Shown here one piece after another: positions 1 through 64,000 of a DNA stretch of 64,000 bases (positions within the stretch are counted from its first letter, which is position 1; every line of letters starts with the position of its first letter). The translations under genes and the position numbers were made by a program. The DNA is from Pararhodobacter oceanensis (GTDB lineage Bacteria; Pseudomonadota; Alphaproteobacteria; Rhodobacterales; Rhodobacteraceae). Location of the stretch: contig NZ_QDKM01000006.1 of assembly GCF_003076755.1 (NCBI RefSeq), positions 124,001-188,000 on the forward strand, in the 5' to 3' direction. The notes below the pieces were generated by a model. It had not been told where the DNA came from, ran no database searches, and saw only the letters and a program-made list of their open reading frames with translations.

Positions 1-558
1 GCCGATATCGCCCGCGGCAAGCCGACCGCGCTGACGCTGGCCGCCGAGGGGGCGGGCGCCGCGGCGCTGCAGGCGGATCTGGCGACGCATCATCTGCGGC
101 TCTATCTGAGCGACGATCTGGTTGGTGCGCAATTGGGCGGGGCGCTGAAGAATGTGATTGCAATTGCGGCGGGGATCACCATTGGCGCGGGTCTGGGAGA
201 AAGCTCGCGCGCGGCTTTGATGACCCGCGGGTTTGCCGAGATTTCCCGTCTGGCACAGGCGCGCGGGGCCAATCCGCAGACCCTGCTCGGCCTGTCGGGG
301 TTTGGCGATCTGGTGCTGACCTGCACCTCGGATAAATCGCGCAACTTTCGCCACGGAGTCTCGATTGGCGCCGGTGCCGAGCCCGATCCGGGCCAGACCG
401 TCGAAGGCGTGATGACCGCCCATGCCATGGCTGAGGGCGCCGATCCTGACGAGATGCCGGTGATCTGCATGGTCTCGGCACTGTTGAAGGGCGAGGTGGC
501 GCTGCAGGAAGCGGTCGATCTGCTGCTGTCGCGGCCCTTGCGGTTCGAGAGGGGTTGA
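1..558 (+). CDS. gpsA: Glycerol-3-phosphate dehydrogenase [NAD(P)+], C-terminal part (5' end outside the window)
   Basis: GpsA reduces dihydroxyacetone phosphate to sn-glycerol 3-phosphate in the cytoplasm, the first step of phospholipid synthesis. The frame is open from base 1, giving 185 codons before TGA at 556-558; the N-terminal Rossmann NAD domain is missing. The visible part is the C-terminal helical domain. It contains the family signature GALKNVIAIAAG, whose Lys is the catalytic residue, followed by the substrate-binding stretch GESSRAALMTRGFAEI and LTCTSDKSRNFRHG. No gene follows closely on the same strand; the downstream gap holds repeat elements. Family identity is secure from these motifs. 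The true start cannot be seen. Confidence 0.95.
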   Translation, partial: ADIARGKPTALTLAAEGAGAAALQADLATHHLRLYLSDDLVGAQLGGALKNVIAIAAGITIGAGLGESSRAALMTRGFAEISRLAQARGANPQTLLGLSGFGDLVLTCTSDKSRNFRHGVSIGAGAEPDPGQTVEGVMTAHAMAEGADPDEMPVICMVSALLKGEVALQEAVDLLLSRPLRFERG

Positions 559-583
559 GGCGGGCAGCGGTTGAACTGTCTCG

Positions 584-601
584 CCCGTGGGCACCCACGG
601 G
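584..601. repeat. Hairpin flanking family A copy A1
   Basis: CCCGTGGG-CA-CCCACGGG is a perfect 8-bp stem with a CA loop lying against the left end of repeat copy A1. The equivalent position beside A5 (34358-34375) has the same length and loop but a different stem sequence that still pairs. Confidence 0.7.
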
Positions 602-729
602 CCGCGCCCGACCCTCCCCCCGGGAGGGCGCATTGGCGATGACGTGGATGGCTCGAACGACACCTCTTCTTTCGGACGCGCGCGTTGTGGCGAGGACAGC
701 TGCGCCCGCCCAGGGTCGGTCGCGGCCCT
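599..729 (+). repeat. Family A element, copy A1 (131 bp)
   Basis: The element opens with GGGCCGCGCCCGACCCT and closes with the near reverse complement AGGGTCGGTCGCGGCCCT. The interior carries the shared track GGGAGGGCGCATTGGCGATG and GCGCGTTGTGGCGAG. It lies in the gap between gpsA and the aminotransferase gene and encodes nothing recognisable. Confidence 0.8.
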
Positions 730-763
730 AAGTGCTTTGCGTGAGCGGAGTAAGGGAAGGGTA

Positions 764-826
764 GGGGGCTGTCTGCCCCCTTTTGCCTGCGGCAATTCAC
801 CCCCGAGGATATTTTCGGACAGATGA
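764..826 (+). repeat. Family C box with hairpins, copy C1
   Basis: Hairpin GGGGGC-TGTCT-GCCCCC (764-780) is followed by TTGCCTGCGGCAA and the box GAGGATATTTTCGGACAGATGA. It is nearly identical to C8 at 34762-34823. This copy does not abut the 3' end of a minus-strand gene, unlike most others. Confidence 0.7.
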
Positions 827-992
827 CGGGGCATGAAAGAGGGCAGGGGAGGCGGCATTTTGGCGCGCGGCGCAAAAGTCACAGAGGGTGCTTGCAACCT
901 TTGGGAATGTTTCGTTTTTCTGGACCTGCGCCGCCATGCGCGGTAACGTGAGCCGAAACGGGGCGCAATGATCCCGGAAAATGAGGCAGTCC

Positions 993-2171
993 ATGGCATT
1001 CCCTGAGCGGTTTTCGAACCTGCCAGAATACGCATTTCCGCGCCTGCGCGCGCTGTTGGATCATCACCAGCCCGGTGGTGACCCGATCGCCATGACGATT
1101 GGCGAGCCACGGCATCCGATGCCGCCCTTTGTCGGCGATATTCTGGCCGCTGAGCTGGGCGGATTCGCGCGCTATCCGGCGAATAACGGCACGCCCGCGC
1201 TCTTGGAGGCGATCTCGGGCTGGCTGCAGCGGCGCTACGGCGTGACGCTGGGTGAAGAGCGTTTAATGGCGCTCAATGGCACCCGCGAGGGGCTGTTTAA
1301 CGCCGCGATTGCGCTCTCGCCCGAGATGAAAAACGGCAAGCCGCCGCTGATCTTGATGCCCAATCCCTTCTATCAGGTCTATGCGATTGGCGCTTTGACC
1401 GCGGGTGCCGAACCGGTGTTTGTGCCCGCCACCGCCGCGACCGGGCATTTGCCGGATTTCAAATCGCTGCCCGCCGAGGTGCTGGAGCGGGTGACTGTGG
1501 CCTATATCTGCTCGCCGGCCAATCCACAGGGCGCGGTGGCTTCGCGCGACTATTGGGCCGATCTGCTGGCGTTGGCGGAACAGCATGATTTCCGCATCTT
1601 CGCCGATGAATGCTATGCCGAGATTTACCGCGCTGCGCCGCCGCCGGGCATTCTGGATGTGGCGCAGGAGGTCGGCGCCGATCCCGAGCGGGTGGTGAGC
1701 TTCCACTCGCTCTCGAAACGCTCGAACCTGCCCGGGTTGCGCTCGGGCTTTGTTGCCGGTGGGCCGCAGTCAATCAAGGCGATCCGGCAGTTGCGGGCCT
1801 ATTCCGGCGCGCCCTTGTCCGAGCCCCTGCAGGCGGTCGCCGCCGCGGTTTGGGATGACGAGGCGCATGTGCTGGAAAACCGCGCGCTCTACCAGCGTAA
1901 ATATGAAATCGCCGATGAGATCCTGGGCGGGTTGAATGCCTATGCGCCGCCCGAAGCCGGGTTCTTTTTGTGGCTGCCGATCGCTAATGGCGAAGCGGCG
2001 GCGTTGAAACTCTGGCGCGAGACCGGCGTGCGTGTGCTGCCGGGCGCCTATTTGTCGCGTGACGTGGCGGGCGAGAACCCCGGCGCGGGCTACATCCGGG
2101 TGGCTTTGGTCGCCCCGGAAGATGAAACCCGCCGGGGTCTGACCCTGTTGCGCGACTGCCTTTATGCGTGA
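993..2171 (+). CDS. PLP-dependent aminotransferase, class I/II, DapC-like
   Basis: Fold-type I aminotransferase of 392 residues, resembling the succinyldiaminopimelate transaminase (DapC) branch, which makes N-succinyl-LL-2,6-diaminopimelate for lysine and peptidoglycan synthesis. The PLP lysine is Lys242 in [15 protein letters not shown], the characteristic context of this family; the upstream [12 protein letters not shown] carries the Asn that contacts PLP. I chose ATG 993 (MAFPERF) over the in-frame ATG 981 because GAGG lies at about -11. ftsK starts 7 bp after the stop, so the two are probably cotranscribed. The exact substrate is an inference; other aminotransferases share this architecture. 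dapA lies 22 kb away. Confidence 0.85.
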
Positions 2172-2178
2172 GGACAAG

Positions 2179-5487
<3,309 letters not shown>

Positions 5488-5526
5488 TGACAGCGCGGGG
5501 GGCGCCTATAAAACGCGCCGCCCCCC

Positions 5527-5585
5527 TCATCTGTCCAAAAATATCCTGGGGGTGAATTGCCGAAGGCAAGAGGGGGCAAAGCCCC
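5527..5585 (-). repeat. Family C box, copy C2, downstream of ftsK
   Basis: Thirty-nine bases after the ftsK stop, in ftsK sense: TCATCTGTCCAAAAATATCC, then GGGGGTGAATTGCCG, a short TTGCC/GGCAA hairpin and GGGGGC-AAA-GCCCC. This orientation relative to the upstream gene recurs at six other genes. It could act in transcription termination or as a 3'-UTR structure. Confidence 0.7.
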
Positions 5586-5622
5586 TTCCTCCCTTTCTTT
5601 CCGTCACGCTCGTGGGCACCAC

Positions 5623-5753
5623 GGGCCGCGCCCGACCCTCCCCCCGGGAGGGCGCATTGGCGATGCCCTTCATCGCTCAAGCAACATCCATGCTTTCAAG
5701 TCCACCGCATTGTGGCAAGCGCAGTGCGCCCCCCCAGGCCCGGGCGTGGCCCT
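5623..5753 (+). repeat. Family A element, copy A2 (131 bp)
   Basis: Starts GGGCCGCGCCCGACCCT and ends GCCCGGGCGTGGCCCT, a decayed inverted repeat. Preceded by the hairpin CGTGGGCACCACG. It ends 11 bp before the convergent pncA stop codon. Confidence 0.8.
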
Positions 5754-5764
5754 TCGCGCTTGGC

Positions 5765-6370
5765 TCAGGCCAGCACCACCCCCGCCGCGCGCATATCTGA
5801 CAGCGCTTTATCCAGCGATCCGTCGAGATCAATCGCGCGGCAGGCCTCTTGCAGCACCGTCACTTTGAACCCCAGCCGCGCCGCGTCAATCGCCGAATAG
5901 GCGACGCAGAAATCCGTCGCGATGCCGGTGAGCACCAGATCGGTCACCCCGCGCGAGCGCAGATAGCCCTCCAATCCGGTCGGCGTGACATGGTCATTCT
6001 CGAAAAACGCCGAATAGCTATCGATCTGCGGCCGGAACCCCTTGCGGATGATCATATCGGCGGGATCGGTCTCGAGCGCGGGATGAAACGCCGCGCCGTC
6101 GCTGCCCTGCACACAGTGGCGCGGCCAAAGCACCTGCGGACCATAGGGCATTTCAGTCAGCGAAAACGGCTCGCCGACCGAATGGTTGTCGGCAAAGGAG
6201 CTGTGATCCGCCGGGTGCCAGTCCTGGGTGAACACACGCACCGCGTAATCGCCGAGCATTGCGTTGATCAAGGGCACCACGGCATCGCCATCCGCCACCG
6301 CCAGCGCGCCACCGGGGCAGAAGTCGTGTTGAACGTCGATGACCAAGAGCGCGGTTGTGTCGGGGTGCAT
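5765..6370 (-). CDS. pncA: Nicotinamidase / isochorismatase-fold hydrolase
   Basis: Deamidates nicotinamide to nicotinate for NAD salvage (Preiss-Handler pathway). The 201-residue length is typical of PncA. The triad is in place: Asp12 in LLVIDVQHDF, Lys110 in IIRKGF and the nucleophile Cys155 in ATDFCVAYSA. The metal-binding DxHxxxH is D50-W-H52-P-A-D-H56. GIATDFCVAYSAIDA is diagnostic for nicotinamidases rather than generic isochorismatases. Start ATG 6370 has GGAGG upstream. It is transcribed alone, with repeat A2 just beyond its stop and a divergent lysR gene upstream. Confidence 0.95.
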   Translation of the reverse strand: MHPDTTALLVIDVQHDFCPGGALAVADGDAVVPLINAMLGDYAVRVFTQDWHPADHSSFADNHSVGEPFSLTEMPYGPQVLWPRHCVQGSDGAAFHPALETDPADMIIRKGFRPQIDSYSAFFENDHVTPTGLEGYLRSRGVTDLVLTGIATDFCVAYSAIDAARLGFKVTVLQEACRAIDLDGSLDKALSDMRAAGVVLA

Positions 6371-6661
6371 GGGAAACCTCCAGCCAATTGCCTGCCTTGG
6401 TATCGCGCGCCCTCGGGGGCTGCGTCAAGGCGGCAGGGGTAGGGCGGGCGTAGGGGCAGGGCGGGCAGCGGCTTTCCTCGTGGTTTCCCACATGGCTTCC
6501 CTCTCGGCGCCCCCGCAGCAGGTCTTGCGGTTCATCGCGCAATCTTTGAGACTGCGGGTTGTGAAACTGCGCGCGGCTCGCATCGCCCGCACCCCCACCC
6601 GCGCCGCTATCGCCCAAGGATACCCGCCAGAGATGACCCGCAGATATGACGACCGCCCGCT
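6371..6661. other. Intergenic region between divergent pncA and the lysR gene
   Basis: About 290 bases of GC-rich DNA between two divergent starts. It should contain both promoters. I see no convincing -35/-10 pair, palindrome or conserved small gene. Confidence 0.4.
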
Positions 6662-7528
6662 ATGACGATTGAATCCTGGGATGAAATCCGCACCGCGGCG
6701 CAGGTGGCGCGGGCGGGAACCGTCAGTGGCGCGGCGCAGCTTCTGGGCGTGCATCATGCGACGGTGATCCGCCATATCGACGCGCTCGAAGAGCGTCTCG
6801 GGGTCAAACTCTTTCAACGCCACGCCCGCGGCTATACGCCGACCGAGGCGGGTGAGGCCTTGGCGCAGGTCGGGCGTGTCACCGAGGATCAATTCGCCCA
6901 GTTGGGCGCGCGGCTTGCGGGGGGTGGCGACAGTATCAGCGGCGAATTGGTGATCAGCACCTTGCCCGGGGTGGTGCCCTATCTGCGGCAGGCCTTCGCG
7001 ATATTGGCCGCGCGCTATCCCGATCTGTCGTTGCGGGTGCAGACTGAACGCCGCCTTGCGCGGCTGGAATACGGCGAGGCGCATGTGGCGATCCGCGCTG
7101 GCACCCGTCCGGTCGAGCCTGACAATGTGGTGCAAGAGGTGCTCTCGGGCGCGGTCTCGCTCTGCGCCAGTCCGGCCTATCTTGAGCAATACGGCACCCC
7201 GCAGACCGACGCGGATCTGGCCGGACACCGGTTTGTCGCCGAAGATCCGGATTCGCGCGCGCCCTCTGAGCAATGGCTGGCGCAATTGCAGCCCGCGCCA
7301 CGGATCGCGATGCGCTCGAATGATGCGGCGGTGCGCGACGCGGCGATTGCGGATGGGCTGGGGCTGGGCTTCTGCATCGGGCGCGGCGATCCCGCATTGG
7401 GGCTGGTCGAGGTGATGCCGCCGCGGCCCGATTGGGCGTTTACCGTCTGGATGGTCACCCATGTCGATCTGCACCGCACCGCGAAAGTGCAGGCGGCGGT
7501 CTCGGTGATCAAGGATGTCTTGCGCTGA
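6662..7528 (+). CDS. LysR-family transcriptional regulator
   Basis: A 288-residue LysR-type regulator. An N-terminal winged helix-turn-helix (about residues 8-65) contains AGTVSGAAQLLGVHHATVIR and the usual DALEERLGVKLFQRHARG. The effector-binding domain follows (about 90-285). The family binds a small-molecule inducer and regulates adjacent genes. The stop overlaps the next start (TGATG), so it is cotranscribed with the downstream EamA transporter and may regulate export of that transporter's substrate. The effector is unknown. The start has a weak ribosome-binding site; no longer in-frame start was found. Confidence 0.9.
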   Translation: MTIESWDEIRTAAQVARAGTVSGAAQLLGVHHATVIRHIDALEERLGVKLFQRHARGYTPTEAGEALAQVGRVTEDQFAQLGARLAGGGDSISGELVISTLPGVVPYLRQAFAILAARYPDLSLRVQTERRLARLEYGEAHVAIRAGTRPVEPDNVVQEVLSGAVSLCASPAYLEQYGTPQTDADLAGHRFVAEDPDSRAPSEQWLAQLQPAPRIAMRSNDAAVRDAAIADGLGLGFCIGRGDPALGLVEVMPPRPDWAFTVWMVTHVDLHRTAKVQAAVSVIKDVLR

Positions 7529-8496
7529 TGAGCGCGCCGGAGTTGCAGACCGCAGCCGATCCTGCGCCCGCACACGATCCCGCACTCTCCCTGCGGCGTG
7601 AGGCGTTGCGTGGGCATGCGGCGATGCTGGCGTTTTCGGCGGCGGTCTCGGGCTCGTTCAGCCTTGGCGCGATGGTCGCCAATGACATCACCCCGGCGGC
7701 GCTGACCACGGCGCGGTTTCTGCTTTCGGCGATCATTCTGGCGCTTCTGGTTGCCTTGGTGCCGGGCAGCGGACGCTTGGGCCGGCGCGGCTTTACCCCT
7801 GCGGATTTCGGCGCGCCGTGGCGCTACGCGGTGCTCGGGATGCTCTATGCGGGGTATTTCGTGCTGATGTTCGAAGGGCTGAAAACCGCCAATCCGGTGG
7901 CCGCGGGCGCGGTGTTCACCCTGACGCCCTTGATCGCGGCGGGGTTCGGCTGGCTGCTGCTGCGGCAGGGGCTGACGCGCAGCATGGCGGCGGCACTCAC
8001 CGTCGGCGCCTTGGGCGCGGTCTGGGTGATCTTTCGCGGGGATCTACAGGCGCTCTTGGGGTTCGAGCTGGGCCTCGGGCTGGGGATCTATTTCCTCGGC
8101 GTGGTCCTGCACGCGCTCTATGCGCCGCTGCTCAAGGGGTTCAATCGAGGTGAAAGCGCGATGGTGACAATCGCGCTGGTGTCACTGGCGGGGATTTTCG
8201 TTGCCGGTGCCTATGGCTGGCGCGATCTGCTGGCGACGGATTGGCGCGCGCTGCCGCCTTTGGTCTATGTCACGCTGGCCTATCTGGTGCTCTTGGCAAC
8301 GGTGTTCTCTGCCTCGGCGATGCAATATGCGGCACAGCGCCTGCCCGCGTCGAAAGTCATGGCCTATACCTATCTGACGCCGGTCTGGATCATCATCTGG
8401 GAGCTGTCGCTGGGCAATGCGGTGCCGGGGGTGATCGTGCTGCCGGGCATCCTGTTGATCGTCGGCGCATTGCTCATTCTGCTACGAGAAGATTGA
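7528..8496 (+). CDS. DMT-superfamily transporter, EamA type
   Basis: An inner-membrane protein of 322 residues with about ten hydrophobic segments arranged as two EamA repeats of five helices. Family members export amino acids or other metabolites; the substrate here cannot be inferred. Typical features are GAMVANDITPAALTTARFLLSA in helices 1-2 and ALTVGALGAVWVIFRG at the end of the first repeat. The start is ATG 7528, overlapping the lysR stop by one base, which indicates translational coupling. The protein has an approximately 35-residue hydrophilic N-terminal extension before the first helix. Confidence 0.9.
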   Translation: MSAPELQTAADPAPAHDPALSLRREALRGHAAMLAFSAAVSGSFSLGAMVANDITPAALTTARFLLSAIILALLVALVPGSGRLGRRGFTPADFGAPWRYAVLGMLYAGYFVLMFEGLKTANPVAAGAVFTLTPLIAAGFGWLLLRQGLTRSMAAALTVGALGAVWVIFRGDLQALLGFELGLGLGIYFLGVVLHALYAPLLKGFNRGESAMVTIALVSLAGIFVAGAYGWRDLLATDWRALPPLVYVTLAYLVLLATVFSASAMQYAAQRLPASKVMAYTYLTPVWIIIWELSLGNAVPGVIVLPGILLIVGALLILLRED

Positions 8497-8689
8497 GGAC
8501 AGCCGCCAACACGCCATAGGAGAGCGCCCCCATATCGCGCCCCGTATAGGGTGCAATGCGGGGCTAATCCGGTGGATTCGAGCTAAATTTCTTGCGTCAA
8601 CCTGTCAATGCGCGCAGCATTATGTCTCACTTTAACGCTTTGGGGGCTGCAATCCTTCGACTGTGGTGCCAGGCGAAAGGGAGATTATC

Positions 8690-10735
8690 ATGCCCAAATT
8701 TTCAGGACCCGATCCCAATATCCGTTACATCAGACACATTCTTTTTGGACTTTTTGCACTGATTTCAAGCGCTTTCGCGACCACCGCCTCGGCCTGTCCC
8801 GATTGGACAATGACCGGCCAGCAGCTCAGCTATACCTCGGATCATCTGTGGACGCCGCGCAGCCATTCGGTCACCGCGGGCGGATCGAATCAGTTGAGCG
8901 GTTGCAGCCAGCCCGGCACCGGCTGGGTTGCCACCAGCCCTGATTTCGATCTGAACTATAACGCAGGCAACGCAGGTCGTGATCTGGAAATCCGCGTCGA
9001 TGCAACCTGTGATTCGGTGCTTTTGGTCAATGATTCCAGCGGGCGCTGGCATTTTGACGACGATAGCGGCAATGGCACCGGCTCGCGCATCCGCATCGCC
9101 AATGCCGGTGGCGGCACCTATGATATCTGGGTCGGCACCTATGGCTCTTCGCTCTGTTCGGCGACGATGACACTCGAGACTTTCGGCGGTGCCGGCACGC
9201 CGGGTGGCACGGCACCTCCGCCGCCGCCTCCACCCCCGCCGCCGCCTCCGCCTAGCATTGCCACCTGTCCCAATCCCGGGATGAACGGGCAGATGCTGAC
9301 CTATGCCGGTCAGGACCTCTGGACCCCGCAACGCCATTCTGTCACCGCCGGTGGCAATGTCGATCTGTCGCGCTGCGGCTCGGTGCCCGGTGTCGGCCAT
9401 ATCATCCAGGGCGCTGATTTCACGCTGAACCTGCATAGCAACCCACAGGGTTACGATCTCGAGTTCCGCACCGATGGTGCCTGCGATACGGTGTTGTTGA
9501 TCAATGACGCCAATGGCCAGTGGCATTTCAATGACGATGACGGCGGTCTGTCCTCGCGGTTGCGTCTGCCACAGGCGCGGGCGGGTGAATATGACATCTG
9601 GGTCGGCACCTATAGTCAGACCACCTGTGCCACCAATCTGATCCTCGAGACCTTCGGTGGCGCGGTCACACCCCCGCCGCCGCCACCACCACCCCCGCCA
9701 CCGCCGCCGCCCACTCAGGCTGCCTGTCCGAACCCCGGATTGAACGGCCAGATGTTGACCTATAGCGGTCAGGATCTCTGGACCCCGCAGCGGCAAAGCA
9801 TCCTTGCCGGTGGCAATATTGATCTGTCGCGCTGTGGCGCGGTTCCGGGCACCGGCCATATCATCGAGGCGCCGGACTTCACTCTCAACCTTAGCGGCAA
9901 CCCGCAGAACTATGATCTCGAGTTCCGCATGGAGGGCGCTTGTGATCCGGTCTTGCTGATCAATGATCCGAGCGGTCAATGGCACTTTAACGATGATGAC
10001 GGCGGGCTGAATTCCCGTCTGCGTCTGCCAACCGCGCGGGCGGGTCAGTATGACATCTGGGTCGGCACCTATGCCGCGCAGACCTGTCAGGCGACGCTGG
10101 TGCTGGAGACCTTCGGCGGCACGCCACAACCCCCGACGACCTCGGTGCTGCCCGATCCCGGCAATCTGACCGGCTTTCGCAATCGCGTCGGGCAGACCCT
10201 GCTGTTTCAGGTCACCGGCGCGTCGGGAGGCTCGGTCTGGGGCACCAATATCTACACGGATGATTCCACCCTGAGCCGTGCGGCGGTGCATGCCGGTCTG
10301 GTGCAGGTCGGACAGTCGAGCGTGGTGCAGGTGACGATCTTGCCGGGCCAACAATCCTATGCCGGTTCGACCAGCAATGGAGTGACCACCAGCAACTATG
10401 GCCAATGGACCGGCAGCTATAGCTTCGTGCCGATCGCACCGCCTACGCCGACGGCAGCGGGTTCGTGGCGGGCCAATTTCAACGGCTGGGCGGCGACGCT
10501 CGAGCTGGACTGGAACGGCTCGACATGGAGCGGTGCGCTGACCTTCGACGGGACCAGCACCCGCGAGGCGCTGAGCGATGTGAGGGTTGATCCGGCCTCG
10601 GGCGCGATCAGCTTCACGCGCTCGGTTCCGGGGGCGCAAATGGCGATGCAGGGCTTCGTCAACGGCAATGCGATCAACGGGCAATACGGGTTGGTGAACA
10701 CCCCGCTCTCGCTCTCGTGGTCCGCCTCACGCTAG
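8690..10735 (+). CDS. Secreted three-repeat protein with polyproline linkers and an LCCL domain
   Basis: A 681-residue exported protein. The signal peptide ends near ATTASA-C (cleavage about residue 35). Three homologous units of about 130 residues follow, beginning near 36, 193 and 345. Each opens with Cys-Pro, has QxLTYxGQDLWTPQ and YDLEFR..C..VLLINDxxGQWHFNDDDGG, and ends YDIWVGTY..LETFGG. Units are joined by pure proline runs of 12-14 residues. An LCCL-type domain (about 489-583; NIYTDDSTLSRAAVHAG, NGVTTSNYGQW) and a C-terminal beta-rich domain (about 590-681) complete it. Start ATG 8690 follows AAAGGGAG. No enzyme motif is visible. A role in the envelope or in binding extracellular ligands is inferred. 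Confidence 0.8.
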   Translation: MPKFSGPDPNIRYIRHILFGLFALISSAFATTASACPDWTMTGQQLSYTSDHLWTPRSHSVTAGGSNQLSGCSQPGTGWVATSPDFDLNYNAGNAGRDLEIRVDATCDSVLLVNDSSGRWHFDDDSGNGTGSRIRIANAGGGTYDIWVGTYGSSLCSATMTLETFGGAGTPGGTAPPPPPPPPPPPPPSIATCPNPGMNGQMLTYAGQDLWTPQRHSVTAGGNVDLSRCGSVPGVGHIIQGADFTLNLHSNPQGYDLEFRTDGACDTVLLINDANGQWHFNDDDGGLSSRLRLPQARAGEYDIWVGTYSQTTCATNLILETFGGAVTPPPPPPPPPPPPPPTQAACPNPGLNGQMLTYSGQDLWTPQRQSILAGGNIDLSRCGAVPGTGHIIEAPDFTLNLSGNPQNYDLEFRMEGACDPVLLINDPSGQWHFNDDDGGLNSRLRLPTARAGQYDIWVGTYAAQTCQATLVLETFGGTPQPPTTSVLPDPGNLTGFRNRVGQTLLFQVTGASGGSVWGTNIYTDDSTLSRAAVHAGLVQVGQSSVVQVTILPGQQSYAGSTSNGVTTSNYGQWTGSYSFVPIAPPTPTAAGSWRANFNGWAATLELDWNGSTWSGALTFDGTSTREALSDVRVDPASGAISFTRSVPGAQMAMQGFVNGNAINGQYGLVNTPLSLSWSASR

Positions 10736-10751
10736 GGCTGCGCTAACAGCT

Positions 10752-10786
10752 AACGGGGGCCGGAGTGGCATGCTCCGGCCCCCGTT
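10752..10786 (+). terminator. Rho-independent-like terminator after the LCCL protein gene
   Basis: A 14-bp perfect stem, AACGGGGGCCGGAG (10752-10765) pairing with CTCCGGCCCCCGTT (10773-10786), with loop TGGCATG. It starts 17 bases after the stop. The U tract is short, so termination efficiency is uncertain. Confidence 0.75.
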
Positions 10787-10810
10787 CATTTCGCTATTCG
10801 CAAGACACAA

Positions 10811-10941
10811 AGGGTCGCGCCCGACCCTGGGCGGGCGCACTCCCCCTCTGATCCACGCGCGCGCTCAAAAGCATCCATGTCATGCGAGTGGCGAATGACC
10901 TCGCCAATGCGCCCTCCCGTGGGGAGGGTCGGGCGCGGCCC
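10811..10941 (-). repeat. Family A element, copy A3 (131 bp, reverse orientation)
   Basis: Bounded by AGGGTCGCGCCCGACCCT and AGGGTCGGGCGCGGCCC. The interior shows the shared CGCCAATGCGCCCTCCC track in reverse. Confidence 0.8.
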
Positions 10942-11158
10942 GGGCTGGGGCCCGTGCCAACCGGGTGGACTGTAACGCAACTTGAAGAGTCCGCCGCCGA
11001 TCATTCCCCCCGCAAATCCGCCGCCCCTCTGATGACAGGTTTTGCCTGCGCCGCGACCCCATGCTATGCGCCGCCAGAGACTTGCACCGCAGGCCTCTGG
11101 CGGGCAACGTCATGTGTGACGGCCCGCGCATCGGGGCGCAGATAATTCGGAGAACACT
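10942..11158. other. 5' region of the Cds1-like gene
   Basis: A 217-base leader between repeat A3 and the next start. It presumably contains the promoter of the PLP enzyme gene. No clear promoter, riboswitch or small gene recognised. The ribosome-binding site GGAGA is at 11150. Confidence 0.35.
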
Positions 11159-12199
11159 ATGAACCGCTGGGTGGCCGAGGCCATTGCCAAGATCAATGCC
11201 GATGCGCATCGATCCGCCGACACGCATCTTTTCAAACTCGAAGTGCCGGGGCTGGAAAAGGTGGAAATCTACCTCAAGGATGAGAGCACCCACCCCACCG
11301 GCAGCCTCAAACACCGGCTGGCGCGGTCGCTGTTTCTCTATGCGCTGTGCAACGGCAAGATCAAACAGGGCACCACGATCATCGAGGCCTCCTCCGGCAG
11401 CACTGCGGTTTCCGAGGCGTATTTCGCGCGGATGATCGGCGCGCCTTTCGTTGCGGTGGTCCCCAAGAGCACCGCGCGCAGCAAGATCAAGCTGATCGAG
11501 TTCTACGGCGGGCGGGCGCATTTCGTCGATTCCGCGCCGCAGATGCACGACGCCTCGGTGGAACTGGCCAAGGAGCTGGGCGGCTATTTCATGGACCAGT
11601 TCACCTATGCCGAACGCGCCACCGACTGGCGCGGCAACAACAATATCGCCGAAAGCATCTTTATGCAGATGGAGCGCGAGCCCCATGCCGTGCCCTCGAT
11701 GCTGGTGATGAGCGCGGGCACCGGCGGCACCTCGGCGACTTTGGGCCGCTATATCCGGTATAAAGGGTTCGACACCAAACTAACTGTGGTGGACCCCGAG
11801 AATTCGGTGTTCTTTGATAGCTACCATAGCGGCGACCGCAGCCTGACTTCGCCGCACTCCAGTTGCATCGAGGGGATCGGGCGGCCCAAGGTCGAGCATT
11901 CCTTCCAGCCCGAGGTCATCGACCGGATGATCCGCGTCCCTGACGCCGCCAGTATCGCGACCATGCTCTGGCTGGAAAAGCTGATCGGCCGCCGCGCCGG
12001 TGCTTCCACCGGCACCAACCTCTGGGGCGCTCTGAAAATCGCCCGCGAGATGATGGAGGCGGGGCAGGAAGGCTCCATCGTGACGCTTTTGTGCGACAGT
12101 GGCGAACGCTATCTCGACACTTATTACGATGCGGATTGGGTGGCGAAAAACTTCGAAGACCTGACGCCTTACAATGATGTATTGAGCAGGTGGGAGTAG
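11159..12199 (+). CDS. PLP-dependent cysteine synthase-family enzyme, Cds1 (cysteine desulfhydrase)-like
   Basis: A 346-residue fold-type II PLP enzyme. Lys51 in [17 protein letters not shown] is the Schiff-base lysine; [11 protein letters not shown] binds the substrate carboxylate and [10 protein letters not shown] the PLP phosphate. The [20 protein letters not shown] context and the long C-terminus match the Cds1 subgroup rather than CysK/CysM; a mycobacterial member degrades L-cysteine to H2S, pyruvate and ammonia. Cysteine desulfhydration or a related beta-elimination is therefore inferred. Start ATG 11159 has GGAGA upstream. It appears monocistronic, with repeat B1 after the stop. Confidence 0.8.
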
Positions 12200-12265
12200 G
12201 GGCGGCGCCGAGAGCCTTCGGACAGAATATCTGCCGTCGGCTCGCTTCCAATAGTTGTGACCAAA

Positions 12266-12426
12266 GAGCGCATCGCCAGACCGCAGGATGGCGAGCCTTA
12301 CGGCTGAACGACGCGCTTTATGGTGCGTTCTACATCCATCATCTGAACGACGCACCCAGCCCCACCAAATCGCCAGCCCGGGGGGGCGGTCTGGCGATGC
12401 GCGGCGGCTTCGCCTTGATTCCGCGC
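12266..12426 (+). repeat. Family B element, copy B1 (about 160 bp)
   Basis: Left end GCATCGCCAGACCGC and right end GCGGTCTGGCGATGC are exact inverted repeats. The core has GAACGACGCGCTTTATGGTG followed by CGTTCTACATCCATCATC. The right end extends to GCCTTGATTCCGCGC. Confidence 0.75.
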
Positions 12427-12494
12427 AGGGGCAGTAGACCATCAGTGGGCACTTCATTTCGTAGAACCTTACGGCATCTGAGCAAGCACAACAG

Positions 12495-12556
12495 GGCGCC
12501 ACGCCAGACCAATTGCGCAGGGCTCAATGCGCGGCGGCTAACGCCTTGAGTCCGCG
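12495..12556 (+). repeat. Family B fragment (copy B1b)
   Basis: A degraded remnant: CGCCACGCCAGACC, then after a deletion AATGCGCGGCGGCTAACGCC and TTGAGTCCGCGC, the right end of family B. With B1 it accounts for most of the gap between the PLP enzyme gene and dnaE2. Confidence 0.6.
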
Positions 12557-12582
12557 CATTGGGCGTTGCTCCCCGCACCGCC

Positions 12583-15500
12583 TCAATGAAAATCCCGACT
12601 CGGAAACAGGATCTTCGCCTGTTCCCGCGGGTGGCGTTTGCTGGTGGCTCCTGAGCCCAATCGCAGCGGGTGGCGGGCGGGGAGTTCGCGCAGCGCGACG
12701 GGGCGGCGGGTCTCGTCGCCGCGGCCTTCGGTGGGATCAATCGCCTCGGCCCCCAGATCGCCCAGAATCGACAGCGTCGGCGACAGATCCTCGACCTCCT
12801 CGGCGATCAGGTGGATGATCCCCTGTTCGCGCTGCAACCGTCCGGTCACCCGCAGCAGCCGCCCGCCGATCACCACGCGGCGGAACCGCTCGTAGACTTT
12901 CGGCCAGACCACCACATTGCAGACATCGGTCTCATCCTCCAGCGTGATGAAAATCACCCCCGAGGCGGTGCCGGGCCGTTGCCGCGTGATCACCAGCCCG
13001 CAGACCGACACGCGGTTCGGCGCCTTTGGCAGGTCGGCATGCGCGGTCAGCCCGGGCAGATGCGGGCGCAGGATTTCCATCGGATGCGCGCGCAAGGACA
13101 GCCGCAGCGCCAGATAATCGTCGATCACCTGCTCGCCCAACGTCATCTGTGGCAGATCGGGGGTGTCCTCGGCGATGCCTTCGCCGTCTTGGCCAAATAG
13201 CGGCAGCGGTTTTGGCGCGCGGATCGCGCGCACCGCCCACAAAGCATCGCGCCGGTTCAGCCGCATGCCGGCGAAAGCATCGGCCTCGGCCAGCCGTTCC
13301 AGCGCGGCAGGCGGCACGCCCGCACGCTGCCACAGGCTCTCGGGGTCGGGATAGCCATTGCCCCGCGCCGCCACGATCCACTCCGCATCCGCCTCGCGCA
13401 GGCCTTTGATCTGGCGAAACCCGAGCCGCAACGCCAGCCGGCCATCGGCGCGCGGCTCTAGCGTATTGTCCCAGTCCGAGCGGTTCACGCAGACCGGCCG
13501 CACCTCGACCCCGTGTTCGCGCACATCCCGCACGATCTGCGCGGGCGCATAAAACCCCATCGGCTGCGAGTTCAGCAGCGCGCAGGCAAAAGCCGCCGGA
13601 TGGTGGCATTTGAGATAGGCCGAGGCATAGACCAGCAGCGCAAAAGAGGCCGCGTGGCTCTCGGGGAAGCCGTATTCGCCAAAGCCCTCAATCTGCGCGA
13701 AACATTGCTCGGCAAAGGGCAATTCATAGCCACGCTCGAGCATCCCGCCGATGAACCGGTCGCGGAATGTGGCAATCGTGCCCATCCGCTTGAAGGTCGC
13801 CAATGAGCGCCGCAGCCGGTCGGCCTCTTCAGGCGAAAATCCCGCCGCGACCACCGCAATCTGCATCGCTTGCTCTTGAAACAGCGGCACGCCCAGCGTC
13901 CGTTCCAGCACCGGTCGCAGGTCAGTCGAGGGCAGGTTGACCGGCTCGCGGCCCTGTCTGCGGTTGATATAGGGATGCACCATGCCGCCCTGAATCGGGC
14001 CGGGGCGGATGATCGCCACCTCGATCACCAGATCATAAAACTCGCGCGGACGCATGCGCGGCAGAAAGTTCATCTGCGCGCGGCTTTCCACCTGAAACAC
14101 CCCAATCGCATCGGCGCGGCACAGCATGTCATAGGTCGGCATGTCCTCGCGCGGCAGGTTCTCAAGGCTGAACTCTGCCCCGCCATGCTGCGCGATCAGA
14201 TCAAAGCTTTTGCGGATACAGGTCAGCATGCCAAGCGACAGCACATCGACCTTCAGGATGCCCAGCGCGTTGATATCATCCTTGTCCCATTCAATCACCG
14301 TGCGCTCCTCCATCGCGGCGTTCTCAATCGGGCAGAGTTCATCAAGCCGCCCTTTGGTGATCACAAAGCCGCCGACATGCTGGCTCAGATGGCGCGGAAA
14401 GCCGATGATCTCGGCGATCAGATGCAGGGTCTGCGCCAGCCGCCGGTCCTCGGGGTTCAACCCCAGTTCGGCCAGCGCTTCGGGCCCCGGCGGGCGCGAG
14501 GTCCAGCCCCAGCTGCTGCCCGCCAGCGCCGCGATCAGATCCTCGCTGAGCCCCATCACCTTGCCGACCTCGCGAATCGCCGCGCGGCTGCGGAAATGGA
14601 TCACCGTCGCGGTCAGCCCGGCGCGGTGGCGGCCATAGGTCTCATAGATATGCTGGATCACCTCCTCGCGGCGCTCATGTTCGAAATCCACGTCGATATC
14701 GGGTGGCTCGCCGCGGGCCTCGGACATGAAGCGCTCAAAGACCATGCTGATCGTGTCCGGCGCCACCTCGGTGATCCCCAGCGCGTAGCAGATCACCGAA
14801 TTCGCCGCCGAGCCGCGCCCCTGACATAAAATCCCGCGCCCGCGCGCAAAGCTGACGATGTCATTGACCGTCAGGAAATAAGAGGAAAATCCCAAGGCTT
14901 TAATAATGCGTAACTCTTTCTCCACCTTACCCAAGGTGTCGGCCGGCACACCGCGCGGAAACCGCCGCCGCAAGCCTTCGCCGGTCAACCGCTCGAGCCG
15001 GTCTTGCGGGGGCTCTGTGCCGGTGATCTCGTCGGGATATTCATAGCTGAGTTCATCGAGCGAAAAAGCGCAGCGTCCGGCGATCTCGAGGGTGCGGCGC
15101 AGGGCGGCGGGATGGTCGCGAAACAGCCGTGCCATATCGCGCGGGGATTTCAGCCGCCGCTCGGCATTGGGCAGGGCGCGGCGGCCGATGGCATCAATGG
15201 TGATACGCTCGCGGATGCAGGTGAGGATATCGGCCAGACGGCGGCGGCGGGCGTGATGCATGATCACATCCCCCACCGCGACCATCGGCACTGCGCTGCG
15301 CTGCGCGGTATCGGCCAATGCGCGCAACCGCGCCGTGTCGCGCCCGTCATAGGCGGGCGCCGCCCCCAGATAGACCTGACCGGGAAAGCGCCGCGCCATA
15401 TCGCGCAACAGCGCATCGGGCGATGCCGTGGTCAAAGGATCGGGTGGCAGGGCGATCAGGATCATCCCTTCTGCGCCCCCCGTTTCCCCGCTCTGTAGAT

Positions 15501-16095
15501 CGCTTAAGGTCAAGCGGCAGTGCCCCTTCTCGACCCGCCGTTTACCAAGGCTCAACAGCCGCGACAGCCGCGCATAGGCGGCGCGGTCGGTGGGCAGCGC
15601 CAGCCATTCGGTGGCGCTATCCTCCAGCACCAACCGCGTGCCGATGATCAATCGCGGCAGGCGCGGCGGCGCCTGCACCCCGCCCCCCGCGCGCTCTTGG
15701 CGGCTCGAGGGATCCTGCACGCTCTGCCCGCGAATGCTGACCGTGCCATCCGCGCCGGTCAGCCCCTCGTCGAGCGCGCGGCGAATTTCACGCAGCGCCG
15801 AATGCGCCCGCACCACCCCGGCCAAGGAATTGCGGTCGGTCACCGCAATCGCCGAAATCCCCAATTCCGCCGCCCGCGCCACCAGTTCCTCGGGATGCGA
15901 GGCACCGGTCAGAAAGGTGAAATTCGAAGTCACACAGAGTTCGGCATAACCTTCCTCCGCCGCCACCGTGCCGCTTCCTACCGGCTTCATCTTGCCCGAA
16001 ATACTCGGTCTTGAACTTTGGGGGGCGCGCGCAGCGCGGGGGGCTGGCCCCCTCTTTTTCTCCACGCCCCTCTTTTTATCAGCACCACGGCTCAT
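12583..16095 (-). CDS. dnaE2: Error-prone DNA polymerase DnaE2
   Basis: The C-family polymerase of the SOS mutasome; it performs mutagenic translesion synthesis with ImuB. It has 1170 residues: a PHP domain at the N-terminus (AELCVTSNFTFLTGASHPEELV), the palm with catalytic aspartates in PPDIDVDFEHERREEV, then fingers, a helix-hairpin-helix region, and an OB-fold near the C-terminus (VSVCGLVITRQRPGTASGV). The start chosen is ATG 16095, which overlaps the imuB stop as ATGA and implies translational coupling. The N-terminus up to about 40 is Lys/Arg/Ala-rich and not conserved. SOS control comes through the shared promoter with imuB. Confidence 0.95.
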   Translation of the reverse strand: MSRGADKKRGVEKKRGPAPRAARAPQSSRPSISGKMKPVGSGTVAAEEGYAELCVTSNFTFLTGASHPEELVARAAELGISAIAVTDRNSLAGVVRAHSALREIRRALDEGLTGADGTVSIRGQSVQDPSSRQERAGGGVQAPPRLPRLIIGTRLVLEDSATEWLALPTDRAAYARLSRLLSLGKRRVEKGHCRLTLSDLQSGETGGAEGMILIALPPDPLTTASPDALLRDMARRFPGQVYLGAAPAYDGRDTARLRALADTAQRSAVPMVAVGDVIMHHARRRRLADILTCIRERITIDAIGRRALPNAERRLKSPRDMARLFRDHPAALRRTLEIAGRCAFSLDELSYEYPDEITGTEPPQDRLERLTGEGLRRRFPRGVPADTLGKVEKELRIIKALGFSSYFLTVNDIVSFARGRGILCQGRGSAANSVICYALGITEVAPDTISMVFERFMSEARGEPPDIDVDFEHERREEVIQHIYETYGRHRAGLTATVIHFRSRAAIREVGKVMGLSEDLIAALAGSSWGWTSRPPGPEALAELGLNPEDRRLAQTLHLIAEIIGFPRHLSQHVGGFVITKGRLDELCPIENAAMEERTVIEWDKDDINALGILKVDVLSLGMLTCIRKSFDLIAQHGGAEFSLENLPREDMPTYDMLCRADAIGVFQVESRAQMNFLPRMRPREFYDLVIEVAIIRPGPIQGGMVHPYINRRQGREPVNLPSTDLRPVLERTLGVPLFQEQAMQIAVVAAGFSPEEADRLRRSLATFKRMGTIATFRDRFIGGMLERGYELPFAEQCFAQIEGFGEYGFPESHAASFALLVYASAYLKCHHPAAFACALLNSQPMGFYAPAQIVRDVREHGVEVRPVCVNRSDWDNTLEPRADGRLALRLGFRQIKGLREADAEWIVAARGNGYPDPESLWQRAGVPPAALERLAEADAFAGMRLNRRDALWAVRAIRAPKPLPLFGQDGEGIAEDTPDLPQMTLGEQVIDDYLALRLSLRAHPMEILRPHLPGLTAHADLPKAPNRVSVCGLVITRQRPGTASGVIFITLEDETDVCNVVVWPKVYERFRRVVIGGRLLRVTGRLQREQGIIHLIAEEVEDLSPTLSILGDLGAEAIDPTEGRGDETRRPVALRELPARHPLRLGSGATSKRHPREQAKILFPSRDFH

Positions 16096-17606
16096 GCGAA
16101 TTCCCCCTGCACCGCCCAGCCCGGCGCTTGCGGGGTGAAAAACGCCCAAAGCCGCAGCCCCTCATCGGTCTCAATCCGCCAGTAATCGCGCACCCCGCTG
16201 CGCCATTCGGGATCGTCGAGCCACCATTCCGGGGTGATCCGCTCAGGCCCGATGGCTTGATGCAGGCCAAGTCTTTGCCCCCGCCAGCGAAACTGTCGCG
16301 GTGGCAGCGGGGCGCTGGGGCCGCTCAGGGGTTCGGGCGGGAACAATAGCAGGGGCCGCTCGGGACCAAAGCGCCAGACGTGGTCGTCGGGGGCGTCGGT
16401 AAACACCGCCGAGGCGATCTGGAAGCCGCGTTCGGGGATATGGCTTTCGGCAGGCAGAAACCGCGCCAGCGCCTCCAGCCCGAGCCGGTTGCCCAGCCGC
16501 GTCATCAGATCGGCCAGATCTTCGCCGGTGATCGTCCCGCCGCTGGCCCGCCTGCGCGCGCCACTGCTCTGCGGCGCCATTATCTGCGCGGGCGGCAGAT
16601 GTTCGGTCAGCGGCGCGCTCAGCCGCAGCCCGTCAAAGCCGAAACCCGCGTCGAGCGCGTCAATCGCGCGTTCGAAGAGCGCGGCCATGGCGGGCGCGTC
16701 GCGCATCGGGCGGGCAAGGACGATCTCGGCCTCGGCACGGCCGCCATCGGCGCGCTGCAACTCCAGCCGCAGCCGCCGCGCGCCGCGATCTTTCGCCACC
16801 AAAGTCTCGCAGAGCCGCGTTAGCAACCGGTTGAGCGCCGCCATCACATCCGAGGTCAGGCCGATCGGTTCGGGCAGGGTCAGGCGGATCGCATAGGACG
16901 GATCATCGGCAGGGGCGGCGACCGGTTCCGAGAGCGCGCCGGTCGCCTGATCAAGCCGCAGCATCAATTCATCGCCAAAACGCCGCACCAGCGTCGCCCG
17001 CGCCGCGCGCCCCAGATCGCGCACCTCGCGCAGGCCAAGTCGCGCGAGACCGGCGCAGGTTTCCTCGGGCAGGCGCAGGGCGGCCATCGGCAAGGCGGCA
17101 ATCGCGGTGGCGGCATCTTCGGTGATGACCAGCGGCGTGGCGCCGTATCGCGCCAACCCCCAAGCCGCGCCGCGGGTCGGGGCAATGGCAATGCGCGCCT
17201 CAAACCCCATCGCCGCCAGCCGGTTGCGCAGATCAACGGCCAGCGCCTCTTCGCCGCCGACCAGATGCGCAGCGCCGGTGATATCGAGGATCAACCCGTC
17301 GTCACCATCCACCGCCGCCCAAGGCGCATAGCGCAACACCCAACGGCGCAACGCCAGTAACGCGCGCCGCGGCACCTCGGGGTCATAGGGCTGGGTGAGC
17401 AGCCCCGGCAGCAGCGCCCGCGCCTCGGAGAGCGCCTGCCCGCGCCGCAGCCCCTGCTCTTGCGCAGCCGCGTTCAGGCAGGCCAGCACATCGCCGCGCC
17501 CCTGCCGTGCCACCATTGCAAAAGCCCCCTGCGCCTCGCCCGCGCGGCGCAACGCCAACTCGCTGGCCAGCCGGGGCAGGCAGAGGGACAACACGCATTG
17601 TGTCAT
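16092..17606 (-). CDS. imuB: ImuB, catalytically inactive Y-family polymerase of the SOS mutasome
   Basis: A 504-residue DinB-like protein that bridges DnaE2 to the sliding clamp. The normal Y-family active-site acids are replaced: the N-terminus reads LSLCLPRLASELALRR instead of a DMDAFFA-type motif, and the SIDE motif becomes AVDGDDGLILDITG. That combination is the ImuB hallmark. The little-finger region and the C-terminal tail, with RPLLLFPPEPL, are present. Start ATG 17606 is used; GTG 17609 is an alternative. A GTTC-N7-GTTC box sits 14 bases upstream. The usual partner imuA is absent upstream: only about 200 non-coding bases separate imuB from the next gene. Confidence 0.92.
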   Translation of the reverse strand: MTQCVLSLCLPRLASELALRRAGEAQGAFAMVARQGRGDVLACLNAAAQEQGLRRGQALSEARALLPGLLTQPYDPEVPRRALLALRRWVLRYAPWAAVDGDDGLILDITGAAHLVGGEEALAVDLRNRLAAMGFEARIAIAPTRGAAWGLARYGATPLVITEDAATAIAALPMAALRLPEETCAGLARLGLREVRDLGRAARATLVRRFGDELMLRLDQATGALSEPVAAPADDPSYAIRLTLPEPIGLTSDVMAALNRLLTRLCETLVAKDRGARRLRLELQRADGGRAEAEIVLARPMRDAPAMAALFERAIDALDAGFGFDGLRLSAPLTEHLPPAQIMAPQSSGARRRASGGTITGEDLADLMTRLGNRLGLEALARFLPAESHIPERGFQIASAVFTDAPDDHVWRFGPERPLLLFPPEPLSGPSAPLPPRQFRWRGQRLGLHQAIGPERITPEWWLDDPEWRSGVRDYWRIETDEGLRLWAFFTPQAPGWAVQGEFA

Positions 17607-17619
17607 CACTCGTCACCGT

Positions 17620-17634
17620 GTTCGCCATTTGTTC
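17620..17634. promoter_or_regulatory. SOS (LexA) box upstream of imuB-dnaE2
   Basis: GTTCGCCATTTGTTC is an exact match to the alphaproteobacterial LexA operator GTTC-N7-GTTC. It lies 14 bases upstream of the imuB start, in the right place to repress the imuB-dnaE2 operon until DNA damage. Confidence 0.85.
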
Positions 17635-17710
17635 ACATTTTTACGCGAGGCTCAGGGGTGAGTCGAGTCCGGATGACGGCGGGTTTTCGGGGTGAGGGGG
17701 GGCGGTTCTC

Positions 17711-17800
17711 GGGGGCATCGAGCCCCCTCACCCCGCCGGGAGGTTTCACCTCCCACGGCGCTGGCGCGCCTCCCTCCAGAGTATTTTTCGCAAGATGAAG
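17711..17800 (+). repeat. Family C cassette, copy C3, at the 3' end of the ThDP enzyme gene
   Basis: Hairpins GGGGGC-ATCGA-GCCCCC (17711-17727) and GGGAGGT-TTC-ACCTCCC (17738-17754), then the box GAGTATTTTTCGCAAGATGA, ending 14 bases from the minus-strand stop at 17814. In gene sense the order is stop, box, hairpins. The cassette may terminate that transcript before the imuB promoter. Confidence 0.65.
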
Positions 17801-17813
17801 AGGGGCACGCGGG

Positions 17814-19472
17814 TTAATTCTTGGTTTGGGCCTGGGCGCGGACCGCGTCGAGACTGGCGCCGGGGGTCAGGGCTTGCGGGTCGAGGTGTAGCTCGATGAT
17901 CGCCACGGTTCCGGCGGCTTGGGCACGGGCGAAGGCGGCGGGAAAGTCCTCGGTGCGGGTCACGGTTTCGCCGTGCCCGCCGTAGGCGCGGGCGAGGGCG
18001 GTGTAATCGGGGTTGAACAGATCGGTGCCCGAAACGCGGGCCGGATAATGGCGTTCCTGATGCATGCGGATGGTGCCGTAGCGGCCGTTATTAGCGAGGA
18101 TGACGATTGGTTTGGCGCCGTATTGGCGGGCGGTGGAGAGCTCATTGAGGGTCATCTGAAAGCAGCCGTCACCGGCAAAGCAGATCACCGGCAGATCCGG
18201 GCGCTCGAGGCTGGCGGCCACGGCGGCGGGGAAGCCGTAGCCCATGCTGCCCGAAGTGGGCGCGAGTTGGCCGGGGTAGGCGCGGGGGCGGAAATAGCGG
18301 TGCATCCAGGCGGCGTAATTGCCGGCGCCATTGGTGGTGATGGCGGCGTCGGGGAGGGTGTCGGAGAGATAGCGCATGATCTCTTCGAGTTTCACCGCGC
18401 CGGGGGTTTCGCGGGGCGTGACCCAGCCGCGGTAATCGGCCTGCGCGGCGGCGGTCCAGGCGGACCAATCGGGGAGGTCTGTGGGCACGCTGGCGGCGAG
18501 GGCGGCGATGATCGCGGGGGCGGCCTGGGGAATCGCGAGATCGGGGCGGAAGACGCGGCCCAATTCATCGGGGTCGGCGTGGATGTGGATGATCGTCGTG
18601 TCCGGCGCCTCGGGGGCGACGATCTGGTAGCCGTCGGTGGCGATATCGCCGAAGCGGGCGCCGAGGATCAGCAGGCAGTCGGCCTCAGCGAGGCGTTTGG
18701 CCAGCGCGGGGTTCATGCCGACGCCGAGATCGCCGGCGTAATTGGGGTGGCGGTTGTCGATCCGGTCCTGGCGGCGGAAGGTGACGGCGACGGGGAGGCC
18801 GGAGCTGGTTGAAAGGCTGGCGAGGTCCTGCGCGGCTTGCGGCGACCAATGTGGGCCGCCGGCGATGATCAGGGGTTTGCGGGCGTGGCGCAACCTGTCC
18901 CAGATCGCGGCGGTCTGTGCCTCGGAGGGGGCGGTGATGGGCGCGATGCGGGCGGGCAGGTCGGGGATATCGGCGCGCGCCGAGAGCATGTTTTCGGGCA
19001 GGGCGAGCACGACCGGGCCGGGGCGGCCGGAATTCGCCACATGGAAGGCGCGGCTGAGGTATTCGGGGAGGCGGTGGATATCGTCGATCTCGGTGACCCA
19101 TTTGGCGAGCGATCCGAAGGTGGCGCGGTAGTCGAGCTCCTGGAAGGCTTCGCGGTCGCGGTGGCCACTGTCGATCTGGCCGACAAAGAGGATCAGGGGC
19201 GTGCTGTCCTGGCGCGCGATATGGATGCCTGACGCGGCATTGGTGGCGCCGGGGCCGCGGGTGACGAAGGCGATGCCGGTCTCGCCGGTGAGTTTGGCAT
19301 GGGCCTCGGCCATCATCGCGGCGCCGCCTTCGTGGCGGCAAACGATGTTCTGGATCTCGCTGTCATGGAGCCCGTCAAGGGCGGCGAGAAAGCTTTCACC
19401 GGGGACGGAAAAGACCCGGCGGATGCCTTGGGTTTTAAGATGATCGACCAGAATTTGCCCGCCGTGCCGCAT
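17814..19472 (-). CDS. Thiamine diphosphate-dependent enzyme, acetolactate synthase-like
   Basis: A 552-residue ThDP enzyme with the three POX/ALS-family domains. The N-terminal Pyr domain has the cofactor-activating Glu48 in NIVCRHEGGAAMMAEA. A central Rossmann-like domain spans about 185-330. The C-terminal PP domain has the ThDP/Mg motif GDGCFQMTLNELSTARQYG ending in ANN. Members decarboxylate 2-oxo acids and ligate or release the product. It is not the biosynthetic IlvB by context: no ilvH/N gene is adjacent. The substrate is unknown. Start ATG 19472 has GAGGGG upstream. A perfect 18-bp palindrome lies 72 bases upstream of the start. Confidence 0.85.
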   Translation of the reverse strand: MRHGGQILVDHLKTQGIRRVFSVPGESFLAALDGLHDSEIQNIVCRHEGGAAMMAEAHAKLTGETGIAFVTRGPGATNAASGIHIARQDSTPLILFVGQIDSGHRDREAFQELDYRATFGSLAKWVTEIDDIHRLPEYLSRAFHVANSGRPGPVVLALPENMLSARADIPDLPARIAPITAPSEAQTAAIWDRLRHARKPLIIAGGPHWSPQAAQDLASLSTSSGLPVAVTFRRQDRIDNRHPNYAGDLGVGMNPALAKRLAEADCLLILGARFGDIATDGYQIVAPEAPDTTIIHIHADPDELGRVFRPDLAIPQAAPAIIAALAASVPTDLPDWSAWTAAAQADYRGWVTPRETPGAVKLEEIMRYLSDTLPDAAITTNGAGNYAAWMHRYFRPRAYPGQLAPTSGSMGYGFPAAVAASLERPDLPVICFAGDGCFQMTLNELSTARQYGAKPIVILANNGRYGTIRMHQERHYPARVSGTDLFNPDYTALARAYGGHGETVTRTEDFPAAFARAQAAGTVAIIELHLDPQALTPGASLDAVRAQAQTKN

Positions 19473-19543
19473 GATTTTCCCCTCGCTTTGATGGGGCGAA
19501 GGTGGCGGATCATCGGCGGCTTTGCAAGCGGAGCGAGGGGTGT

Positions 19544-19561
19544 GGGACAGGCGCCTGTCCC
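19544..19561. promoter_or_regulatory. Perfect 18-bp palindrome, candidate operator
   Basis: GGGACAGGCGCCTGTCCC is self-complementary over all 18 bases. The half-site GGGACAGG recurs at 19568-19575. It lies 72 bases upstream of the ThDP enzyme start. A dimeric repressor site is plausible but unproven. Confidence 0.4.
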
Positions 19562-19658
19562 GCGCGTGGGACAGGGGGTGGGGTGAGGGAAAACAAGGGG
19601 TTAGCTTGTTGGGTTAAGGAGTTGTTAGGGGTGTTCTTGGGGGCAGGTGGGGGATTTT

Positions 19659-19680
19659 GAGTATTTTTGGCAAGATGAAA
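19659..19680 (+). repeat. Family C box, copy C4
   Basis: GAGTATTTTTGGCAAGATGA, identical over 20 bases to C5. This copy has no flanking hairpin and does not adjoin a stop codon. Confidence 0.55.
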
Positions 19681-19886
19681 CGGGGGTGCGAGTGGGTGAG
19701 GTGGCGCGGTTTGGTGTAGGGGGATCCGCGATAGGGGTTTGGACCGCAGCGAGACAATGCTGCGGCGAATACGAAATGCGACAACGCACAGAATCTGGGC
19801 ATGGAAAAATTGGGCACGTGCTAGCGCGACTTGCAAGCTAAGCAGTTGTATGGGATTCCTTTTAGATCTTGGATTGGCTTGGTGAT

Positions 19887-20651
19887 ATGACAGAGCGATA
19901 TACTGAGAAGCTAAGCCTATACGGTCGTGCCAGCATTTTCACGGCTGATGAACTTCGGCGGCAAAAAAGGTTAAACCTAAATGTAGTCAATGAGAGCGTT
20001 CTCGAAGGGCTAGTTAATCAAAAGGAAAAGCAAGAAGCTCAGCAGAATAATATAATTCGCTCTCTTGTGATCTCGCTTTTCTTCGCTTTCGTCTCTTGGA
20101 ACGGGGGTAACATACGAATTCCTGGAACTGGAGCGTCTATATCAGAAATTCCCGCATTTTTAGAGATAAGCTTGATAACGGCGGCGTTTAGCGTCTTAAT
20201 GATAACTTATTCATTTCTGTCTATACAGTTATACGGCGCAGTCATTACGGAGGTGGCAAGGGCCGTAGTGGCAAAAAGCAAGCTAGATCCAGACATATTT
20301 GCCGCTGCCCGTTCTCAGAACTGGCTGTTTGTAAAGTACTTTAAGTATGCACCGGTCGATGGTAGGCTGCCGGTTTATAAAATCTCGAAGATCGGTAAAT
20401 ATTTTTATGATGCCCTTATCGCATCTTTTTCTCTGATTGTTCTCGGTTTATGGGTTCTTGCGATTAGCAGTATTCTGTTTATTGCACATACAGGGTTATC
20501 TAATGATGCGGCCGGATGGGCAGTTTATATTACTTGCGGCGTAATAATTGCCGCATCATTTATTTCGATGGCGGCAAATATCGTTGAATTTACACACGAA
20601 GTGGATTTCGCGGTGCTTGAGAAAATTGATACCGATAGAGGTGATCTCTGA
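19887..20651 (+). CDS. AT-rich orphan membrane protein of unknown function
   Basis: A 254-residue protein from ATG 19887 (MTERYTEK); TTG 19869 would add six residues. Counted by hand, two 60-base lines inside it are 40% and 37% GC, against 70% in a sampled neighbouring gene, so recent transfer is likely. The N-terminus is hydrophilic and probably helical (about 1-55, Glu/Lys/Gln-rich). Four hydrophobic segments follow, near 57-75, 89-114, 178-204 and 212-236, with a 60-residue soluble loop between the second and third containing FAAARSQNWLFVKYFKYAP. I recognise no family and found no phage, toxin or transposase partner. Confidence 0.7.
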   Translation: MTERYTEKLSLYGRASIFTADELRRQKRLNLNVVNESVLEGLVNQKEKQEAQQNNIIRSLVISLFFAFVSWNGGNIRIPGTGASISEIPAFLEISLITAAFSVLMITYSFLSIQLYGAVITEVARAVVAKSKLDPDIFAAARSQNWLFVKYFKYAPVDGRLPVYKISKIGKYFYDALIASFSLIVLGLWVLAISSILFIAHTGLSNDAAGWAVYITCGVIIAASFISMAANIVEFTHEVDFAVLEKIDTDRGDL

Positions 20652-20810
20652 AAATAAATCGAAACTTGGAGCGGTTTGAAGAGTTTGTTTGTTGACCGTT
20701 AGAGAACAATGACCGAGGTGCGACAACCGCAAGCATAGTTCTCAGGCATGACTTTCCAAACCCACGCCCCCCGCACATGTTTGCGAGGGCGCGTGGTGAG
20801 CGGCGGCGCG

Positions 20811-21236
20811 CTACCCCCCATGCACGTCCGCACGCATACGGCTGATGTGGTCGTCCCAGCCTTTGTCGAGGGCCAGTGTCAGGTCGAAGGCTTCGGCGCC
20901 TTGCGGCAGGCCTGTGTGTTCCAGTGACAGGCGGGTGCCGCCGGGGACTTCGGTGAGGGTCCAGATCACCGTGCTGGTGGCCTCGCCCATCGGCGCAATG
21001 GTAAAGCTGTATTCCAGCCGGTTGAAGGGATCGGCGTGCAGCACCTCGCCCCACATCAACCTGTTGCCCGATTCGGTGCCGAACATCTCGTAGGGGCCGG
21101 GCGTCAGCGTGGATTCGGGTTTGTGAAACCAGATCGCCAGTTTCTCGGGTTCGGTCAGATAGGCCCAGACCTGCGCCGGTGTGGCGCGCAGGTAGATGGT
21201 TTTATGCAGGCTGGTCGCGGCTGTGGTGGCAGTCAT
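20811..21236 (-). CDS. SRPBCC (AHSA1-type) ligand-binding domain protein
   Basis: A 141-residue START/Bet v 1-like protein. The N-terminal LHKTIYLRATPAQVWAYLTEPEKLAIWF is the usual opening of the AHSA1 group. It has DPFNRLEYSFTIAP and the C-terminal KGWDDHISRMR helix that closes the cavity. The family binds hydrophobic small molecules; the ligand is unknown. Its start overlaps the stop of the upstream ArsR gene by four bases (ATGA), a very common operon in which the pair responds to the same signal. Control is expected through the twin palindromes at 21577-21622. Confidence 0.88.
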   Translation of the reverse strand: MTATTAATSLHKTIYLRATPAQVWAYLTEPEKLAIWFHKPESTLTPGPYEMFGTESGNRLMWGEVLHADPFNRLEYSFTIAPMGEATSTVIWTLTEVPGGTRLSLEHTGLPQGAEAFDLTLALDKGWDDHISRMRADVHGG

Positions 21237-21556
21237 TGGATGTCCTTTTCAATGGCGGATTTGAGGGCGGCGAGGCGTTCGTCCCAGAAGATATCGAAGG
21301 CGCCGAGCCAGTTGGCGACGGATTTGAGGCCATCGGGGCGCAGCGCGTTGACGCGGGTGCGGCCCTCGGCGCGGGTCTCGATCAGCGCCCCGTCATGCAG
21401 GATCGAAAGGTGTTTTTTCACCGCCGCGCGGGTCATGTCGAAATGCCCCGCGACCTCGGCAATGGTCATCTCGCGCTGCGCCAAAAGCGCGAGGATCTGG
21501 CGCCGCGTGGGATCGGCGAGGGCGCGGAAGGCGTGTTGTTGCAGGTCTTGGGTCAC
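21233..21556 (-). CDS. ArsR-family winged-helix repressor (SRPBCC-linked type)
   Basis: A 107-residue ArsR/SmtB-like regulator. The recognition region is IAEVAGHFDMTRAAVKKHLSIL (about 32-53), with the wing GALIETRAEGRTRVNAL. It lacks the metal-binding ELCVC cysteine motif of metal sensors, consistent with the subgroup that regulates SRPBCC genes. The start is GTG 21556 with AGGTG upstream. Two identical-arm palindromes lie 21 and 51 bases upstream and are the likely autoregulatory operators. Confidence 0.88.
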   Translation of the reverse strand: MTQDLQQHAFRALADPTRRQILALLAQREMTIAEVAGHFDMTRAAVKKHLSILHDGALIETRAEGRTRVNALRPDGLKSVANWLGAFDIFWDERLAALKSAIEKDIQ

Positions 21557-21576
21557 GGGGCACCTGTGGGAGTTGT

Positions 21577-21592
21577 GATACCTTTTGGTATC
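21577..21592. promoter_or_regulatory. Operator palindrome 1 of the arsR-SRPBCC operon
   Basis: GATACCTTTTGGTATC: perfect 6-bp arms around a TTTT centre, 21 bases upstream of the ArsR start. The arms are identical to those of operator 2. Confidence 0.75.
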
Positions 21593-21606
21593 TCTTTTCT
21601 GTATGC

Positions 21607-21622
21607 GATACCGAAAGGTATC
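21607..21622. promoter_or_regulatory. Operator palindrome 2 of the arsR-SRPBCC operon
   Basis: GATACCGAAAGGTATC: the same GATACC/GGTATC arms. Its centre is 30 bases from that of operator 1, about three helical turns, so two dimers would bind the same face of DNA. Confidence 0.75.
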
Positions 21623-21655
21623 ATGTCAAGGCTTTTGGCGTCGCGTCCGAAAAGT

Positions 21656-21677
21656 GAGTATTTTTGGCAAGATGAAG
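21656..21677 (+). repeat. Family C box, copy C5, at the 3' end of the lytic transglycosylase gene
   Basis: GAGTATTTTTGGCAAGATGA ends 13 bases from the minus-strand stop at 21690. No strong hairpin accompanies it. Confidence 0.6.
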
Positions 21678-21689
21678 CCGGCGGAGGCT

Positions 21690-23672
21690 TTAGTCGCGGC
21701 CGCGGAGGATGTCGGTGAGGCCGATGGGGCCGGATGTGCCCGCCAGTATAGCGCGGTAGATGACCAGTGATTCGGTGACCCGCATGACGTAATTGCGGGT
21801 CTCGCTGAAGGGGATCATCTCGACCCAGTCGATGGGATCAATGGCGGCGTCGCGGGGGTCGCCGTTCTCGCGCATCCAGCGGGTCGGGCGGCCCGGCCCG
21901 GCGTTATAGGCGGCGGCGACCAGCGACAGGGTCCCGTCAAATTGCTGAGACATTTCATGCAGGTAGCCCGCGCCGAGCACCGCGTTATAGGCACCGTCGG
22001 TGGTCAGGCGCGATTCCTCAAAGGGGATGTTGAGGCGCTGCGCGACATGGCGGCCGGTGGCGGGGAGGACCTGCAAGAGGCCGCGGGCGTCGGCATGGCT
22101 GACGGCACCGGCGTAGAACTCGCTTTCGCGGCGGGCGATGGCGAGCACCAGATCGGCGGGGACCAGCAGGGTGGTGTCCTCGAGACCGGTCAGCGGGAAA
22201 TAGGCGCGGGGCAGGAGGATACCGTTCTTGATCGCCTCTTTGGCGATTTTCAGGGTGAAATGGGGCTCCCCACGCTCAAGCCAGAATTGCGCCAGCGCGC
22301 CGAGTTCATCCCTATCGGTGAGCACCGAGGCGAGCTGGATGGTGAAGCGGCGGGCCTCATGCCATTGGCCGGCGGCATGGAGGAGGAGGGCCGCCTGCAT
22401 CAGGTCGGAGCTGACCAGCGCGGTGTCGCGCCAGTCGGGGTAATCGGGATCGGCGATCAGCGCCGGATCGAGGTTTTGGCCGAGGCGTTCGGCGGCGAGT
22501 TGGCCGTAGAAGGCGGTCTGGTGCTGGGCGCCGAAGGCATAGGCGGCGCGGGCGTCTTCCTCAGCGCCCATTGCCTCATGCGCGCGGCCTTCCCAATAGC
22601 CGGCGCGGCCCAGCGAGATCGGGCTGGAGACGCGCTCACGCAACCGGCGGAAATGGGTGCTGGCGTCGGCGGGGCGGTCGAGATGGCGCAGCGCAATATA
22701 GCCCGCGAGCCATTCGAGATCGGCCAGTGCGACGCCTTCGGTGAGGCCGTGGCCGGCGGCGAGGTCATAGGCGCGCTGGTAGTCCTCATCCCAGAGTGCG
22801 TTGCGGGCGAGGCGGGCGCGTTGACCGGCCCAGTTTGAGGCGCGGCCGAGGGCGTCGGGCGAGGACTCGAGCATCAGTTCGGTGGCAGACTCGGTGAAGC
22901 CCGCGGCGAGGCGCCAGCGGAAGCGGTCGTGGTTGAGGCCGGGGTCATTTGCCAGCGATTCGGGGACCGCGGCGACCAGCGCATCGACCCCGTCCTGACG
23001 GTTTTGCAGGGCGATACGGGCGCGGGCGAGGAGGCGCTGGGCGTTATCCACGCGGGGCAGCATGCGTTCGGCCTGTTCGGTCTCGCCGCGCCACAGGAGG
23101 TCATCGAGACGCTCGGCGTGGAGGGGCGCCAAGAGGTCTTGGTAAGCGGCGAGAAGGGCGGTTTCGCGCGCCGCCGAGAGGTCGTGATGGCGCCAGAGGG
23201 TGGCGAGCGGCTCAGATGGGTCCTGGCCGGTGGCTTGCAGCGCCTCGATCAGCGCCAGAAGACCGGCGGGGGTGCGCGGGGTGCGGGTGCTGAACCAGTC
23301 GAGGATGGCCTGCGCCGGCTGGCCCTCCATGCGGAATTCGGCCTGCACGCGCAGCTCGGCCATATTCGGCCAATGGTCGTGGCCCGCGTCAAAGGCGGCA
23401 TAGGTGGCGAGGTCACCGGCGATTCCGTTGCGCAGAATCCGCCATGTGGCAACGCGCACACCGGCGGGACCGGCGGCATTGCGCAGCCGGGTGACCGCCT
23501 CGACATCGCCGGAGCGCACGGCGCTGACCAACGCGCCAATGGCGCCGACCGCGCGTGGCGGTGGCGGTCCGATGATGTCTTGCGCGCTGAGGGGCGCGGG
23601 GGCGAGGGTTAACGGCACGGTCAATGCGGCCAGAAACGCGCGAATCGCCAAAGCTGCGAGGGTGGGATGCAT
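21690..23672 (-). CDS. Soluble lytic transglycosylase (Slt70-like)
   Basis: A periplasmic peptidoglycan lyase of 660 residues that cleaves MurNAc-GlcNAc bonds to 1,6-anhydro products. It has a signal peptide (about 1-30, ending PAPLSAQ), then a long helical superhelix of TPR-like repeats (about 45-490), then the SLT catalytic domain. The catalytic acid is Glu516 in [20 protein letters not shown], followed by GLLQVLP and [14 protein letters not shown]. The start is ATG 23672. It is divergent from dapA and has a family C box immediately after its stop. Slt-type architecture is clear; which paralogue cannot be told. Confidence 0.92.
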
Positions 23673-23700
23673 GGTTGCTCTTGAAAAGGGACGGTGATGA

Positions 23701-23716
23701 GTCTAACCGCCTAGAC
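23701..23716. promoter_or_regulatory. Short inverted repeat in the slt-dapA divergent promoter region
   Basis: GTCTA-ACCGCC-TAGAC, perfect 5-bp arms. It lies between the divergent slt and dapA starts. A regulator site is possible; arms this short also occur by chance. Confidence 0.25.
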
Positions 23717-23815
23717 TGTCTGCGCAACACACAAACCGGTCAGATGCCCGTCACGGACGCCCAGCAGCGGGCGGGGTTGGGTCATTGCACCGCGCGCCCG
23801 CATAAGGAGACAAAG

Positions 23816-24691
23816 ATGTTCCGGGGTTCTCTACCTGCTATGATCACGCCGTTCAAAGACGGGGCGGTTGATTTCGAGGCGCTTGAAGCCTTCGTCGAGT
23901 GGCAGATTTCCGAGGGCAGCAATGGATTGGTTCCGGTCGGGACCACGGGCGAGAGCCCGACGCTGTCGCATGAAGAACACGAGCAGGTTGTCGAGGCGGT
24001 GGTCAAATTCGCCGCCGGTCGGGTGCCGGTGATTGCCGGTGCCGGTTCGAATAACACCACCGAATCGATTCGCTTCATGCGTCATGCCAAGGAGGTCGGT
24101 GCCGATGCCGCCTTGGTGGTGACGCCCTATTACAACAAGCCGACGCAGGCCGGTCTGATCGCCCATTACAAGGCGCTGCATGATGCCTGCGATCTGCCGA
24201 TCATCATCTATAATATCCCCGCCCGTTCGGTGATTGATATGACGCCCGAGACGATGGGCGAATTGGCGAAACTGCCGGGGATCATCGGCGTCAAGGATGC
24301 CACCGCGAGCATGGAGCGGGTGTCGCAGCAGCGGATCACCTGTGGCAAGGATTTCGTGCAGCTGACCGGCGAGGATGCCTCGGCGCTGGGCTTCGTGGCC
24401 CATGGCGGGGTCGGGGCGATCTCGGTGACGGCGAATGTCGCGCCGCGGCTCTGTGCGGAGTTTCAGGCGGCGCTTGCGGCGGGGGATTTCGCCAAGGCGC
24501 TGGAGTATCAGGACCGTCTGATGCCGCTGCATATCGCGCTGTTCATCGAGCCCGGGTTGGTGGGTGTGAAATACGCGCTGTCGCGGCTGGGCAAATGCCG
24601 CAACGAGGTGCGCCTGCCGCTGCTGGGCGCAACCGAGGCGACCGCAGCGAAGATCGACGCGGCGATGCGCCACGCGGGGCTGATGAACTAA
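23816..24691 (+). CDS. dapA: 4-hydroxy-tetrahydrodipicolinate synthase
   Basis: Condenses pyruvate with L-aspartate semialdehyde, the committed step to diaminopimelate and lysine. It is a 291-residue TIM barrel. Schiff-base Lys160 is in IIGVKDATA and catalytic Tyr132 in [11 protein letters not shown]. The family signatures GTTGESPTL and VVTPYYNKP are present. Start ATG 23816 has AAGGAGA 6-12 bases upstream. The gene is followed by about one kilobase of repeat DNA, so it is probably the last gene of its transcript. Confidence 0.97.
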
Positions 24692-24830
24692 GCGCCGGTG
24701 GTGTGAGGGATTTGGGAGCGGCCTGCCGGTGGGTGGGCCGTTTTTTTGTGGGTTGGGGGGTGGCGTGCTCCGTTGCGCTGGAGGACCGGCGCGGAGGCAA
24801 GGTGAAGCGCTGGGTTGTGCGTGGTGCCCC

Positions 24831-24990
24831 GCGCGGAATCAAGGCGAAGCCGCCGCGCATCGCCAGACCGCCCCGAGGGCTGGCGATCTGGTGGGGCTGG
24901 GTGCGTTGTTCGAATGACGTGCGGACTTGGCTGGCATAAAGCGCATCGTTCAGCTGTTGGATCGCCATCCCGCGGTCTGGCGCTGCGCTT
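24831..24990 (-). repeat. Family B element, copy B2 (reverse)
   Basis: Runs from GCGCGGAATCAAGGCGAAGC, through GCATCGCCAGACCGCC, to CCCGCGGTCTGGCGCTGC. The core ATAAAGCGCATCGTTCA is shared with the other copies. Confidence 0.75.
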
Positions 24991-25052
24991 TGTTGTATGC
25001 TCGGTGAGCGCGGTTCGCGGGCTTTTAACAGGTTTGCCGGTAGTCTTAACTT

Positions 25053-25212
25053 GCGCGGAATCAAGGCGAAGCCGCCGCGCATCGCCAGACCGCCCACGGG
25101 GCTGGCGATCTGATGGGGCTGGGTGCTTCGCTTCCGGTGGTGGATGTGGAGCGCGGCATAAAGCGCTCTGTTCAGAGTGTTGGACGCCATCCCGCGGTCT
25201 GGCGAAGCGCGG
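25053..25212 (-). repeat. Family B element, copy B3 (reverse)
   Basis: Same left end GCGCGGAATCAAGGCGAAGC and right end CCCGCGGTCTGGCGAAGCGC; same length as B2. Confidence 0.75.
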
Positions 25213-25290
25213 CTTGCGTCGCGAGCAGGGCGTGTATTGAAGCGTGGCTTCCTGAGTTTTCTTTTTTGCGAACGGCAGTTCTACGCACCC

Positions 25291-25450
25291 GCGCGGAATC
25301 AAGGCGTAAGCCGCCGCGCATTGCCAGACCGCCCCGAGGGCTGGCGATCTGGTGGGGTTGGGTGCTTCGTTCATATGCTGGATGTCGAACGCTCCATAAA
25401 GCGCATCATTCGGCCTTTAGGCTCGCCGTCCCGCGGTCTGGCGCTGCGCT
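25291..25450 (-). repeat. Family B element, copy B4 (reverse)
   Basis: Left end GCGCGGAATCAAGGCGTAAG, right end CCCGCGGTCTGGCGCTGCGC; same length as B2 and B3. Confidence 0.75.
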
Positions 25451-25524
25451 ATGTTGCGCGTCGTGCCCTGCGCGGAATCGAGGCGTAGGGCTTTTTCCTG
25501 CTCTCGAATACTACAGCAGTCACC

Positions 25525-25690
25525 ACGCAAGCCGTGCATTGCCAGACCGCGGGGTGGCGACCCACCGGTTGAACGAAGCGCTTTATGGCGCGTTCTACAT
25601 CCATCATTTGAACGGCGCGCATACAGCAGCCAAATCGCCAGCCCGGGGGGCGGTCTGGCGATGCGCGGCGGCTAACGCCTTGATTCCGCG
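25525..25690 (+). repeat. Family B element, copy B5 (forward)
   Basis: Left end CGCAAGCCGTGCATTGCCAG, right end GCGGTCTGGCGATGC running to GCCTTGATTCCGCGC. A partial left end (GCGCGGAATCGAGGCG) lies just upstream at 25470, and a right-end-like fragment at 25716-25738. Confidence 0.7.
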
Positions 25691-25752
25691 CCGGGGCGCT
25701 GAGTGTGTAGGCGGCATCCCGCGGTCTGGCGATGCGCTCGAGTGCGCTCCCC

Positions 25753-26526
25753 TCAATCCGGCACCACCTTCACCCCCAGCCCGCGCAGCAGGTGGTGTTG
25801 CTGCCCCGCCGAGACCTGCATCTCGCTATAGGCGCGCAGGTCCGGCAGGTGGAATCCGTCAAGGCTGCTGCCGCTCAGATCCGCGCCGCTGAAATCCGCG
25901 CCGCCGATCTCGGGCACCACCAGCGTGCAGCGCTTGATCCGCGCTTTCACCAGCCGCGCAGCGGTCAAGGCAATGCCGGTCATATCGCAACCGCTGAACT
26001 CGCAGCTGCTCAGATCCAGCCGGTCAAACCGCGCGTCGATCAACCGGCACTCATCGAAATGCGCCGCATTCAGCCGCTTGCGGCCAAGGCTCTGCGAGAA
26101 ATCGGTGGCCTCAAAACCGGTGCCGCGCATCTGGCAATCCTTGAAGGCGATGTCATGCGCGTCGCAGCTTTTGAACGTGGCGAGGGTCAGATCGCAGCCG
26201 GTAAAGCGGGTGCTGCTCAGGCTGCAATGCTGGAACATCGCGCCGGTGACCGAGGCGGGGTTGTAGAACCCGCAGCGGGTGAATTGCGCCTCTTGCAGGG
26301 CGGTGCCGGAAAACACGCAATCGCGAAAGGTGCAATTGATCCAGATGCTCTCGCGCAGGGCGGTGCCGGAAATCCGCGCGCGGGTCAGCGTGCAATCGGT
26401 GAACTGGAGCGGCTCGTCGGTGTCGAGCTGGTCGAAATCCACCGCCGAGAGGTCCTGACCACTGCAGCCGTGATCGGCGGTGATGCGGGACAAAAGCTGC
26501 GCTGCGGTGGGGGAAGACTGTGGCAT
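25753..26526 (-). CDS. Pentapeptide-repeat protein
   Basis: A 257-residue protein. From about residue 25 it consists of degenerate A(D/N)LXX-type pentapeptides, for example GADFSGADLSGSSLDG and FTGCDLTLATFKSCDA, predicted to form a right-handed quadrilateral beta helix. Cys is unusually frequent at the repeat edges. Some members mimic DNA and protect gyrase (Qnr/MfpA); nothing here proves that role. Start ATG 26526 (MPQSSPTAAQ) was chosen because upstream codons are low complexity. The unit ends at the edge of the family B island. Confidence 0.85.
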   Translation of the reverse strand: MPQSSPTAAQLLSRITADHGCSGQDLSAVDFDQLDTDEPLQFTDCTLTRARISGTALRESIWINCTFRDCVFSGTALQEAQFTRCGFYNPASVTGAMFQHCSLSSTRFTGCDLTLATFKSCDAHDIAFKDCQMRGTGFEATDFSQSLGRKRLNAAHFDECRLIDARFDRLDLSSCEFSGCDMTGIALTAARLVKARIKRCTLVVPEIGGADFSGADLSGSSLDGFHLPDLRAYSEMQVSAGQQHHLLRGLGVKVVPD

Positions 26527-26596
26527 GGGCTCACCAGAATTGGAGCATGGGAGTATCGCCCTTGGGCGTCGTCGCAGAGGCTGGTTTCGGGGTCGA

Positions 26597-26660
26597 CCTG
26601 CGGGGCTTTCCCGCAGGCGGGAGGCAGGCCTCCCGATTTGGATATTTATAGCATAAAGTG
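26597..26660 (+). repeat. Family C cassette, copy C6
   Basis: Hairpins CCTGCGGGGCTTTCCCGCAGG-type (26597-26617) and GGGAGGCAGGCCTCCC (26619-26634), then the box GGATATTTATAGCATAAAGTG. It lies 61 bases downstream of the minus-strand stop at 26721. The box is most like C10. Confidence 0.6.
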
Positions 26661-26720
26661 GGTGGGGGTTGAGGCCCCGGGGTTGGGCGTGACGGGCAGG
26701 CGCTCGGGCGAACCGCAAGG

Positions 26721-27107
26721 CTAGCCGTCGGGTGCGGGTGGTTTGCGCAGGGTCAGATGGCCGTCGTCCTTGGTGACCTGCAGAGTGCAGGGCGCCGGGC
26801 CAAGTGCCGCCACCACCCGCGCCGGCAATTGGATGCGGTTGGCCTTGGCGTCATAGGGGCAAAGCGCGGTGTGTTTGCGGTAGAGGGTTTCCAGCGTGGT
26901 CACCACCTCCATTGCCCCCGAGGTGCGCAGTTTCGCGATCCGCCGGTTGATCGCGATCAGCGCGTGGTGGTCGAGGATCTGCGCCTTGCCCTCGGCCAGC
27001 CATGAGGGCGCGCAGGCCAATGTCAGCGCGGTTTTCACCCCCGGTTTGACCGCGGGTTGGAACGGCAGGGTCAGCCAGCCGTCGGTGTCGAGTGTGGTGT
27101 CGGTCAT
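26721..27107 (-). CDS. Hypothetical protein cotranscribed with the amidase
   Basis: A 128-residue, probably cytoplasmic protein with no signal peptide or membrane segment. I do not recognise the family. The C-terminal third (NRIQLPARVVAALGPAPCTLQVTKDDGHLTLRKP) reads like a small beta-barrel reminiscent of AbrB/SpoVT swapped-hairpin domains, but this is weak. ATG 27107 starts 38 bases after the amidase stop on the same strand, so the two are likely one operon. Confidence 0.7.
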   Translation of the reverse strand: MTDTTLDTDGWLTLPFQPAVKPGVKTALTLACAPSWLAEGKAQILDHHALIAINRRIAKLRTSGAMEVVTTLETLYRKHTALCPYDAKANRIQLPARVVAALGPAPCTLQVTKDDGHLTLRKPPAPDG

Positions 27108-27144
27108 CGGTCAACTTCTGTGTCGTGTTGCAGGGCCAGCGGGA

Positions 27145-28476
27145 TCACGCGAGGGCTTTTTCCGCCGCCGCACCCAACCGCAGGAGCTGTGCTTCGGCCA
27201 TCGGGGCGGCCATCATCATCACGCCGGTCATCGGAATGCCGCTGGGCAGGGTCAGCGCGCAGAGTCCCATCAGATTCCCGATCCGCGAGTTGCGCAAGGC
27301 CTTGAGGTTCTCGGCGGCGAAATAGGTCTCATTGGCCAGAAGATCGTCGATCTTCGGCGGCAGATTGGCGGCCGAGGGGATCAGCACCGCGTCATAACCC
27401 GCCGTCGCTTGCAGGTAATCGCGGCGCATCGCGTCAAGCTGGTGCCAGGCGGCGACGAAATCGGCGGCGTTGCGGTTGGCACCGGCGCGGAACCGCTCTC
27501 GGACGGGGGCATACATCACCTCGGGGTTGGCCTCGATGGTCTTCCCCCAAGTGCCGTAGCATTCCGAGGTATAGAGGATGCCCGAAAGCGGCATCGCGGC
27601 CTCGGTGCAGGGCAGGTTTCCGTGGGTGATCTGGGCGCCCGCAGCGGAGAGGCGGGAGAGGGCGTGTTCGAAGCCTTTCGCCGCCTCGGGGGCGAGGTCG
27701 TCAAAGGCGAGCCCGTCGAGGACCAGCAGACGGGTGCCGTGGAGGCTGGCGCCGCGCAGATCGGGGGCGGGGCTGGCGTCCAGAAGCGCGAAGGCGAGCG
27801 CCGCATCCTCGACCGAGCGGGCCAGCGGGCCGATGGTGTCAAAGCGCGCGGCCAAGGGCACGGCGCCGTCCAGAGGCACGCGGCCGGAGGTGGTTTTGAG
27901 CCCGACAAGATCGTTCCACACTGCCGGCACGCGCACCGAGCCGCCGGTGTCAGAGCCGATTGCCAAGGGGGCGAGGTCGAAGGCCACCGAGGCGGCGGCG
28001 CCCGACGACGAGCCGCCGGAGACGCGCGCGGGGTCGTGGATACAGGGCGAAGTCTCGGTCGAGGGGTTCAGCCCGAGGCCGGAGAACGCCAGTTCGGTCA
28101 TATGGGTCTTGCCCAAGGGTGGCAGGCCGGCTTCGGTCAGGCGGGTGACCACCACGGCGTCCTGCGTGGGCACGCGGTCTTTCAAGAGCTGGCTGCCGGC
28201 CTCGGTGGCGACGCCTGCCGTGTCAAAGAGGTCTTTCCACGAGACCGGCACCCCGTCGAGCGGCCCCAGACGACGCCCCGCGCGGGCGCGGCGGCGGGCG
28301 GCCATGGCGGCATCCTCGGCCTGTTGGCGCATGGTGCGGGCGTAGATACGGGGGGCGAGGGGGTGATTGTCGATGGCGTCGAGAAACCCCTCGGTCAGGG
28401 CCACCGGGCAGATGCTGCCACCCTCGATACCGCGGCCAAGTTCGGCTGCGCTTAGCTTGCGCCAGTTGTCGCTCAT
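27145..28476 (-). CDS. Amidase (amidase-signature family)
   Basis: A 443-residue amidase-signature hydrolase that cleaves carboxamides with a Ser-cisSer-Lys triad. Lys81 is in PVSWKDLFDTAG, the Gly/Ser-rich cis-Ser loop is VSGGSSSGAAAS (about 152-163), and the nucleophile is Ser180 in GSDTGGSVRVPA. GatA is possible in principle, but there is no gatC/gatB nearby and the sequence reads as a general amidase. The start chosen is ATG 28476 (MSDNWRKLS). The next gene on the strand begins 38 bases after its stop. Confidence 0.9.
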   Translation of the reverse strand: MSDNWRKLSAAELGRGIEGGSICPVALTEGFLDAIDNHPLAPRIYARTMRQQAEDAAMAARRRARAGRRLGPLDGVPVSWKDLFDTAGVATEAGSQLLKDRVPTQDAVVVTRLTEAGLPPLGKTHMTELAFSGLGLNPSTETSPCIHDPARVSGGSSSGAAASVAFDLAPLAIGSDTGGSVRVPAVWNDLVGLKTTSGRVPLDGAVPLAARFDTIGPLARSVEDAALAFALLDASPAPDLRGASLHGTRLLVLDGLAFDDLAPEAAKGFEHALSRLSAAGAQITHGNLPCTEAAMPLSGILYTSECYGTWGKTIEANPEVMYAPVRERFRAGANRNAADFVAAWHQLDAMRRDYLQATAGYDAVLIPSAANLPPKIDDLLANETYFAAENLKALRNSRIGNLMGLCALTLPSGIPMTGVMMMAAPMAEAQLLRLGAAAEKALA

Positions 28477-28604
28477 TGTTGGAACCCCATGTACTGCAGC
28501 CTTTCGTTGCGGGTGCAAACATGCGCCCGAATTGGTCAAACTGCCGCAAGGCTAGCCTGCGCGTGCGGCATGGACAATCCCGGGTGCAGGCGCATATTTG
28601 AGCG

Positions 28605-29834
28605 ATGACATATGATGCGGATATTCTGATCGTGGGCGGCGGGCTGAACGGGCCGGCGCTGGCGTTGGCTTTGGCCCAAGGCGGGCTGTCGGTGGCGGTG
28701 ATTGACGCGCGCGCGGCGCAGGCGCGGGCCGAGGATGATTTTGACGGGCGCGCCTATGCGCTGGCGCTGGCCTCGGTGCGGGTGTTGCAGGCGCTGGGCC
28801 TGTGGCGCGCGCCCCTGAGCGAGACCGCGCAGCCGATCAACGGCATCCGCGCCAGTCAGGGGCATGCAGGGCAGGGCGCCTCGCCGCTGTTTCTGGGCTT
28901 TGACGCCGCCGAGATCGAAGAGGGCGTGATGGGGCAGATGGTCGAGGACCGCTACCTTTACCGCGCGTTTCTGGCGGCGATGGAGGCGGAGCCGAAGATC
29001 ACCCTGCTGAGCGGGGCGCGGGTGGTGGCGCAATCCACGGATGGCGGCGCAGCCTCGGTGACGCTGGATGACGGGCAGGTGCTGCGCGGGCGGCTGCTGG
29101 TCGGCTGCGACGGGCGCGACAGTGCGGTGGCCGCACGTGCGGGCATCAAACGCTGGGGGCGCGATTACGGGCAGATGGGGCTGGTCTGCGCGCTGGAGCA
29201 TGAGCTGCCGCATCACGGGATCGCGCATCAGATGTTCATGCCGAGCGGGCCGTTGGCGATCCTGCCCTTGAAGGGCAACCGCTGTTCGATTGTCTGGGCC
29301 GAGCGCACGGGCACGGCGCAGGCGATCAATGCGCTGGATAATGCCGACTATCTGGAGGTGTTGCGGCCAAGGTTTGGCGATTTTCTCGGTGAGATATCGC
29401 TGGCGGGCGGGCGGTTTGCCTATCCGCTGCGGCTGACGGTGGCCGAGGACTTCGTCGCCGAGCGGCTGGCGCTGGTCGGTGATGCGGCGCATGGGGTGCA
29501 TCCGATTGCCGGGCAAGGGTTGAACCTTGGCTTGCGCGATGTGGCGGCGCTGGCCGAGGTTCTGGTGCTGGCGGCGCGGCGCGGCGAGGATATCGCGGCG
29601 CCGGATGTGTTGGAGCGCTATCAGGCGTGGCGGCGGTTTGACGTGCTGCGCATGGCGCTGGGCACCGATGCGATGAACGCGCTGTTTTCCAACGGTAATC
29701 CGGTGCTGGAGGTGCTGCGCGGGCTGGGGCTGGGGGCGGTGAACGCATTGCCGATGCTGCGCCGGATGTTCATCCGCGAGGCGGCGGGGCTGAAGCCGGA
29801 GGCGCCGAAGCTGATGCAGGGCGAGGCGATCTGA
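28605..29834 (+). CDS. UbiH/UbiF/VisC-family FAD-dependent monooxygenase
   Basis: A 409-residue flavin hydroxylase. The N-terminal dinucleotide motif is ILIVGGGLNGPALALALA, the middle DG motif is LLVGCDGRDSAV (about 165-176), and the C-terminal FAD motif is LVGDAAHGVHPIAGQGLNLGLRD (about 287-309). This triple signature with GQGLNLGLRD marks the ubiquinone-ring hydroxylase group, so a role in ubiquinone synthesis is likely. Which ring position is hydroxylated cannot be decided from sequence. It is divergent from the amidase gene, and a strong hairpin follows the stop. Confidence 0.9.
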   Translation: MTYDADILIVGGGLNGPALALALAQGGLSVAVIDARAAQARAEDDFDGRAYALALASVRVLQALGLWRAPLSETAQPINGIRASQGHAGQGASPLFLGFDAAEIEEGVMGQMVEDRYLYRAFLAAMEAEPKITLLSGARVVAQSTDGGAASVTLDDGQVLRGRLLVGCDGRDSAVAARAGIKRWGRDYGQMGLVCALEHELPHHGIAHQMFMPSGPLAILPLKGNRCSIVWAERTGTAQAINALDNADYLEVLRPRFGDFLGEISLAGGRFAYPLRLTVAEDFVAERLALVGDAAHGVHPIAGQGLNLGLRDVAALAEVLVLAARRGEDIAAPDVLERYQAWRRFDVLRMALGTDAMNALFSNGNPVLEVLRGLGLGAVNALPMLRRMFIREAAGLKPEAPKLMQGEAI

Positions 29835-29844
29835 GGCTCTGGGG

Positions 29845-29879
29845 GCGACACTTCGGGGCATCGAGCCCCTGCGTGTCGG
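29845..29879 (+). terminator. Nested hairpin after the ubiH-like gene
   Basis: Outer stem CGACAC/GTGTCG and inner stem GGGGC-ATCGA-GCCCC, starting 11 bases after the stop. There is no U tract, so it may be a transcript-stabilising or Rho-assisted structure rather than a classical terminator. Confidence 0.5.
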
Positions 29880-29967
29880 CGCGCACTAGGGCGCGCGGGC
29901 GGGGCTGGTTGGAGTGGTGCGCGTCAGGCGAAGCCTTGGGGTCAACCACGTTCAGAGTGATGCGCGA

Positions 29968-30098
29968 AGGGGCGCGCCCGACACTGGGTGGGCGCGTGGG
30001 GCGATTGAACAATGTACTACGCCTCAAAGCATTGATGTTGGTCGGGCGGTGAATGACATCGCCATGCGCCCTCCCGGGGGGAGGGTCGGGCGCGGCCC
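29968..30098 (-). repeat. Family A element, copy A4 (131 bp, reverse)
   Basis: Bounded by AGGGGCGCGCCCGACACT and AGGGTCGGGCGCGGCCC, with the flanking hairpin CCCGTGGGGGCCACGGG outside the right end. Confidence 0.8.
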
Positions 30099-30122
30099 GT
30101 GGGGGCCACGGGCGAAACAGAT

Positions 30123-30183
30123 GGGGGCGTTGCCCCTCTTGGCCTGTGGCCAATTCACCCCAGGATATTTTTGGACAGATGAC
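30123..30183 (+). repeat. Family C cassette, copy C7, at the 3' end of hrpB
   Basis: Hairpins GGGGC-GTT-GCCCC and GGCC-TGT-GGCC, then AATTCACCCCAGGATATT and the TTTTGGACAGATGA box, ending six bases before the minus-strand hrpB stop. Confidence 0.7.
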
Positions 30184-30188
30184 GGGCG

Positions 30189-32642
30189 TCAGGTGCCGCG
30201 GGGTTTGGCGCGGGTGGTGGGCTGGGCGTTCTGCGGGTCTTCCGGCCAGGGGTGGCGCGGGTATTTCCCGCGCATGTCCTTGCGCACATCCGTATAGGAG
30301 GTGGCCCAGAAATTCGGCAGGTCCATGGTGGTTTGCACCGGCCGTCGCGCGGGCGACAAGAGGGTGATTTTCAGGGGCAGTCTCGCGGGGCCGATGGTCG
30401 GGTGTGTGGTCAGGCCAAAGAGCTCTTGCAGGCGCACCTCGATGGCGGGATCGCCGCCGCTGTAATCGATCGGGGTGCGCGCGCCCAAGGGTGTGGTGAA
30501 ATGGCTCGGCGCGAGGCGGTTGAGGGCCTGCGTTTGGTCCCATGTCAGGGCGGATGTCAGCGCGTTGGTCAGGTCGAGATTGCGCAGGTCATCGGCGGTT
30601 TTGATGCCGGTGAGATGGGGCAGCAGCCAGTCTTCGGCGCGCTCGAGCAGGGCGTCGTCGGTGAAATCGGGCAGATCGGCGCCCTGCGCGCGCAGGAGTT
30701 CCACGCGGGTTTGCAAGCGGCGCGCGGCGCTTGTCATGCCGCAATGGGCGAGGCCGAGGGCGCGGATCCCGTCCAAGGCGGCGTGGGCGCGGGCCTCGGG
30801 CGGGGCGTCCCAGTTGCGGGTGTTGAGGATGAGCGCGCCGAGGGTCTCGCGGCTTTGGGCGATGATGCGGGTGTCGCGGGGCGACCAGTCGCAATGGTCG
30901 GACCAGCGGATTTGGGCGCCAAAGAGGGCGCGCAGAGAGGCGTCAGAGAGCGGCAGGGCCTGGCGGATGCGGGCTTCGCGGGTGTCGCCGTCAAGGTCGG
31001 TGGCGACGATCAGGCGGTTCTGGCCGAGAGGGTCGGCGGCGTCGAATGCGGCGCCCTTGCCACCCGACAGCAGGTAGCGCGGGGCGTCGCCTTTGCGGCG
31101 CAGCCCGATGCGGTCTGGGTAGGCGAGGGCGGCCATTTCGGCGGGCTCGAGGCCTTGGTCTGCGGGCGCGTGGCGGGCGAGGGCTTTGGCGTCGCGGCGG
31201 ATACGCTCAAGGGTTTCGCGGCGGATGGCATAGGGGTGCTCGGCGGCGAACTGGCGCGGGTTCTCCAGCGCTTTGAGGCGCAGGGAGAGGTCGGCGGGGG
31301 CGGCTTGCAGCGGGTCACGCTCGGCGATCAGGGCGGCGAGGGGTGCTGCGGATTTGCCAGCGGTGAGCAGCATATGGGCGAGGCGCGGGTGCAGGGGCAG
31401 GGCGGCCATACCGCGCCCGTGGTCGGTGATGCGATGGGCCTTGAGCGCGCCGAGATCGTGCAAGAGCGCGCGCGCCTCGGCGAGGGGGCCGGCGGGGGGC
31501 GGGGTGAGGAAGTGTAGCCCGTCGTCCGAGCCCCAGAGCGCGAGTTCAAGGGCGAGGCCGCTGAGGTCGGCGGTCTCGATCTCGGCGGGGGCGAAACCTT
31601 GCATCGCGCCCTCTTGGCCCTTGGTCCAGAGGCGGTAGCAGTTGCCCTCGGCGACACGACCGGCGCGGCCCCGGCGTTGCTCGGCTTCGGCGATACTGGC
31701 GCGTTCGGTGACCAGACGGCTCATGCCGGAATTCGGGTCGAACCGGGCGCGGCGGGCGAGGCCGGCGTCGACGACCACGCGGATGTCGCTGATCGTCAGG
31801 GAGGTCTCGGCGATGGAGGTGGCGAGGACCAGTTTGCGGCCGGTTTTGGCGGGGGCGATGGCGGCGCGTTGGGCTTTGAAATCCATCGCGCCAAACAGCG
31901 TGTGCAACTGGGTGTCTGCGGGCAGATGCGGGGTGAGTGCGGCGGCGGTGCGGCGGATTTCGCCCTCGCCGGGCAGGAAGACGAGGATGCCGCCCGAGGT
32001 TTCCGCCAGCGCCTTGCGGGTGAGATCGGCCACGGCCTGCGGCAGGCGGCTGTCACGCGCGAGGGGTTTGTCGAGCCAGCGGGTTTCGACCGGATAGGCG
32101 CGGCCTTCGGAGGTCAGCAGAGGCGCGTCGCCGAGGAGGTCGGCGACGGGGGCGGCGTCGAGGGTGGCGGACATCACGATGAGCGCGAGGTCTTCGCGCA
32201 GTGCGGCGCGGCATTCGAGGGTCAGGGCGAGGCCGAGATCGGCATTGAGCGAGCGTTCGTGGAATTCGTCGAAGATCACCGCGCCGATACCCTCGAGCGA
32301 GGGGTCGGATTGCAGCATGCGGGTGAGGATGCCCTCGGTGACGACCTCGATGCGGGTGGCTTTGGAGCTGCGCGCCTCGCCTCTGATTCGGTAGCCGACA
32401 CGGGCGCCGACCTCTTCGCCGAGGCTCTCGGCCAGCCGCTCGGCGGCGGCGCGGGCGGCGAGGCGGCGGGGTTCGAGCATGACGATGCGGCCGGCGATCT
32501 GGTCAAGGAGCGCCAAGGGCACGCGGGTGGTTTTACCGGCACCGGGGGGCGCTTGCAGCACCGCCATCCCGTGCTGCGCGATGGCGGCGCGCAGATCGGG
32601 CAGCAGCGGATCAATCGGCAGGGCGGGGGCGGGCAGATGCAT
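30189..32642 (-). CDS. hrpB: ATP-dependent helicase HrpB
   Basis: A DEAH-box superfamily 2 helicase of 817 residues, the usual HrpB length. Walker A is [15 protein letters not shown] (about 31-45) and motif II is DEFHERS, so DEFH replaces DEAH. Motif III is MSATLD, and motif VI is [18 protein letters not shown]. The HrpB-specific C-terminal domain follows. The cellular role is poorly known (nucleic-acid remodelling). ATG 32642 ([10 protein letters not shown]) was preferred because the upstream extension is Arg/Ala-rich and unlike the family. Divergent from meaB. Confidence 0.93.
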
Positions 32643-32796
32643 GCGCCGGTTATGCGGCGTGGCGGCGGCGATGCCAAGCCAGAGATTGCCGCGCGCCGCT
32701 GCGGCAACGGGTGATCGGCTGGCTGATTCGGGGGCGCAGGGTGGACAGCGTGGGCGGCCTCGGGCCATAGAGGAAGCACGGAAATTGGGAGCGACT

Positions 32797-33789
32797 ATGA
32801 CCGATCTTGCCGCGCGCATTCTGCGTAATGACCGCCGTGCCTTGGCGCGGGCGATCACGCTGGTGGAGAGCACCCGCGCCGACCACCGCGCGCAGGCGAT
32901 TGATCTGTTGCAGGAGCTGGCCGGTCACGGGCGGCAGGCGCTGCGCATCGGGCTGTCGGGGACGCCGGGGGTGGGCAAATCGACCTTTATCGAATCCTTT
33001 GGCGCGATGCTGGTCGAGCGCGGCTTGACGGTGGCGGTGCTGGCGGTGGATCCGTCCTCGGCGCGCACCGGCGGCTCGATTTTGGGTGATAAAACAAGGA
33101 TGGAGCGGCTGTCGCGGATGCAAGGCGCGTTTATCCGGCCCTCGCCGAGCCAGACCCATCTGGGCGGTGTTGCGCGGCGCACCCGCGAGGCGGTGGCGCT
33201 CTGCGAGGCGGCAGGCTTTGACGTGGTGATCGTTGAAACCGTGGGCGTCGGCCAGTCGGAAACGGTGGTCGCGGAACTCTCGGATGTGTTTGTGCTGCTG
33301 CTGGCGCCTGCGGGTGGCGATGAATTGCAGGGGGTCAAACGCGGGATCATGGAGGCCGCCGATATGATCGTGGTCAATAAGGCCGACGGCGATCTGAAGG
33401 CGACGGCGAACCGCACGCGCGCGGATTATGCCGGAGCGCTCAGGTTGTTGCGCAAGCGGCCACAGGATGCGCCGGGGTTTCCCAAGGCGCTGACCGCCTC
33501 GGCACTGCAGGAGGAAGGGCTGGCGCAGGTCTGGGAGGAGATCACCGCGCTGGGTGACTGGCGCCGGGCCGAGGGGCATTGGCAGGCGCGGCGCGAGGCG
33601 CAGGCGCGGCACTGGTTTATCGAAGAGCTGCGGCAGTCACTTTTGGCGCGTTTGGAGACCCCGCAGGCGCGCGCTCAGATTGATGCGGCGGCGGCGCAAG
33701 TGGCCCGTGGCGAGGCCGCGGCAGGGGCGGCGGCGCAGGCGGTGATGGCCTCGTTGCAAAGCGGTGGCGAATCCCTTGACGTCTCTTGA
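32797..33789 (+). CDS. meaB: Methylmalonyl-CoA mutase-associated GTPase MeaB
   Basis: A G3E-family P-loop GTPase of 330 residues that protects and reloads adenosylcobalamin in methylmalonyl-CoA mutase. The P-loop is [10 protein letters not shown] (about 54-63). Switch motifs ETVGVGQSE and the base-specificity motif NKADG are present. [18 protein letters not shown] is diagnostic for MeaB/ArgK. The C-terminal arm is helical and Ala/Gln-rich. ATG 32797 follows TTGGGAG. The mutase itself is not in the window. The gene is followed by a terminator before rpmB. Confidence 0.95.
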
Positions 33790-33830
33790 CGGGGGGTCGA
33801 ATTGCGCCTAATACCCGTCCTCGAGATTCA

Positions 33831-33856
33831 GGGCGCTGTCTTAGGGGCGCCCTTTT
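33831..33856 (+). terminator. Rho-independent terminator between meaB and rpmB
   Basis: GGGCGC (33831-33836) pairs with GCGCCC (33847-33852), followed by TTTT. It separates meaB from the ribosomal gene. Confidence 0.7.
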
Positions 33857-33910
33857 GATGTTGTCTGCGCCGACGCGCGCCCGCAAGTATATAAACACGA
33901 GGATGATGCC

Positions 33911-34207
33911 ATGTCGCGCCGTTGCGAACTGACCGGTAAAGGCCCGATGACCGGGAACAACGTAAGCCACGCGAAGAACCGTTCGCGGCGGCGTTTTCTG
34001 CCCAATCTGGTGGATGTTTCGCTGAGCTCCGAGCAGCTGGGCCGGAGCTTCAAGCTGAAGATCTCGGCAGCGGCGCTGCGCACCGTTGACCACCGTGGCG
34101 GTCTGGACGCGTTCATGGCGAAGGCCAAGGATGTCGAGCTGTCGCCGCGCGCGCTGAACATCAAGAAAGACATCGCTAAGGCTGCTGCGACCACCGCAAC
34201 CGCCTGA
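33911..34207 (+). CDS. rpmB: 50S ribosomal protein L28
   Basis: Large-subunit ribosomal protein of 98 residues. [21 protein letters not shown] with [12 protein letters not shown] is the standard L28 N-terminus, and [20 protein letters not shown] the C-terminal half. The single Cys5 remains, but the zinc-binding CXXC set of the other L28 type is absent. GAGGATGATGCC precedes ATG 33911. It stands alone between two terminators. The Ala/Thr-rich tail is typical of alphaproteobacteria. Confidence 0.97.
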
Positions 34208-34229
34208 ATTTAGCTATCGAGTTTGTGAG

Positions 34230-34253
34230 GCCCCGCCGTTGTGCGGGGCTTTT
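34230..34253 (+). terminator. Rho-independent terminator after rpmB
   Basis: GCCCCGC-CGTTGT-GCGGGGC followed by TTTT, starting 23 bases after the rpmB stop. Seven perfect pairs. Confidence 0.88.
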
Positions 34254-34372
34254 CGCGTTTGGTGGTGGGGCGCGGAGCGATCGTCAGGTGCGGGGGCTTG
34301 GACCGACGGGGTCTGAGCGTGGTGTGTGTATTGCTGCGGAGCGGTGCAACCCTCACGCCCGGCGGCACCGCC

Positions 34373-34503
34373 GGGCCGCGCCCGACCCTCCCCGCGGGAG
34401 GGCGCATTGGTGATGCTGTGAGCGGCTCGGACGGCGTGGATGCTTTGGAGCGCGCCGCGTTGTGGTGAGGGCGGGGCGCCCACCCAGGGTCGGGCGCGGC
34501 CCT
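34373..34503 (+). repeat. Family A element, copy A5 (131 bp)
   Basis: GGGCCGCGCCCGACCCT at the left and the exact reverse complement AGGGTCGGGCGCGGCCC at the right. The flanking hairpin at 34358-34375, CCCGGCGG-CA-CCGCCGGG, shows compensatory changes relative to A1. Confidence 0.85.
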
Positions 34504-34596
34504 TCGGGGTTTGGGGGGCTTCGTGAGACGGATGGCTCCATCCCATGGCAGTGTTTTGATGTGCTGCGGTTCAGCCGTCTAGCTCGTGGGCACCAC

Positions 34597-34728
34597 GGGC
34601 CGCGCCCGACCCTCCCCTCGGGAGGGCGCATTGGTGATGGCGGGTGCGGCGCGAGCGACATTTCAGCTTTTTAGCGCGCCGCGTTGTGGTGAGGGATGGG
34701 GCGCCCACCCAAGGTCGGGCGCGGCCCT
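34597..34728 (+). repeat. Family A element, copy A6 (132 bp)
   Basis: Same ends and orientation as A5, 93 bases downstream of it. The interior has AGCGCGCCGCGTTGTGGTGA, shared with A5. Confidence 0.85.
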
Positions 34729-34761
34729 TTGCGCTTTGCTTGCGGGCGTTGTCCGAAAGGA

Positions 34762-34823
34762 GGGGGCTGTCTGCCCCCTCTTGCCTGCGGCAATTCACCC
34801 CCGAGGATATTTTTGGACAGATG
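34762..34823 (+). repeat. Family C cassette, copy C8, at the 3' end of folC
   Basis: GGGGGC-TGTCT-GCCCCC, TTGCCTGCGGCAA, then the GAGGATATTTTTGGACAGAT box, ending 13 bases before the minus-strand folC stop. Almost identical to C1. Together with A5 and A6 it fills the rpmB-folC gap. Confidence 0.75.
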
Positions 34824-34835
34824 AGGGGGCGGGGT

Positions 34836-36152
34836 TTAGGCGTTTTCGCGCAGGATCGCACCGGCGAGATAGAGGGAGCCGCAGATCAGCACGCGGGCTT
34901 GGGGGGCTTGGGTGGTGATCCGGGCGAGCGCGGCGCTGACACTCTCGGCGGTTTCGGCTTTGATCCCGGCGGCGCGGGCTTTGGCGGCGGTGTCTTCGGC
35001 GCTGAGGGTCGCGGCTTCACCGGGGATTGAGACGGCGATCAGAGCTTCGGCGTGCTGTGCCAAGGGGTGCAAGAAGCCGTTGATATCCTTGGTATTAAGC
35101 ATCCCGCAGATCAGATAGGTCGGGCGTTTGGGCAGGTCGTCAAGTGTTGCCGAGATCGCCAGCGCGGCGGCGGGATTATGGCCGCCGTCGAGCCAGAGTT
35201 CCGCCTGCGGGGCGGCGGTGACCAGCGGGCCGGACCGCAGGCGCTGCATGCGGGCGGGCCATTCGGCGCGGCTGATCGCGGCCTCATAGGCGGCCTCGCC
35301 ACAGCCCAGGGTGCGCAGGGCGGCGAGGGCGGCGCCGGCGTTCTGGATCTGGTGCGGGCCGGGGAGATTGGGCAGGGGCAGGTCGAGAAGGCCGCTTTCG
35401 TCTTGAAACACCAGCCGGTCACCCTCACGCGTCACATGCCACTGCTGGCCATATGCGATTACGGGCGCTGCGAGACTGGCGGCGCGGGTCTCAATGACCT
35501 CGAGACCGGCGTCTTCTTGCGGGCCGACAATCACCGGCACGCGGCGTTTGATGATCCCGGCTTTCTCACCGGCGATCTCGGGCAGGGTCTCGCCGAGATA
35601 CTGCTGGTGATCGACCGAGACCGGCGTGATTACGCTAAGGGCCGGTTTTTCAACGACATTGGTGGCGTCGAGCCGTCCGCCGAGGCCCACCTCGAGCAGC
35701 ACATAATCGGCAGACACGCGCGAGAAGGCGAGGAGGGCGGCGCAGGTGGTGATCTCGAAATAGGTGATCGAAGCGCCGCCATTCGCGGCATAACATTCGT
35801 CGAGAATCTCCGTCAGCGCATCCTCGGTGATCAGCGTGCCGGCAAGGCGGATACGCTCGTGAAAGCGGGCGAGATGCGGCGAGGTATAGGCGTGGACGCG
35901 TTTGCCCTCGGCCTCGAGACCGGCGCGAATCATCGCCTGCGTGCTGCCCTTGCCATTGGTGCCGGCGATATGGATCACCGGCGGCAGGGCGTTCTGCGGA
36001 TTGCCTAGAGCTTCGAGCAGCCGCCACATGCGGTCGAGCGTGAGGTCGATGATTTTCGGATGCAGCGCGAGCATCCGCGCGAGGATCACGTCGGAGGTGG
36101 CCGCGGTATCGGGCTGCGCGGGATTAGTCTGCGCGGGATCGGGGGGGGTCAC
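34836..36152 (-). CDS. folC: Bifunctional folylpolyglutamate synthase / dihydrofolate synthase
   Basis: A Mur-ligase-like cytoplasmic enzyme of 438 residues that adds glutamate to dihydropteroate and to folates. The P-loop is HIAGTNGKGS (about 61-70), followed by YTSPHLARFHERIRL and the Mg-binding EVGLGGRLDATNVV. The C-terminal domain has LWLDGGHNPAAA. The start is GTG 36152, overlapping the accD stop by four bases (GTGA), so it is translationally coupled to accD, an arrangement common in alphaproteobacteria. The first 20 residues are an unconserved Pro/Thr/Ala tail. Confidence 0.95.
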   Translation of the reverse strand: MTPPDPAQTNPAQPDTAATSDVILARMLALHPKIIDLTLDRMWRLLEALGNPQNALPPVIHIAGTNGKGSTQAMIRAGLEAEGKRVHAYTSPHLARFHERIRLAGTLITEDALTEILDECYAANGGASITYFEITTCAALLAFSRVSADYVLLEVGLGGRLDATNVVEKPALSVITPVSVDHQQYLGETLPEIAGEKAGIIKRRVPVIVGPQEDAGLEVIETRAASLAAPVIAYGQQWHVTREGDRLVFQDESGLLDLPLPNLPGPHQIQNAGAALAALRTLGCGEAAYEAAISRAEWPARMQRLRSGPLVTAAPQAELWLDGGHNPAAALAISATLDDLPKRPTYLICGMLNTKDINGFLHPLAQHAEALIAVSIPGEAATLSAEDTAAKARAAGIKAETAESVSAALARITTQAPQARVLICGSLYLAGAILRENA

Positions 36153-37108
36153 GGCTTTGGATCGGGCTCGGCGGCGGGCGCCTCGGCGGCCTGTGCCTCA
36201 TCCGCGGCCTGCGGGGTGTCCGCCGGATCGGGGGCGGGCAATTCGCCGTGGATCGCGGGCGGCTGGCCCATCAGCATGCGGGTGATGGTGATCAACTCGT
36301 CGCGCATATCCTTACGGTGGGTGACGCGGTCGAGCATCCCGTGATCCAGCAGATATTCGGCGCGCTGGAAGCCCTCGGGCAGTTTCTCGCGGATGGTTTG
36401 TTCGATCACGCGGGGACCGGCAAAGCAGATCAGCGCGTTGGGTTCGGCAATCTGCACGTCGCCCAGCATCGCATAGCTGGCGGTGACGCCGCCGGTGGTC
36501 GGATGGGTGAGCACGCAGATATAGGGCAGACCGGCCTCTTTGAGCATCGCCAGCGCGACGGTGGTCCGCGGCATCTGCATCAGGGAGAGAATCCCCTCTT
36601 GCATGCGCGCGCCACCGGCGGCGGCAAAGAGGATTAGCGGCACGCGGCGCTCGACCGCGCGCTCACAGGCGGCGATGATCGCATTGCCGACATACATCCC
36701 CATCGAGCCGCCCATAAAGGCGAAATTCTGCGCGGCGGCGACCACCGGTGTGCGGCCGATCTCGCCCTCGACGACCAGCATCGCCTCGCGCTCGTTATTG
36801 GCCTTTTGCGCGGCTTTCAAACGGTCGGGATAGCGTTTCTGGTCGCGGAAATGCAGCGGGTCGGCGACCGGCTCGGGCACCGAGACCTCGGCGAAAGTGC
36901 CGGCGTCAAACAGCGCGTTGAACCGCTCACGCGGCGAGATCGCCAGATGGTGGTTGCAGTTCAGGCAGACCTGCAGATTGTCGCTCAGCTCGCGGTGGAA
37001 CAGCATGGTGCCGCACTCGGAGCATTTGGTCCAAAGGTTCTCGGGCACTTCGCGGCGCGAAAACAGCGAGTTGATCGTCGGACGGACGTAGTTGGTGATC
37101 CAGTTCAT
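36149..37108 (-). CDS. accD: Acetyl-CoA carboxylase carboxyltransferase subunit beta
   Basis: Together with AccA it transfers carboxyl from carboxybiotin to acetyl-CoA to make malonyl-CoA for fatty acid synthesis. It has 319 residues. The N-terminal zinc ribbon has Cys29, Cys32, Cys48 and Cys51 (CSECG...CLNCN). The crotonase-like core contains GGSMGMYVGNAI and AGGARMQEGILSLMQM. The C-terminal 30 residues are Ala/Pro/Asp/Glu-rich and not part of the fold. ATG 37108 has AAGGGG upstream. It heads the accD-folC operon. Confidence 0.97.
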   Translation of the reverse strand: MNWITNYVRPTINSLFSRREVPENLWTKCSECGTMLFHRELSDNLQVCLNCNHHLAISPRERFNALFDAGTFAEVSVPEPVADPLHFRDQKRYPDRLKAAQKANNEREAMLVVEGEIGRTPVVAAAQNFAFMGGSMGMYVGNAIIAACERAVERRVPLILFAAAGGARMQEGILSLMQMPRTTVALAMLKEAGLPYICVLTHPTTGGVTASYAMLGDVQIAEPNALICFAGPRVIEQTIREKLPEGFQRAEYLLDHGMLDRVTHRKDMRDELITITRMLMGQPPAIHGELPAPDPADTPQAADEAQAAEAPAAEPDPKP

Positions 37109-37218
37109 CGAGTGCCCCTTGTTGCCAGCCCCAGATAAGACGCGCGCCGTCCGAATGCAACATTACGCAGTGGCAATCCGGCGCGCATCCTTGCGCCAAT
37201 CCGGTTTATCGCCCCTGT

Positions 37219-38172
37219 TTATCGCCGTCTGAGCCATAACCGGCAGGCGGCCCAGACGCTGACCATCAGCAGCATATCAGAAATCAGCAAGGGTTTGAGC
37301 AAATCCGCGCTGGCGCCGGTCTCGGCAAGTTGCAAGAGCGCCAGCCCGTCGAGCCCGCCCATCACGCTGACCAGAAGGATCGCCAGCACGTTATTGGCGA
37401 AATGCAGCCCCCAAGCGAGGCCCAGAGAGCCGCTGCGCGCGGTCAGATCGCTGGCCGCCAAGCCAAAAAGGCCGGTGGTGGCGACGACCAGCCATGTGTT
37501 GGTGCCCATTTCGGCGGGGTTGTAATGCGCCAGCCCAAAGAGGATCGTCGGCAGGCTCAGGTAGACCAGCGGTGAGGCGAAACGCGCCGCCAGTTGGCCT
37601 TGGATATAGCCGCGAAACACCAGTTCCTCGGCGCCGGTCTGGATCAGGATGCCCAGAAGCGCCAAGGGCAGGAACAGCAGCCAGAGCGCGGGGTCGGTGG
37701 CCAGTTGCAGTTGCGGCAAGAGCGGCGTCTGGCTGAGGAACAGCGCAATGCCGCCGCCGATCATTGCCATCATTGCGACACCGAGGGTAAAATCGCGCAA
37801 GACCACGGGGGCGCGGCCAAACAGGCCTGAGAGGCGGCGGTTGTGGAACAGGCGCAGGGTCAGGGCGGTGCCGAACCAGAACCCGAGAAAGGTCAGCATC
37901 AGCAGGATCAGCGACCATGGATCAGCACCCTGACCGACCCGCGAGAGCCGCGTCTCGAAACCGTGTAAACCGTTGTGAAACCAGTTAAAATCACCGCGCC
38001 CCAAGGCCCATGCGAGGATCTGGTCGGCCACCGGCAGCAGCCAGAGCGCCAGCCCGAGGGTCAGGTTCCACGCGACATAGATGCCGACGATCAGCATCAA
38101 GCCGGTGATCAGCCGCCAGAGTTGGTTGCTGGCGCGCGCCGGAGCGAGATAGGCGAGATATTGCGGGGTCAT
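37219..38172 (-). CDS. CPBP-family intramembrane metalloprotease (CAAX protease-like)
   Basis: A 317-residue integral membrane protein with about eight hydrophobic segments. The glutamate-pair motif GAEELVFRGYIQGQ (about 207-220) and the downstream ILFGLAHYNP and LAWGLHFANN supply the Glu/His residues of the CPBP (ABI) active site. Members cleave or modify membrane substrates; the target here is unknown. ATG 38172 has GAGG upstream. It lies between tag and accD on the same strand, 110 bases upstream of accD, so it may be transcribed separately. Confidence 0.9.
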   Translation of the reverse strand: MTPQYLAYLAPARASNQLWRLITGLMLIVGIYVAWNLTLGLALWLLPVADQILAWALGRGDFNWFHNGLHGFETRLSRVGQGADPWSLILLMLTFLGFWFGTALTLRLFHNRRLSGLFGRAPVVLRDFTLGVAMMAMIGGGIALFLSQTPLLPQLQLATDPALWLLFLPLALLGILIQTGAEELVFRGYIQGQLAARFASPLVYLSLPTILFGLAHYNPAEMGTNTWLVVATTGLFGLAASDLTARSGSLGLAWGLHFANNVLAILLVSVMGGLDGLALLQLAETGASADLLKPLLISDMLLMVSVWAACRLWLRRR

Positions 38173-38202
38173 GGGGCCTCGGATTGGGGGGCGACGCTGT
38201 GC

Positions 38203-38811
38203 TCAGACGGGTTTGATAAAACCGGCCCGCGCCTCTGCCGCTTTGGCGCGCATGGCGCAGCCCTCGGCGTGGTCGTTGATCAGGCCCATCGCCTGCATGA
38301 AGGCAAAGATGGTGGTTGGCCCGACAAATTTCCAGCCGCGTTTCTTCAGGTCTTTGGACAGCGCCACCGAGGCGGGCGACTGGGTGAGTGTATAGGGCGC
38401 GCCGAGGTCTGCGGGCGCGGGTTCGAACCGCCAGATATAGGCGGCGAGAGAGCCGGTCTCGGCGGTCAGTTCGGCGTAGCGTTTGGCGTTGTTGATCACC
38501 GCTTCGATCTTGCCACGGTGGCGCACGATACCGGCGTCGGCAAGCAGGCGGGTGATGTCGGTCTCGGTGTATCGGGCGATCTTGGCGGGGTCGAAATTAT
38601 CGAAGGCTTTGCGGAAATTCTCGCGTTTGTCCAAGATCGTGCGCCAACTGAGGCCGGATTGGAACGACTCGAGGCAGAGTTTTTCAAACAGCCGTCGGTC
38701 GTCGCTGACCGGATAGCCCCATTCCGCGTCATGATAGGGCAGAAAGGGCGGGTAATCGCCGACCCAAGCGCAGCGGTCGATGCCGTCGGGGCCGCGGGTG
38801 GTCTGGGTCAT
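38203..38811 (-). CDS. tag: DNA-3-methyladenine glycosylase I
   Basis: Base-excision repair enzyme that removes N3-methyladenine. Its 202 residues include the Tag hallmarks RCAWVGDYPPFLPYHDAEWG near the N-terminus and LCLESFQSGLSWRTILDKRENFRKAFDNF, which contains the conserved Glu and Trp of the base pocket. The zinc-snap residues appear to be the N-terminal Cys/His and the C-terminal HAEGCAMR. ATG 38811 is used. It is divergent from the NnrU-like gene and 31 bases upstream of the CPBP gene. Confidence 0.95.
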   Translation of the reverse strand: MTQTTRGPDGIDRCAWVGDYPPFLPYHDAEWGYPVSDDRRLFEKLCLESFQSGLSWRTILDKRENFRKAFDNFDPAKIARYTETDITRLLADAGIVRHRGKIEAVINNAKRYAELTAETGSLAAYIWRFEPAPADLGAPYTLTQSPASVALSKDLKKRGWKFVGPTTIFAFMQAMGLINDHAEGCAMRAKAAEARAGFIKPV

Positions 38812-38954
38812 CTCGGGGCCTTTGCGGTTGGGTCAGGGTTGGTTTGGAGCGGGTATCTTGAGGCAATTCGCCACCGCGTCAACCGCGCGCATGTTCGCGG
38901 GGTGCAAAGCGCATTAACCTGTGGTCAGGATTTACGCGCTAGGCTGGGGGCAAG

Positions 38955-39650
38955 ATGGACGGTTGGTTTGGATTCGCGCTGGCGCTGGCGGTGTTTTTTG
39001 CATCGCATATGATTCCGGTGCGGCCGGGTCTGAAGGGGCCTTTGGTGGCGCTTTTGGGGCGGGCGGGGTTTGGCGTGGCCTATTCCCTACTGTCGATTGC
39101 GCTGCTGGTCTGGGTGATCGTCGCGGCGGGGCGCGCGCCCTTTGTGGCCCTGTGGTATCACGCCGAGTGGATGACCCATGCGGCGCTGGGGGTGATGGCG
39201 GCGGCCTGTCTGCTGGTCGCCTATGCGATGGCGGGGGTGAACCCTTTGTCCTTTGGCTCGCGGCGTGAGGGGTTTGACCCTGAGAGGCCGGGGATCGCCG
39301 GAGTCAGCCGCCATCCGGTGCTCTTGGCGCTGGGCCTCTGGGCGGGGGCGCATTTGCTGGCCAATGGCGATCTGGCGCATGTGGTGCTGTTCGGGATTTT
39401 CACCCTGTTTGCGTTGTTCGGCATGGTGATGATCGACCGCAGGCTGCGCCGGACTTGGGGGGCCGAGGTCTGGCAGGCGCAGGCCGCGCGGACCTCATTA
39501 CTGCCATTCTCGGCGCTGATCTCGGGGCGCTGGCGTCCGGCGCAGAGGCCCGCGGTGCTGCCGGCGGTGATCGCTTTGGCGGTCTGGGCGGCGCTTTTGG
39601 TGTTGCATCCCGTGGTGATCGGGGTGGCGCCGGTGGATCTGGGGTTTTAG
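38955..39650 (+). CDS. NnrU-family integral membrane protein
   Basis: A 231-residue membrane protein with about six hydrophobic segments. The N-terminal FFASHMIPVRPGLKGPLVALLGRAGFGVAYSLLS and the central GISRHP-like GVSRHPVLLALGLWAGAHLLANGD identify the NnrU/isoprenylcysteine methyltransferase-like fold. NnrU members are linked to nitric oxide reductase expression in denitrifying Rhodobacter, but no nor gene is nearby here, so a general role is possible. ATG 38955 follows GGGGCAAG. It is monocistronic and convergent with the CoxG gene. Confidence 0.85.
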   Translation: MDGWFGFALALAVFFASHMIPVRPGLKGPLVALLGRAGFGVAYSLLSIALLVWVIVAAGRAPFVALWYHAEWMTHAALGVMAAACLLVAYAMAGVNPLSFGSRREGFDPERPGIAGVSRHPVLLALGLWAGAHLLANGDLAHVVLFGIFTLFALFGMVMIDRRLRRTWGAEVWQAQAARTSLLPFSALISGRWRPAQRPAVLPAVIALAVWAALLVLHPVVIGVAPVDLGF

Positions 39651-39662
39651 GGATGTCGGCGG

Positions 39663-40211
39663 TCAGTCGCCCTTGAACATCTTGCGAAACCAGCCTTTTT
39701 TCGCGCCCTCAGGGGCGTCGCCCTCGCCCTCGCTGGCTTCGGTGTCCTCCTCTTCGGGGGATTCCAGCGCGTCCTGAAAGCGGCCAAAGAACTCATCGGC
39801 CATTTTGCGGGCGAATCCGTCGATGATCCGGCTGCCCAATTGCGCGAGTTTGCCGCCGACCTTGGCCTCGACCTCATAGGTCAGGAGCGTCGCGGCGCTG
39901 CCATCCTCGGCGGTCGCGGGGGCGAGGGTGACATGGGCGGCGCCCTTGGCGAAACCGGCGGCCCCGCCTTTGCCCTCGCCGTTCAGGGTCAGGCTTTGGC
40001 CCTCGATGATATCGGTGACGCTGACCTGTCCGGCGAATTTGGCCTTCACCGGTCCGACTTTTTGCACCACCACCGCTTCGAATCCCTCTGCGGCTGAGCC
40101 GGTGAGTTCCTCGCAGCCCGGCACGCAGGCTTTGAGCACCTCAGGGTCCAAAAGCGCCGCCCAGACGATGGCGGGATCGGCGGCAATGGTGCGGTTGTCG
40201 TTCATCTGCAT
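39663..40211 (-). CDS. CoxG-like SRPBCC protein (carbon monoxide dehydrogenase subunit G family)
   Basis: A 182-residue SRPBCC protein. N-terminal DNRTIAADPAIVWAALLDPEVLKACVPGCEEL is the CoxG signature, with VGPVKAKFAGQVSVTD and GGKLAQLGSRIIDGFARKMADEFF later. In CO dehydrogenase loci CoxG anchors the enzyme to the membrane; this gene is away from any cox cluster, so its partner is unknown. The C-terminal 40 residues are acidic and then basic (GAKKGWFRKMFKGD), possibly a membrane-binding tail. ATG 40211 follows GGGGA; ATG 40205 is an alternative. Confidence 0.88.
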   Translation of the reverse strand: MQMNDNRTIAADPAIVWAALLDPEVLKACVPGCEELTGSAAEGFEAVVVQKVGPVKAKFAGQVSVTDIIEGQSLTLNGEGKGGAAGFAKGAAHVTLAPATAEDGSAATLLTYEVEAKVGGKLAQLGSRIIDGFARKMADEFFGRFQDALESPEEEDTEASEGEGDAPEGAKKGWFRKMFKGD

Positions 40212-40292
40212 GGCGTTATCCCCGTCGGTTATCTGTTTGTCCGGTATCCTAGCGCCCATGCGCCTCTGGCGAAAGCGGGGTTATGCAATGTG

Positions 40293-40316
40293 AAAAAGGG
40301 GCGCGAGACGCGCCCC
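40293..40316 (-). terminator. Rho-independent terminator after the hsp20-DUF1150 operon
   Basis: On the minus strand GGGGCGCG-TCT-CGCGCCCC is followed by TTTTT. Eight perfect GC pairs, 62 bases after the DUF1150 stop. Confidence 0.85.
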
Positions 40317-40377
40317 CGTTAACAGGGATTCAAGGGTATCCGCAGAGACTGAGCCCGAATTGAGGCTCTCGCAAAGG

Positions 40378-40599
40378 TTAATGCGCCGAGACCGGTGCGA
40401 AATCATTCTCGCGCGCCAGCATGAAGGCCACGCGGCGGTCGAGCGCGATGGCCAGACACTCGCCCTCGGGCGAATGCACGCCCCAGACGGGCGATTCCTC
40501 GGGCAGTTGTGCACGAATATCGTCGGGCAGATCCTGCGCTTCAATCTCGCGGATATAGGCGATCTTGCCCAGCGGCAGACCGGAATATGGGGTTTCCAT
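40378..40599 (-). CDS. DUF1150-family small protein
   Basis: A 73-residue acidic protein, METPYSGLPLGKIAYIREIE at the start and ECLAIALDRRVAFMLARENDF near the end. This matches the DUF1150 family, which is found next to small heat-shock genes in Rhodobacterales; the function is unknown. ATG 40599 follows AAAGGA. It starts 27 bases after the hsp20 stop and ends at a strong terminator, so the two form one operon. A chaperone-linked role is inferred from context only. Confidence 0.85.
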   Translation of the reverse strand: METPYSGLPLGKIAYIREIEAQDLPDDIRAQLPEESPVWGVHSPEGECLAIALDRRVAFMLARENDFAPVSAH

Positions 40600-40626
40600 A
40601 AGGCGTCCTTTCAGCAGGGGGTCGGT

Positions 40627-41043
40627 TTAGCCGCGGGTGATGGGAATCGCGCGCACCACGGTCTCAGGTTCGCACCGTTCCAGCGCGATCTCAAGCAGGC
40701 CGTTCTCCATCCGCGCGCCGCTGACCTCGACACCCTCGGCGAGGGCGAAAATGCGGCGGAACTGGCGGGTGGCGATGCCGCGGTGCAGATACACGCGGTC
40801 GGGATCGGGATCGGATTGCTGGCCGCGCACGACCAGCTGCCGGTCTTCCAGCGTGACCGAGATATCATCGGGGCCAAAACCGGCGACCGCCAATGTGATC
40901 ACATAGCGCGTCGGCTCGATCAATTCGATGTTGAACGGCGGGTAGCCGTCGGCTCCGGCTTTGGCGGTGCGTTCGACCAGCCGTTCCAGAGGTTCGAAAC
41001 CCAGCAGTAAAGGATGCGTGGGAAAGGTAAATTTCGTCATCAT
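40627..41043 (-). CDS. Small heat-shock protein (Hsp20 family)
   Basis: An ATP-independent holdase of 138 residues with an alpha-crystallin domain (about 35-125). PPFNIELIEPTRYVITLAVAGFGPDDISVTLEDRQLVVRG opens the domain, and YLHRGIATRQFRRIFALAEGVEVSGARMENGLLEIAL contains the conserved RxFxLA and A-x-x-xNGLL motifs. The N-terminal arm and C-terminal tail are short, typical of the IbpA-like alphaproteobacterial group. The start is ATG 41043 with AGGA upstream. No CIRCE element or clear heat-shock sigma site was recognised upstream. Confidence 0.93.
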   Translation of the reverse strand: MMTKFTFPTHPLLLGFEPLERLVERTAKAGADGYPPFNIELIEPTRYVITLAVAGFGPDDISVTLEDRQLVVRGQQSDPDPDRVYLHRGIATRQFRRIFALAEGVEVSGARMENGLLEIALERCEPETVVRAIPITRG

Positions 41044-41255
41044 TTCCGGTCCTGTAGCAGCGACACAGCGCCCGGACTCCGACCCTGCGGCAGTCCGGTT
41101 GCCTGACCGATATGGGGGCGGTGGCGCATAGGTGCAAGGGGCGCATGGGTGACGCGAGGCGCTTTGCCGCTGCAGCCAAGCCTTTGCCGCGCGGGGATTT
41201 CGCGGTAGGGTGCGGGCAATCTCAAGCGAGCACCCAACAGCGAGTCGAGCCTGCC

Positions 41256-41474
41256 ATGAATGCCGCGTCGGAATTGAACCATGAAGAAGTCTTGCGTGTG
41301 AAGCTGGAGGTGCTGCGGGTCGAGCACCGTGATCTGGATGAGGCGATCGCGGCGATGCATGCGCGCGGCGGCGGGGACGAGCTGGCGATGAAGCGGCTGA
41401 AGCGGCGCAAATTGTCGCTGAAGGACCAGATCGCGCGGATCGAGGACGAGTTGATGCCGGATATTATCGCCTGA
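41256..41474 (+). CDS. YdcH-family (DUF465) small protein
   Basis: A 72-residue protein, entirely helical by composition. VLRVKLEVLRVEHRDLDEAIAAM and MKRLKRRKLSLKDQIARIEDELMPDI are the two antiparallel coiled-coil helices of the DUF465/YdcH family. The function is unknown. ATG 41256 (MNAASELNHEE) is chosen; the longer upstream frame has no matching sequence. Divergent from hsp20, with repeat A7 starting 18 bases after the stop. Confidence 0.85.
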   Translation: MNAASELNHEEVLRVKLEVLRVEHRDLDEAIAAMHARGGGDELAMKRLKRRKLSLKDQIARIEDELMPDIIA

Positions 41475-41491
41475 GGGCGGCTGGAGCGCGG

Positions 41492-41623
41492 AGGGACGCG
41501 CCCGATCCTGGGTGGGCGGCCTCGCGCTTGCCACGAGGCGGAGTGCTCAAAAGCAGTGATGTTGGATGCGCGGTGAATGACATCGCCAGTGCGCCCTCCC
41601 GGGGGGAGGGGCGGGCGCGGCCC
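41492..41623 (-). repeat. Family A element, copy A7 (132 bp, reverse)
   Basis: Bounded by AGGGACGCGCCCGATCCT and GGGGCGGGCGCGGCCC, with the hairpin CCCGTGAGTGCCCACGGG outside the right end and the shared tail CGGTTGAACTGTAG beyond it. Confidence 0.8.
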
Positions 41624-41718
41624 GTGAGTGCCCACGGGCCTAGGCGGTTGAACTGTAGCACGCCAGAGCAGATCCTTGCTTGCAACCTATCTATAGTATG
41701 CCTCACCACTAGATACTA

Positions 41719-41849
41719 AGGGGTGCGCCCGACACTGGGTGGGCGCCTCTCGCTTGCCACGAGGCGCTGCGCTTGAAAGCGGAGATGTAGGTCGGGCGGT
41801 GAAGGGCATCGCCAATGCGCCCTCCCGGGGGGAGGGTCGGGCGCGGCCC
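41719..41849 (-). repeat. Family A element, copy A8 (131 bp, reverse)
   Basis: Bounded by AGGGGTGCGCCCGACACT and AGGGTCGGGCGCGGCCC, hairpin CCCGTGGGGGCCCACGGG, and the same GGTTGAACTGTAG tail as A7. A7 and A8 are a head-to-tail pair separated by 95 bases. Confidence 0.8.
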
Positions 41850-42049
41850 GTGGGGGCCCACGGGCCTAGGAGGTTGAACTGTAGGTCAGACAAACGCGGA
41901 GGCTCATGCAGGAGGATGGATGCTGTGCACGATGTTTTGAGCACCCGCTGCCTTGGGCGGAATGGTTAATTTCTTGCCTGACACTCGCCACGCGCCTACC
42001 CTGTCGGGATTGTTTTTAGTGGTTTCCTTCAGGAATTGGAGTGTGTTTG
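41850..42049. other. 5' region of the VHL-beta-like secreted protein gene
   Basis: About 200 bases holding the A8 flanking hairpin and then lower-GC DNA from about 41960 that should contain the promoter. No confident -10/-35 pair recognised. Confidence 0.35.
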
Positions 42050-42901
42050 ATGAGACTTCCCGGCATTTTCACCGCGTCGCTGCTGGCGCTGACACTTCCC
42101 GCAACCGCCAGCGCACAGCAGGGCTATACATGGGAATACGGCCGCCATGTGATGGCGGATGTGTTTGAAACCAGCCTCTCTCTGGTCTACGGCGTGCCCG
42201 AAACCGACGATGTGCAGATGTTCGCCGATTGCGGCATTGGTGCGGGCGGGCCTTTGGTGCGGGCGACGGTCGGCGCGCCGATTGGCGACCTGCCGGGCGG
42301 TGCGGGGGTGCAGATTTCCTTTTCCGCGCCCGGCTATGCACAGACGCTCAATGCCGAGGTGGTGCGCCATGAAGAATTTTTCCACGGGGTCGAGATCGTC
42401 ATCGAGCCCAATGATCCGCTGCTCACCGAACTGGCGCAGCGCGCGGCGCTGACCTATGCGGTGCATGGCCAGCCGGCGGCGACGATCTCGCTGGCCGGAA
42501 GCGCGGGGCCGGTGCGCAGTTTCGCCGGGGATTGCGCGCATATCGGGGATTTGACGCCGAATATCGTGCCCGCCAGCAGCCATTCCAGCGCGCCGCCGAT
42601 TGGGTCCTTTGGCTGCAATATGTTTCCCGGTCTGGCCTCGCGCAACAGCGATGTGGCGCAAAATGTGACCTTTGTTAACAATTCGCCAGGCTACCGCGTG
42701 GTGATGTGGCTGGGGTTTGACGGGCAGCCGGTGGAATACGGACGATTGAATCCGGGGCAATCAATGTCGATCCAGAGCTTTCTGACCCATCCGTGGATGT
42801 TCACCGATGGGCCGGGCAATTGCATCCAGATTATCGAGCTGCAACCCGGCGTCGCCAGCTATTCGATTGCTGCGCCGAGCCCGAATTTCGGCAGTGAATA
42901 G
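42050..42901 (+). CDS. Secreted protein with a VHL beta-domain-like C-terminus
   Basis: A 283-residue exported protein. The signal peptide is MRLPGIFTASLLALTLPATA with cleavage near ASA-QQ. Residues about 25-200 are a beta-rich domain of unknown family, with paired cysteines possible. Residues about 204-270 resemble the von Hippel-Lindau beta domain: VTFVNNSPGYRVVMWLGFDG, then a YGRLNPGQSMSIQSFLTHPW stretch and MFTDGPGNCIQIIEL, matching the V-x-F-x-N-x-S, WL-x-F-x-G, PG and H-x-W-x-F-x-D pattern. In bacteria such domains occur in secreted proteins of unknown role. ATG 42050 is the start; the frame continues upstream without a better one. Confidence 0.75.
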   Translation: MRLPGIFTASLLALTLPATASAQQGYTWEYGRHVMADVFETSLSLVYGVPETDDVQMFADCGIGAGGPLVRATVGAPIGDLPGGAGVQISFSAPGYAQTLNAEVVRHEEFFHGVEIVIEPNDPLLTELAQRAALTYAVHGQPAATISLAGSAGPVRSFAGDCAHIGDLTPNIVPASSHSSAPPIGSFGCNMFPGLASRNSDVAQNVTFVNNSPGYRVVMWLGFDGQPVEYGRLNPGQSMSIQSFLTHPWMFTDGPGNCIQIIELQPGVASYSIAAPSPNFGSE

Positions 42902-42907
42902 AGGCGT

Positions 42908-44011
42908 TTAGCCCGCCGTCCCACGATAGAGTGTGACCCGCACGCCGCCCATATCGACGGGTGTATCGGCAGGCTTCAGCCCCAGCGCGGTGGCCTTCAC
43001 CAGCCCCGCGTCGGGGGTGATGATGCCGACCTGCCAGCCCTTGAACCGCTCGGACAGGGTTTTGCCAAGGCTGCCATAGAGCGCGAACAGCATCTTGCGG
43101 TCGCCGATCCGTGCGCCCCATGGCGGGTTCACCATGACGATGCCTTTGGCGCCCTCAGGCGGGGTCAGATCCGAGATGGGCTTGCGCTCGAAGGTGCAAT
43201 ACTCGGCGACACCGGCGCGGGCGGCGTTTTTCACCGCCATCTGCACCGCACCCTGATCACGGTCGGAACCGTAGAACCGGATGTTGGGCGTCTTGGGGGT
43301 GGTGGATTTCAACGCTTCAAAAGCCGTTTGGTCGAAACTGGCCAGCCCTTCAAAGGCAAAGCTGCGGCTGCGACCGGGCAGGAGGCCAAGGGCGATCTCG
43401 GCGGCTTCAATCGGGAAGGTGCCCGAGCCGCACATCGGATCGACCAGCGTTTGCGTGCCGTCATAGCCCATCTGGCGCAGGAAGATCGCCGCAAGATTTT
43501 CGCGCATCGGGGCTTTACCCACCGCCTGTTTATGGCCGCGTCGGTGCAAAGGCTCGCCCGAGGTATCAAGGCTGAGCGTCACCAGATCATCCTCGATGCG
43601 GGTTTTGATCACCAGCGCGGCCTCGGCCGAGATCGGCGCGCCGATACTCTCGGTGATCGCGGTTTCAACCCGCTGGGTGGCGGCTTTGGCGTGGTATATC
43701 CGTGACTTACGGCAGGTGGCCTCGATTTTCACCGGCACGTCGGCGCGCAGCACCTCGCCCCATGGCAGGCGGCGCGCGCGTTTGTCGAGCTGCGCCAGAT
43801 GCAGGGCGCGGAATTCGGCGAAGCGCAGCAACACGCGGGTGGCGCCGCGCAGGGTCAGATTGGCGCGCCAGACCTCGCGCCAGCCGCCGGTGACCTCAAC
43901 CCCGCCGGGAACGGCTGTGGCGGGGGTGAAACCGGCGGCGCTTGCCTCCGCGGCCAGCAGCGATTCGGTGCCCGGCGGGCAGACGAGGAATATGGAGAAT
44001 TCTGTGCTCAT
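42908..44011 (-). CDS. THUMP-domain class I RNA methyltransferase (RlmL N-domain-like)
   Basis: A 367-residue SAM-dependent RNA methyltransferase. An N-terminal ferredoxin/THUMP region (about 1-155) precedes the Rossmann domain with DPMCGSGTFPIEAAEIALG (about 192-210) as the SAM loop and VMVNPPWGARIG as the N-P-P-W catalytic motif that binds the target guanine amino group. These fit the RlmL/YcbY N-terminal half, which makes m2G in 23S rRNA, or the related Trm14-like enzymes. The exact target is uncertain. Its stop faces the VHL-like gene seven bases away. Confidence 0.87.
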   Translation of the reverse strand: MSTEFSIFLVCPPGTESLLAAEASAAGFTPATAVPGGVEVTGGWREVWRANLTLRGATRVLLRFAEFRALHLAQLDKRARRLPWGEVLRADVPVKIEATCRKSRIYHAKAATQRVETAITESIGAPISAEAALVIKTRIEDDLVTLSLDTSGEPLHRRGHKQAVGKAPMRENLAAIFLRQMGYDGTQTLVDPMCGSGTFPIEAAEIALGLLPGRSRSFAFEGLASFDQTAFEALKSTTPKTPNIRFYGSDRDQGAVQMAVKNAARAGVAEYCTFERKPISDLTPPEGAKGIVMVNPPWGARIGDRKMLFALYGSLGKTLSERFKGWQVGIITPDAGLVKATALGLKPADTPVDMGGVRVTLYRGTAG

Positions 44012-44092
44012 GCGCCCGTCCTATAAGGTTTCGATCCCCGTGCACAGGGCGCGCGCACAGGGGGCGTATTGCGCTGGCTTGCGGGCAATGGA

Positions 44093-44120
44093 TTGCGCAT
44101 CGGGGCGCGATTCGTATAGT
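44093..44120 (+). promoter_or_regulatory. Candidate sigma-70 promoter of purEK
   Basis: TTGCGC (44093-44098), a 16-base spacer, then TATAGT (44115-44120). The start codon of purE is 36 bases after the -10. This is the best promoter-like pair I found in the window. Confidence 0.45.
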
Positions 44121-44155
44121 GCGGGCGCATCACATCAGGGCCGGAGATCGCAGAT

Positions 44156-44632
44156 ATGGTGAAGGTTGGAATAATCATGGGCAGTCAGTCGGACTGGCCG
44201 ACCATGCGCGAGGCGGCGGCGTTGCTGGACGAGTTGGGCGTCAGTTACGAGACCAAGATCGTCTCGGCGCATCGCACGCCCGACCGGCTCTGGGACTACG
44301 GCAAGACCGCCGTGGAGCGCGGCTTGCAGGTGATCATCGCCGGTGCCGGTGGTGCGGCGCATTTGCCCGGTATGATGGCCTCGAAAACCCGCGTGCCGGT
44401 GGTCGGCGTGCCGATCCAGACGCGGGCGCTGAGCGGTGTCGATAGTCTGTATTCCATCCTGCAGATGCCGCGCGGCTATCCGGTGGCGACAATGGCGATC
44501 GGCGGCGGCGCGAATGCCGGATTGATGGCGGCGCAGATGCTGGCGGTCGCGGATGCGGGCTTGGCCGAGCGGGTGGACGCATGGCGCGCGGCGCTGACGG
44601 CGTCAATTGCCGAGGAGCCGAAAGATGATTGA
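44156..44632 (+). CDS. purE: N5-carboxyaminoimidazole ribonucleotide mutase
   Basis: Class I PurE rearranges N5-CAIR to CAIR in purine biosynthesis. Its 158 residues include [20 protein letters not shown] (about 5-24) at the phosphate-binding site and [15 protein letters not shown] with the catalytic His. The C-terminal [34 protein letters not shown] is characteristic of the octameric class I form. The start is ATG 44156. purK begins before its stop (ATG 44625), so the two are translated from one message. Confidence 0.97.
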
Positions 44633-45695
44633 GATGGTGCCGGTTGGCGGTGTGATCGGGATATTGGGCGGCGGGCAATTGGGCCGCATGCTCTCGGTGG
44701 CGGCCTCGCGGCTGGGGCTGCGCTGTCATATTTATGATCCCTCGCCGAACCCGCCGGCGGGGCAGGTGGCGGACATTGTGACCACGGCGGCTTGGGATGA
44801 CGCGGCGGCGCTGCGGGCCTTTGCCGAATCGGTTGATGTGATCACCTATGAGTTCGAGAATATCCCGACTGCGGCGCTGGATATTCTGGAAGCCCTGCGG
44901 CCCGTGCGCCCGGGGCGGCAGGCTTTGGCGGTGTCGCAGGACCGGCTGACCGAGAAGGATTTCTTGCGCGATTTGGGGTTGGTGACGGCGCCTTACCGCG
45001 ATGTGCCGGATGAGGCGGCGTTGCAGGCGGCGCTCTCGGAGATCGGCGCGCCCGCGATCCTGAAAACCCGCCGTCTGGGCTATGACGGCAAGGGGCAGGC
45101 GCGGATCATGGCGCCGGAGCAGGGGGCCGAGGCGTTCGCGGACATGGCGGGGCAGGATGCGATTCTGGAAGGTTTCGTCGAATTCAGCTGCGAGATTTCG
45201 GTGATCGCGGCGCGCGGGGTGTCCGGCGAGGTGGCCTGTTATGATCCCGGCGAGAATATCCATGAGGACGGGATCCTGCGGCGCACCACGCTGCCCGCCT
45301 CGGTGACCCCGATGCAGCAGATGGATGCGGTGCTGCTGGCCGGTAAGATATTGAACGCGCTGGAGTATGTCGGCGTGATGGGGGTTGAGCTGTTTGTCAC
45401 CAAGCGCGGGCTGGTGGTCAACGAGATCGCGCCGCGGGTGCATAACTCGGGCCATTGGACGCAGGCGGGCTGCGCGGTGGACCAGTTCGAGCAGCATATC
45501 CGCGCGGTGGCCGGTTGGCCCCTGGGCAATGGCGCGCGGCATGCGGATGTGGTGATGGAGAACCTGATCGGCGCGGATATGGCGCGGGTGCCGGAGCTGG
45601 CGCGCGAGGCGGATGTGCAGCTGCATCTTTATGGTAAAGGCGAGGCCCGCGCGGGGCGCAAGATGGGGCATGTGAACCGGATTATGCGCGGTTGA
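44625..45695 (+). CDS. purK: N5-carboxyaminoimidazole ribonucleotide synthase
   Basis: An ATP-grasp enzyme of 356 residues that carboxylates aminoimidazole ribonucleotide using ATP and bicarbonate. The N-terminal domain is [23 protein letters not shown]-grasp features are [18 protein letters not shown] and [33 protein letters not shown] 44625 overlaps the purE stop and follows GAGGAG. The usual PurE-PurK order and coupling are preserved. Three stacked hairpins lie after the stop. Confidence 0.97.
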
Positions 45696-45726
45696 TGCGG
45701 GTGTATTGAGGGGGGCGGCGCTCTTC

Positions 45727-45832
45727 GGGGGCGGGTGCCCCCTCATCGCGCCGGTGGGTTGCCACCCACACCCGCCCGGGAGGGTTTTCCACCCTCCCGG
45801 ACCCTTCCGAGAGTATTTATCGCAAGATGAAG
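45727..45832 (+). repeat. Hairpin array plus family C box, copy C9
   Basis: Hairpins GGGGGC-GGGT-GCCCCC (45727-45742), GTGGGT-TGCC-ACCCAC (45754-45769) and a 10-bp perfect stem CCGGGAGGGT/ACCCTCCCGG (45776-45800), then GAGTATTTATCGCAAGATGA. It lies after purK, but in the orientation opposite to that of the other gene-end copies. Confidence 0.65.
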
Positions 45833-45937
45833 CCGCGGCTTGCGGGGGCCGAATCATTTGTTTCTTGAGGGTGATGCCTGTATCAGCACCCATCGCGGCG
45901 TGCCGCTCTGACCCCAATCTTGCCGGAAGGGCCCGAG

Positions 45938-47035
45938 ATGTTGCAGACCCCTTATTACCTGATCGATAAAGCGCGGCTTTTGCCGAATATGGAGAAGATC
46001 GCCTGGTTGCGCGAACACTCCGGGGCGAAATGCCTGTTGGCGCTGAAGTGTTTCGCGACATGGTCGGTGTTTGATTTCATCAGCGAATATATGGATGGAA
46101 CCACGAGTTCCTCGCTTTTTGAGGTGCGGCTGGGGCGTGAGACGTTCGGCAAGGAAACCCACGCTTATTCCGTGGCTTACGCCGAGCACGAGATCGAGGA
46201 AGTGCTGGCGCATTCGGATAAGATTATCTTCAATACCATCGGCCAGTTGCAGCGTTATCAGGCGCAGAGCGCCGAGCATATGCGGGGGTTGCGGGTCAAT
46301 CCGGGGGTTAGCACTTCGGAGTTTGATCTGGCCGATCCGGCGCGGCCGTTCTCACGGCTGGGCGAGCATGATCCGGCGGTGATCGAGACAGTGATCGACC
46401 AGATCAGCGGGTTTATGTTTCATAACAACTGCGAGAATGACGATTTCGCGCGGTTTGACGAGATGTTGACGCTGATCGAGGGGCGATTCGGGCATTTGAT
46501 CCGGCGGCTGGAGTGGATCAGCCTTGGCGGCGGTATTCATTTCACCGGCGAGGGCTATCCGCTGGAGCTGTTGGCGGCGCGGCTCAAGCGGTTTGCGGAA
46601 GAGTTCGGCGTGCAGGTCTATCTGGAGCCGGGCGAGGCGGCGGTGACCGGCTCGACGACGCTGGAGGTGACGGTGCTGGACACGCTGTTCAATGGCAAAA
46701 ACCTGGCGATTGTCGACAGTTCGATCGAGGCGCATATGCTCGATCTGCTGATCTACCGCGAGCGCGCCAAGATCAGCCCCGATGCGGGCCCGCATGAATG
46801 GATGGTCTGCGGCAAATCCTGCCTTGCGGGGGATATTTTTGGCGAGTTCCGCTTTGCCGAACCGTTGAAAGCCGGGGATCGCCTGTCGATCGAGGATGCG
46901 GCGGGCTATACTATGGTTAAGAAAAACTGGTTCAACGGCGTGAAAATGCCGGCGATTGCCATTCGCGAGCTGGATGGAGACATCCGTTTGGTGCGCGATT
47001 TCGGCTATGACGAGTTTGCAGCCGCGCTGTCGTAA
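45938..47035 (+). CDS. nspC: Carboxynorspermidine/carboxyspermidine decarboxylase
   Basis: A fold-type III PLP decarboxylase of 365 residues (alanine racemase/ODC-like fold) that produces spermidine or norspermidine from its carboxy form. The PLP lysine is Lys37 in CLLALKCFATWSVF. The glycine-rich site is SLGGGIHFTGEGYPLE, and PLEPGEAAVTGSTTL and VCGKSCLAGD are the C-terminal signatures. ATG 45938 follows GAAGGGCCCGAG. The dehydrogenase gene begins 50 bases after the stop. Carboxyspermidine is the more likely substrate in alphaproteobacteria, but sequence alone does not decide. Confidence 0.92.
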   Translation: MLQTPYYLIDKARLLPNMEKIAWLREHSGAKCLLALKCFATWSVFDFISEYMDGTTSSSLFEVRLGRETFGKETHAYSVAYAEHEIEEVLAHSDKIIFNTIGQLQRYQAQSAEHMRGLRVNPGVSTSEFDLADPARPFSRLGEHDPAVIETVIDQISGFMFHNNCENDDFARFDEMLTLIEGRFGHLIRRLEWISLGGGIHFTGEGYPLELLAARLKRFAEEFGVQVYLEPGEAAVTGSTTLEVTVLDTLFNGKNLAIVDSSIEAHMLDLLIYRERAKISPDAGPHEWMVCGKSCLAGDIFGEFRFAEPLKAGDRLSIEDAAGYTMVKKNWFNGVKMPAIAIRELDGDIRLVRDFGYDEFAAALS

Positions 47036-47085
47036 CGGCGCTTGGTTCCGAGCAAAACCCATCTACAAGGAGAGTTTTTGGCGTT

Positions 47086-48324
47086 ATGAAAAAACACGTT
47101 CTCATTATCGGTGCTGGCGGCGTGGCCCAGGTGACAGCGCATAAATGCGCGCAGAATAACGATATTCTGGGTGATCTGCATATCGCCAGCCGGACGCGCG
47201 AAAAATGCGAGGCGATTCTGGCCTCGGTGGCCGAGAAAGGCTCGATGAAGCAAGAGGGCGTGTTCAAAGCCCATGGGCTGGATGCGCGCGACACCGCGGC
47301 GGTGGCGGCGCTGATCCGCGAGACCGGTGCGCAGATCGTGATTAATGTGGCCCAGCCCTTCGTGAATATGCCGGTGCTTGAGGCCTGTATCGAGACCGGC
47401 GCGGCCTATATGGACACCGCGATCCATGAGGATCCGGGCAAGATTTGCGAGACCCCGCCGTGGTATGCGAACTATGAGTGGCAGCGCCGTGATCGCTGCG
47501 CCGAAGCCGGGGTGACGGCGATTCTGGGCGTCGGCTTTGATCCGGGCGTGGTGAATGCCTTTGCGCGCCACGGGATTGATGCCTATGTGCCCGAGGTCGA
47601 AGCGATTGATATCGTCGACATCAATGCGGGCTCGCATGGCCGCTGGTTCAGCACGAATTTCGACCCCGAAATCAATTTCCGCGAGTTCACCGGCACGGTC
47701 TATTCTTGGCAGAATGGCGCCTGGCAGTCGAACAAGATGTTCGAGATCGGCAAGGAGTGGGATCTGCCGGTGGTCGGCAAGCAGAAGGCCTATATGACTG
47801 GCCATGACGAGGTGCACTCATTGGCGGCCAATTACCCGCAGGCGGATGTCCGCTTCTGGATGGGGTTCGGCGATCATTACATCAATGTGTTCAATGTGTT
47901 GAACAATCTGGGGCTGCTATCGGAACAGCCCGTGACCACCGCCGAAGGGCTGGAGGTTGTGCCGTTGAAAGTGGTGAAAGCGGTGCTGCCCGATCCCTCG
48001 TCGCTGGCGCCGGATTACACCGGCAAAACCTGTATCGGCACGCGGGTGCGGGGCAAGAAAGACGGGCAGGCGGCCGAGGTCTTCGTCTATAATATCGCCG
48101 ACCATAAGGACGCTTATAACGAGGTCGGCTCGCAGGGGATTTCCTATACCGCGGGCGTGCCGCCGGTGGCGGCGGCGATGTTGATTGCCGATGGCACTTG
48201 GGACACAGGCACGATGGTGAATGTCGAAGAGCTTGACCCCAAGCCGTTCTTTGAGATCCTCGACCGGATCGGCCTGCCGACGCGGGTCAAGGATGCCAAT
48301 GGCGACCGCGCCTGGAACGCCTGA
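47086..48324 (+). CDS. Carboxynorspermidine/carboxyspermidine dehydrogenase (saccharopine dehydrogenase family)
   Basis: A 412-residue NAD(P)H-dependent reductase. It condenses L-aspartate semialdehyde with putrescine or diaminopropane to form carboxyspermidine or carboxynorspermidine. The N-terminal dinucleotide motif is VLIIGAGGVAQVTAHKCAQ. The central GFDPGVVNAFARHGIDAYVPEVEAIDIVDIN and the C-terminal GISYTAGVPPVAAAMLIADGTWDTG are family features. It follows nspC by 50 bases. Together they are the two-step route that bypasses SAM-dependent spermidine synthase. A strong terminator ends the unit. The gene uses ATG 47086 with GGAGAG upstream. Confidence 0.92.
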   Translation: MKKHVLIIGAGGVAQVTAHKCAQNNDILGDLHIASRTREKCEAILASVAEKGSMKQEGVFKAHGLDARDTAAVAALIRETGAQIVINVAQPFVNMPVLEACIETGAAYMDTAIHEDPGKICETPPWYANYEWQRRDRCAEAGVTAILGVGFDPGVVNAFARHGIDAYVPEVEAIDIVDINAGSHGRWFSTNFDPEINFREFTGTVYSWQNGAWQSNKMFEIGKEWDLPVVGKQKAYMTGHDEVHSLAANYPQADVRFWMGFGDHYINVFNVLNNLGLLSEQPVTTAEGLEVVPLKVVKAVLPDPSSLAPDYTGKTCIGTRVRGKKDGQAAEVFVYNIADHKDAYNEVGSQGISYTAGVPPVAAAMLIADGTWDTGTMVNVEELDPKPFFEILDRIGLPTRVKDANGDRAWNA

Positions 48325-48333
48325 CAACAGATT

Positions 48334-48361
48334 AAAGGGGGGCCGCGTGCCTCCCTTTTTC
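48334..48361 (+). terminator. Rho-independent terminator after the polyamine operon
   Basis: AAAGGGGGG (48334-48342) pairs with CCTCCCTTT (48350-48358), loop CCGCGTG, followed by more T. One G-U pair. Confidence 0.85.
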
Positions 48362-48408
48362 TTTGCCTGAACGCCTAAAATTTATCTAAAACTTCGCCCA
48401 CTTTATGC

Positions 48409-48456
48409 CCTAAATATCCCGGGGGAGTGGCCGCAGGCCGCGGGGGCAGCGCCCCC
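48409..48456 (-). repeat. Family C cassette, copy C10
   Basis: In plus-strand sense: CCTAAATATCCC, GGCC-GCA-GGCC, then GGGGGC-AGC-GCCCCC, 85 bases after the polyamine gene stop. The flanking CCCACTTTATG matches the reverse of C6. Confidence 0.6.
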
Positions 48457-48468
48457 TGACACCGGTGA

Positions 48469-49767
48469 TCACCCGTCCAGCGCTTTTTTCAACCGTGCGA
48501 AACTCTCAACGGGGGATTTCGCGCCGCTGCCGCCGAGAAACCCGTCGAGACGGGCAAAGAGTTTGATCGCGCGGTCGGTCAGCGGGTCGGAGCCCTGCGC
48601 ATAAAGCCCCGCCTGCACCATCATTTCCGCCCGTTCCCAAGCCCCGATCAACCGCCGGGCTTCGGAAATCTGGGCGTTCTCGGAAGGCGAGGCGGCGGCG
48701 GGGAGGCTGCGCGAGACCGAGCGCATCAGGTCGATCGCCGGAAACCGCCCGCGTTCGGCAATTGTGCGGTCTAAAATCACATGGCCGTCGAGCACGCCGC
48801 GCAGGATATCGGCGACCGGTTCATCCATATCCGAGCCTGCCACCAGCACGGTGAAGACAGCGGTGATATCGCCATGCGCCTCCAGCCCCGGACCGGCGCG
48901 TTCGGCCAGTGCCATGATCTGATGCGCGGTCGAGGGCGGGAAGCCGCGCAGGCTGGGCGATTCGCCCGCCGCGAGGGCGATTTCGCGGTGGGCTTCGGCA
49001 AAGCGGGTGACGGAATCGCACAGAAGCAGCACATGTTTGCCGAGGTCGCGGAAATGTTCGGCCACCGCCATCGCGGTCATTGCCGCGCGGCGCCGTGCGA
49101 GGGGCGATTGGTCCGAGGTTGCCGAGACCACCACCGACCGCGCCAGCCCCTCTTCGCCCAACACGCCCTCGGTGAAATCGCGCAATTCGCGGCCGCGTTC
49201 GCCGACCAGTGCCAGCACCACGACATCGGCCTCGATCCCGCGCGCGAGCTGGCCCAAGAGCATGGTTTTGCCCACGCCCGAACCCGCAAACAGCCCGATT
49301 CGCTGGCCGCGCACCAAGGGCAGCATGGTGTTGAACGCGTCCAATCCGGTGGAGATCCGCCCGCCCAGCCGTTTGCGCAGCGCCGGTGGTGGCGGCGGGC
49401 TGCGCAGGGGGCGGGGTTTGGCGCCGCGGGCCAGCGGTCGCCCGTCGAGAGGTGCGCCGTAGGGGTCGATGATTCGCCCGATCCACGAGACATCCGGCGC
49501 GATGGTATTGCGGCCCAGATGCTCCACCGGATCATTGATCGCCAGCCCCTCCATCGAGCCTTCGGGCAGGATTTCCGCCCCCTCGCGGCCCATGGCAAGG
49601 ATCTCGCCGCCGATACTGCCGGCGATCTCGACACGGTCGCCGAGCCGCGCGCGCAGCGACAGCCCCTGCGCCAGCACCGTCGCTGCCTGCATCTGTTTGA
49701 CCCGGCCAAAATGGCGCACCGGACGGATCTCGGCGAGTTCGGCCATCAGGCCTTCAAAAACGCTCAT
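48469..49767 (-). CDS. fliI: Flagellar protein export ATPase FliI
   Basis: The hexameric ATPase of the flagellar type III export apparatus, 432 residues, at the inner membrane. Walker A is LFAGSGVGKTMLLGQLARG, and VVLALVGERGRELRDF and LLCDSVTRFAEAHREIALAAGE are FliI/F1-beta signatures. The C-terminal domain is shorter than in E. coli. ATG 49767 follows AAAGGAG; GTG 49770 is less likely. It is transcribed divergently from flgB, sharing a roughly 110-base promoter region. Confidence 0.95.
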   Translation of the reverse strand: MSVFEGLMAELAEIRPVRHFGRVKQMQAATVLAQGLSLRARLGDRVEIAGSIGGEILAMGREGAEILPEGSMEGLAINDPVEHLGRNTIAPDVSWIGRIIDPYGAPLDGRPLARGAKPRPLRSPPPPPALRKRLGGRISTGLDAFNTMLPLVRGQRIGLFAGSGVGKTMLLGQLARGIEADVVVLALVGERGRELRDFTEGVLGEEGLARSVVVSATSDQSPLARRRAAMTAMAVAEHFRDLGKHVLLLCDSVTRFAEAHREIALAAGESPSLRGFPPSTAHQIMALAERAGPGLEAHGDITAVFTVLVAGSDMDEPVADILRGVLDGHVILDRTIAERGRFPAIDLMRSVSRSLPAAASPSENAQISEARRLIGAWERAEMMVQAGLYAQGSDPLTDRAIKLFARLDGFLGGSGAKSPVESFARLKKALDG

Positions 49768-49878
49768 CACGGCTCCTTTCGGGGCAATCGAGAAAACCTG
49801 CGCGAATCATCCGCGTCGTTACGCTTTCTAAACCATTGACCGTTAATGCTTCGTGTAGGCCAGCACAGGGAGAACCCA

Positions 49879-50229
49879 ATGTTTGCAAGTCTGGAAATTT
49901 TGCGCATGGCGCAATCCTTTGCCGCGCATGCCGCGACCCGCCAGCAGGCGATCGCGCAGAATGTCGCCAATGCCGACACGCCCGGATACCGGTCGCGTGA
50001 TGCGGTGTCTTTTGCCGATTACTGGCGTGCCACCCAATCCGGCGCGGGTGTGCCGCAGGCGCAATTGATCCAACCTGACGAGTCACCGGTCAGCGTGTCG
50101 CCCGATGGCAATACGGTGTCGATTGAGCACGAGATGATGCGCTCGGTCGAAGCGCGCCAGCAACATGAGATGGCGCTGGGCATCTATTCTATGTCGCGCG
50201 ATCTGCTGCGCGCCTCGATTGGCCGATAA
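49879..50229 (+). CDS. flgB: Flagellar basal-body rod protein FlgB
   Basis: A proximal rod subunit in the periplasm, exported by the flagellar type III system. It is 116 residues long. The N-terminal helix and the NVANADTPGYRSRD motif are the rod/hook family signature. The C-terminal helix QQHEMALGIYSMSRDLLRASIGR is the second half of the D0 coiled coil. ATG 49879 follows AGGGAGA. It is first in the plus-strand flagellar operon, 12 bases before flgC. Confidence 0.95.
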   Translation: MFASLEILRMAQSFAAHAATRQQAIAQNVANADTPGYRSRDAVSFADYWRATQSGAGVPQAQLIQPDESPVSVSPDGNTVSIEHEMMRSVEARQQHEMALGIYSMSRDLLRASIGR

Positions 50230-50241
50230 GGAGCCGAAAAC

Positions 50242-50643
50242 ATGAGCAGTCTAGAAAGCACACTGGCGCTATCTGCCTCGGGGATGCAGGCGCAGGCGAC
50301 GCGTCTGCGGCATGTCTCGGAGAATATCGCCAATGTCGATACGCCCGGATACCGGCGCAAAACCGTCCCCTTTGAGCCGATGGCGCTGCCCGGTGACGGG
50401 CTGTCTCAGCCCTCGGGGGTGCGCAGTGGCGCGGTGCTGCTGGACCGCAAGCCGCTGCCGCAGATCTATGATCCCGGCCATATTCTGGCGGATGAAAGCG
50501 GCCATTATCTGGGCTCGAATGTCGAATTGATGGTTGAAATTGCCGACGCGCGTGAGGCGCAGCGGTCTTATGAGGCGAACCTCAAAATGTTCGATCAGGC
50601 GCGGCAGATGTCGCAAAGCCTGATCGGGCTGCTGCGTCGTTAA
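50242..50643 (+). CDS. flgC: Flagellar basal-body rod protein FlgC
   Basis: A proximal rod subunit of 133 residues. The N-terminal ENIANVDTPGYRRKTVPFEP is the rod motif, and the C-terminal MVEIADAREAQRSYEANLKMFDQARQM is the conserved helix. The ribosome-binding site AAGGAG precedes ATG 50242. It is followed by fliE after 12 bases, the usual FlgB-FlgC-FliE order. Confidence 0.95.
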   Translation: MSSLESTLALSASGMQAQATRLRHVSENIANVDTPGYRRKTVPFEPMALPGDGLSQPSGVRSGAVLLDRKPLPQIYDPGHILADESGHYLGSNVELMVEIADAREAQRSYEANLKMFDQARQMSQSLIGLLRR

Positions 50644-50655
50644 GGAGTTATCAAG

Positions 50656-50949
50656 ATGGAATTATCCGCCAGTCTAGCGGCGCGGTCATATGGGGCCGCG
50701 CGCCCGGTGACCACGCCCGATCCGCAGGCCGAGGGTGGTGCCGCCAGCACCGCCATGCGCTTTGCCGAGAATTTCGCGCAGGTGCTCGACCGTGCCGATA
50801 CCACCGCGCAGGCGGCGATGACCGGCGATGCCGATCCGCATGCTTTGGTGGCAGCACTCTCCGAGGCGCAGATGGCCGTCGAAACCGCGGTGGCGGTGCG
50901 TGACAAAGTGGTCGAGGCTTATCTCGAGATCCTCAGGATGCCCGTGTGA
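50656..50949 (+). CDS. fliE: Flagellar hook-basal body complex protein FliE
   Basis: FliE joins the MS ring to the rod. It is 97 residues long, with a variable N-terminus and the conserved C-terminal helix MAVETAVAVRDKVVEAYLEILRMPV. The DPHALVAALSEAQ segment is the usual start of the conserved part. AAGGAG precedes ATG 50656. fliQ follows after 46 bases, a slightly larger gap than elsewhere in this operon. Confidence 0.93.
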   Translation: MELSASLAARSYGAARPVTTPDPQAEGGAASTAMRFAENFAQVLDRADTTAQAAMTGDADPHALVAALSEAQMAVETAVAVRDKVVEAYLEILRMPV

Positions 50950-50995
50950 TGGGGCGCAGACTGATGGTTGGCGATGAGCGCGGGAGGCGCGGGCG

Positions 50996-51262
50996 ATGAC
51001 CGATGCGGCGATCTATGACGTGTTGCGACAGGGCCTCTGGGTCGCGGTGGCAATGTCGGCGCCGCTCTTGGGTGTGGCGCTGGTCGCCGGTCTGATCGTC
51101 GGGCTGTTTCAGGCGCTGACCTCGGTGCAGGAAATGACCCTGACCTTCGTGCCGAAAATCATCGCCATGTTGATCATGTTCTGGGTCTCGATGAGCGCGA
51201 TGACCGCAGTTCTGGTGGATTTCTTTCAAGTGCGACTGATCCCGATTGTGGCAGGAGGCTAA
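50996..51262 (+). CDS. fliQ: Flagellar export gate protein FliQ
   Basis: A small integral membrane protein of the type III export gate (FliPQR), 88 residues with two hydrophobic hairpin helices (about 17-40 and 53-75). VALVAGLIVGLFQALTSVQEMTLTFVPKI is the family's central motif. The partners FliP and FliR are not in the window. ATG 50996; flgF starts 2 bases after its stop. Confidence 0.95.
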   Translation: MTDAAIYDVLRQGLWVAVAMSAPLLGVALVAGLIVGLFQALTSVQEMTLTFVPKIIAMLIMFWVSMSAMTAVLVDFFQVRLIPIVAGG

Positions 51263-51264
51263 CC

Positions 51265-51981
51265 ATGGACAATCCCGGCTATACGACGCTGACACGGCAA
51301 TCCGGCCTGATGCGCGAAATGCAGGTGCTGGCGCATAATGTCGCCAATCTCTCGACCACCGGATTTCGCCGCGAGGGCTTGCTGTTTTCCGAATATGTTC
51401 AACAGCTTGACCGGCAAGAGGCGCCCTTGTCGATGGCCACGGCGAATGCCCATCAGACCTATCTGACGCAGGGCAATCTGACGATGACCGGCGGCGCCTT
51501 GGACCTCGCGATCGAGGGCGAGGGGTTTTTCCTGATTGAGACCCCCGAGGGCGAGCGGCTGACCCGTGCGGGGCATTTTGCCACCAATGCGGCGGGCGAG
51601 ATGGTAACGCCCGAGGGGCACCGCCTGCTTGATCTGGGCGGCGCGCCGGTCTTCGTGCCCGGCGATGCGGATGCGATCAGCATTGCCCGCGACGGCACCC
51701 TTTCGGCCGATGGCCAGCCCTTGGCGCAGATCGGTCTGGTGCGGCCCGAGGACCCCTCGCAACTGACCCGCGCCAGCGGTGTCATGCATCAGGTCGAGGG
51801 CGCGCTATTACCGGTGGAAGAGCCGGTTTTGATGCAGGGGTTTCTTGAGGATTCCAACGTCAATCCGATCTCGGAGATGGCGCGCATGATCGAAGTGCAG
51901 CGCGCCTATGAGCTCGGTCAGAAATTTCTCGACAGCGAGGATCAGAGAATCCGCTCTGTTGTTCAAACACTTAGCCGATAG
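51265..51981 (+). CDS. flgF: Flagellar basal-body rod protein FlgF
   Basis: A distal/proximal rod junction subunit of 238 residues. The N-terminal LAHNVANLSTTGFRREGLLFSEY matches the FlgF/FlgG family, the central D1 domain follows, and the C-terminal NPISEMARMIEVQRAYELGQKFLDSEDQRIR is the conserved coiled coil. AGGAGG lies immediately upstream of ATG 51265. flgG follows after nine bases. Confidence 0.94.
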   Translation: MDNPGYTTLTRQSGLMREMQVLAHNVANLSTTGFRREGLLFSEYVQQLDRQEAPLSMATANAHQTYLTQGNLTMTGGALDLAIEGEGFFLIETPEGERLTRAGHFATNAAGEMVTPEGHRLLDLGGAPVFVPGDADAISIARDGTLSADGQPLAQIGLVRPEDPSQLTRASGVMHQVEGALLPVEEPVLMQGFLEDSNVNPISEMARMIEVQRAYELGQKFLDSEDQRIRSVVQTLSR

Positions 51982-51990
51982 GAGAGAGTG

Positions 51991-52776
51991 ATGCGCGCTT
52001 TACAGATTGCCGCGACGGGGATGAGTGCCCAGCAGATGCGGGTCGATACCGTGGCCAATAACCTCGCGAATATGTCGACCACTGCCTATAATGCGCGGCG
52101 GGCCGAATTTGCCGATCTGCATTACCAGCAGCACACGCGGGCGGGGACGATTTCGGCCTCGGATGGCACGGTGGTGCCGACCGGCGTGCAGCTGGGGCTT
52201 GGCGCGCGGCCCGCGGCGGTGGCGATGCAGGTGCAGCAGGGCACGCTGACGCAGACCGGCGGCGATCTGGATGTCGCCATCGAGGGGCGCGGCTGGCTGG
52301 AGGTGACCCTGCCCGATGGCCGCCCCGCCTATACCCGTGACGGCGGATTGAAACGCAGCGGCGAGGGGCTGATCGTGACCTCGGACGGGCATGAAGTCTC
52401 GCCGGGGATCACCATTCCGGCGGATGTCACGCAGATTTCGATCAATGCGCAGGGCGAATTATGGGGCTATTTCACCGACCGGGTGGAGCCCGAGCGGCTG
52501 GGTCAGTTAACCATGTCCGGTTTCACCAATGAGCGCGGGCTCGAGGCGCTGGGCGCGAATCTGTTTGTCGAGACCGAAGCCTCGGGACCGGCGGTGCAAT
52601 CGGTGCCGGGTGAGGACGGGCTGGGGTTGCTGCGGCAGTTCTATCTTGAGGAAAGCTCGGTCGATCCGGTGCGCGAATTAACCGAGATGATCAAGGCGCA
52701 GCGCGGCTACGAGCTGAACGCCAAGGTGATCACCGCCGCCGACCAGATGCTCAGCGCGACGACGCAGGTGCGGTGA
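51991..52776 (+). CDS. flgG: Flagellar distal rod protein FlgG
   Basis: The distal rod protein, 261 residues, crossing the periplasm. MRALQIAATGMSAQQMRVDTVANNLANMSTTAYNARRAEF is the FlgG N-terminus, with the usual long insertion relative to FlgF. The C-terminal VDPVRELTEMIKAQRGYELNAKVITAADQML is the D0 helix. ATG 51991 is preferred over GTG 51988. Its stop overlaps the flgA ATG (TGATG). Confidence 0.95.
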   Translation: MRALQIAATGMSAQQMRVDTVANNLANMSTTAYNARRAEFADLHYQQHTRAGTISASDGTVVPTGVQLGLGARPAAVAMQVQQGTLTQTGGDLDVAIEGRGWLEVTLPDGRPAYTRDGGLKRSGEGLIVTSDGHEVSPGITIPADVTQISINAQGELWGYFTDRVEPERLGQLTMSGFTNERGLEALGANLFVETEASGPAVQSVPGEDGLGLLRQFYLEESSVDPVRELTEMIKAQRGYELNAKVITAADQMLSATTQVR

Positions 52777-53198
52777 TGCGCCGCTCCGCCCTTATCGCGC
52801 TGATCGCGCTGTTCTCCGCGCCGGTGCAGGCCGATACGCTGCTGGCGGCGCGCACCCTGCGCGCGGGCACGGCGATCAGCGCCGCCGATGTGGTGCTGGT
52901 GCCGGATGCCGCCGCGCCCGGTATCGCCAGCGATCCCGACGAGGCGATCGGGTTGGAATCGCGGGTCACGCTCTATGCCGGACGGCCGATACCGCTGGCC
53001 AGTCTCGGCCCGCCGGCGCTGGTCGAGCGCAATCAACTGGTGACGCTGGTGTTCCAGCAGGGCGGGCTGGATATCCGCGCCGAGGGGCGGGCTTTGGCGC
53101 GCGGCGGCGATGGGGACGAGATCCGCATCATGAATTTGGGCTCGCGCAGCACCGTCTTCGGCACCGTTGCCGGACCGGGGTTGGTGACTGTTCCTTAA
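52776..53198 (+). CDS. flgA: Flagellar P-ring assembly chaperone FlgA (short form)
   Basis: FlgA assists P-ring assembly in the periplasm. At 140 residues it is short compared with about 220 in enterics and keeps essentially the SAF domain. A signal peptide (MRRSALIALIALFSAPVQA-D) is followed by AARTLRAGTAISAADVVLVPDAA and the C-terminal GDEIRIMNLGSRSTVFGTV. Short forms are common in alphaproteobacteria. ATG 52776 overlaps the flgG stop. FlgI, its usual client, is not in the window. Confidence 0.88.
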   Translation: MRRSALIALIALFSAPVQADTLLAARTLRAGTAISAADVVLVPDAAAPGIASDPDEAIGLESRVTLYAGRPIPLASLGPPALVERNQLVTLVFQQGGLDIRAEGRALARGGDGDEIRIMNLGSRSTVFGTVAGPGLVTVP

Positions 53199-53202
53199 CC
53201 AT
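53195..53202 (+). promoter_or_regulatory. TTAACCAT, possible CtrA half-site upstream of flgH
   Basis: TTAACCAT resembles the CtrA half-site known from Caulobacter flagellar genes, 14 bases before the flgH start. It lies at the flgA stop inside an operon, so it may be chance. Confidence 0.2.
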
Positions 53203-53215
53203 TAAAGGGGGGCTT

Positions 53216-53938
53216 ATGCGCCTGTTATTATTGCCATTTTTCCTGCTGCTGACCGCCTGCGCCGATCTGGCGACGGTCGGGCAGGCGCCGGAGTTCTCCC
53301 CGTTGGAACCCAACCGCGAGCATCACGCGCTGTATAATGTGCCGATCCCCGAGGTCACCGACCGGCGGCGGCGGGTGGATACCGCCTCGTTGTGGTCCTC
53401 GGGGCAGCGCTCGTTGCTGGGCGACCGCCGCGCCAGCCGCGCCGGCGATATCCTGACCGTGGTGATCGAGATCGACGACCGTGCGGAAATCTCGAATTCC
53501 TCGGCGCGCGGGCGCAGCGGCTCGCAAAGCATGGGGGTGCCGCAGCTTCTGGGCCTGCCGCAATCGCTGGACGGGCGTCTGCCCGAGGGCGCGAGCATGG
53601 CCAATGCGGTCTCGGTGGATAGCGACAGCAGTTTTCAGGGCTCGGGCTCGGTCAGCCGCAACGAGCGTCTGACCCTGCGCGTGGCGACAACGATCATCGA
53701 GCGGCTGCCCAACGGGGTGGTGCGGATCGAGGGCAGTCAGGAGGTGCGGGTTAACCATGAGCTGCGCGAATTGATCGTCACCGGCTATATCCGTCCCGAG
53801 GATATCTCACGGCGCAACGAGATCCCCTATGACCGGATCGCGGGGGCGCGAATCAGCTATGGCGGGCGCGGGCAGATCACCCAGATGCAGCAGCCGCGCT
53901 ACGGACAGCAAATCCTCGACATCATGCTGCCGCTTTAA
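53216..53938 (+). CDS. flgH: Flagellar L-ring protein FlgH
   Basis: An outer-membrane lipoprotein forming the L ring. It is 240 residues long. The lipobox is LLTACADL with the lipidated Cys at position 15. SLWSSGQRSLLGDRRASRAGDILTVVIEI and the C-terminal VTGYIRPEDISRRNEIPYDRIAGARISYGGRG are FlgH signatures. GGGGGG lies upstream of ATG 53216. fliL follows 12 bases later. Confidence 0.95.
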   Translation: MRLLLLPFFLLLTACADLATVGQAPEFSPLEPNREHHALYNVPIPEVTDRRRRVDTASLWSSGQRSLLGDRRASRAGDILTVVIEIDDRAEISNSSARGRSGSQSMGVPQLLGLPQSLDGRLPEGASMANAVSVDSDSSFQGSGSVSRNERLTLRVATTIIERLPNGVVRIEGSQEVRVNHELRELIVTGYIRPEDISRRNEIPYDRIAGARISYGGRGQITQMQQPRYGQQILDIMLPL

Positions 53939-53950
53939 GGAGGGCCGGTT

Positions 53951-54502
53951 ATGAAAAAACTCCTGCCGATATTGTTGCTGCTGGTCGGGCTGGGTGCCGG
54001 AGCGGGGCTGGGCTTTGTCATGCAACCCGAGGCTGACCCTGATGCGGTGGCGGGGGCGCATGCGCCGGAGGATGCGGCCGATGACGCGACGCATGGCGCG
54101 GGGGATGCGGCGGGGGTTGTGCTGGCCGAAGCCGGCAGCTCGCCCTCGGCAACCGGCCATTACGCGCCGGCGCCGGCGAATGTGCAGACGGTGCGCTTTC
54201 CCAATCAATTCGTCGTGCCGCTGATCGACGAGGGGCGGGTGCATGCGCTGGTGGTGATCGCCATCGCCTTGGAAATGGACGCGCGATTCGATTTCTCGAT
54301 GATGACCCATGAGCCGCGGCTGCGCGCGATCTTCCTGCAATTGTTCTTTGATCACGCCAATCTGGGCGGGTTTGACGGGGTGTTCACCTCGGGCGAATCG
54401 CTATTGGCGCTGCGCCGCAGCCTGCGCGAGGCGGCGCGGATCGAGATCGGGACCGAGGTTTCGGATGTGCTGATCACCGAATTAGTGCGGCAGGAAACCT
54501 GA
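53951..54502 (+). CDS. fliL: Flagellar stator-associated protein FliL
   Basis: An inner-membrane protein near the stator that supports torque. It is 183 residues long. A single N-terminal hydrophobic segment (about 4-24) is followed by an acidic, Ala/Asp-rich linker (about 28-65) and the periplasmic FliL domain (about 75-183) with NQFVVPLIDEGRVHALVVIAIALEMDA. AAGGAGG lies upstream of ATG 53951. It ends the flagellar block: the next gene is unrelated. Confidence 0.93.
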   Translation: MKKLLPILLLLVGLGAGAGLGFVMQPEADPDAVAGAHAPEDAADDATHGAGDAAGVVLAEAGSSPSATGHYAPAPANVQTVRFPNQFVVPLIDEGRVHALVVIAIALEMDARFDFSMMTHEPRLRAIFLQLFFDHANLGGFDGVFTSGESLLALRRSLREAARIEIGTEVSDVLITELVRQET

Positions 54503-54619
54503 GGCCCCGGCCCGGCGGATGTGTTCTGCGGGCGTGTTCCTGCGGACTTGCTATGGGGGGGCGCTTTACGCCTCGCCGCGCTTGCGCCAAACTGCTGGCG
54601 CACAGCGGGGGGAGAGGCG

Positions 54620-55048
54620 ATGGCGGGGAATAAAACCACGGCGCATGATGCGGATGTCGGCGCGTTTATTGCGGCGGTGGAAAAGCCGCAGCGGCGCGCG
54701 GATGCCGAGGTGCTGGACGCGCTGTTTCGGCGCGTCACCGGCTTTGCGCCGCGCATGTGGGGGCCGACAATCATCGGCTACGGGCGCTATCATTACCGTT
54801 ACGAGAGCGGGCGCGAGGGGGATTTTCTGGCCACCGGCTTTAGCCCGCGCGCGGCGCATCAGGTGATCTATATCATGCCCGGATATGGTGAGTATCAGGC
54901 GATCATGGATCGGCTGGGCAAGCATAAGCTGGGGAAATCCTGCTTGTATATCAATAAGCTGGCCGATGTGGATCTGGGCGTTCTGGAAGAATTTATCCGG
55001 CAGGGGCTGGCGGATCTGGGCAGGCGCTATCCGGTGCATCCCGCGTGA
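54620..55048 (+). CDS. DUF1801 (YdhG-like) domain protein
   Basis: A 142-residue cytoplasmic protein of the DUF1801 fold. Conserved stretches are DALFRRVTGFAPRMWGPTIIGYGRYHYRYESGREGDFLATGFSPR and LGKHKLGKSCLYINKLADVDLGVLEEFI. The function is unknown; members resemble iron-chaperone (YdhG) and PMT-like folds. ATG 54620 follows GGAGAGG. It stands alone, 117 bases after fliL, and ends at a strong bidirectional terminator shared with carB. Confidence 0.85.
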   Translation: MAGNKTTAHDADVGAFIAAVEKPQRRADAEVLDALFRRVTGFAPRMWGPTIIGYGRYHYRYESGREGDFLATGFSPRAAHQVIYIMPGYGEYQAIMDRLGKHKLGKSCLYINKLADVDLGVLEEFIRQGLADLGRRYPVHPA

Positions 55049-55059
55049 GGTATTGACGC

Positions 55060-55088
55060 AAAACGGCGCCCGAAGGGGGCGCCGTTTT
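55060..55088. terminator. Bidirectional terminator between the DUF1801 gene and carB
   Basis: AAAACGGCGCCC (55060-55071) pairs perfectly over 12 bp with GGGCGCCGTTTT (55077-55088), loop GAAGG. A and T tracts on both sides serve the two convergent genes. Confidence 0.92.
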
Positions 55089-55120
55089 GGAATTTAGCGA
55101 GCAGGGATCAGCCTTGCGCC

Positions 55121-58100
55121 TCAGCCTTGCAGCGTGCGCACCCCATAGCCCTCGCGGCGGGCTTTCATCGCGCCGGTGGCGGCAATCGCGCCCGCGGCGG
55201 TGGTGAAATAGGGGATTTTATCCATCAGGGAAACGCGGCGGATATCGCGGCTGTCCGAGACCGCCTGCGTGCCCTGCGTGGTGTTGAACACCAGCGCCAT
55301 ATCGCCGTTTTTCAGCCGGTCGACGACATTCGGGCGGCCCTCATAGACTTTGTTCACCGCGATGGTGGCGATGTTCTCGCCGCCGAGCCAGCGGGCGGTG
55401 CCCGAGGTGGCGACGATCTCGAAGCCGAGCGTCACCAGATCGCGGACCGCCTCGGCCAGCGCTTCGGTTTTGTCGTCATCGCGGACCGAGACAAAGACTC
55501 TACCGCTTTCGGGCAATTCGGTGCCCGCGCCCATCTGCGCCTTCAAGAACGCCAGCGGGAAGGAGCGGTCCCAGCCCATGACCTCGCCGGTCGAGCGCAT
55601 TTCCGGCCCGAGGAGGGTATCGACACCGGGGAAGCGGGCGAAGGGCAGCACCGCCTCTTTGACCGAGAACCACGGGGTGTTGGGATCGGCCAGCGTCAAG
55701 GGATCGGCCAGCGGCAGATCGGTGTCGGGGCCGACGCCTTCGGGATAGGCGGCGCGCATCGGGAAGTTTGCCATCGGCTCACCGGCCATCAAGCGCGCGG
55801 CAATCGAGGCAATCGCGCTGTCGGTGGCCTTGGCGACGAAGGGCACGGTGCGGCTGGCGCGGGGGTTGACCTCGAGCACATAGATATCGCTGCCCTTGAT
55901 CGCGAATTGCACGTTCATCAGACCGACGACGCCCAGAGCGCGGGCCATTTGCACGGTCTGACGCTCGAGTTCTTCAATGATTTCAGGGGTCAGCGAGTGC
56001 GGCGGCAGGCAGCAGGCGCTGTCGCCCGAATGCACGCCGGCCTCTTCGATATGCTCCATGATGCCAGCGATATGCACCGAGTCGCCATCAGAGAGCGCGT
56101 CGACATCGACCTCGATGGCGCCCGAGAGATAGCTGTCCAAGAGCACCGGCGTATCGCCCGACACATCCACCGCCGAGGTGATATAGCGGCGCAGCTGGTC
56201 CATATCGCGGACGATTTCCATCGCGCGGCCGCCAAGCACATAGGAGGGGCGGATGACCAGCGGGAAGCCGACGCGCTCGGCGATTTCCAGCGCCTGTTCG
56301 TCGGAGGTAGCGATGCCGTTGACCGGCTGGCGCAGGTCGAGATCGTTGAGCAGTTGCTGGAAGCGCTCGCGGTCTTCGGCCAGATCAATCGCGTCGGGGC
56401 TGGTGCCGAGGATCGGGATGCCGGCGTCATTGAGCGCATTGGCCAGTTTCAGCGGCGTCTGCCCGCCGAATTGCACGATGACCCCGTGGAGGGTGCCGTT
56501 TTCCTGCTCGACCCGCAGGATTTCGAGCACATGCTCCAGCGTCAGCGGCTCGAAATAGAGCCGGTCGGAGGTGTCGTAATCGGTCGAAACGGTTTCAGGA
56601 TTACAGTTGACCATGATCGTTTCATAGCCAATGTCGGTCAGCGCGTAGCAGGCGTGGCAGCAGCAGTAGTCAAACTCGATGCCTTGGCCGATGCGGTTTG
56701 GCCCGCCGCCCAGAATGACCACTTTCTTGCGGTCCGAGGGGCGCGATTCGCATTCCACATCGCCCATCGCCGGGGCTTCATAGGTGGAATACATATAGGG
56801 GGTCTGGGCCTCGAATTCGGCGGCGCAGGTGTCGATGCGTTTGAACACCGCGTTGACGCCCGCGGCTTGGCGGGTGCGGCGGACCTGCGCTTCGGATTGC
56901 GCGGTGAGCATGGCGAGGCGGGCGTCGGAAAAGCCCATCATCTTGACCGCGCGCATGCCGTGTTCGTCGCTGGGCAAGCCATTGGCGCGGATTTGCGCCT
57001 CGGCGTCGACGATCTCGCGGATACGGGCGAGGAACCACGGATCAAAAGCGGTGGCGTGCTGGATTTCGTCGTCGCTGAGCCCGTGACGCATGGCCTGCGC
57101 GATGGTGCGCAGGCGGTCGGGGGTTTGCTCATTGATCGCTTTGATCACCGCGGCCTTGTCGGGCGCGCCGGGGATCTCGACTTCATCGAGCCCGCTGAGG
57201 CCGGTTTCCATCGAGGCCAGCGCCTTTTGCAGCGATTCGTGGAAGCTGCGGCCAATCGCCATGACCTCGCCGACGGATTTCATCGCGGTGGTCAGATTGG
57301 GCTCGGAGCCGGGGAACTTTTCAAAAGCGAAGCGCGGGATTTTGGTGACCACATAGTCAATCGACGGCTCGAAGCTGGCCGGGGTGACGCGAGTGATGTC
57401 GTTGTCCAGCTCATCCAGCGTATAGCCGACCGCCAGTTTCGCCGCGATCTTGGCAATCGGGAAGCCGGTGGCCTTGGAGGCCAGCGCCGAGGAGCGCGAC
57501 ACCCGCGGGTTCATCTCGATCACCACCATCCGGCCATCGGCGGGGTTGACCGCCCATTGCACGTTGGAGCCGCCGGTCTCGACGCCGATCTCGCGCAGCA
57601 CGGCAATCGAGGCCGAGCGCATGATCTGGTATTCTTTGTCGGTCAGGGTCAGCGCCGGAGCGACGGTGATGGAGTCGCCGGTATGCACGCCCATCGGGTC
57701 GATGTTTTCAATCGCGCAGACGATGATCGCGTTGTCGGCTTTGTCGCGCACCACCTCCATCTCGAACTCTTTCCAGCCGAGCAGGGATTCGTCGATCAGC
57801 ACCTGCGCCATCGGCGAGGCCTCGAGCCCCGAGCGCACGATCGCCTCATAGTCATCGCGGTTATAGGCGACGCCGCCGCCGGTGCCGCCAAGGGTAAAGG
57901 CGGGGCGGATGATCGCCGGCAGGCCGACATGCTCGAGGTCGATAAGCGCCTGGGTGACGCCGGCGTGAATGTCGAATTTGCCGTTGGCCAGTTTCGGCGC
58001 GGCGACAATCGTGGCCTTGGGGTTTTCCAGCCCGATCCGGTCCATCGCCTCGCGGAACAGCTTGCGGTCCTCGGCCATCTCGATGGCTTCGCGGTTAGCG

Positions 58101-58450
58101 CCGATCAGCTCGACGCCGTATTTTTCCAGCACGCCCATATCGGCGAGCGAGAGCGCGGTGTTGAGGCCGGTTTGCCCGCCCATCGTTGGCAGTAGCGCAT
58201 CGGGGCGCTCGCGTTCGATGATCTTGGCGACGACATCGGGGGTGATCGGCTCGATATAGGTGGCGTCGGCGAGCACCGGATCGGTCATGATCGTCGCCGG
58301 ATTGGAGTTGACGAGGATGACGCGGTACCCCTCTTCGCGCAGGGCCTTACAGGCCTGGGCACCGGAGTAGTCGAATTCGCAGGCCTGGCCGATGACGATG
58401 GGCCCCGCCCCGATGATCATGATGGATTTGATATCGGTTCTTTTTGGCAT
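55121..58450 (-). CDS. carB: Carbamoyl-phosphate synthase large subunit
   Basis: Makes carbamoyl phosphate for arginine and pyrimidines with the glutaminase CarA, which is not in the window. It has 1109 residues. Two ATP-grasp halves are visible: the first has [33 protein letters not shown] (about 10-42) and [29 protein letters not shown]; the second has [28 protein letters not shown]. The C-terminal MGS-like allosteric domain (about 960-1109) has [16 protein letters not shown] 58450. A 12-bp palindrome lies 66 bases upstream. Confidence 0.97.
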
Positions 58451-58515
58451 GTTCGGACCCCGTGCGTGCGTGAGCGCAGCGGCCTGTCAGACCGTGCGTA
58501 AATTGAGGCGGGTTA

Positions 58516-58527
58516 TAGCTGCAGCTA
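58516..58527. promoter_or_regulatory. 12-bp palindrome upstream of carB
   Basis: TAGCTGCAGCTA is fully self-complementary, 66 bases before the carB start. It could be an operator overlapping the promoter, but nothing supports a specific regulator. Confidence 0.25.
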
Positions 58528-58700
58528 GGGTCGGCGCAAGCCCTGATTGGGGATTCGGGCGGTGGAAGCGGTGGTTGTGATCGCGGTGCGGCGGGGATTC
58601 GCGCGGGGGTGGCGTTTGGGGGGGTGATCCCCCAGCGTCGGGTGCGGTGCTTCGGGCTTTGCGCGTCTCCGCTTCACCCCTCACGCCCGGCGGCACCGCC

Positions 58701-58831
58701 GGGCCGCGCCCGACCCTCCCCACGGGAGGGCGCCTTGGCGATGTCCTGCGCCGCTCGAGCGGCATTCGTGCTTTGGAGCGCGCCGCGTTGTGGCAAGGGC
58801 AGGGCGCCCACCCAGGGTCAGGCGCGGCCCT
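58701..58831 (+). repeat. Family A element, copy A9 (131 bp)
   Basis: GGGCCGCGCCCGACCCT at the left, AGGGTCAGGCGCGGCCCT at the right. The flanking stem CCCGGCGG-CA-CCGCCGGG is identical to that of A5. Confidence 0.85.
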
Positions 58832-58877
58832 ACGTGCTTCAGGGCATCAGTTCGTCTGTCTGGCACGTGGGAACCAC

Positions 58878-59173
58878 GGGCCGCACCCGACCCTCCCCTT
58901 GGACGCAAGCCGCGTAGCGCCAGACCGCGGGGTGGCGATCCAGCGACGAAACGAAGCGCTTTATGGTGCGTTCCACATCCATCATTGAAACGGCGCGCCT
59001 GCGGTAACAGATCGCCAGCCCGATGGGGCGGTCTGGCGATGCGTGGCGGCTTCGCCTTGAATCCACGCAAGGCGCAATGGTGATGAAGGGCGTGGCTCGA
59101 GCGGCATTCGTGCTTTGGAGCGCGCCGCGTTGTGGCAAGGGCAGGGCGCCCACCCAGGATCAGGCGCGGCCCT
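58878..59173 (+). repeat. Family A element, copy A10, split by a family B insertion
   Basis: The left part (58878-58902) is GGGCCGCACCCGACCCT and the following bases; the right part (59071-59173) resumes at GGCGCAATGGTGATG and ends AGGATCAGGCGCGGCCCT. The two parts together make 128 bases, close to the normal 131. Between them lies a complete family B unit. Confidence 0.8.
58903..59070 (+). repeat. Family B element, copy B6, nested in A10
   Basis: Left ACGCAAGCCGCGTAGCGCCA, core GAAGCGCTTTATGGTGCGTTC-type, right GCGGTCTGGCGATGCGTGGC to GCCTTGAATCCACGCAA. ACGCAAG occurs at both edges and could be a duplicated target, although other copies carry it as part of their left end. Confidence 0.75.
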
Positions 59174-59269
59174 TTGGGCTTCGACGGCGGCTCTTAGAAA
59201 CGGCGGGTTTCAGGTGAAGGGTTTTCACTGATGCGCCTCGGTTCAACACCCACGCCCGGCGGCCCCGCC

Positions 59270-59400
59270 GGGCCGCGCCCGACCCTCCCCACGGGAGGGC
59301 GCATTGGCGAGGTCATTCATTGCTCGCGCCACATATATGCTTTGAAGCGTCGCGCATTGTTCGAAGGGTGGGGCGCCCACCCAGGGTCGGGCGCGGCCCT
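59270..59400 (+). repeat. Family A element, copy A11 (131 bp)
   Basis: GGGCCGCGCCCGACCCT and AGGGTCGGGCGCGGCCCT, an exact inverted repeat. The flanking stem is CCCGGCGG-CC-CCGCCGGG. It ends 23 bases before the convergent gene's stop. Confidence 0.85.
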
Positions 59401-59422
59401 TTGGGCATAGTGGTGCCGAGAT

Positions 59423-60283
59423 TCAGGCCGGTGGCGTCGGCGGGGGATCGGCGGCGGTGAGTTCGGCGCTGGTCAGCGCCTGCGTCAGGATCGGTGCGAG
59501 GCGCTGCGCCATCGCCGCCTGCCCCGCGGCATCGGCGATCAGGTCATTGCGGATTTCCAGCATCGCGTGGTTCAGCCGCATCGGGCGGGCGTGGATGCGG
59601 GTGGTATGGGCGACGCTGCTCTGCGCCGAATAGGGCTCATTCAGCCGCGTGACCAATCCGCTGCCCGCGCTGGCCTGCAGGATATGCCGGGCGATGCCTT
59701 CGTCGTCATCGAACAATATGCCGAATTCCACCTCGCGGGGGGTGCCGAAATAGACCGGCGTGAAGGAATGCACCGCGATCACCACCGGGCGGCGGCCCAG
59801 CAGCACGAGGCGGGCGATCTCGGCGGTGACCGTGGCCTGAAAAGGCAGATAGATCGCCTCGAGCCGCGCCATCCTATCGGCCATCGACAGATCACGGTTG
59901 CCCGGCACCTGATGGATTTCCGAAGTCACCGGCATCGCGCCGGGGTGATCCGGCGGGCGGTTGAGGTCATAGGCCAGCCGCGACAGCGGCGCGTGGATCA
60001 GCGCCGCGCCATCCATCACCGGCGCCAGCTGCGCGGCCAAAAGGCGCGAGAGGGAGAGCGCGCCGATGTCATAGGCGGCATGGGAGGCGCGGGTCTCGGC
60101 ATCAAGGCCAAGATCGCCGCCGAGTTCCGGCACATCCTCGGGCAGCGCATTCGAGGCATGTTCGCAGATCAGCACCAGCGCGGGCGTCGGCGCGCCGCGG
60201 CCCTTGCTGCCGTCGGGCTGCCAATATTCCACCGTTCCGGGATAGCGCGGCAGGGTGAGCGGGGCGGAGATCTGCTGGGTCAT
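59423..60283 (-). CDS. N-formylglutamate amidohydrolase-family protein
   Basis: A 286-residue metallohydrolase-fold protein of the N-formylglutamate amidohydrolase (HutG-like) family. ALVLICEHASNALPEDV (about 32-48) and the central SRLAYDLNRPPDHPGAMPVTSEIHQVPGNRDLS carry the family's conserved acid and His residues, and VVIAVHSFTPVYFG provides another His. Whether it acts on formylglutamate is not shown; there is no hut gene nearby. ATG 60283 (MTQQISAP) is preferred over an upstream GTG. The C-terminal tail is Pro-rich. Confidence 0.85.
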   Translation of the reverse strand: MTQQISAPLTLPRYPGTVEYWQPDGSKGRGAPTPALVLICEHASNALPEDVPELGGDLGLDAETRASHAAYDIGALSLSRLLAAQLAPVMDGAALIHAPLSRLAYDLNRPPDHPGAMPVTSEIHQVPGNRDLSMADRMARLEAIYLPFQATVTAEIARLVLLGRRPVVIAVHSFTPVYFGTPREVEFGILFDDDEGIARHILQASAGSGLVTRLNEPYSAQSSVAHTTRIHARPMRLNHAMLEIRNDLIADAAGQAAMAQRLAPILTQALTSAELTAADPPPTPPA

Positions 60284-60352
60284 GGCGCTAAGCTGTTGCA
60301 GCACCCGCGGCGCGTCAAGGGGGCGGCGCTTGTTAAGGGTTTCGCAAGGAAT

Positions 60353-60362
60353 GTAGCGCTAC
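60353..60362. promoter_or_regulatory. Short palindrome upstream of modA
   Basis: GTAGCGCTAC is self-complementary and lies about 175 bases before modA. It is too short to be called a ModE box. Confidence 0.2.
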
Positions 60363-60535
60363 CTTAGGTTGAGTTGCAGCGCGCCCGGCCCAAGGGCGCA
60401 GATATGGGAGGGAAGAGGCACACAGGTTACTGACAGCGAGACGCGCAACACAGCGCGGTGATTGGCGGCGCATTCCGGCTTGCCGCGCTGGGCTGGCTCG
60501 GCGATACCTTCCGGGGTCAATCCCTCGGAGGTCTC

Positions 60536-61420
60536 ATGTCCGCTCGCCGCTCGTTGATGCTTGCGCTGCCGCTGGTTGTGGCGGGTTTCGCGCCGCTGCC
60601 CGCTTTGGCGGCGGATATACTGGTCTTTGCCGCCGCCTCGATGCGCGGCGCGCTGGATCAGGTGGCCGCGGCATGGGAGGCGGAGACCGGCCATAGCGTG
60701 ACCCTGTCCTACGCGGGCTCCAGCGCCCTCGCGCGGCAGATCATCGCCGGAGCACCGGCGGATATCTTCATCTCGGCGGCGCCGGCATGGATGGATGTCG
60801 TCGCGGGCGAGGGGCTGCTGGCCGCGGGCTCGCGGGTGGATCTGCTGGGCAATCGGCTGGTGCTGATCGGGCATGGCGCCGCGGCCGGCGCCGAAGATGT
60901 TGCGGAAGATGCGGCAGGAGATGCGGCAGAGGGCGCGGTTGAAGACGGGGCAGGCATTGGGCCTGCGGATGCGGATGCGGCCGGGGTCGCGGACCTCAGC
61001 ACGGGCTATGAGCTTGCCGTGCGGCTCGGTGATGGGCGGCTGGCGATGGCGCTGGTCGATGCGGTGCCCGCGGGGCAATACGGCAAGGCTGGATTGCAGG
61101 CGCTGGGCCTGTGGGACGCGGTCGCGGCGCAGGTGGCGCAGGCCGACAATGTGCGCGCCGCGCTGGCCTTGGTGGCGACGGGTGAGGCGCCCATGGGCGT
61201 GGTCTATGCCAGCGATGCTCTGGCCGAGCCTGCGGTGCAGGTGCTGGCCATTTTCCCCGAGGGTAGCCATGCGCCGATCACCTATCCCGCCGCGATGCTT
61301 GCCGATGCCGCGCCCGAGGCCGAGGGTTTTTTGCAAGCATTGCAAGCACCCGCCGCAGGCGCGATATTCGAGGCGCATGGATTTGAGGTTCGGGGGTTCG
61401 AGCCATTGGAGCGACAGTGA
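60536..61420 (+). CDS. modA: Molybdate ABC transporter periplasmic binding protein ModA
   Basis: Binds molybdate or tungstate in the periplasm and delivers it to ModB. It has 294 residues. The signal peptide ends LPALA-AD. ILVFAAASMRGALDQVAAAWE and YAGSSALARQIIAGAPADIFISA carry the oxyanion-binding Ser/Thr residues, and VVYASDALAE the C-lobe site. An acidic stretch rich in Ala, Asp, Glu and Gly (about 118-156) sits between the lobes and is longer than usual. ATG 60536 follows GGAGG. modB overlaps its stop. Confidence 0.92.
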   Translation: MSARRSLMLALPLVVAGFAPLPALAADILVFAAASMRGALDQVAAAWEAETGHSVTLSYAGSSALARQIIAGAPADIFISAAPAWMDVVAGEGLLAAGSRVDLLGNRLVLIGHGAAAGAEDVAEDAAGDAAEGAVEDGAGIGPADADAAGVADLSTGYELAVRLGDGRLAMALVDAVPAGQYGKAGLQALGLWDAVAAQVAQADNVRAALALVATGEAPMGVVYASDALAEPAVQVLAIFPEGSHAPITYPAAMLADAAPEAEGFLQALQAPAAGAIFEAHGFEVRGFEPLERQ

Positions 61421-62121
61421 CCGAGTATCTCTCGCCGCAGGAGTGGCAGGCGGTGTCGCTGTCCTTGCAGGTGGCGCTCTGGGCGACGCTGCTCAGCCTG
61501 CCGCTGGGTATTCTGGTGGCGCATGCGCTGGCGCGTTGGCAGTTTCCGGGGAAATCCTTGCTTAACGGGGTGGTGCATCTGCCCTTGATCCTGCCGCCGG
61601 TGGTGACCGGCTATCTGCTGCTGATCGGCTTCGGGCGGCGCGGGCCGATTGGCGCGCTGCTTGAGGAGTATTGCGGCTTGGTGCTGGCGTTTCGCTGGAC
61701 CGGCGCGGTTTTGGCGGCGGCGATCATGGCCTTCCCGCTGATGGTGCGCGCGATCAGGCTGGCGATTGAAGCGGTCGATCCCAAGCTCGAGGCCGCCGCC
61801 GCGACATTGGGCGCGAACCGGCTGCGGGTGTTTGCCACCATCACCCTGCCGCTGATCCTGCCCGGTATTCTGGCGGGCGCGGTCTTGGGCTTTGCCAAGG
61901 CGATGGGCGAATTCGGCGCGACGATTACATTTGTCTCGAATATTCCGGGGCAGACCCAGACCCTGCCCTCGGCGGTCTATGCGTTCTTGCAGGTGCCGGG
62001 GGGCGAGGGGCAGGCGATGCGGCTGGTCATCGTGGCAATCGCGATCTCGATGGGGGCGTTATTGCTGTCCGAGTGGCTGGCCCGTGTGGTCGCGCGGCGC
62101 ATCGGCGCCAAGGAGGGATAG
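61417..62121 (+). CDS. modB: Molybdate ABC transporter permease ModB
   Basis: The inner-membrane channel subunit of 234 residues with about five to six hydrophobic segments. The ABC-contact EAA loop is LEAAAATLGANRLRVFATITLPLILPGILAG (about 127-157). The start is GTG 61417, overlapping the modA stop (GTGA), so translation is coupled. PPVVTGYLLL and LGFAKAMGEFGATITFVSN are ModB family motifs. modC begins two bases after its stop. Confidence 0.95.
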   Translation: MTEYLSPQEWQAVSLSLQVALWATLLSLPLGILVAHALARWQFPGKSLLNGVVHLPLILPPVVTGYLLLIGFGRRGPIGALLEEYCGLVLAFRWTGAVLAAAIMAFPLMVRAIRLAIEAVDPKLEAAAATLGANRLRVFATITLPLILPGILAGAVLGFAKAMGEFGATITFVSNIPGQTQTLPSAVYAFLQVPGGEGQAMRLVIVAIAISMGALLLSEWLARVVARRIGAKEG

Positions 62122-62123
62122 CG

Positions 62124-63212
62124 ATGCTGGATCTGTCCCTGCGCCACGGGTTTGAGGATTTCACGCTGGAGGCCGCGTTCACCGCACCGGCGGGGGTGAC
62201 CGCGCTGTTCGGGCATTCGGGCTCGGGAAAGACCACGATTGTCAATGCCTTGGCCGGTTTGCTGCGGCCGGATGCGGGGCGCATTGTGCTTGGTGATCGG
62301 GTGCTGTTTGACAGTCAGGCGCGGGTGTTCATGCCGCCGCATAAGCGCCGCATCGGCTATGTGTTTCAGGACGCGCGGTTGTTTCCGCATCTGACGGTGC
62401 GGCAGAACCTGCTGTACGGGCGACGGTTTGCTGCGCGTGGCGGTGCGGGCGCGGATATGGGGCGGATCGTTGAACTTTTGGGCATCGGCGCGCTTATGGA
62501 GCGGCGGCCTGGCGCGCTCTCGGGTGGTGAAAAGCAGCGGGTGGCGATGGGGCGGGCGATCCTTTCGGACCCTGAGTTGTTGCTGATGGATGAGCCTTTG
62601 GCGGCACTGGATGGGGCGCGTAAGGGCGAGATATTGACCTATCTCGAGCGGCTGCGCGACGAGACCGCGCTGCCGATCCTCTATGTCAGCCATTCGGTGG
62701 CCGAGGTGACGCGGTTGGCCACCACTTTGGTGTTGATTGAGGCAGGCCATGTGATGCGCAGCGGGCCGGTCGAAGCGATCATGGCGGACCCTGACGCGGT
62801 TCCGGCCTTGGGGTTGCGCGAGGCGGGGGCTCTGTTGACCGCGCGTTTGGCGGCGCATGATGCTGACGGGTTGAGCCGGTTGGACAGCGAAGGCGGTGCC
62901 TTGTGGTTGCCGCATGTCGAGGGGCCGATTGGAGCGGCGCTCAGGCTGCGGATATTGGCGCAGGATGTGATGCTGGCGGTCGAGCGACCACAGGGGATTT
63001 CGGCGCTGAATGTGCTGCCAGCGCGTGTACTGGAGGTGCGGCAGGGCGCGGGGCCGGGGGCTTTGGTGCAACTCGCGGTGGGCGAGGCGCGGTTACTGGC
63101 GCGGGTGACAGGGCGCTCGGCCAAGGCGCTGGAGCTGGGGCCGGGGCGCGAGGTCTACGCGGTGATCAAGGCGGTGTCGGTGGCGCGGGATAGTATCGGC
63201 GAGGGGCGGTAG
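62124..63212 (+). CDS. modC: Molybdate ABC transporter ATP-binding protein ModC
   Basis: A cytoplasmic ATPase of 362 residues. Walker A is GHSGSGKTT (about 33-41), the signature is LSGGEKQRVAMGRAIL, Walker B is LLLMDEPLAAL, and the H-loop is YVSHSV. The C-terminal Mop/TOBE domain (about 290-355), with ALNVLPARVLEV, binds oxyanion and may feed back on transport. ATG 62124 follows AAGGAGG. It is the last gene of modABC. Confidence 0.96.
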   Translation: MLDLSLRHGFEDFTLEAAFTAPAGVTALFGHSGSGKTTIVNALAGLLRPDAGRIVLGDRVLFDSQARVFMPPHKRRIGYVFQDARLFPHLTVRQNLLYGRRFAARGGAGADMGRIVELLGIGALMERRPGALSGGEKQRVAMGRAILSDPELLLMDEPLAALDGARKGEILTYLERLRDETALPILYVSHSVAEVTRLATTLVLIEAGHVMRSGPVEAIMADPDAVPALGLREAGALLTARLAAHDADGLSRLDSEGGALWLPHVEGPIGAALRLRILAQDVMLAVERPQGISALNVLPARVLEVRQGAGPGALVQLAVGEARLLARVTGRSAKALELGPGREVYAVIKAVSVARDSIGEGR

Positions 63213-63280
63213 GGGCGGTCGCAGGCTTCCACCTATCCCATATGCGCTAAGGGCGGCGCCGACACGCGGGGCAAAGCGAA

Positions 63281-63330
63281 GCGCCGCCCCGTGGGGGCGT
63301 GGCGGCGCTGCCCGACGGTGCCCGTCGGGC
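63281..63330. terminator. Tandem hairpins between modC and fdsD
   Basis: GCGCCGCC/GGCGGCGC (63281-63308) and GCCCGACGG-TGC-CCGTCGGGC (63310-63330). They lie between two convergent genes and could terminate both, although no T tract follows. Confidence 0.5.
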
Positions 63331-63362
63331 GTTACATCAAATTGAGAACTCGCGGCTTTCGC

Positions 63363-63587
63363 TTACGCCACCGGCTCGGGGCGGCGGATGTTGGGGGCGG
63401 CGTCGATCACCAAGGGGCGCAACCCTTCGCCACCCGCGTCGAGGATCGCGAAGAGGTGCCGCCGCATGCGCGGTTCCCAGAAGTCATTGATATGCGAGGC
63501 GGTCAGACTCACGCCCTCGTCATGGGGTTTCGATTCCATGAAGCGGGCAATCTGGTTGGCCATACGGGTGATTTTCTCAGCGGGCAT
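63363..63587 (-). CDS. fdsD: Formate dehydrogenase delta subunit FdsD
   Basis: A 74-residue subunit of the soluble NAD-linked molybdenum formate dehydrogenase. KITRMANQIARFMESKPHDEGVSLTASHINDFWEPRMRRHLFAIL matches FdsD. ATG 63587 overlaps the 3' end of the upstream fdhD gene by 11 bases, so they share a transcript. The catalytic subunits would lie upstream on this strand, outside the window. Being next to modABC fits the enzyme's need for Mo. Confidence 0.9.
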   Translation of the reverse strand: MPAEKITRMANQIARFMESKPHDEGVSLTASHINDFWEPRMRRHLFAILDAGGEGLRPLVIDAAPNIRRPEPVA

Positions 63588-64000
63588 ATTCGGTCTCCGT
63601 CGCGATGCGGTCGGTATGGGTGAAAACTTCGAAACCATCGGGGCGGGCCTGGGCGATCAATGTGATGCCCAAGCGGTCGGCCAATTCGACGGCGTCGGCG
63701 GTGGGGGAGGACACCGCGATGATTACGGGCGCGCCCAAGGACGCGACTTTTTGCACAAGGTCGATCGACAGGCGGCTGGTCATCACCACCGCCCCCTGCG
63801 CCGGATCATAGCGCGATGAGAGCGCGGCCGCCGTAGGGTGTGTGCTCGCACGCACCATGGCGCCGACCAGTTTATCGAGCGCGTTGTGGCGGCCGACATC
63901 CTCGCGCGCCAGACGCAGCGCGCCCGCTGACCACCATGCCGCGCAATGCACCGCGCGGGTGGCGTCATGCAGCCGCTGCTCGCCGCGCAGGGCGGTGATC
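63577..64000 (-). CDS. fdhD: Formate dehydrogenase accessory sulfurtransferase FdhD, C-terminal part (start outside the window)
   Basis: FdhD passes sulfur from IscS to the molybdenum cofactor of formate dehydrogenase. The frame is open to the window edge, reading ITALRGEQRLHDATRAVHCA, then AREDVGRHNALDKLVGAMVRA, the conserved FdhD motif, and SRLSIDLVQKVASLGAPVII. The N-terminal part with the CXXC cysteines is missing. fdsD follows with an 11-base overlap. Family identity is clear. Confidence 0.93.
   Translation of the reverse strand, partial: ITALRGEQRLHDATRAVHCAAWWSAGALRLAREDVGRHNALDKLVGAMVRASTHPTAAALSSRYDPAQGAVVMTSRLSIDLVQKVASLGAPVIIAVSSPTADAVELADRLGITLIAQARPDGFEVFTHTDRIATETEYAR

Follow-up and report, generated by a model that had tools for sequence, protein, structure and literature searches.

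Large intergenic hairpin elements, with tandem and nested copies, in Pararhodobacter oceanensis and other Rhodobacteraceae

Introduction

ERIC/IRU sequences are imperfect palindromes of about 127 bp that lie between genes in both orientations, with a copy number that is very uneven between species; a TA duplication is associated with ERIC. REPs, as described in the sections of PMC3733652 drawn on here, are found mainly between convergent and unidirectional genes, near 3′ ends, and head-to-head dimers predominate among them. According to the same sections, GTAG REPs are possibly mobilized by RAYTs, whereas CGTC REPs prevail in Alphaproteobacteria, lie past gene ends and are without a known transposase (PMC3733652).

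The element analysed here was recognized in a window of 64 000 nucleotides from P. oceanensis (contig NZ_QDKM01000006.1, positions 124 001–188 000), in which a preliminary description had listed eleven copies of an intergenic repeat of 131–132 bp. A narrow literature search found no description of the element, and the repeat is not mentioned in the accessible part of PMC4809877. We consider it probable that these copies belong to a superfamily of non-autonomous intergenic hairpins, REP/BIME- or ERIC-like in kind, that spread and was then maintained for its structure. The evidence is given below together with the alternatives on which it bears.

Results

The repeat unit and its copies in the window

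The 17-mer that had been taken for the terminal repeat has 23 matches in the 64 kb window with at most three mismatches, against 1.93 expected and a maximum of six in 100 shuffles, and the repeat is present at all eleven places that had been listed. The ten unsplit copies can be aligned beyond the 131–132 nt first given. In an alignment of 75 copies from the same genome (76 were listed and one was omitted), the conserved unit begins about 20 nt upstream of the original start, with a small hairpin termed P1 (typically GGCCCGTGGGCACCACGG), and stops about 12 nt downstream of the original end (CCCTTTGCGCTTTG). Conservation past both ends gives a unit of about 165 nt, and with the extended ends the unsplit window matches span 158–166 nt (Table 1). 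No promoter-like conservation was found upstream of the copies past the P1 boundary.

The preliminary description was right about the inverted repeats and about a near-fixed length, but not about the ends or the size of the element. The '17 bp terminal inverted repeats' are the arms of a stem, P2, and so belong to a structure rather than to the termini; the exact 17-mer stands at both ends in only two of the ten unsplit copies (34373 and 59270). Using nhmmer on the 444 kb of the own genome fetched around hits, 151 element A copies were near full length and 149 of them differed from the model span by 3 nt or less, although the near-full-length filter by itself restricts large deviations. All eleven window copies are intergenic by our own gene caller, as had been proposed, with the copy at 5605–5767 overlapping the end of a neighbouring gene by 3 nt. 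The copy described as split (58878–59173) is indeed the repeat, and what splits it is an element of a second family, B, lying inside the loop of the 5′ hairpin of A.

Table 1. Elements of families A and B in the 64 kb window.
Feature	Coordinates	Strand	Evidence
Element A (P1 hairpin, P2/P4 long hairpin, 3′ tail)	580–744	+	nhmmer A1 profile, alignment
Element A, between an FtsK-like gene and a convergent nicotinamidase-like gene (names are best NCBIfam matches, the FtsK one below the curated cut-off)	5605–5767	+	Profile, alignment
Element A	10795–10959	−	Profile, alignment
Family B, stand-alone	12267–12430	+	Profile
Family B, in B cluster	24825–24988	−	Profile
Family B, in B cluster	25050–25218	−	Profile
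Family B, in B cluster	25289–25449	−	Profile
Family B, in B cluster	25526–25694	+	Profile
Element A, between a UbiH-type hydroxylase gene and convergent hrpB	29952–30116	−	Profile, NCBIfam names
Element A, first of tandem pair	34353–34514	+	Profile, alignment
Element A, second of tandem pair, start-to-start about 226	34579–34741	+	Profile, alignment
Element A, one of tandem pair	41485–41642	−	Profile, alignment
Element A, other of tandem pair	41703–41868	−	Profile, alignment
Element A, first of cluster beside carB (5′ side of carB)	58682–58844	+	Profile, alignment
Split element A, with nested family B in 5′ hairpin loop	58860–59184	+	Profile
Family B nested in split A	58904–59075	+	Profile
Element A, last of cluster	59251–59415	+	Profile, alignment; long hairpin is the minimum-energy fold

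Copy number and distribution

The genome and its relatives were searched, as the preliminary description had suggested. In the 444 kb of the own genome that was fetched around hits, nhmmer gave 182 profile matches, which correspond to 176 elements because five split copies were counted as two pieces and one copy was cut by a locus end; the fetched stretches L193 and L198–L201 had no A or B match. Across the whole genome the arm pattern gave 286 hits (138 forward and 148 reverse), compared with two for a reversed control (1 + 1).

Relatives were searched with R1, a covariance model of the element, which matched at least 100 times in the own genome, with all scored candidates matching. Among 17 congeners, 12 had between one and 18 R1 matches, some of them one place counted on both strands, and five had none. 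A sample of the family, run with stricter filters and 15 candidates scored per genome, gave matches in 123 of 198 genomes, the own genome included. In a sample of the class four of 289 genomes matched: the own one, two more from the family and, at the borderline (E 7e-4), one from a different family. At least 91 stretches of named genomes contain an exact 31-base core pattern, and the hosts among the matches listed are Rhodobacteraceae-type genera or bins, with a few assigned only to class or phylum. Plasmid hits occurred only in five Rhodobacterales genera, and the phage and plasmid comparisons returned no known family. The superfamily is found across one bacterial family, the Rhodobacteraceae in the broad sense.

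Fold and covariation

Each unit opens with P1 and continues with a long interrupted hairpin, P2/P4, in which a P2 of 15 bp and a P4 of about 9 bp are separated by a bulge of about 6 nt on one side and enclose a loop of about 70 nt; short forms have a loop of only a few nt instead. For the copy at 59251–59415 the long hairpin is the minimum-energy fold, whichever strand is taken (z −3.3 and −3.8). When 36 loci with R1 matches were scanned for inverted repeats, 27 had element-like arms, with the same geometry and often with very dissimilar sequences; some additional inverted repeats there do not belong to the element. The inner arm distance was 95–101 in long forms (with two at 110 and 115) and 29–33 in short forms.

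Among 67 copies the mean pairwise identity was 94.6% for the 5′ arm (a value inflated by the anchor pattern used for collecting copies), 83.2% for the 3′ arm and 56.5% for the loop. With the own copies alone RNAalifold saw no covariation, because the P2 arms hardly vary within the genome. Across 28 matches in genomes other than the own, from its genus and family, 94.2% of the P2/P4 cells were paired and 13 of 24 pairs had double-sided changes (65 cells, versus 14.0 in shuffles), in an alignment that contains one antisense shadow and, being fitted to the model, leans to structure. The covariation score was 0.289, versus at most 0.047 in slid registers, and pairing dropped to 40–51% when the register was slid by 1–3. 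Arm sequences differ between lineages while their pairing is kept.

P1 behaves similarly within the genome itself. It is paired in 91% of 145 own copies and 93% of 94 copies of relatives, versus 38% and 43%, respectively, when arms are swapped between copies and 22–25% for shuffled letters. In the own genome it is an 8 bp stem, with seven or more of the eight pairs present in 139 of 145 copies.

Stem mismatches showed no strand preference (G–T 9, A–C 16). A single-strand (RNA) signature in the mismatches was rejected on these counts; selection on the RNA of one strand is therefore unsupported, and the target of the constraint could be DNA, or else RNA made in both directions. The P2 mismatches of the own copies (73 A–C and seven G–T) could be due simply to the greater variability of the 3′ arm, and they were not taken as evidence. 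Correction of near-palindromes during replication is an established mechanism, and it could give double-sided changes without selection.

Position relative to genes and terminators

Gene positions were obtained with our own simple codon-usage gene caller, by which 99 of 103 clusters of copies could be classified. Convergent gaps hold 53 of these clusters, co-directional gaps 42 and divergent gaps four; the element-free gaps in the same loci are 16 convergent, 73 co-directional and 52 divergent. None of the clusters is contained in a predicted gene, given that overlaps of at most 60 nt were tolerated and that any predicted gene contained in a cluster had been discarded. Of the 39 co-directional clusters with a single orientation, 34 are nearer to the 3′ end of a gene, and 21 are sense and 18 antisense. 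Most copies lie a short way beyond the 3′ end of a gene, whatever their orientation, and often with a terminator in between. Four regions of annotated plasmids (two convergent, one inside a TRAP-transporter operon and one co-directional) agree with the placement in the own genome. Along the genome, orientation was unbiased (the same for neighbouring clusters in 45 cases and different in 40), as it was with respect to local GC skew (Fisher p 0.15).

A terminator-like hairpin or motif was found between gene end and element at 44 of 148 gene ends, compared with five for shuffled segments. Element-free gene ends had such a hairpin in 12 of 85 cases; these were scanned over 110 nt, a length different from that used for the element-facing ends. 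As 44 of the 148 ends already have a terminator-like hairpin, the element is no simple replacement for a terminator, and many copies may be hardly transcribed.

Two explanations that rest on position can be weighed here. Enrichment between convergent genes and GC-rich hairpins would suit bidirectional intrinsic terminators serving convergent gene pairs, but no T run is visible at either consensus end and the genes that face an element have terminator-like hairpins of their own, at the frequencies and with the differing scan lengths given above; we find this explanation hardly credible. It is highly improbable that the copies act as DNA-level architectural sites (cruciforms, or sites for gyrase or a nucleoid protein) at gene ends where supercoils accumulate. 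Such a site would be compatible with the convergent location, the lack of a strand preference among mismatches and the random orientation along the genome, but the strong swings in copy number, with five of 17 congeners lacking an R1 match, argue against a general chromosomal role, and no protein was identified.

A second, unrelated sequence is also conserved between genes at gene 3′ ends (window positions 30123–30187 and 34761–34812). It comprises a hairpin of the GGGGGC..GCCCCC type followed by CACCCCCGAGGATATTTTTGGACAGATGA, is terminator-like and has many close matches in congeners, including two (G009 and G017) that have no R1 match.

Family B and nested composites

Family B is a sister of element A, with different arms and the same architecture. 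Read in reverse, it has a small hairpin, a long arm, a bulge, a second stem, a loop with ATAAAGCGC and the returning arms; an A copy from Thioclava (L075) likewise contains ATAAAGCGC in its loop. In the B cluster of the window (24825–25694) the starts are 225–239 nt apart.

The composite of A with a nested B is present at six places in the genome, one of which is the window copy at 58860–59184. The inserts in the split copies found measure 173–222 nt and are all family B. Four nested B copies that were compared form two pairs, with values of 0.87 within each pair and 0.73–0.77 between pairs. When the six composites were compared with one another, their upstream flanks showed no relationship in any of 15 comparisons, and their downstream flanks showed none in 14 of 15. 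In the composites at C1:266125 and C1:574940 (L034 and L222) the nested B is 46–49 bases longer than in the others and contains the inverted repeat GGCGATTATTC..GAATAATCGCC; the extra bases are perhaps a third small insert.

Tandem arrays

Of 73 cases of neighbours no more than 400 nt apart, 65 share an orientation once pieces are merged; for more distant neighbours the count is 52 of 93. Start-to-start distances peak at 222–230 and 176–181. The 41 arrays contain 51 spacers, of which 30 are 55–72 nt long (mean 63), nine are 5–22 nt long and 12 fall elsewhere. In 30 of the 41 arrays, homology of spacers or flanks was undetectable. Between loci, 13 of 425 pairs of tandem spacers score 14 or more, versus none in five shuffles; the spacers at C1:266–268 kb, window 34515 and window 59185 are mutually similar. 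In the flank comparison, many of the top scores were due to abutting copies, a nested B or a terminator repeat, and these were not taken for shared spacers. The related spacers indicate that units moved together at least in part. A conserved ancestral dimer as the sole source of the 227 nt period was rejected: copies in positions 1 and 2 are inseparable by loop similarity (0.580, 0.597 and 0.585), even though spacers are shared between some loci.

At locus L032 (C1:164046–164670) the long hairpins of two adjacent copies have 98% identity, but their P1 stems differ and their spacers show no relationship. The pattern resembles gene conversion confined between the arms.

We rate as distinctly unlikely a mobilization of the superfamily by some machinery not yet described, one that would recognize folded DNA and insert each new copy at a defined distance from those already present. 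It would have put tandem units head-to-tail, about 227 or 179 nt from start to start and with mostly unrelated spacers, and would have inserted B into the 5′ hairpin loop of A in what appear to be two or more separate events.

Gain, loss and retention at orthologous sites

The preliminary description had proposed looking for empty orthologous sites, and these were found at three places in the window. At 29952 the element is absent from all four syntenic congeners among nine searched, and the orthologous gap is 144–200 nt in the congeners versus 354 nt here. The tandem pair at 34353 is absent from the one syntenic congener (G002). At 41485 no A, B or R1 match was found in any of four congener stretches between matching flanks, stretches that also span a gene that did not align. 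The absences at all three sites were confirmed by A, B and R1 profile searches, with the own site as positive control.

One site, between cysS and a citramalate synthase gene, carries the element in the same position and orientation in six genomes (two Marivita, two Roseovarius and two bins) of 91 loci listed. These six copies have near-invariant arms, a diverged loop and P1 stems that differ yet are paired. Two congener loci, L156 (with L253) and L168 (with L046), have two genes on one side of the element in common with element loci of the own genome, and may be shared element sites. The element-free orthologous stretches and the cysS–citramalate synthase site together indicate that the family has gained (or lost) copies and has also kept copies for a long time. 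Between copies at different loci, identity does not go beyond about 0.90 (maxima of 0.898 and 0.882), so there is no sign of current movement.

A hairpin acting only in cis as RNA, at 3′ ends or between cistrons, and inherited vertically without mobility would explain the cysS–citramalate synthase site in six genomes, the position inside the TRAP-transporter operon in Leisingera and the strong folding. It would explain neither the element-free stretches in congeners nor the contrast between at least 100 R1 matches here and 0–18 in the 17 congeners, and nested and tandem units common to unrelated loci, together with the random orientation to co-directional genes (21 sense and 18 antisense of 39), also speak against it. 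We hold it to be quite improbable.

A purely selfish origin, with MITE-like relics of an old spread decaying behind terminators and their arms kept similar within the genome by recombination between copies, is unlikely. P2/P4 covaries between lineages and P1 within the genome, and one orthologous site has been kept in six genomes with diverged loops, neither of which suits relics in decay. Avoidance of genes and of divergent (promoter) gaps, the many copies beyond terminator-like hairpins and the L032 pair, which differs in spacers and P1 as gene conversion would leave it, are what such relics would show.

Signals of transposition

No target-site duplication was detected, as matching flanks showed no excess over permutations in 138 copies or in the 49 isolated ones. 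No Y1 (RAYT-type, PF01797) transposase was found in the own genome (G000), whereas the control was positive in five of 14 named genomes. A classical MITE moved by a DDE transposase was rejected on the absence of a duplication signal and because the inverted repeats are structural stems and not termini. A RAYT/Y1 transposase as the present mobilizer was likewise rejected, since the genome has no PF01797 match; an earlier transposase could since have been lost.

The preliminary description had offered a non-autonomous mobile element and a maintained structured repeat as alternatives. Spread is borne out in part, by the large lineage-specific copy number, the element-free orthologous stretches and the occurrence of multi-copy and nested units at unrelated loci. 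Maintenance as a structured repeat is likewise borne out in part, by the covarying paired arms, the near-fixed length and the site common to six genomes.

Discussion

Spread followed by structural maintenance is the reading that we favour. Spread would need a trans-acting enzyme that recognizes the folded ends, presumably other than a Y1/RAYT protein of the present genome. Copies that are retained may act as hairpin barriers past gene ends, and where they lie inside operons, as between cysS and citramalate synthase, the barrier might affect RNA stability or processing. Most of the remaining copies would be tolerated in the zone behind terminators.

The element adds a class of large intergenic hairpins that is spread over a major group of marine bacteria. 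Its lineage-specific, still-paired arms provide natural material on which to ask if repeats of this kind are selfish, useful or a combination of the two, and the cysS–citramalate synthase site makes that question directly testable.

Among described systems, the element resembles the RNA families of Rfam in being structured and covarying. In the window no Rfam family reached its gathering score, and at a relaxed threshold the sole match in 58650–59450 was Xoo2, inside the nested B, at 21 bits versus 45. With ERIC/IRU it has in common an imperfect palindrome, an intergenic location in both orientations and a very uneven copy number. It differs from ERIC/IRU in sequence, in host family, in having P1 and a bulged P2/P4, in its two length classes and in its tandem arrays, and no counterpart of the TA duplication was seen in its copies.

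Like the REP/BIME/REPIN (GTAG) group, the element is a high-copy intergenic palindrome past gene ends. Unlike a GTAG REP of 20–40 nt, it has a unit of about 165 nt; GTAG was found in none of 145 windows before P1, and GTAG or CTAC in none of 138 after the tail. Its genome lacks a Y1_Tnp match, unlike the GTAG REP/RAYT system, and its neighbours are arranged head-to-tail (65 of 73 in the same orientation) rather than as head-to-head dimers.

CGTC REPs have a CGTC (or TGTC/CCTC) tag beside a stem of 8–9 bp, and P1 of the own genome, an 8 bp stem, resembles one such unit. CGTC, TGTC or CCTC precedes P1 in 80 of 145 own copies versus 68 of 435 control windows, and strict CGTC in 35 of 145 versus 30 of 435; in the copies of relatives the tag shows no excess (16 of 92 versus 50 of 276). 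The outer pairs of P1 are C–G where CGTC REPs have A/T in the first two stem positions, and the P1 loop is 3 nt in most own copies rather than 4–5 nt. There is no CCA tail, the tail being the P2 arm, and a much larger hairpin comes next. Locus L062 (from about 4391 onwards) has a short-form copy and, no more than about 200 nt beyond it, hairpins (CCGTCATTCCCGCG... and GGACCCCGGATCAAGTCCGGGGTGACGG) that look like CGTC REPs. For neither the element nor CGTC REPs is a dedicated transposase known, and the roughly 176 copies in a genome without a Y1 transposase match the open puzzle stated for CGTC REPs in the sections of PMC3733652 used here.
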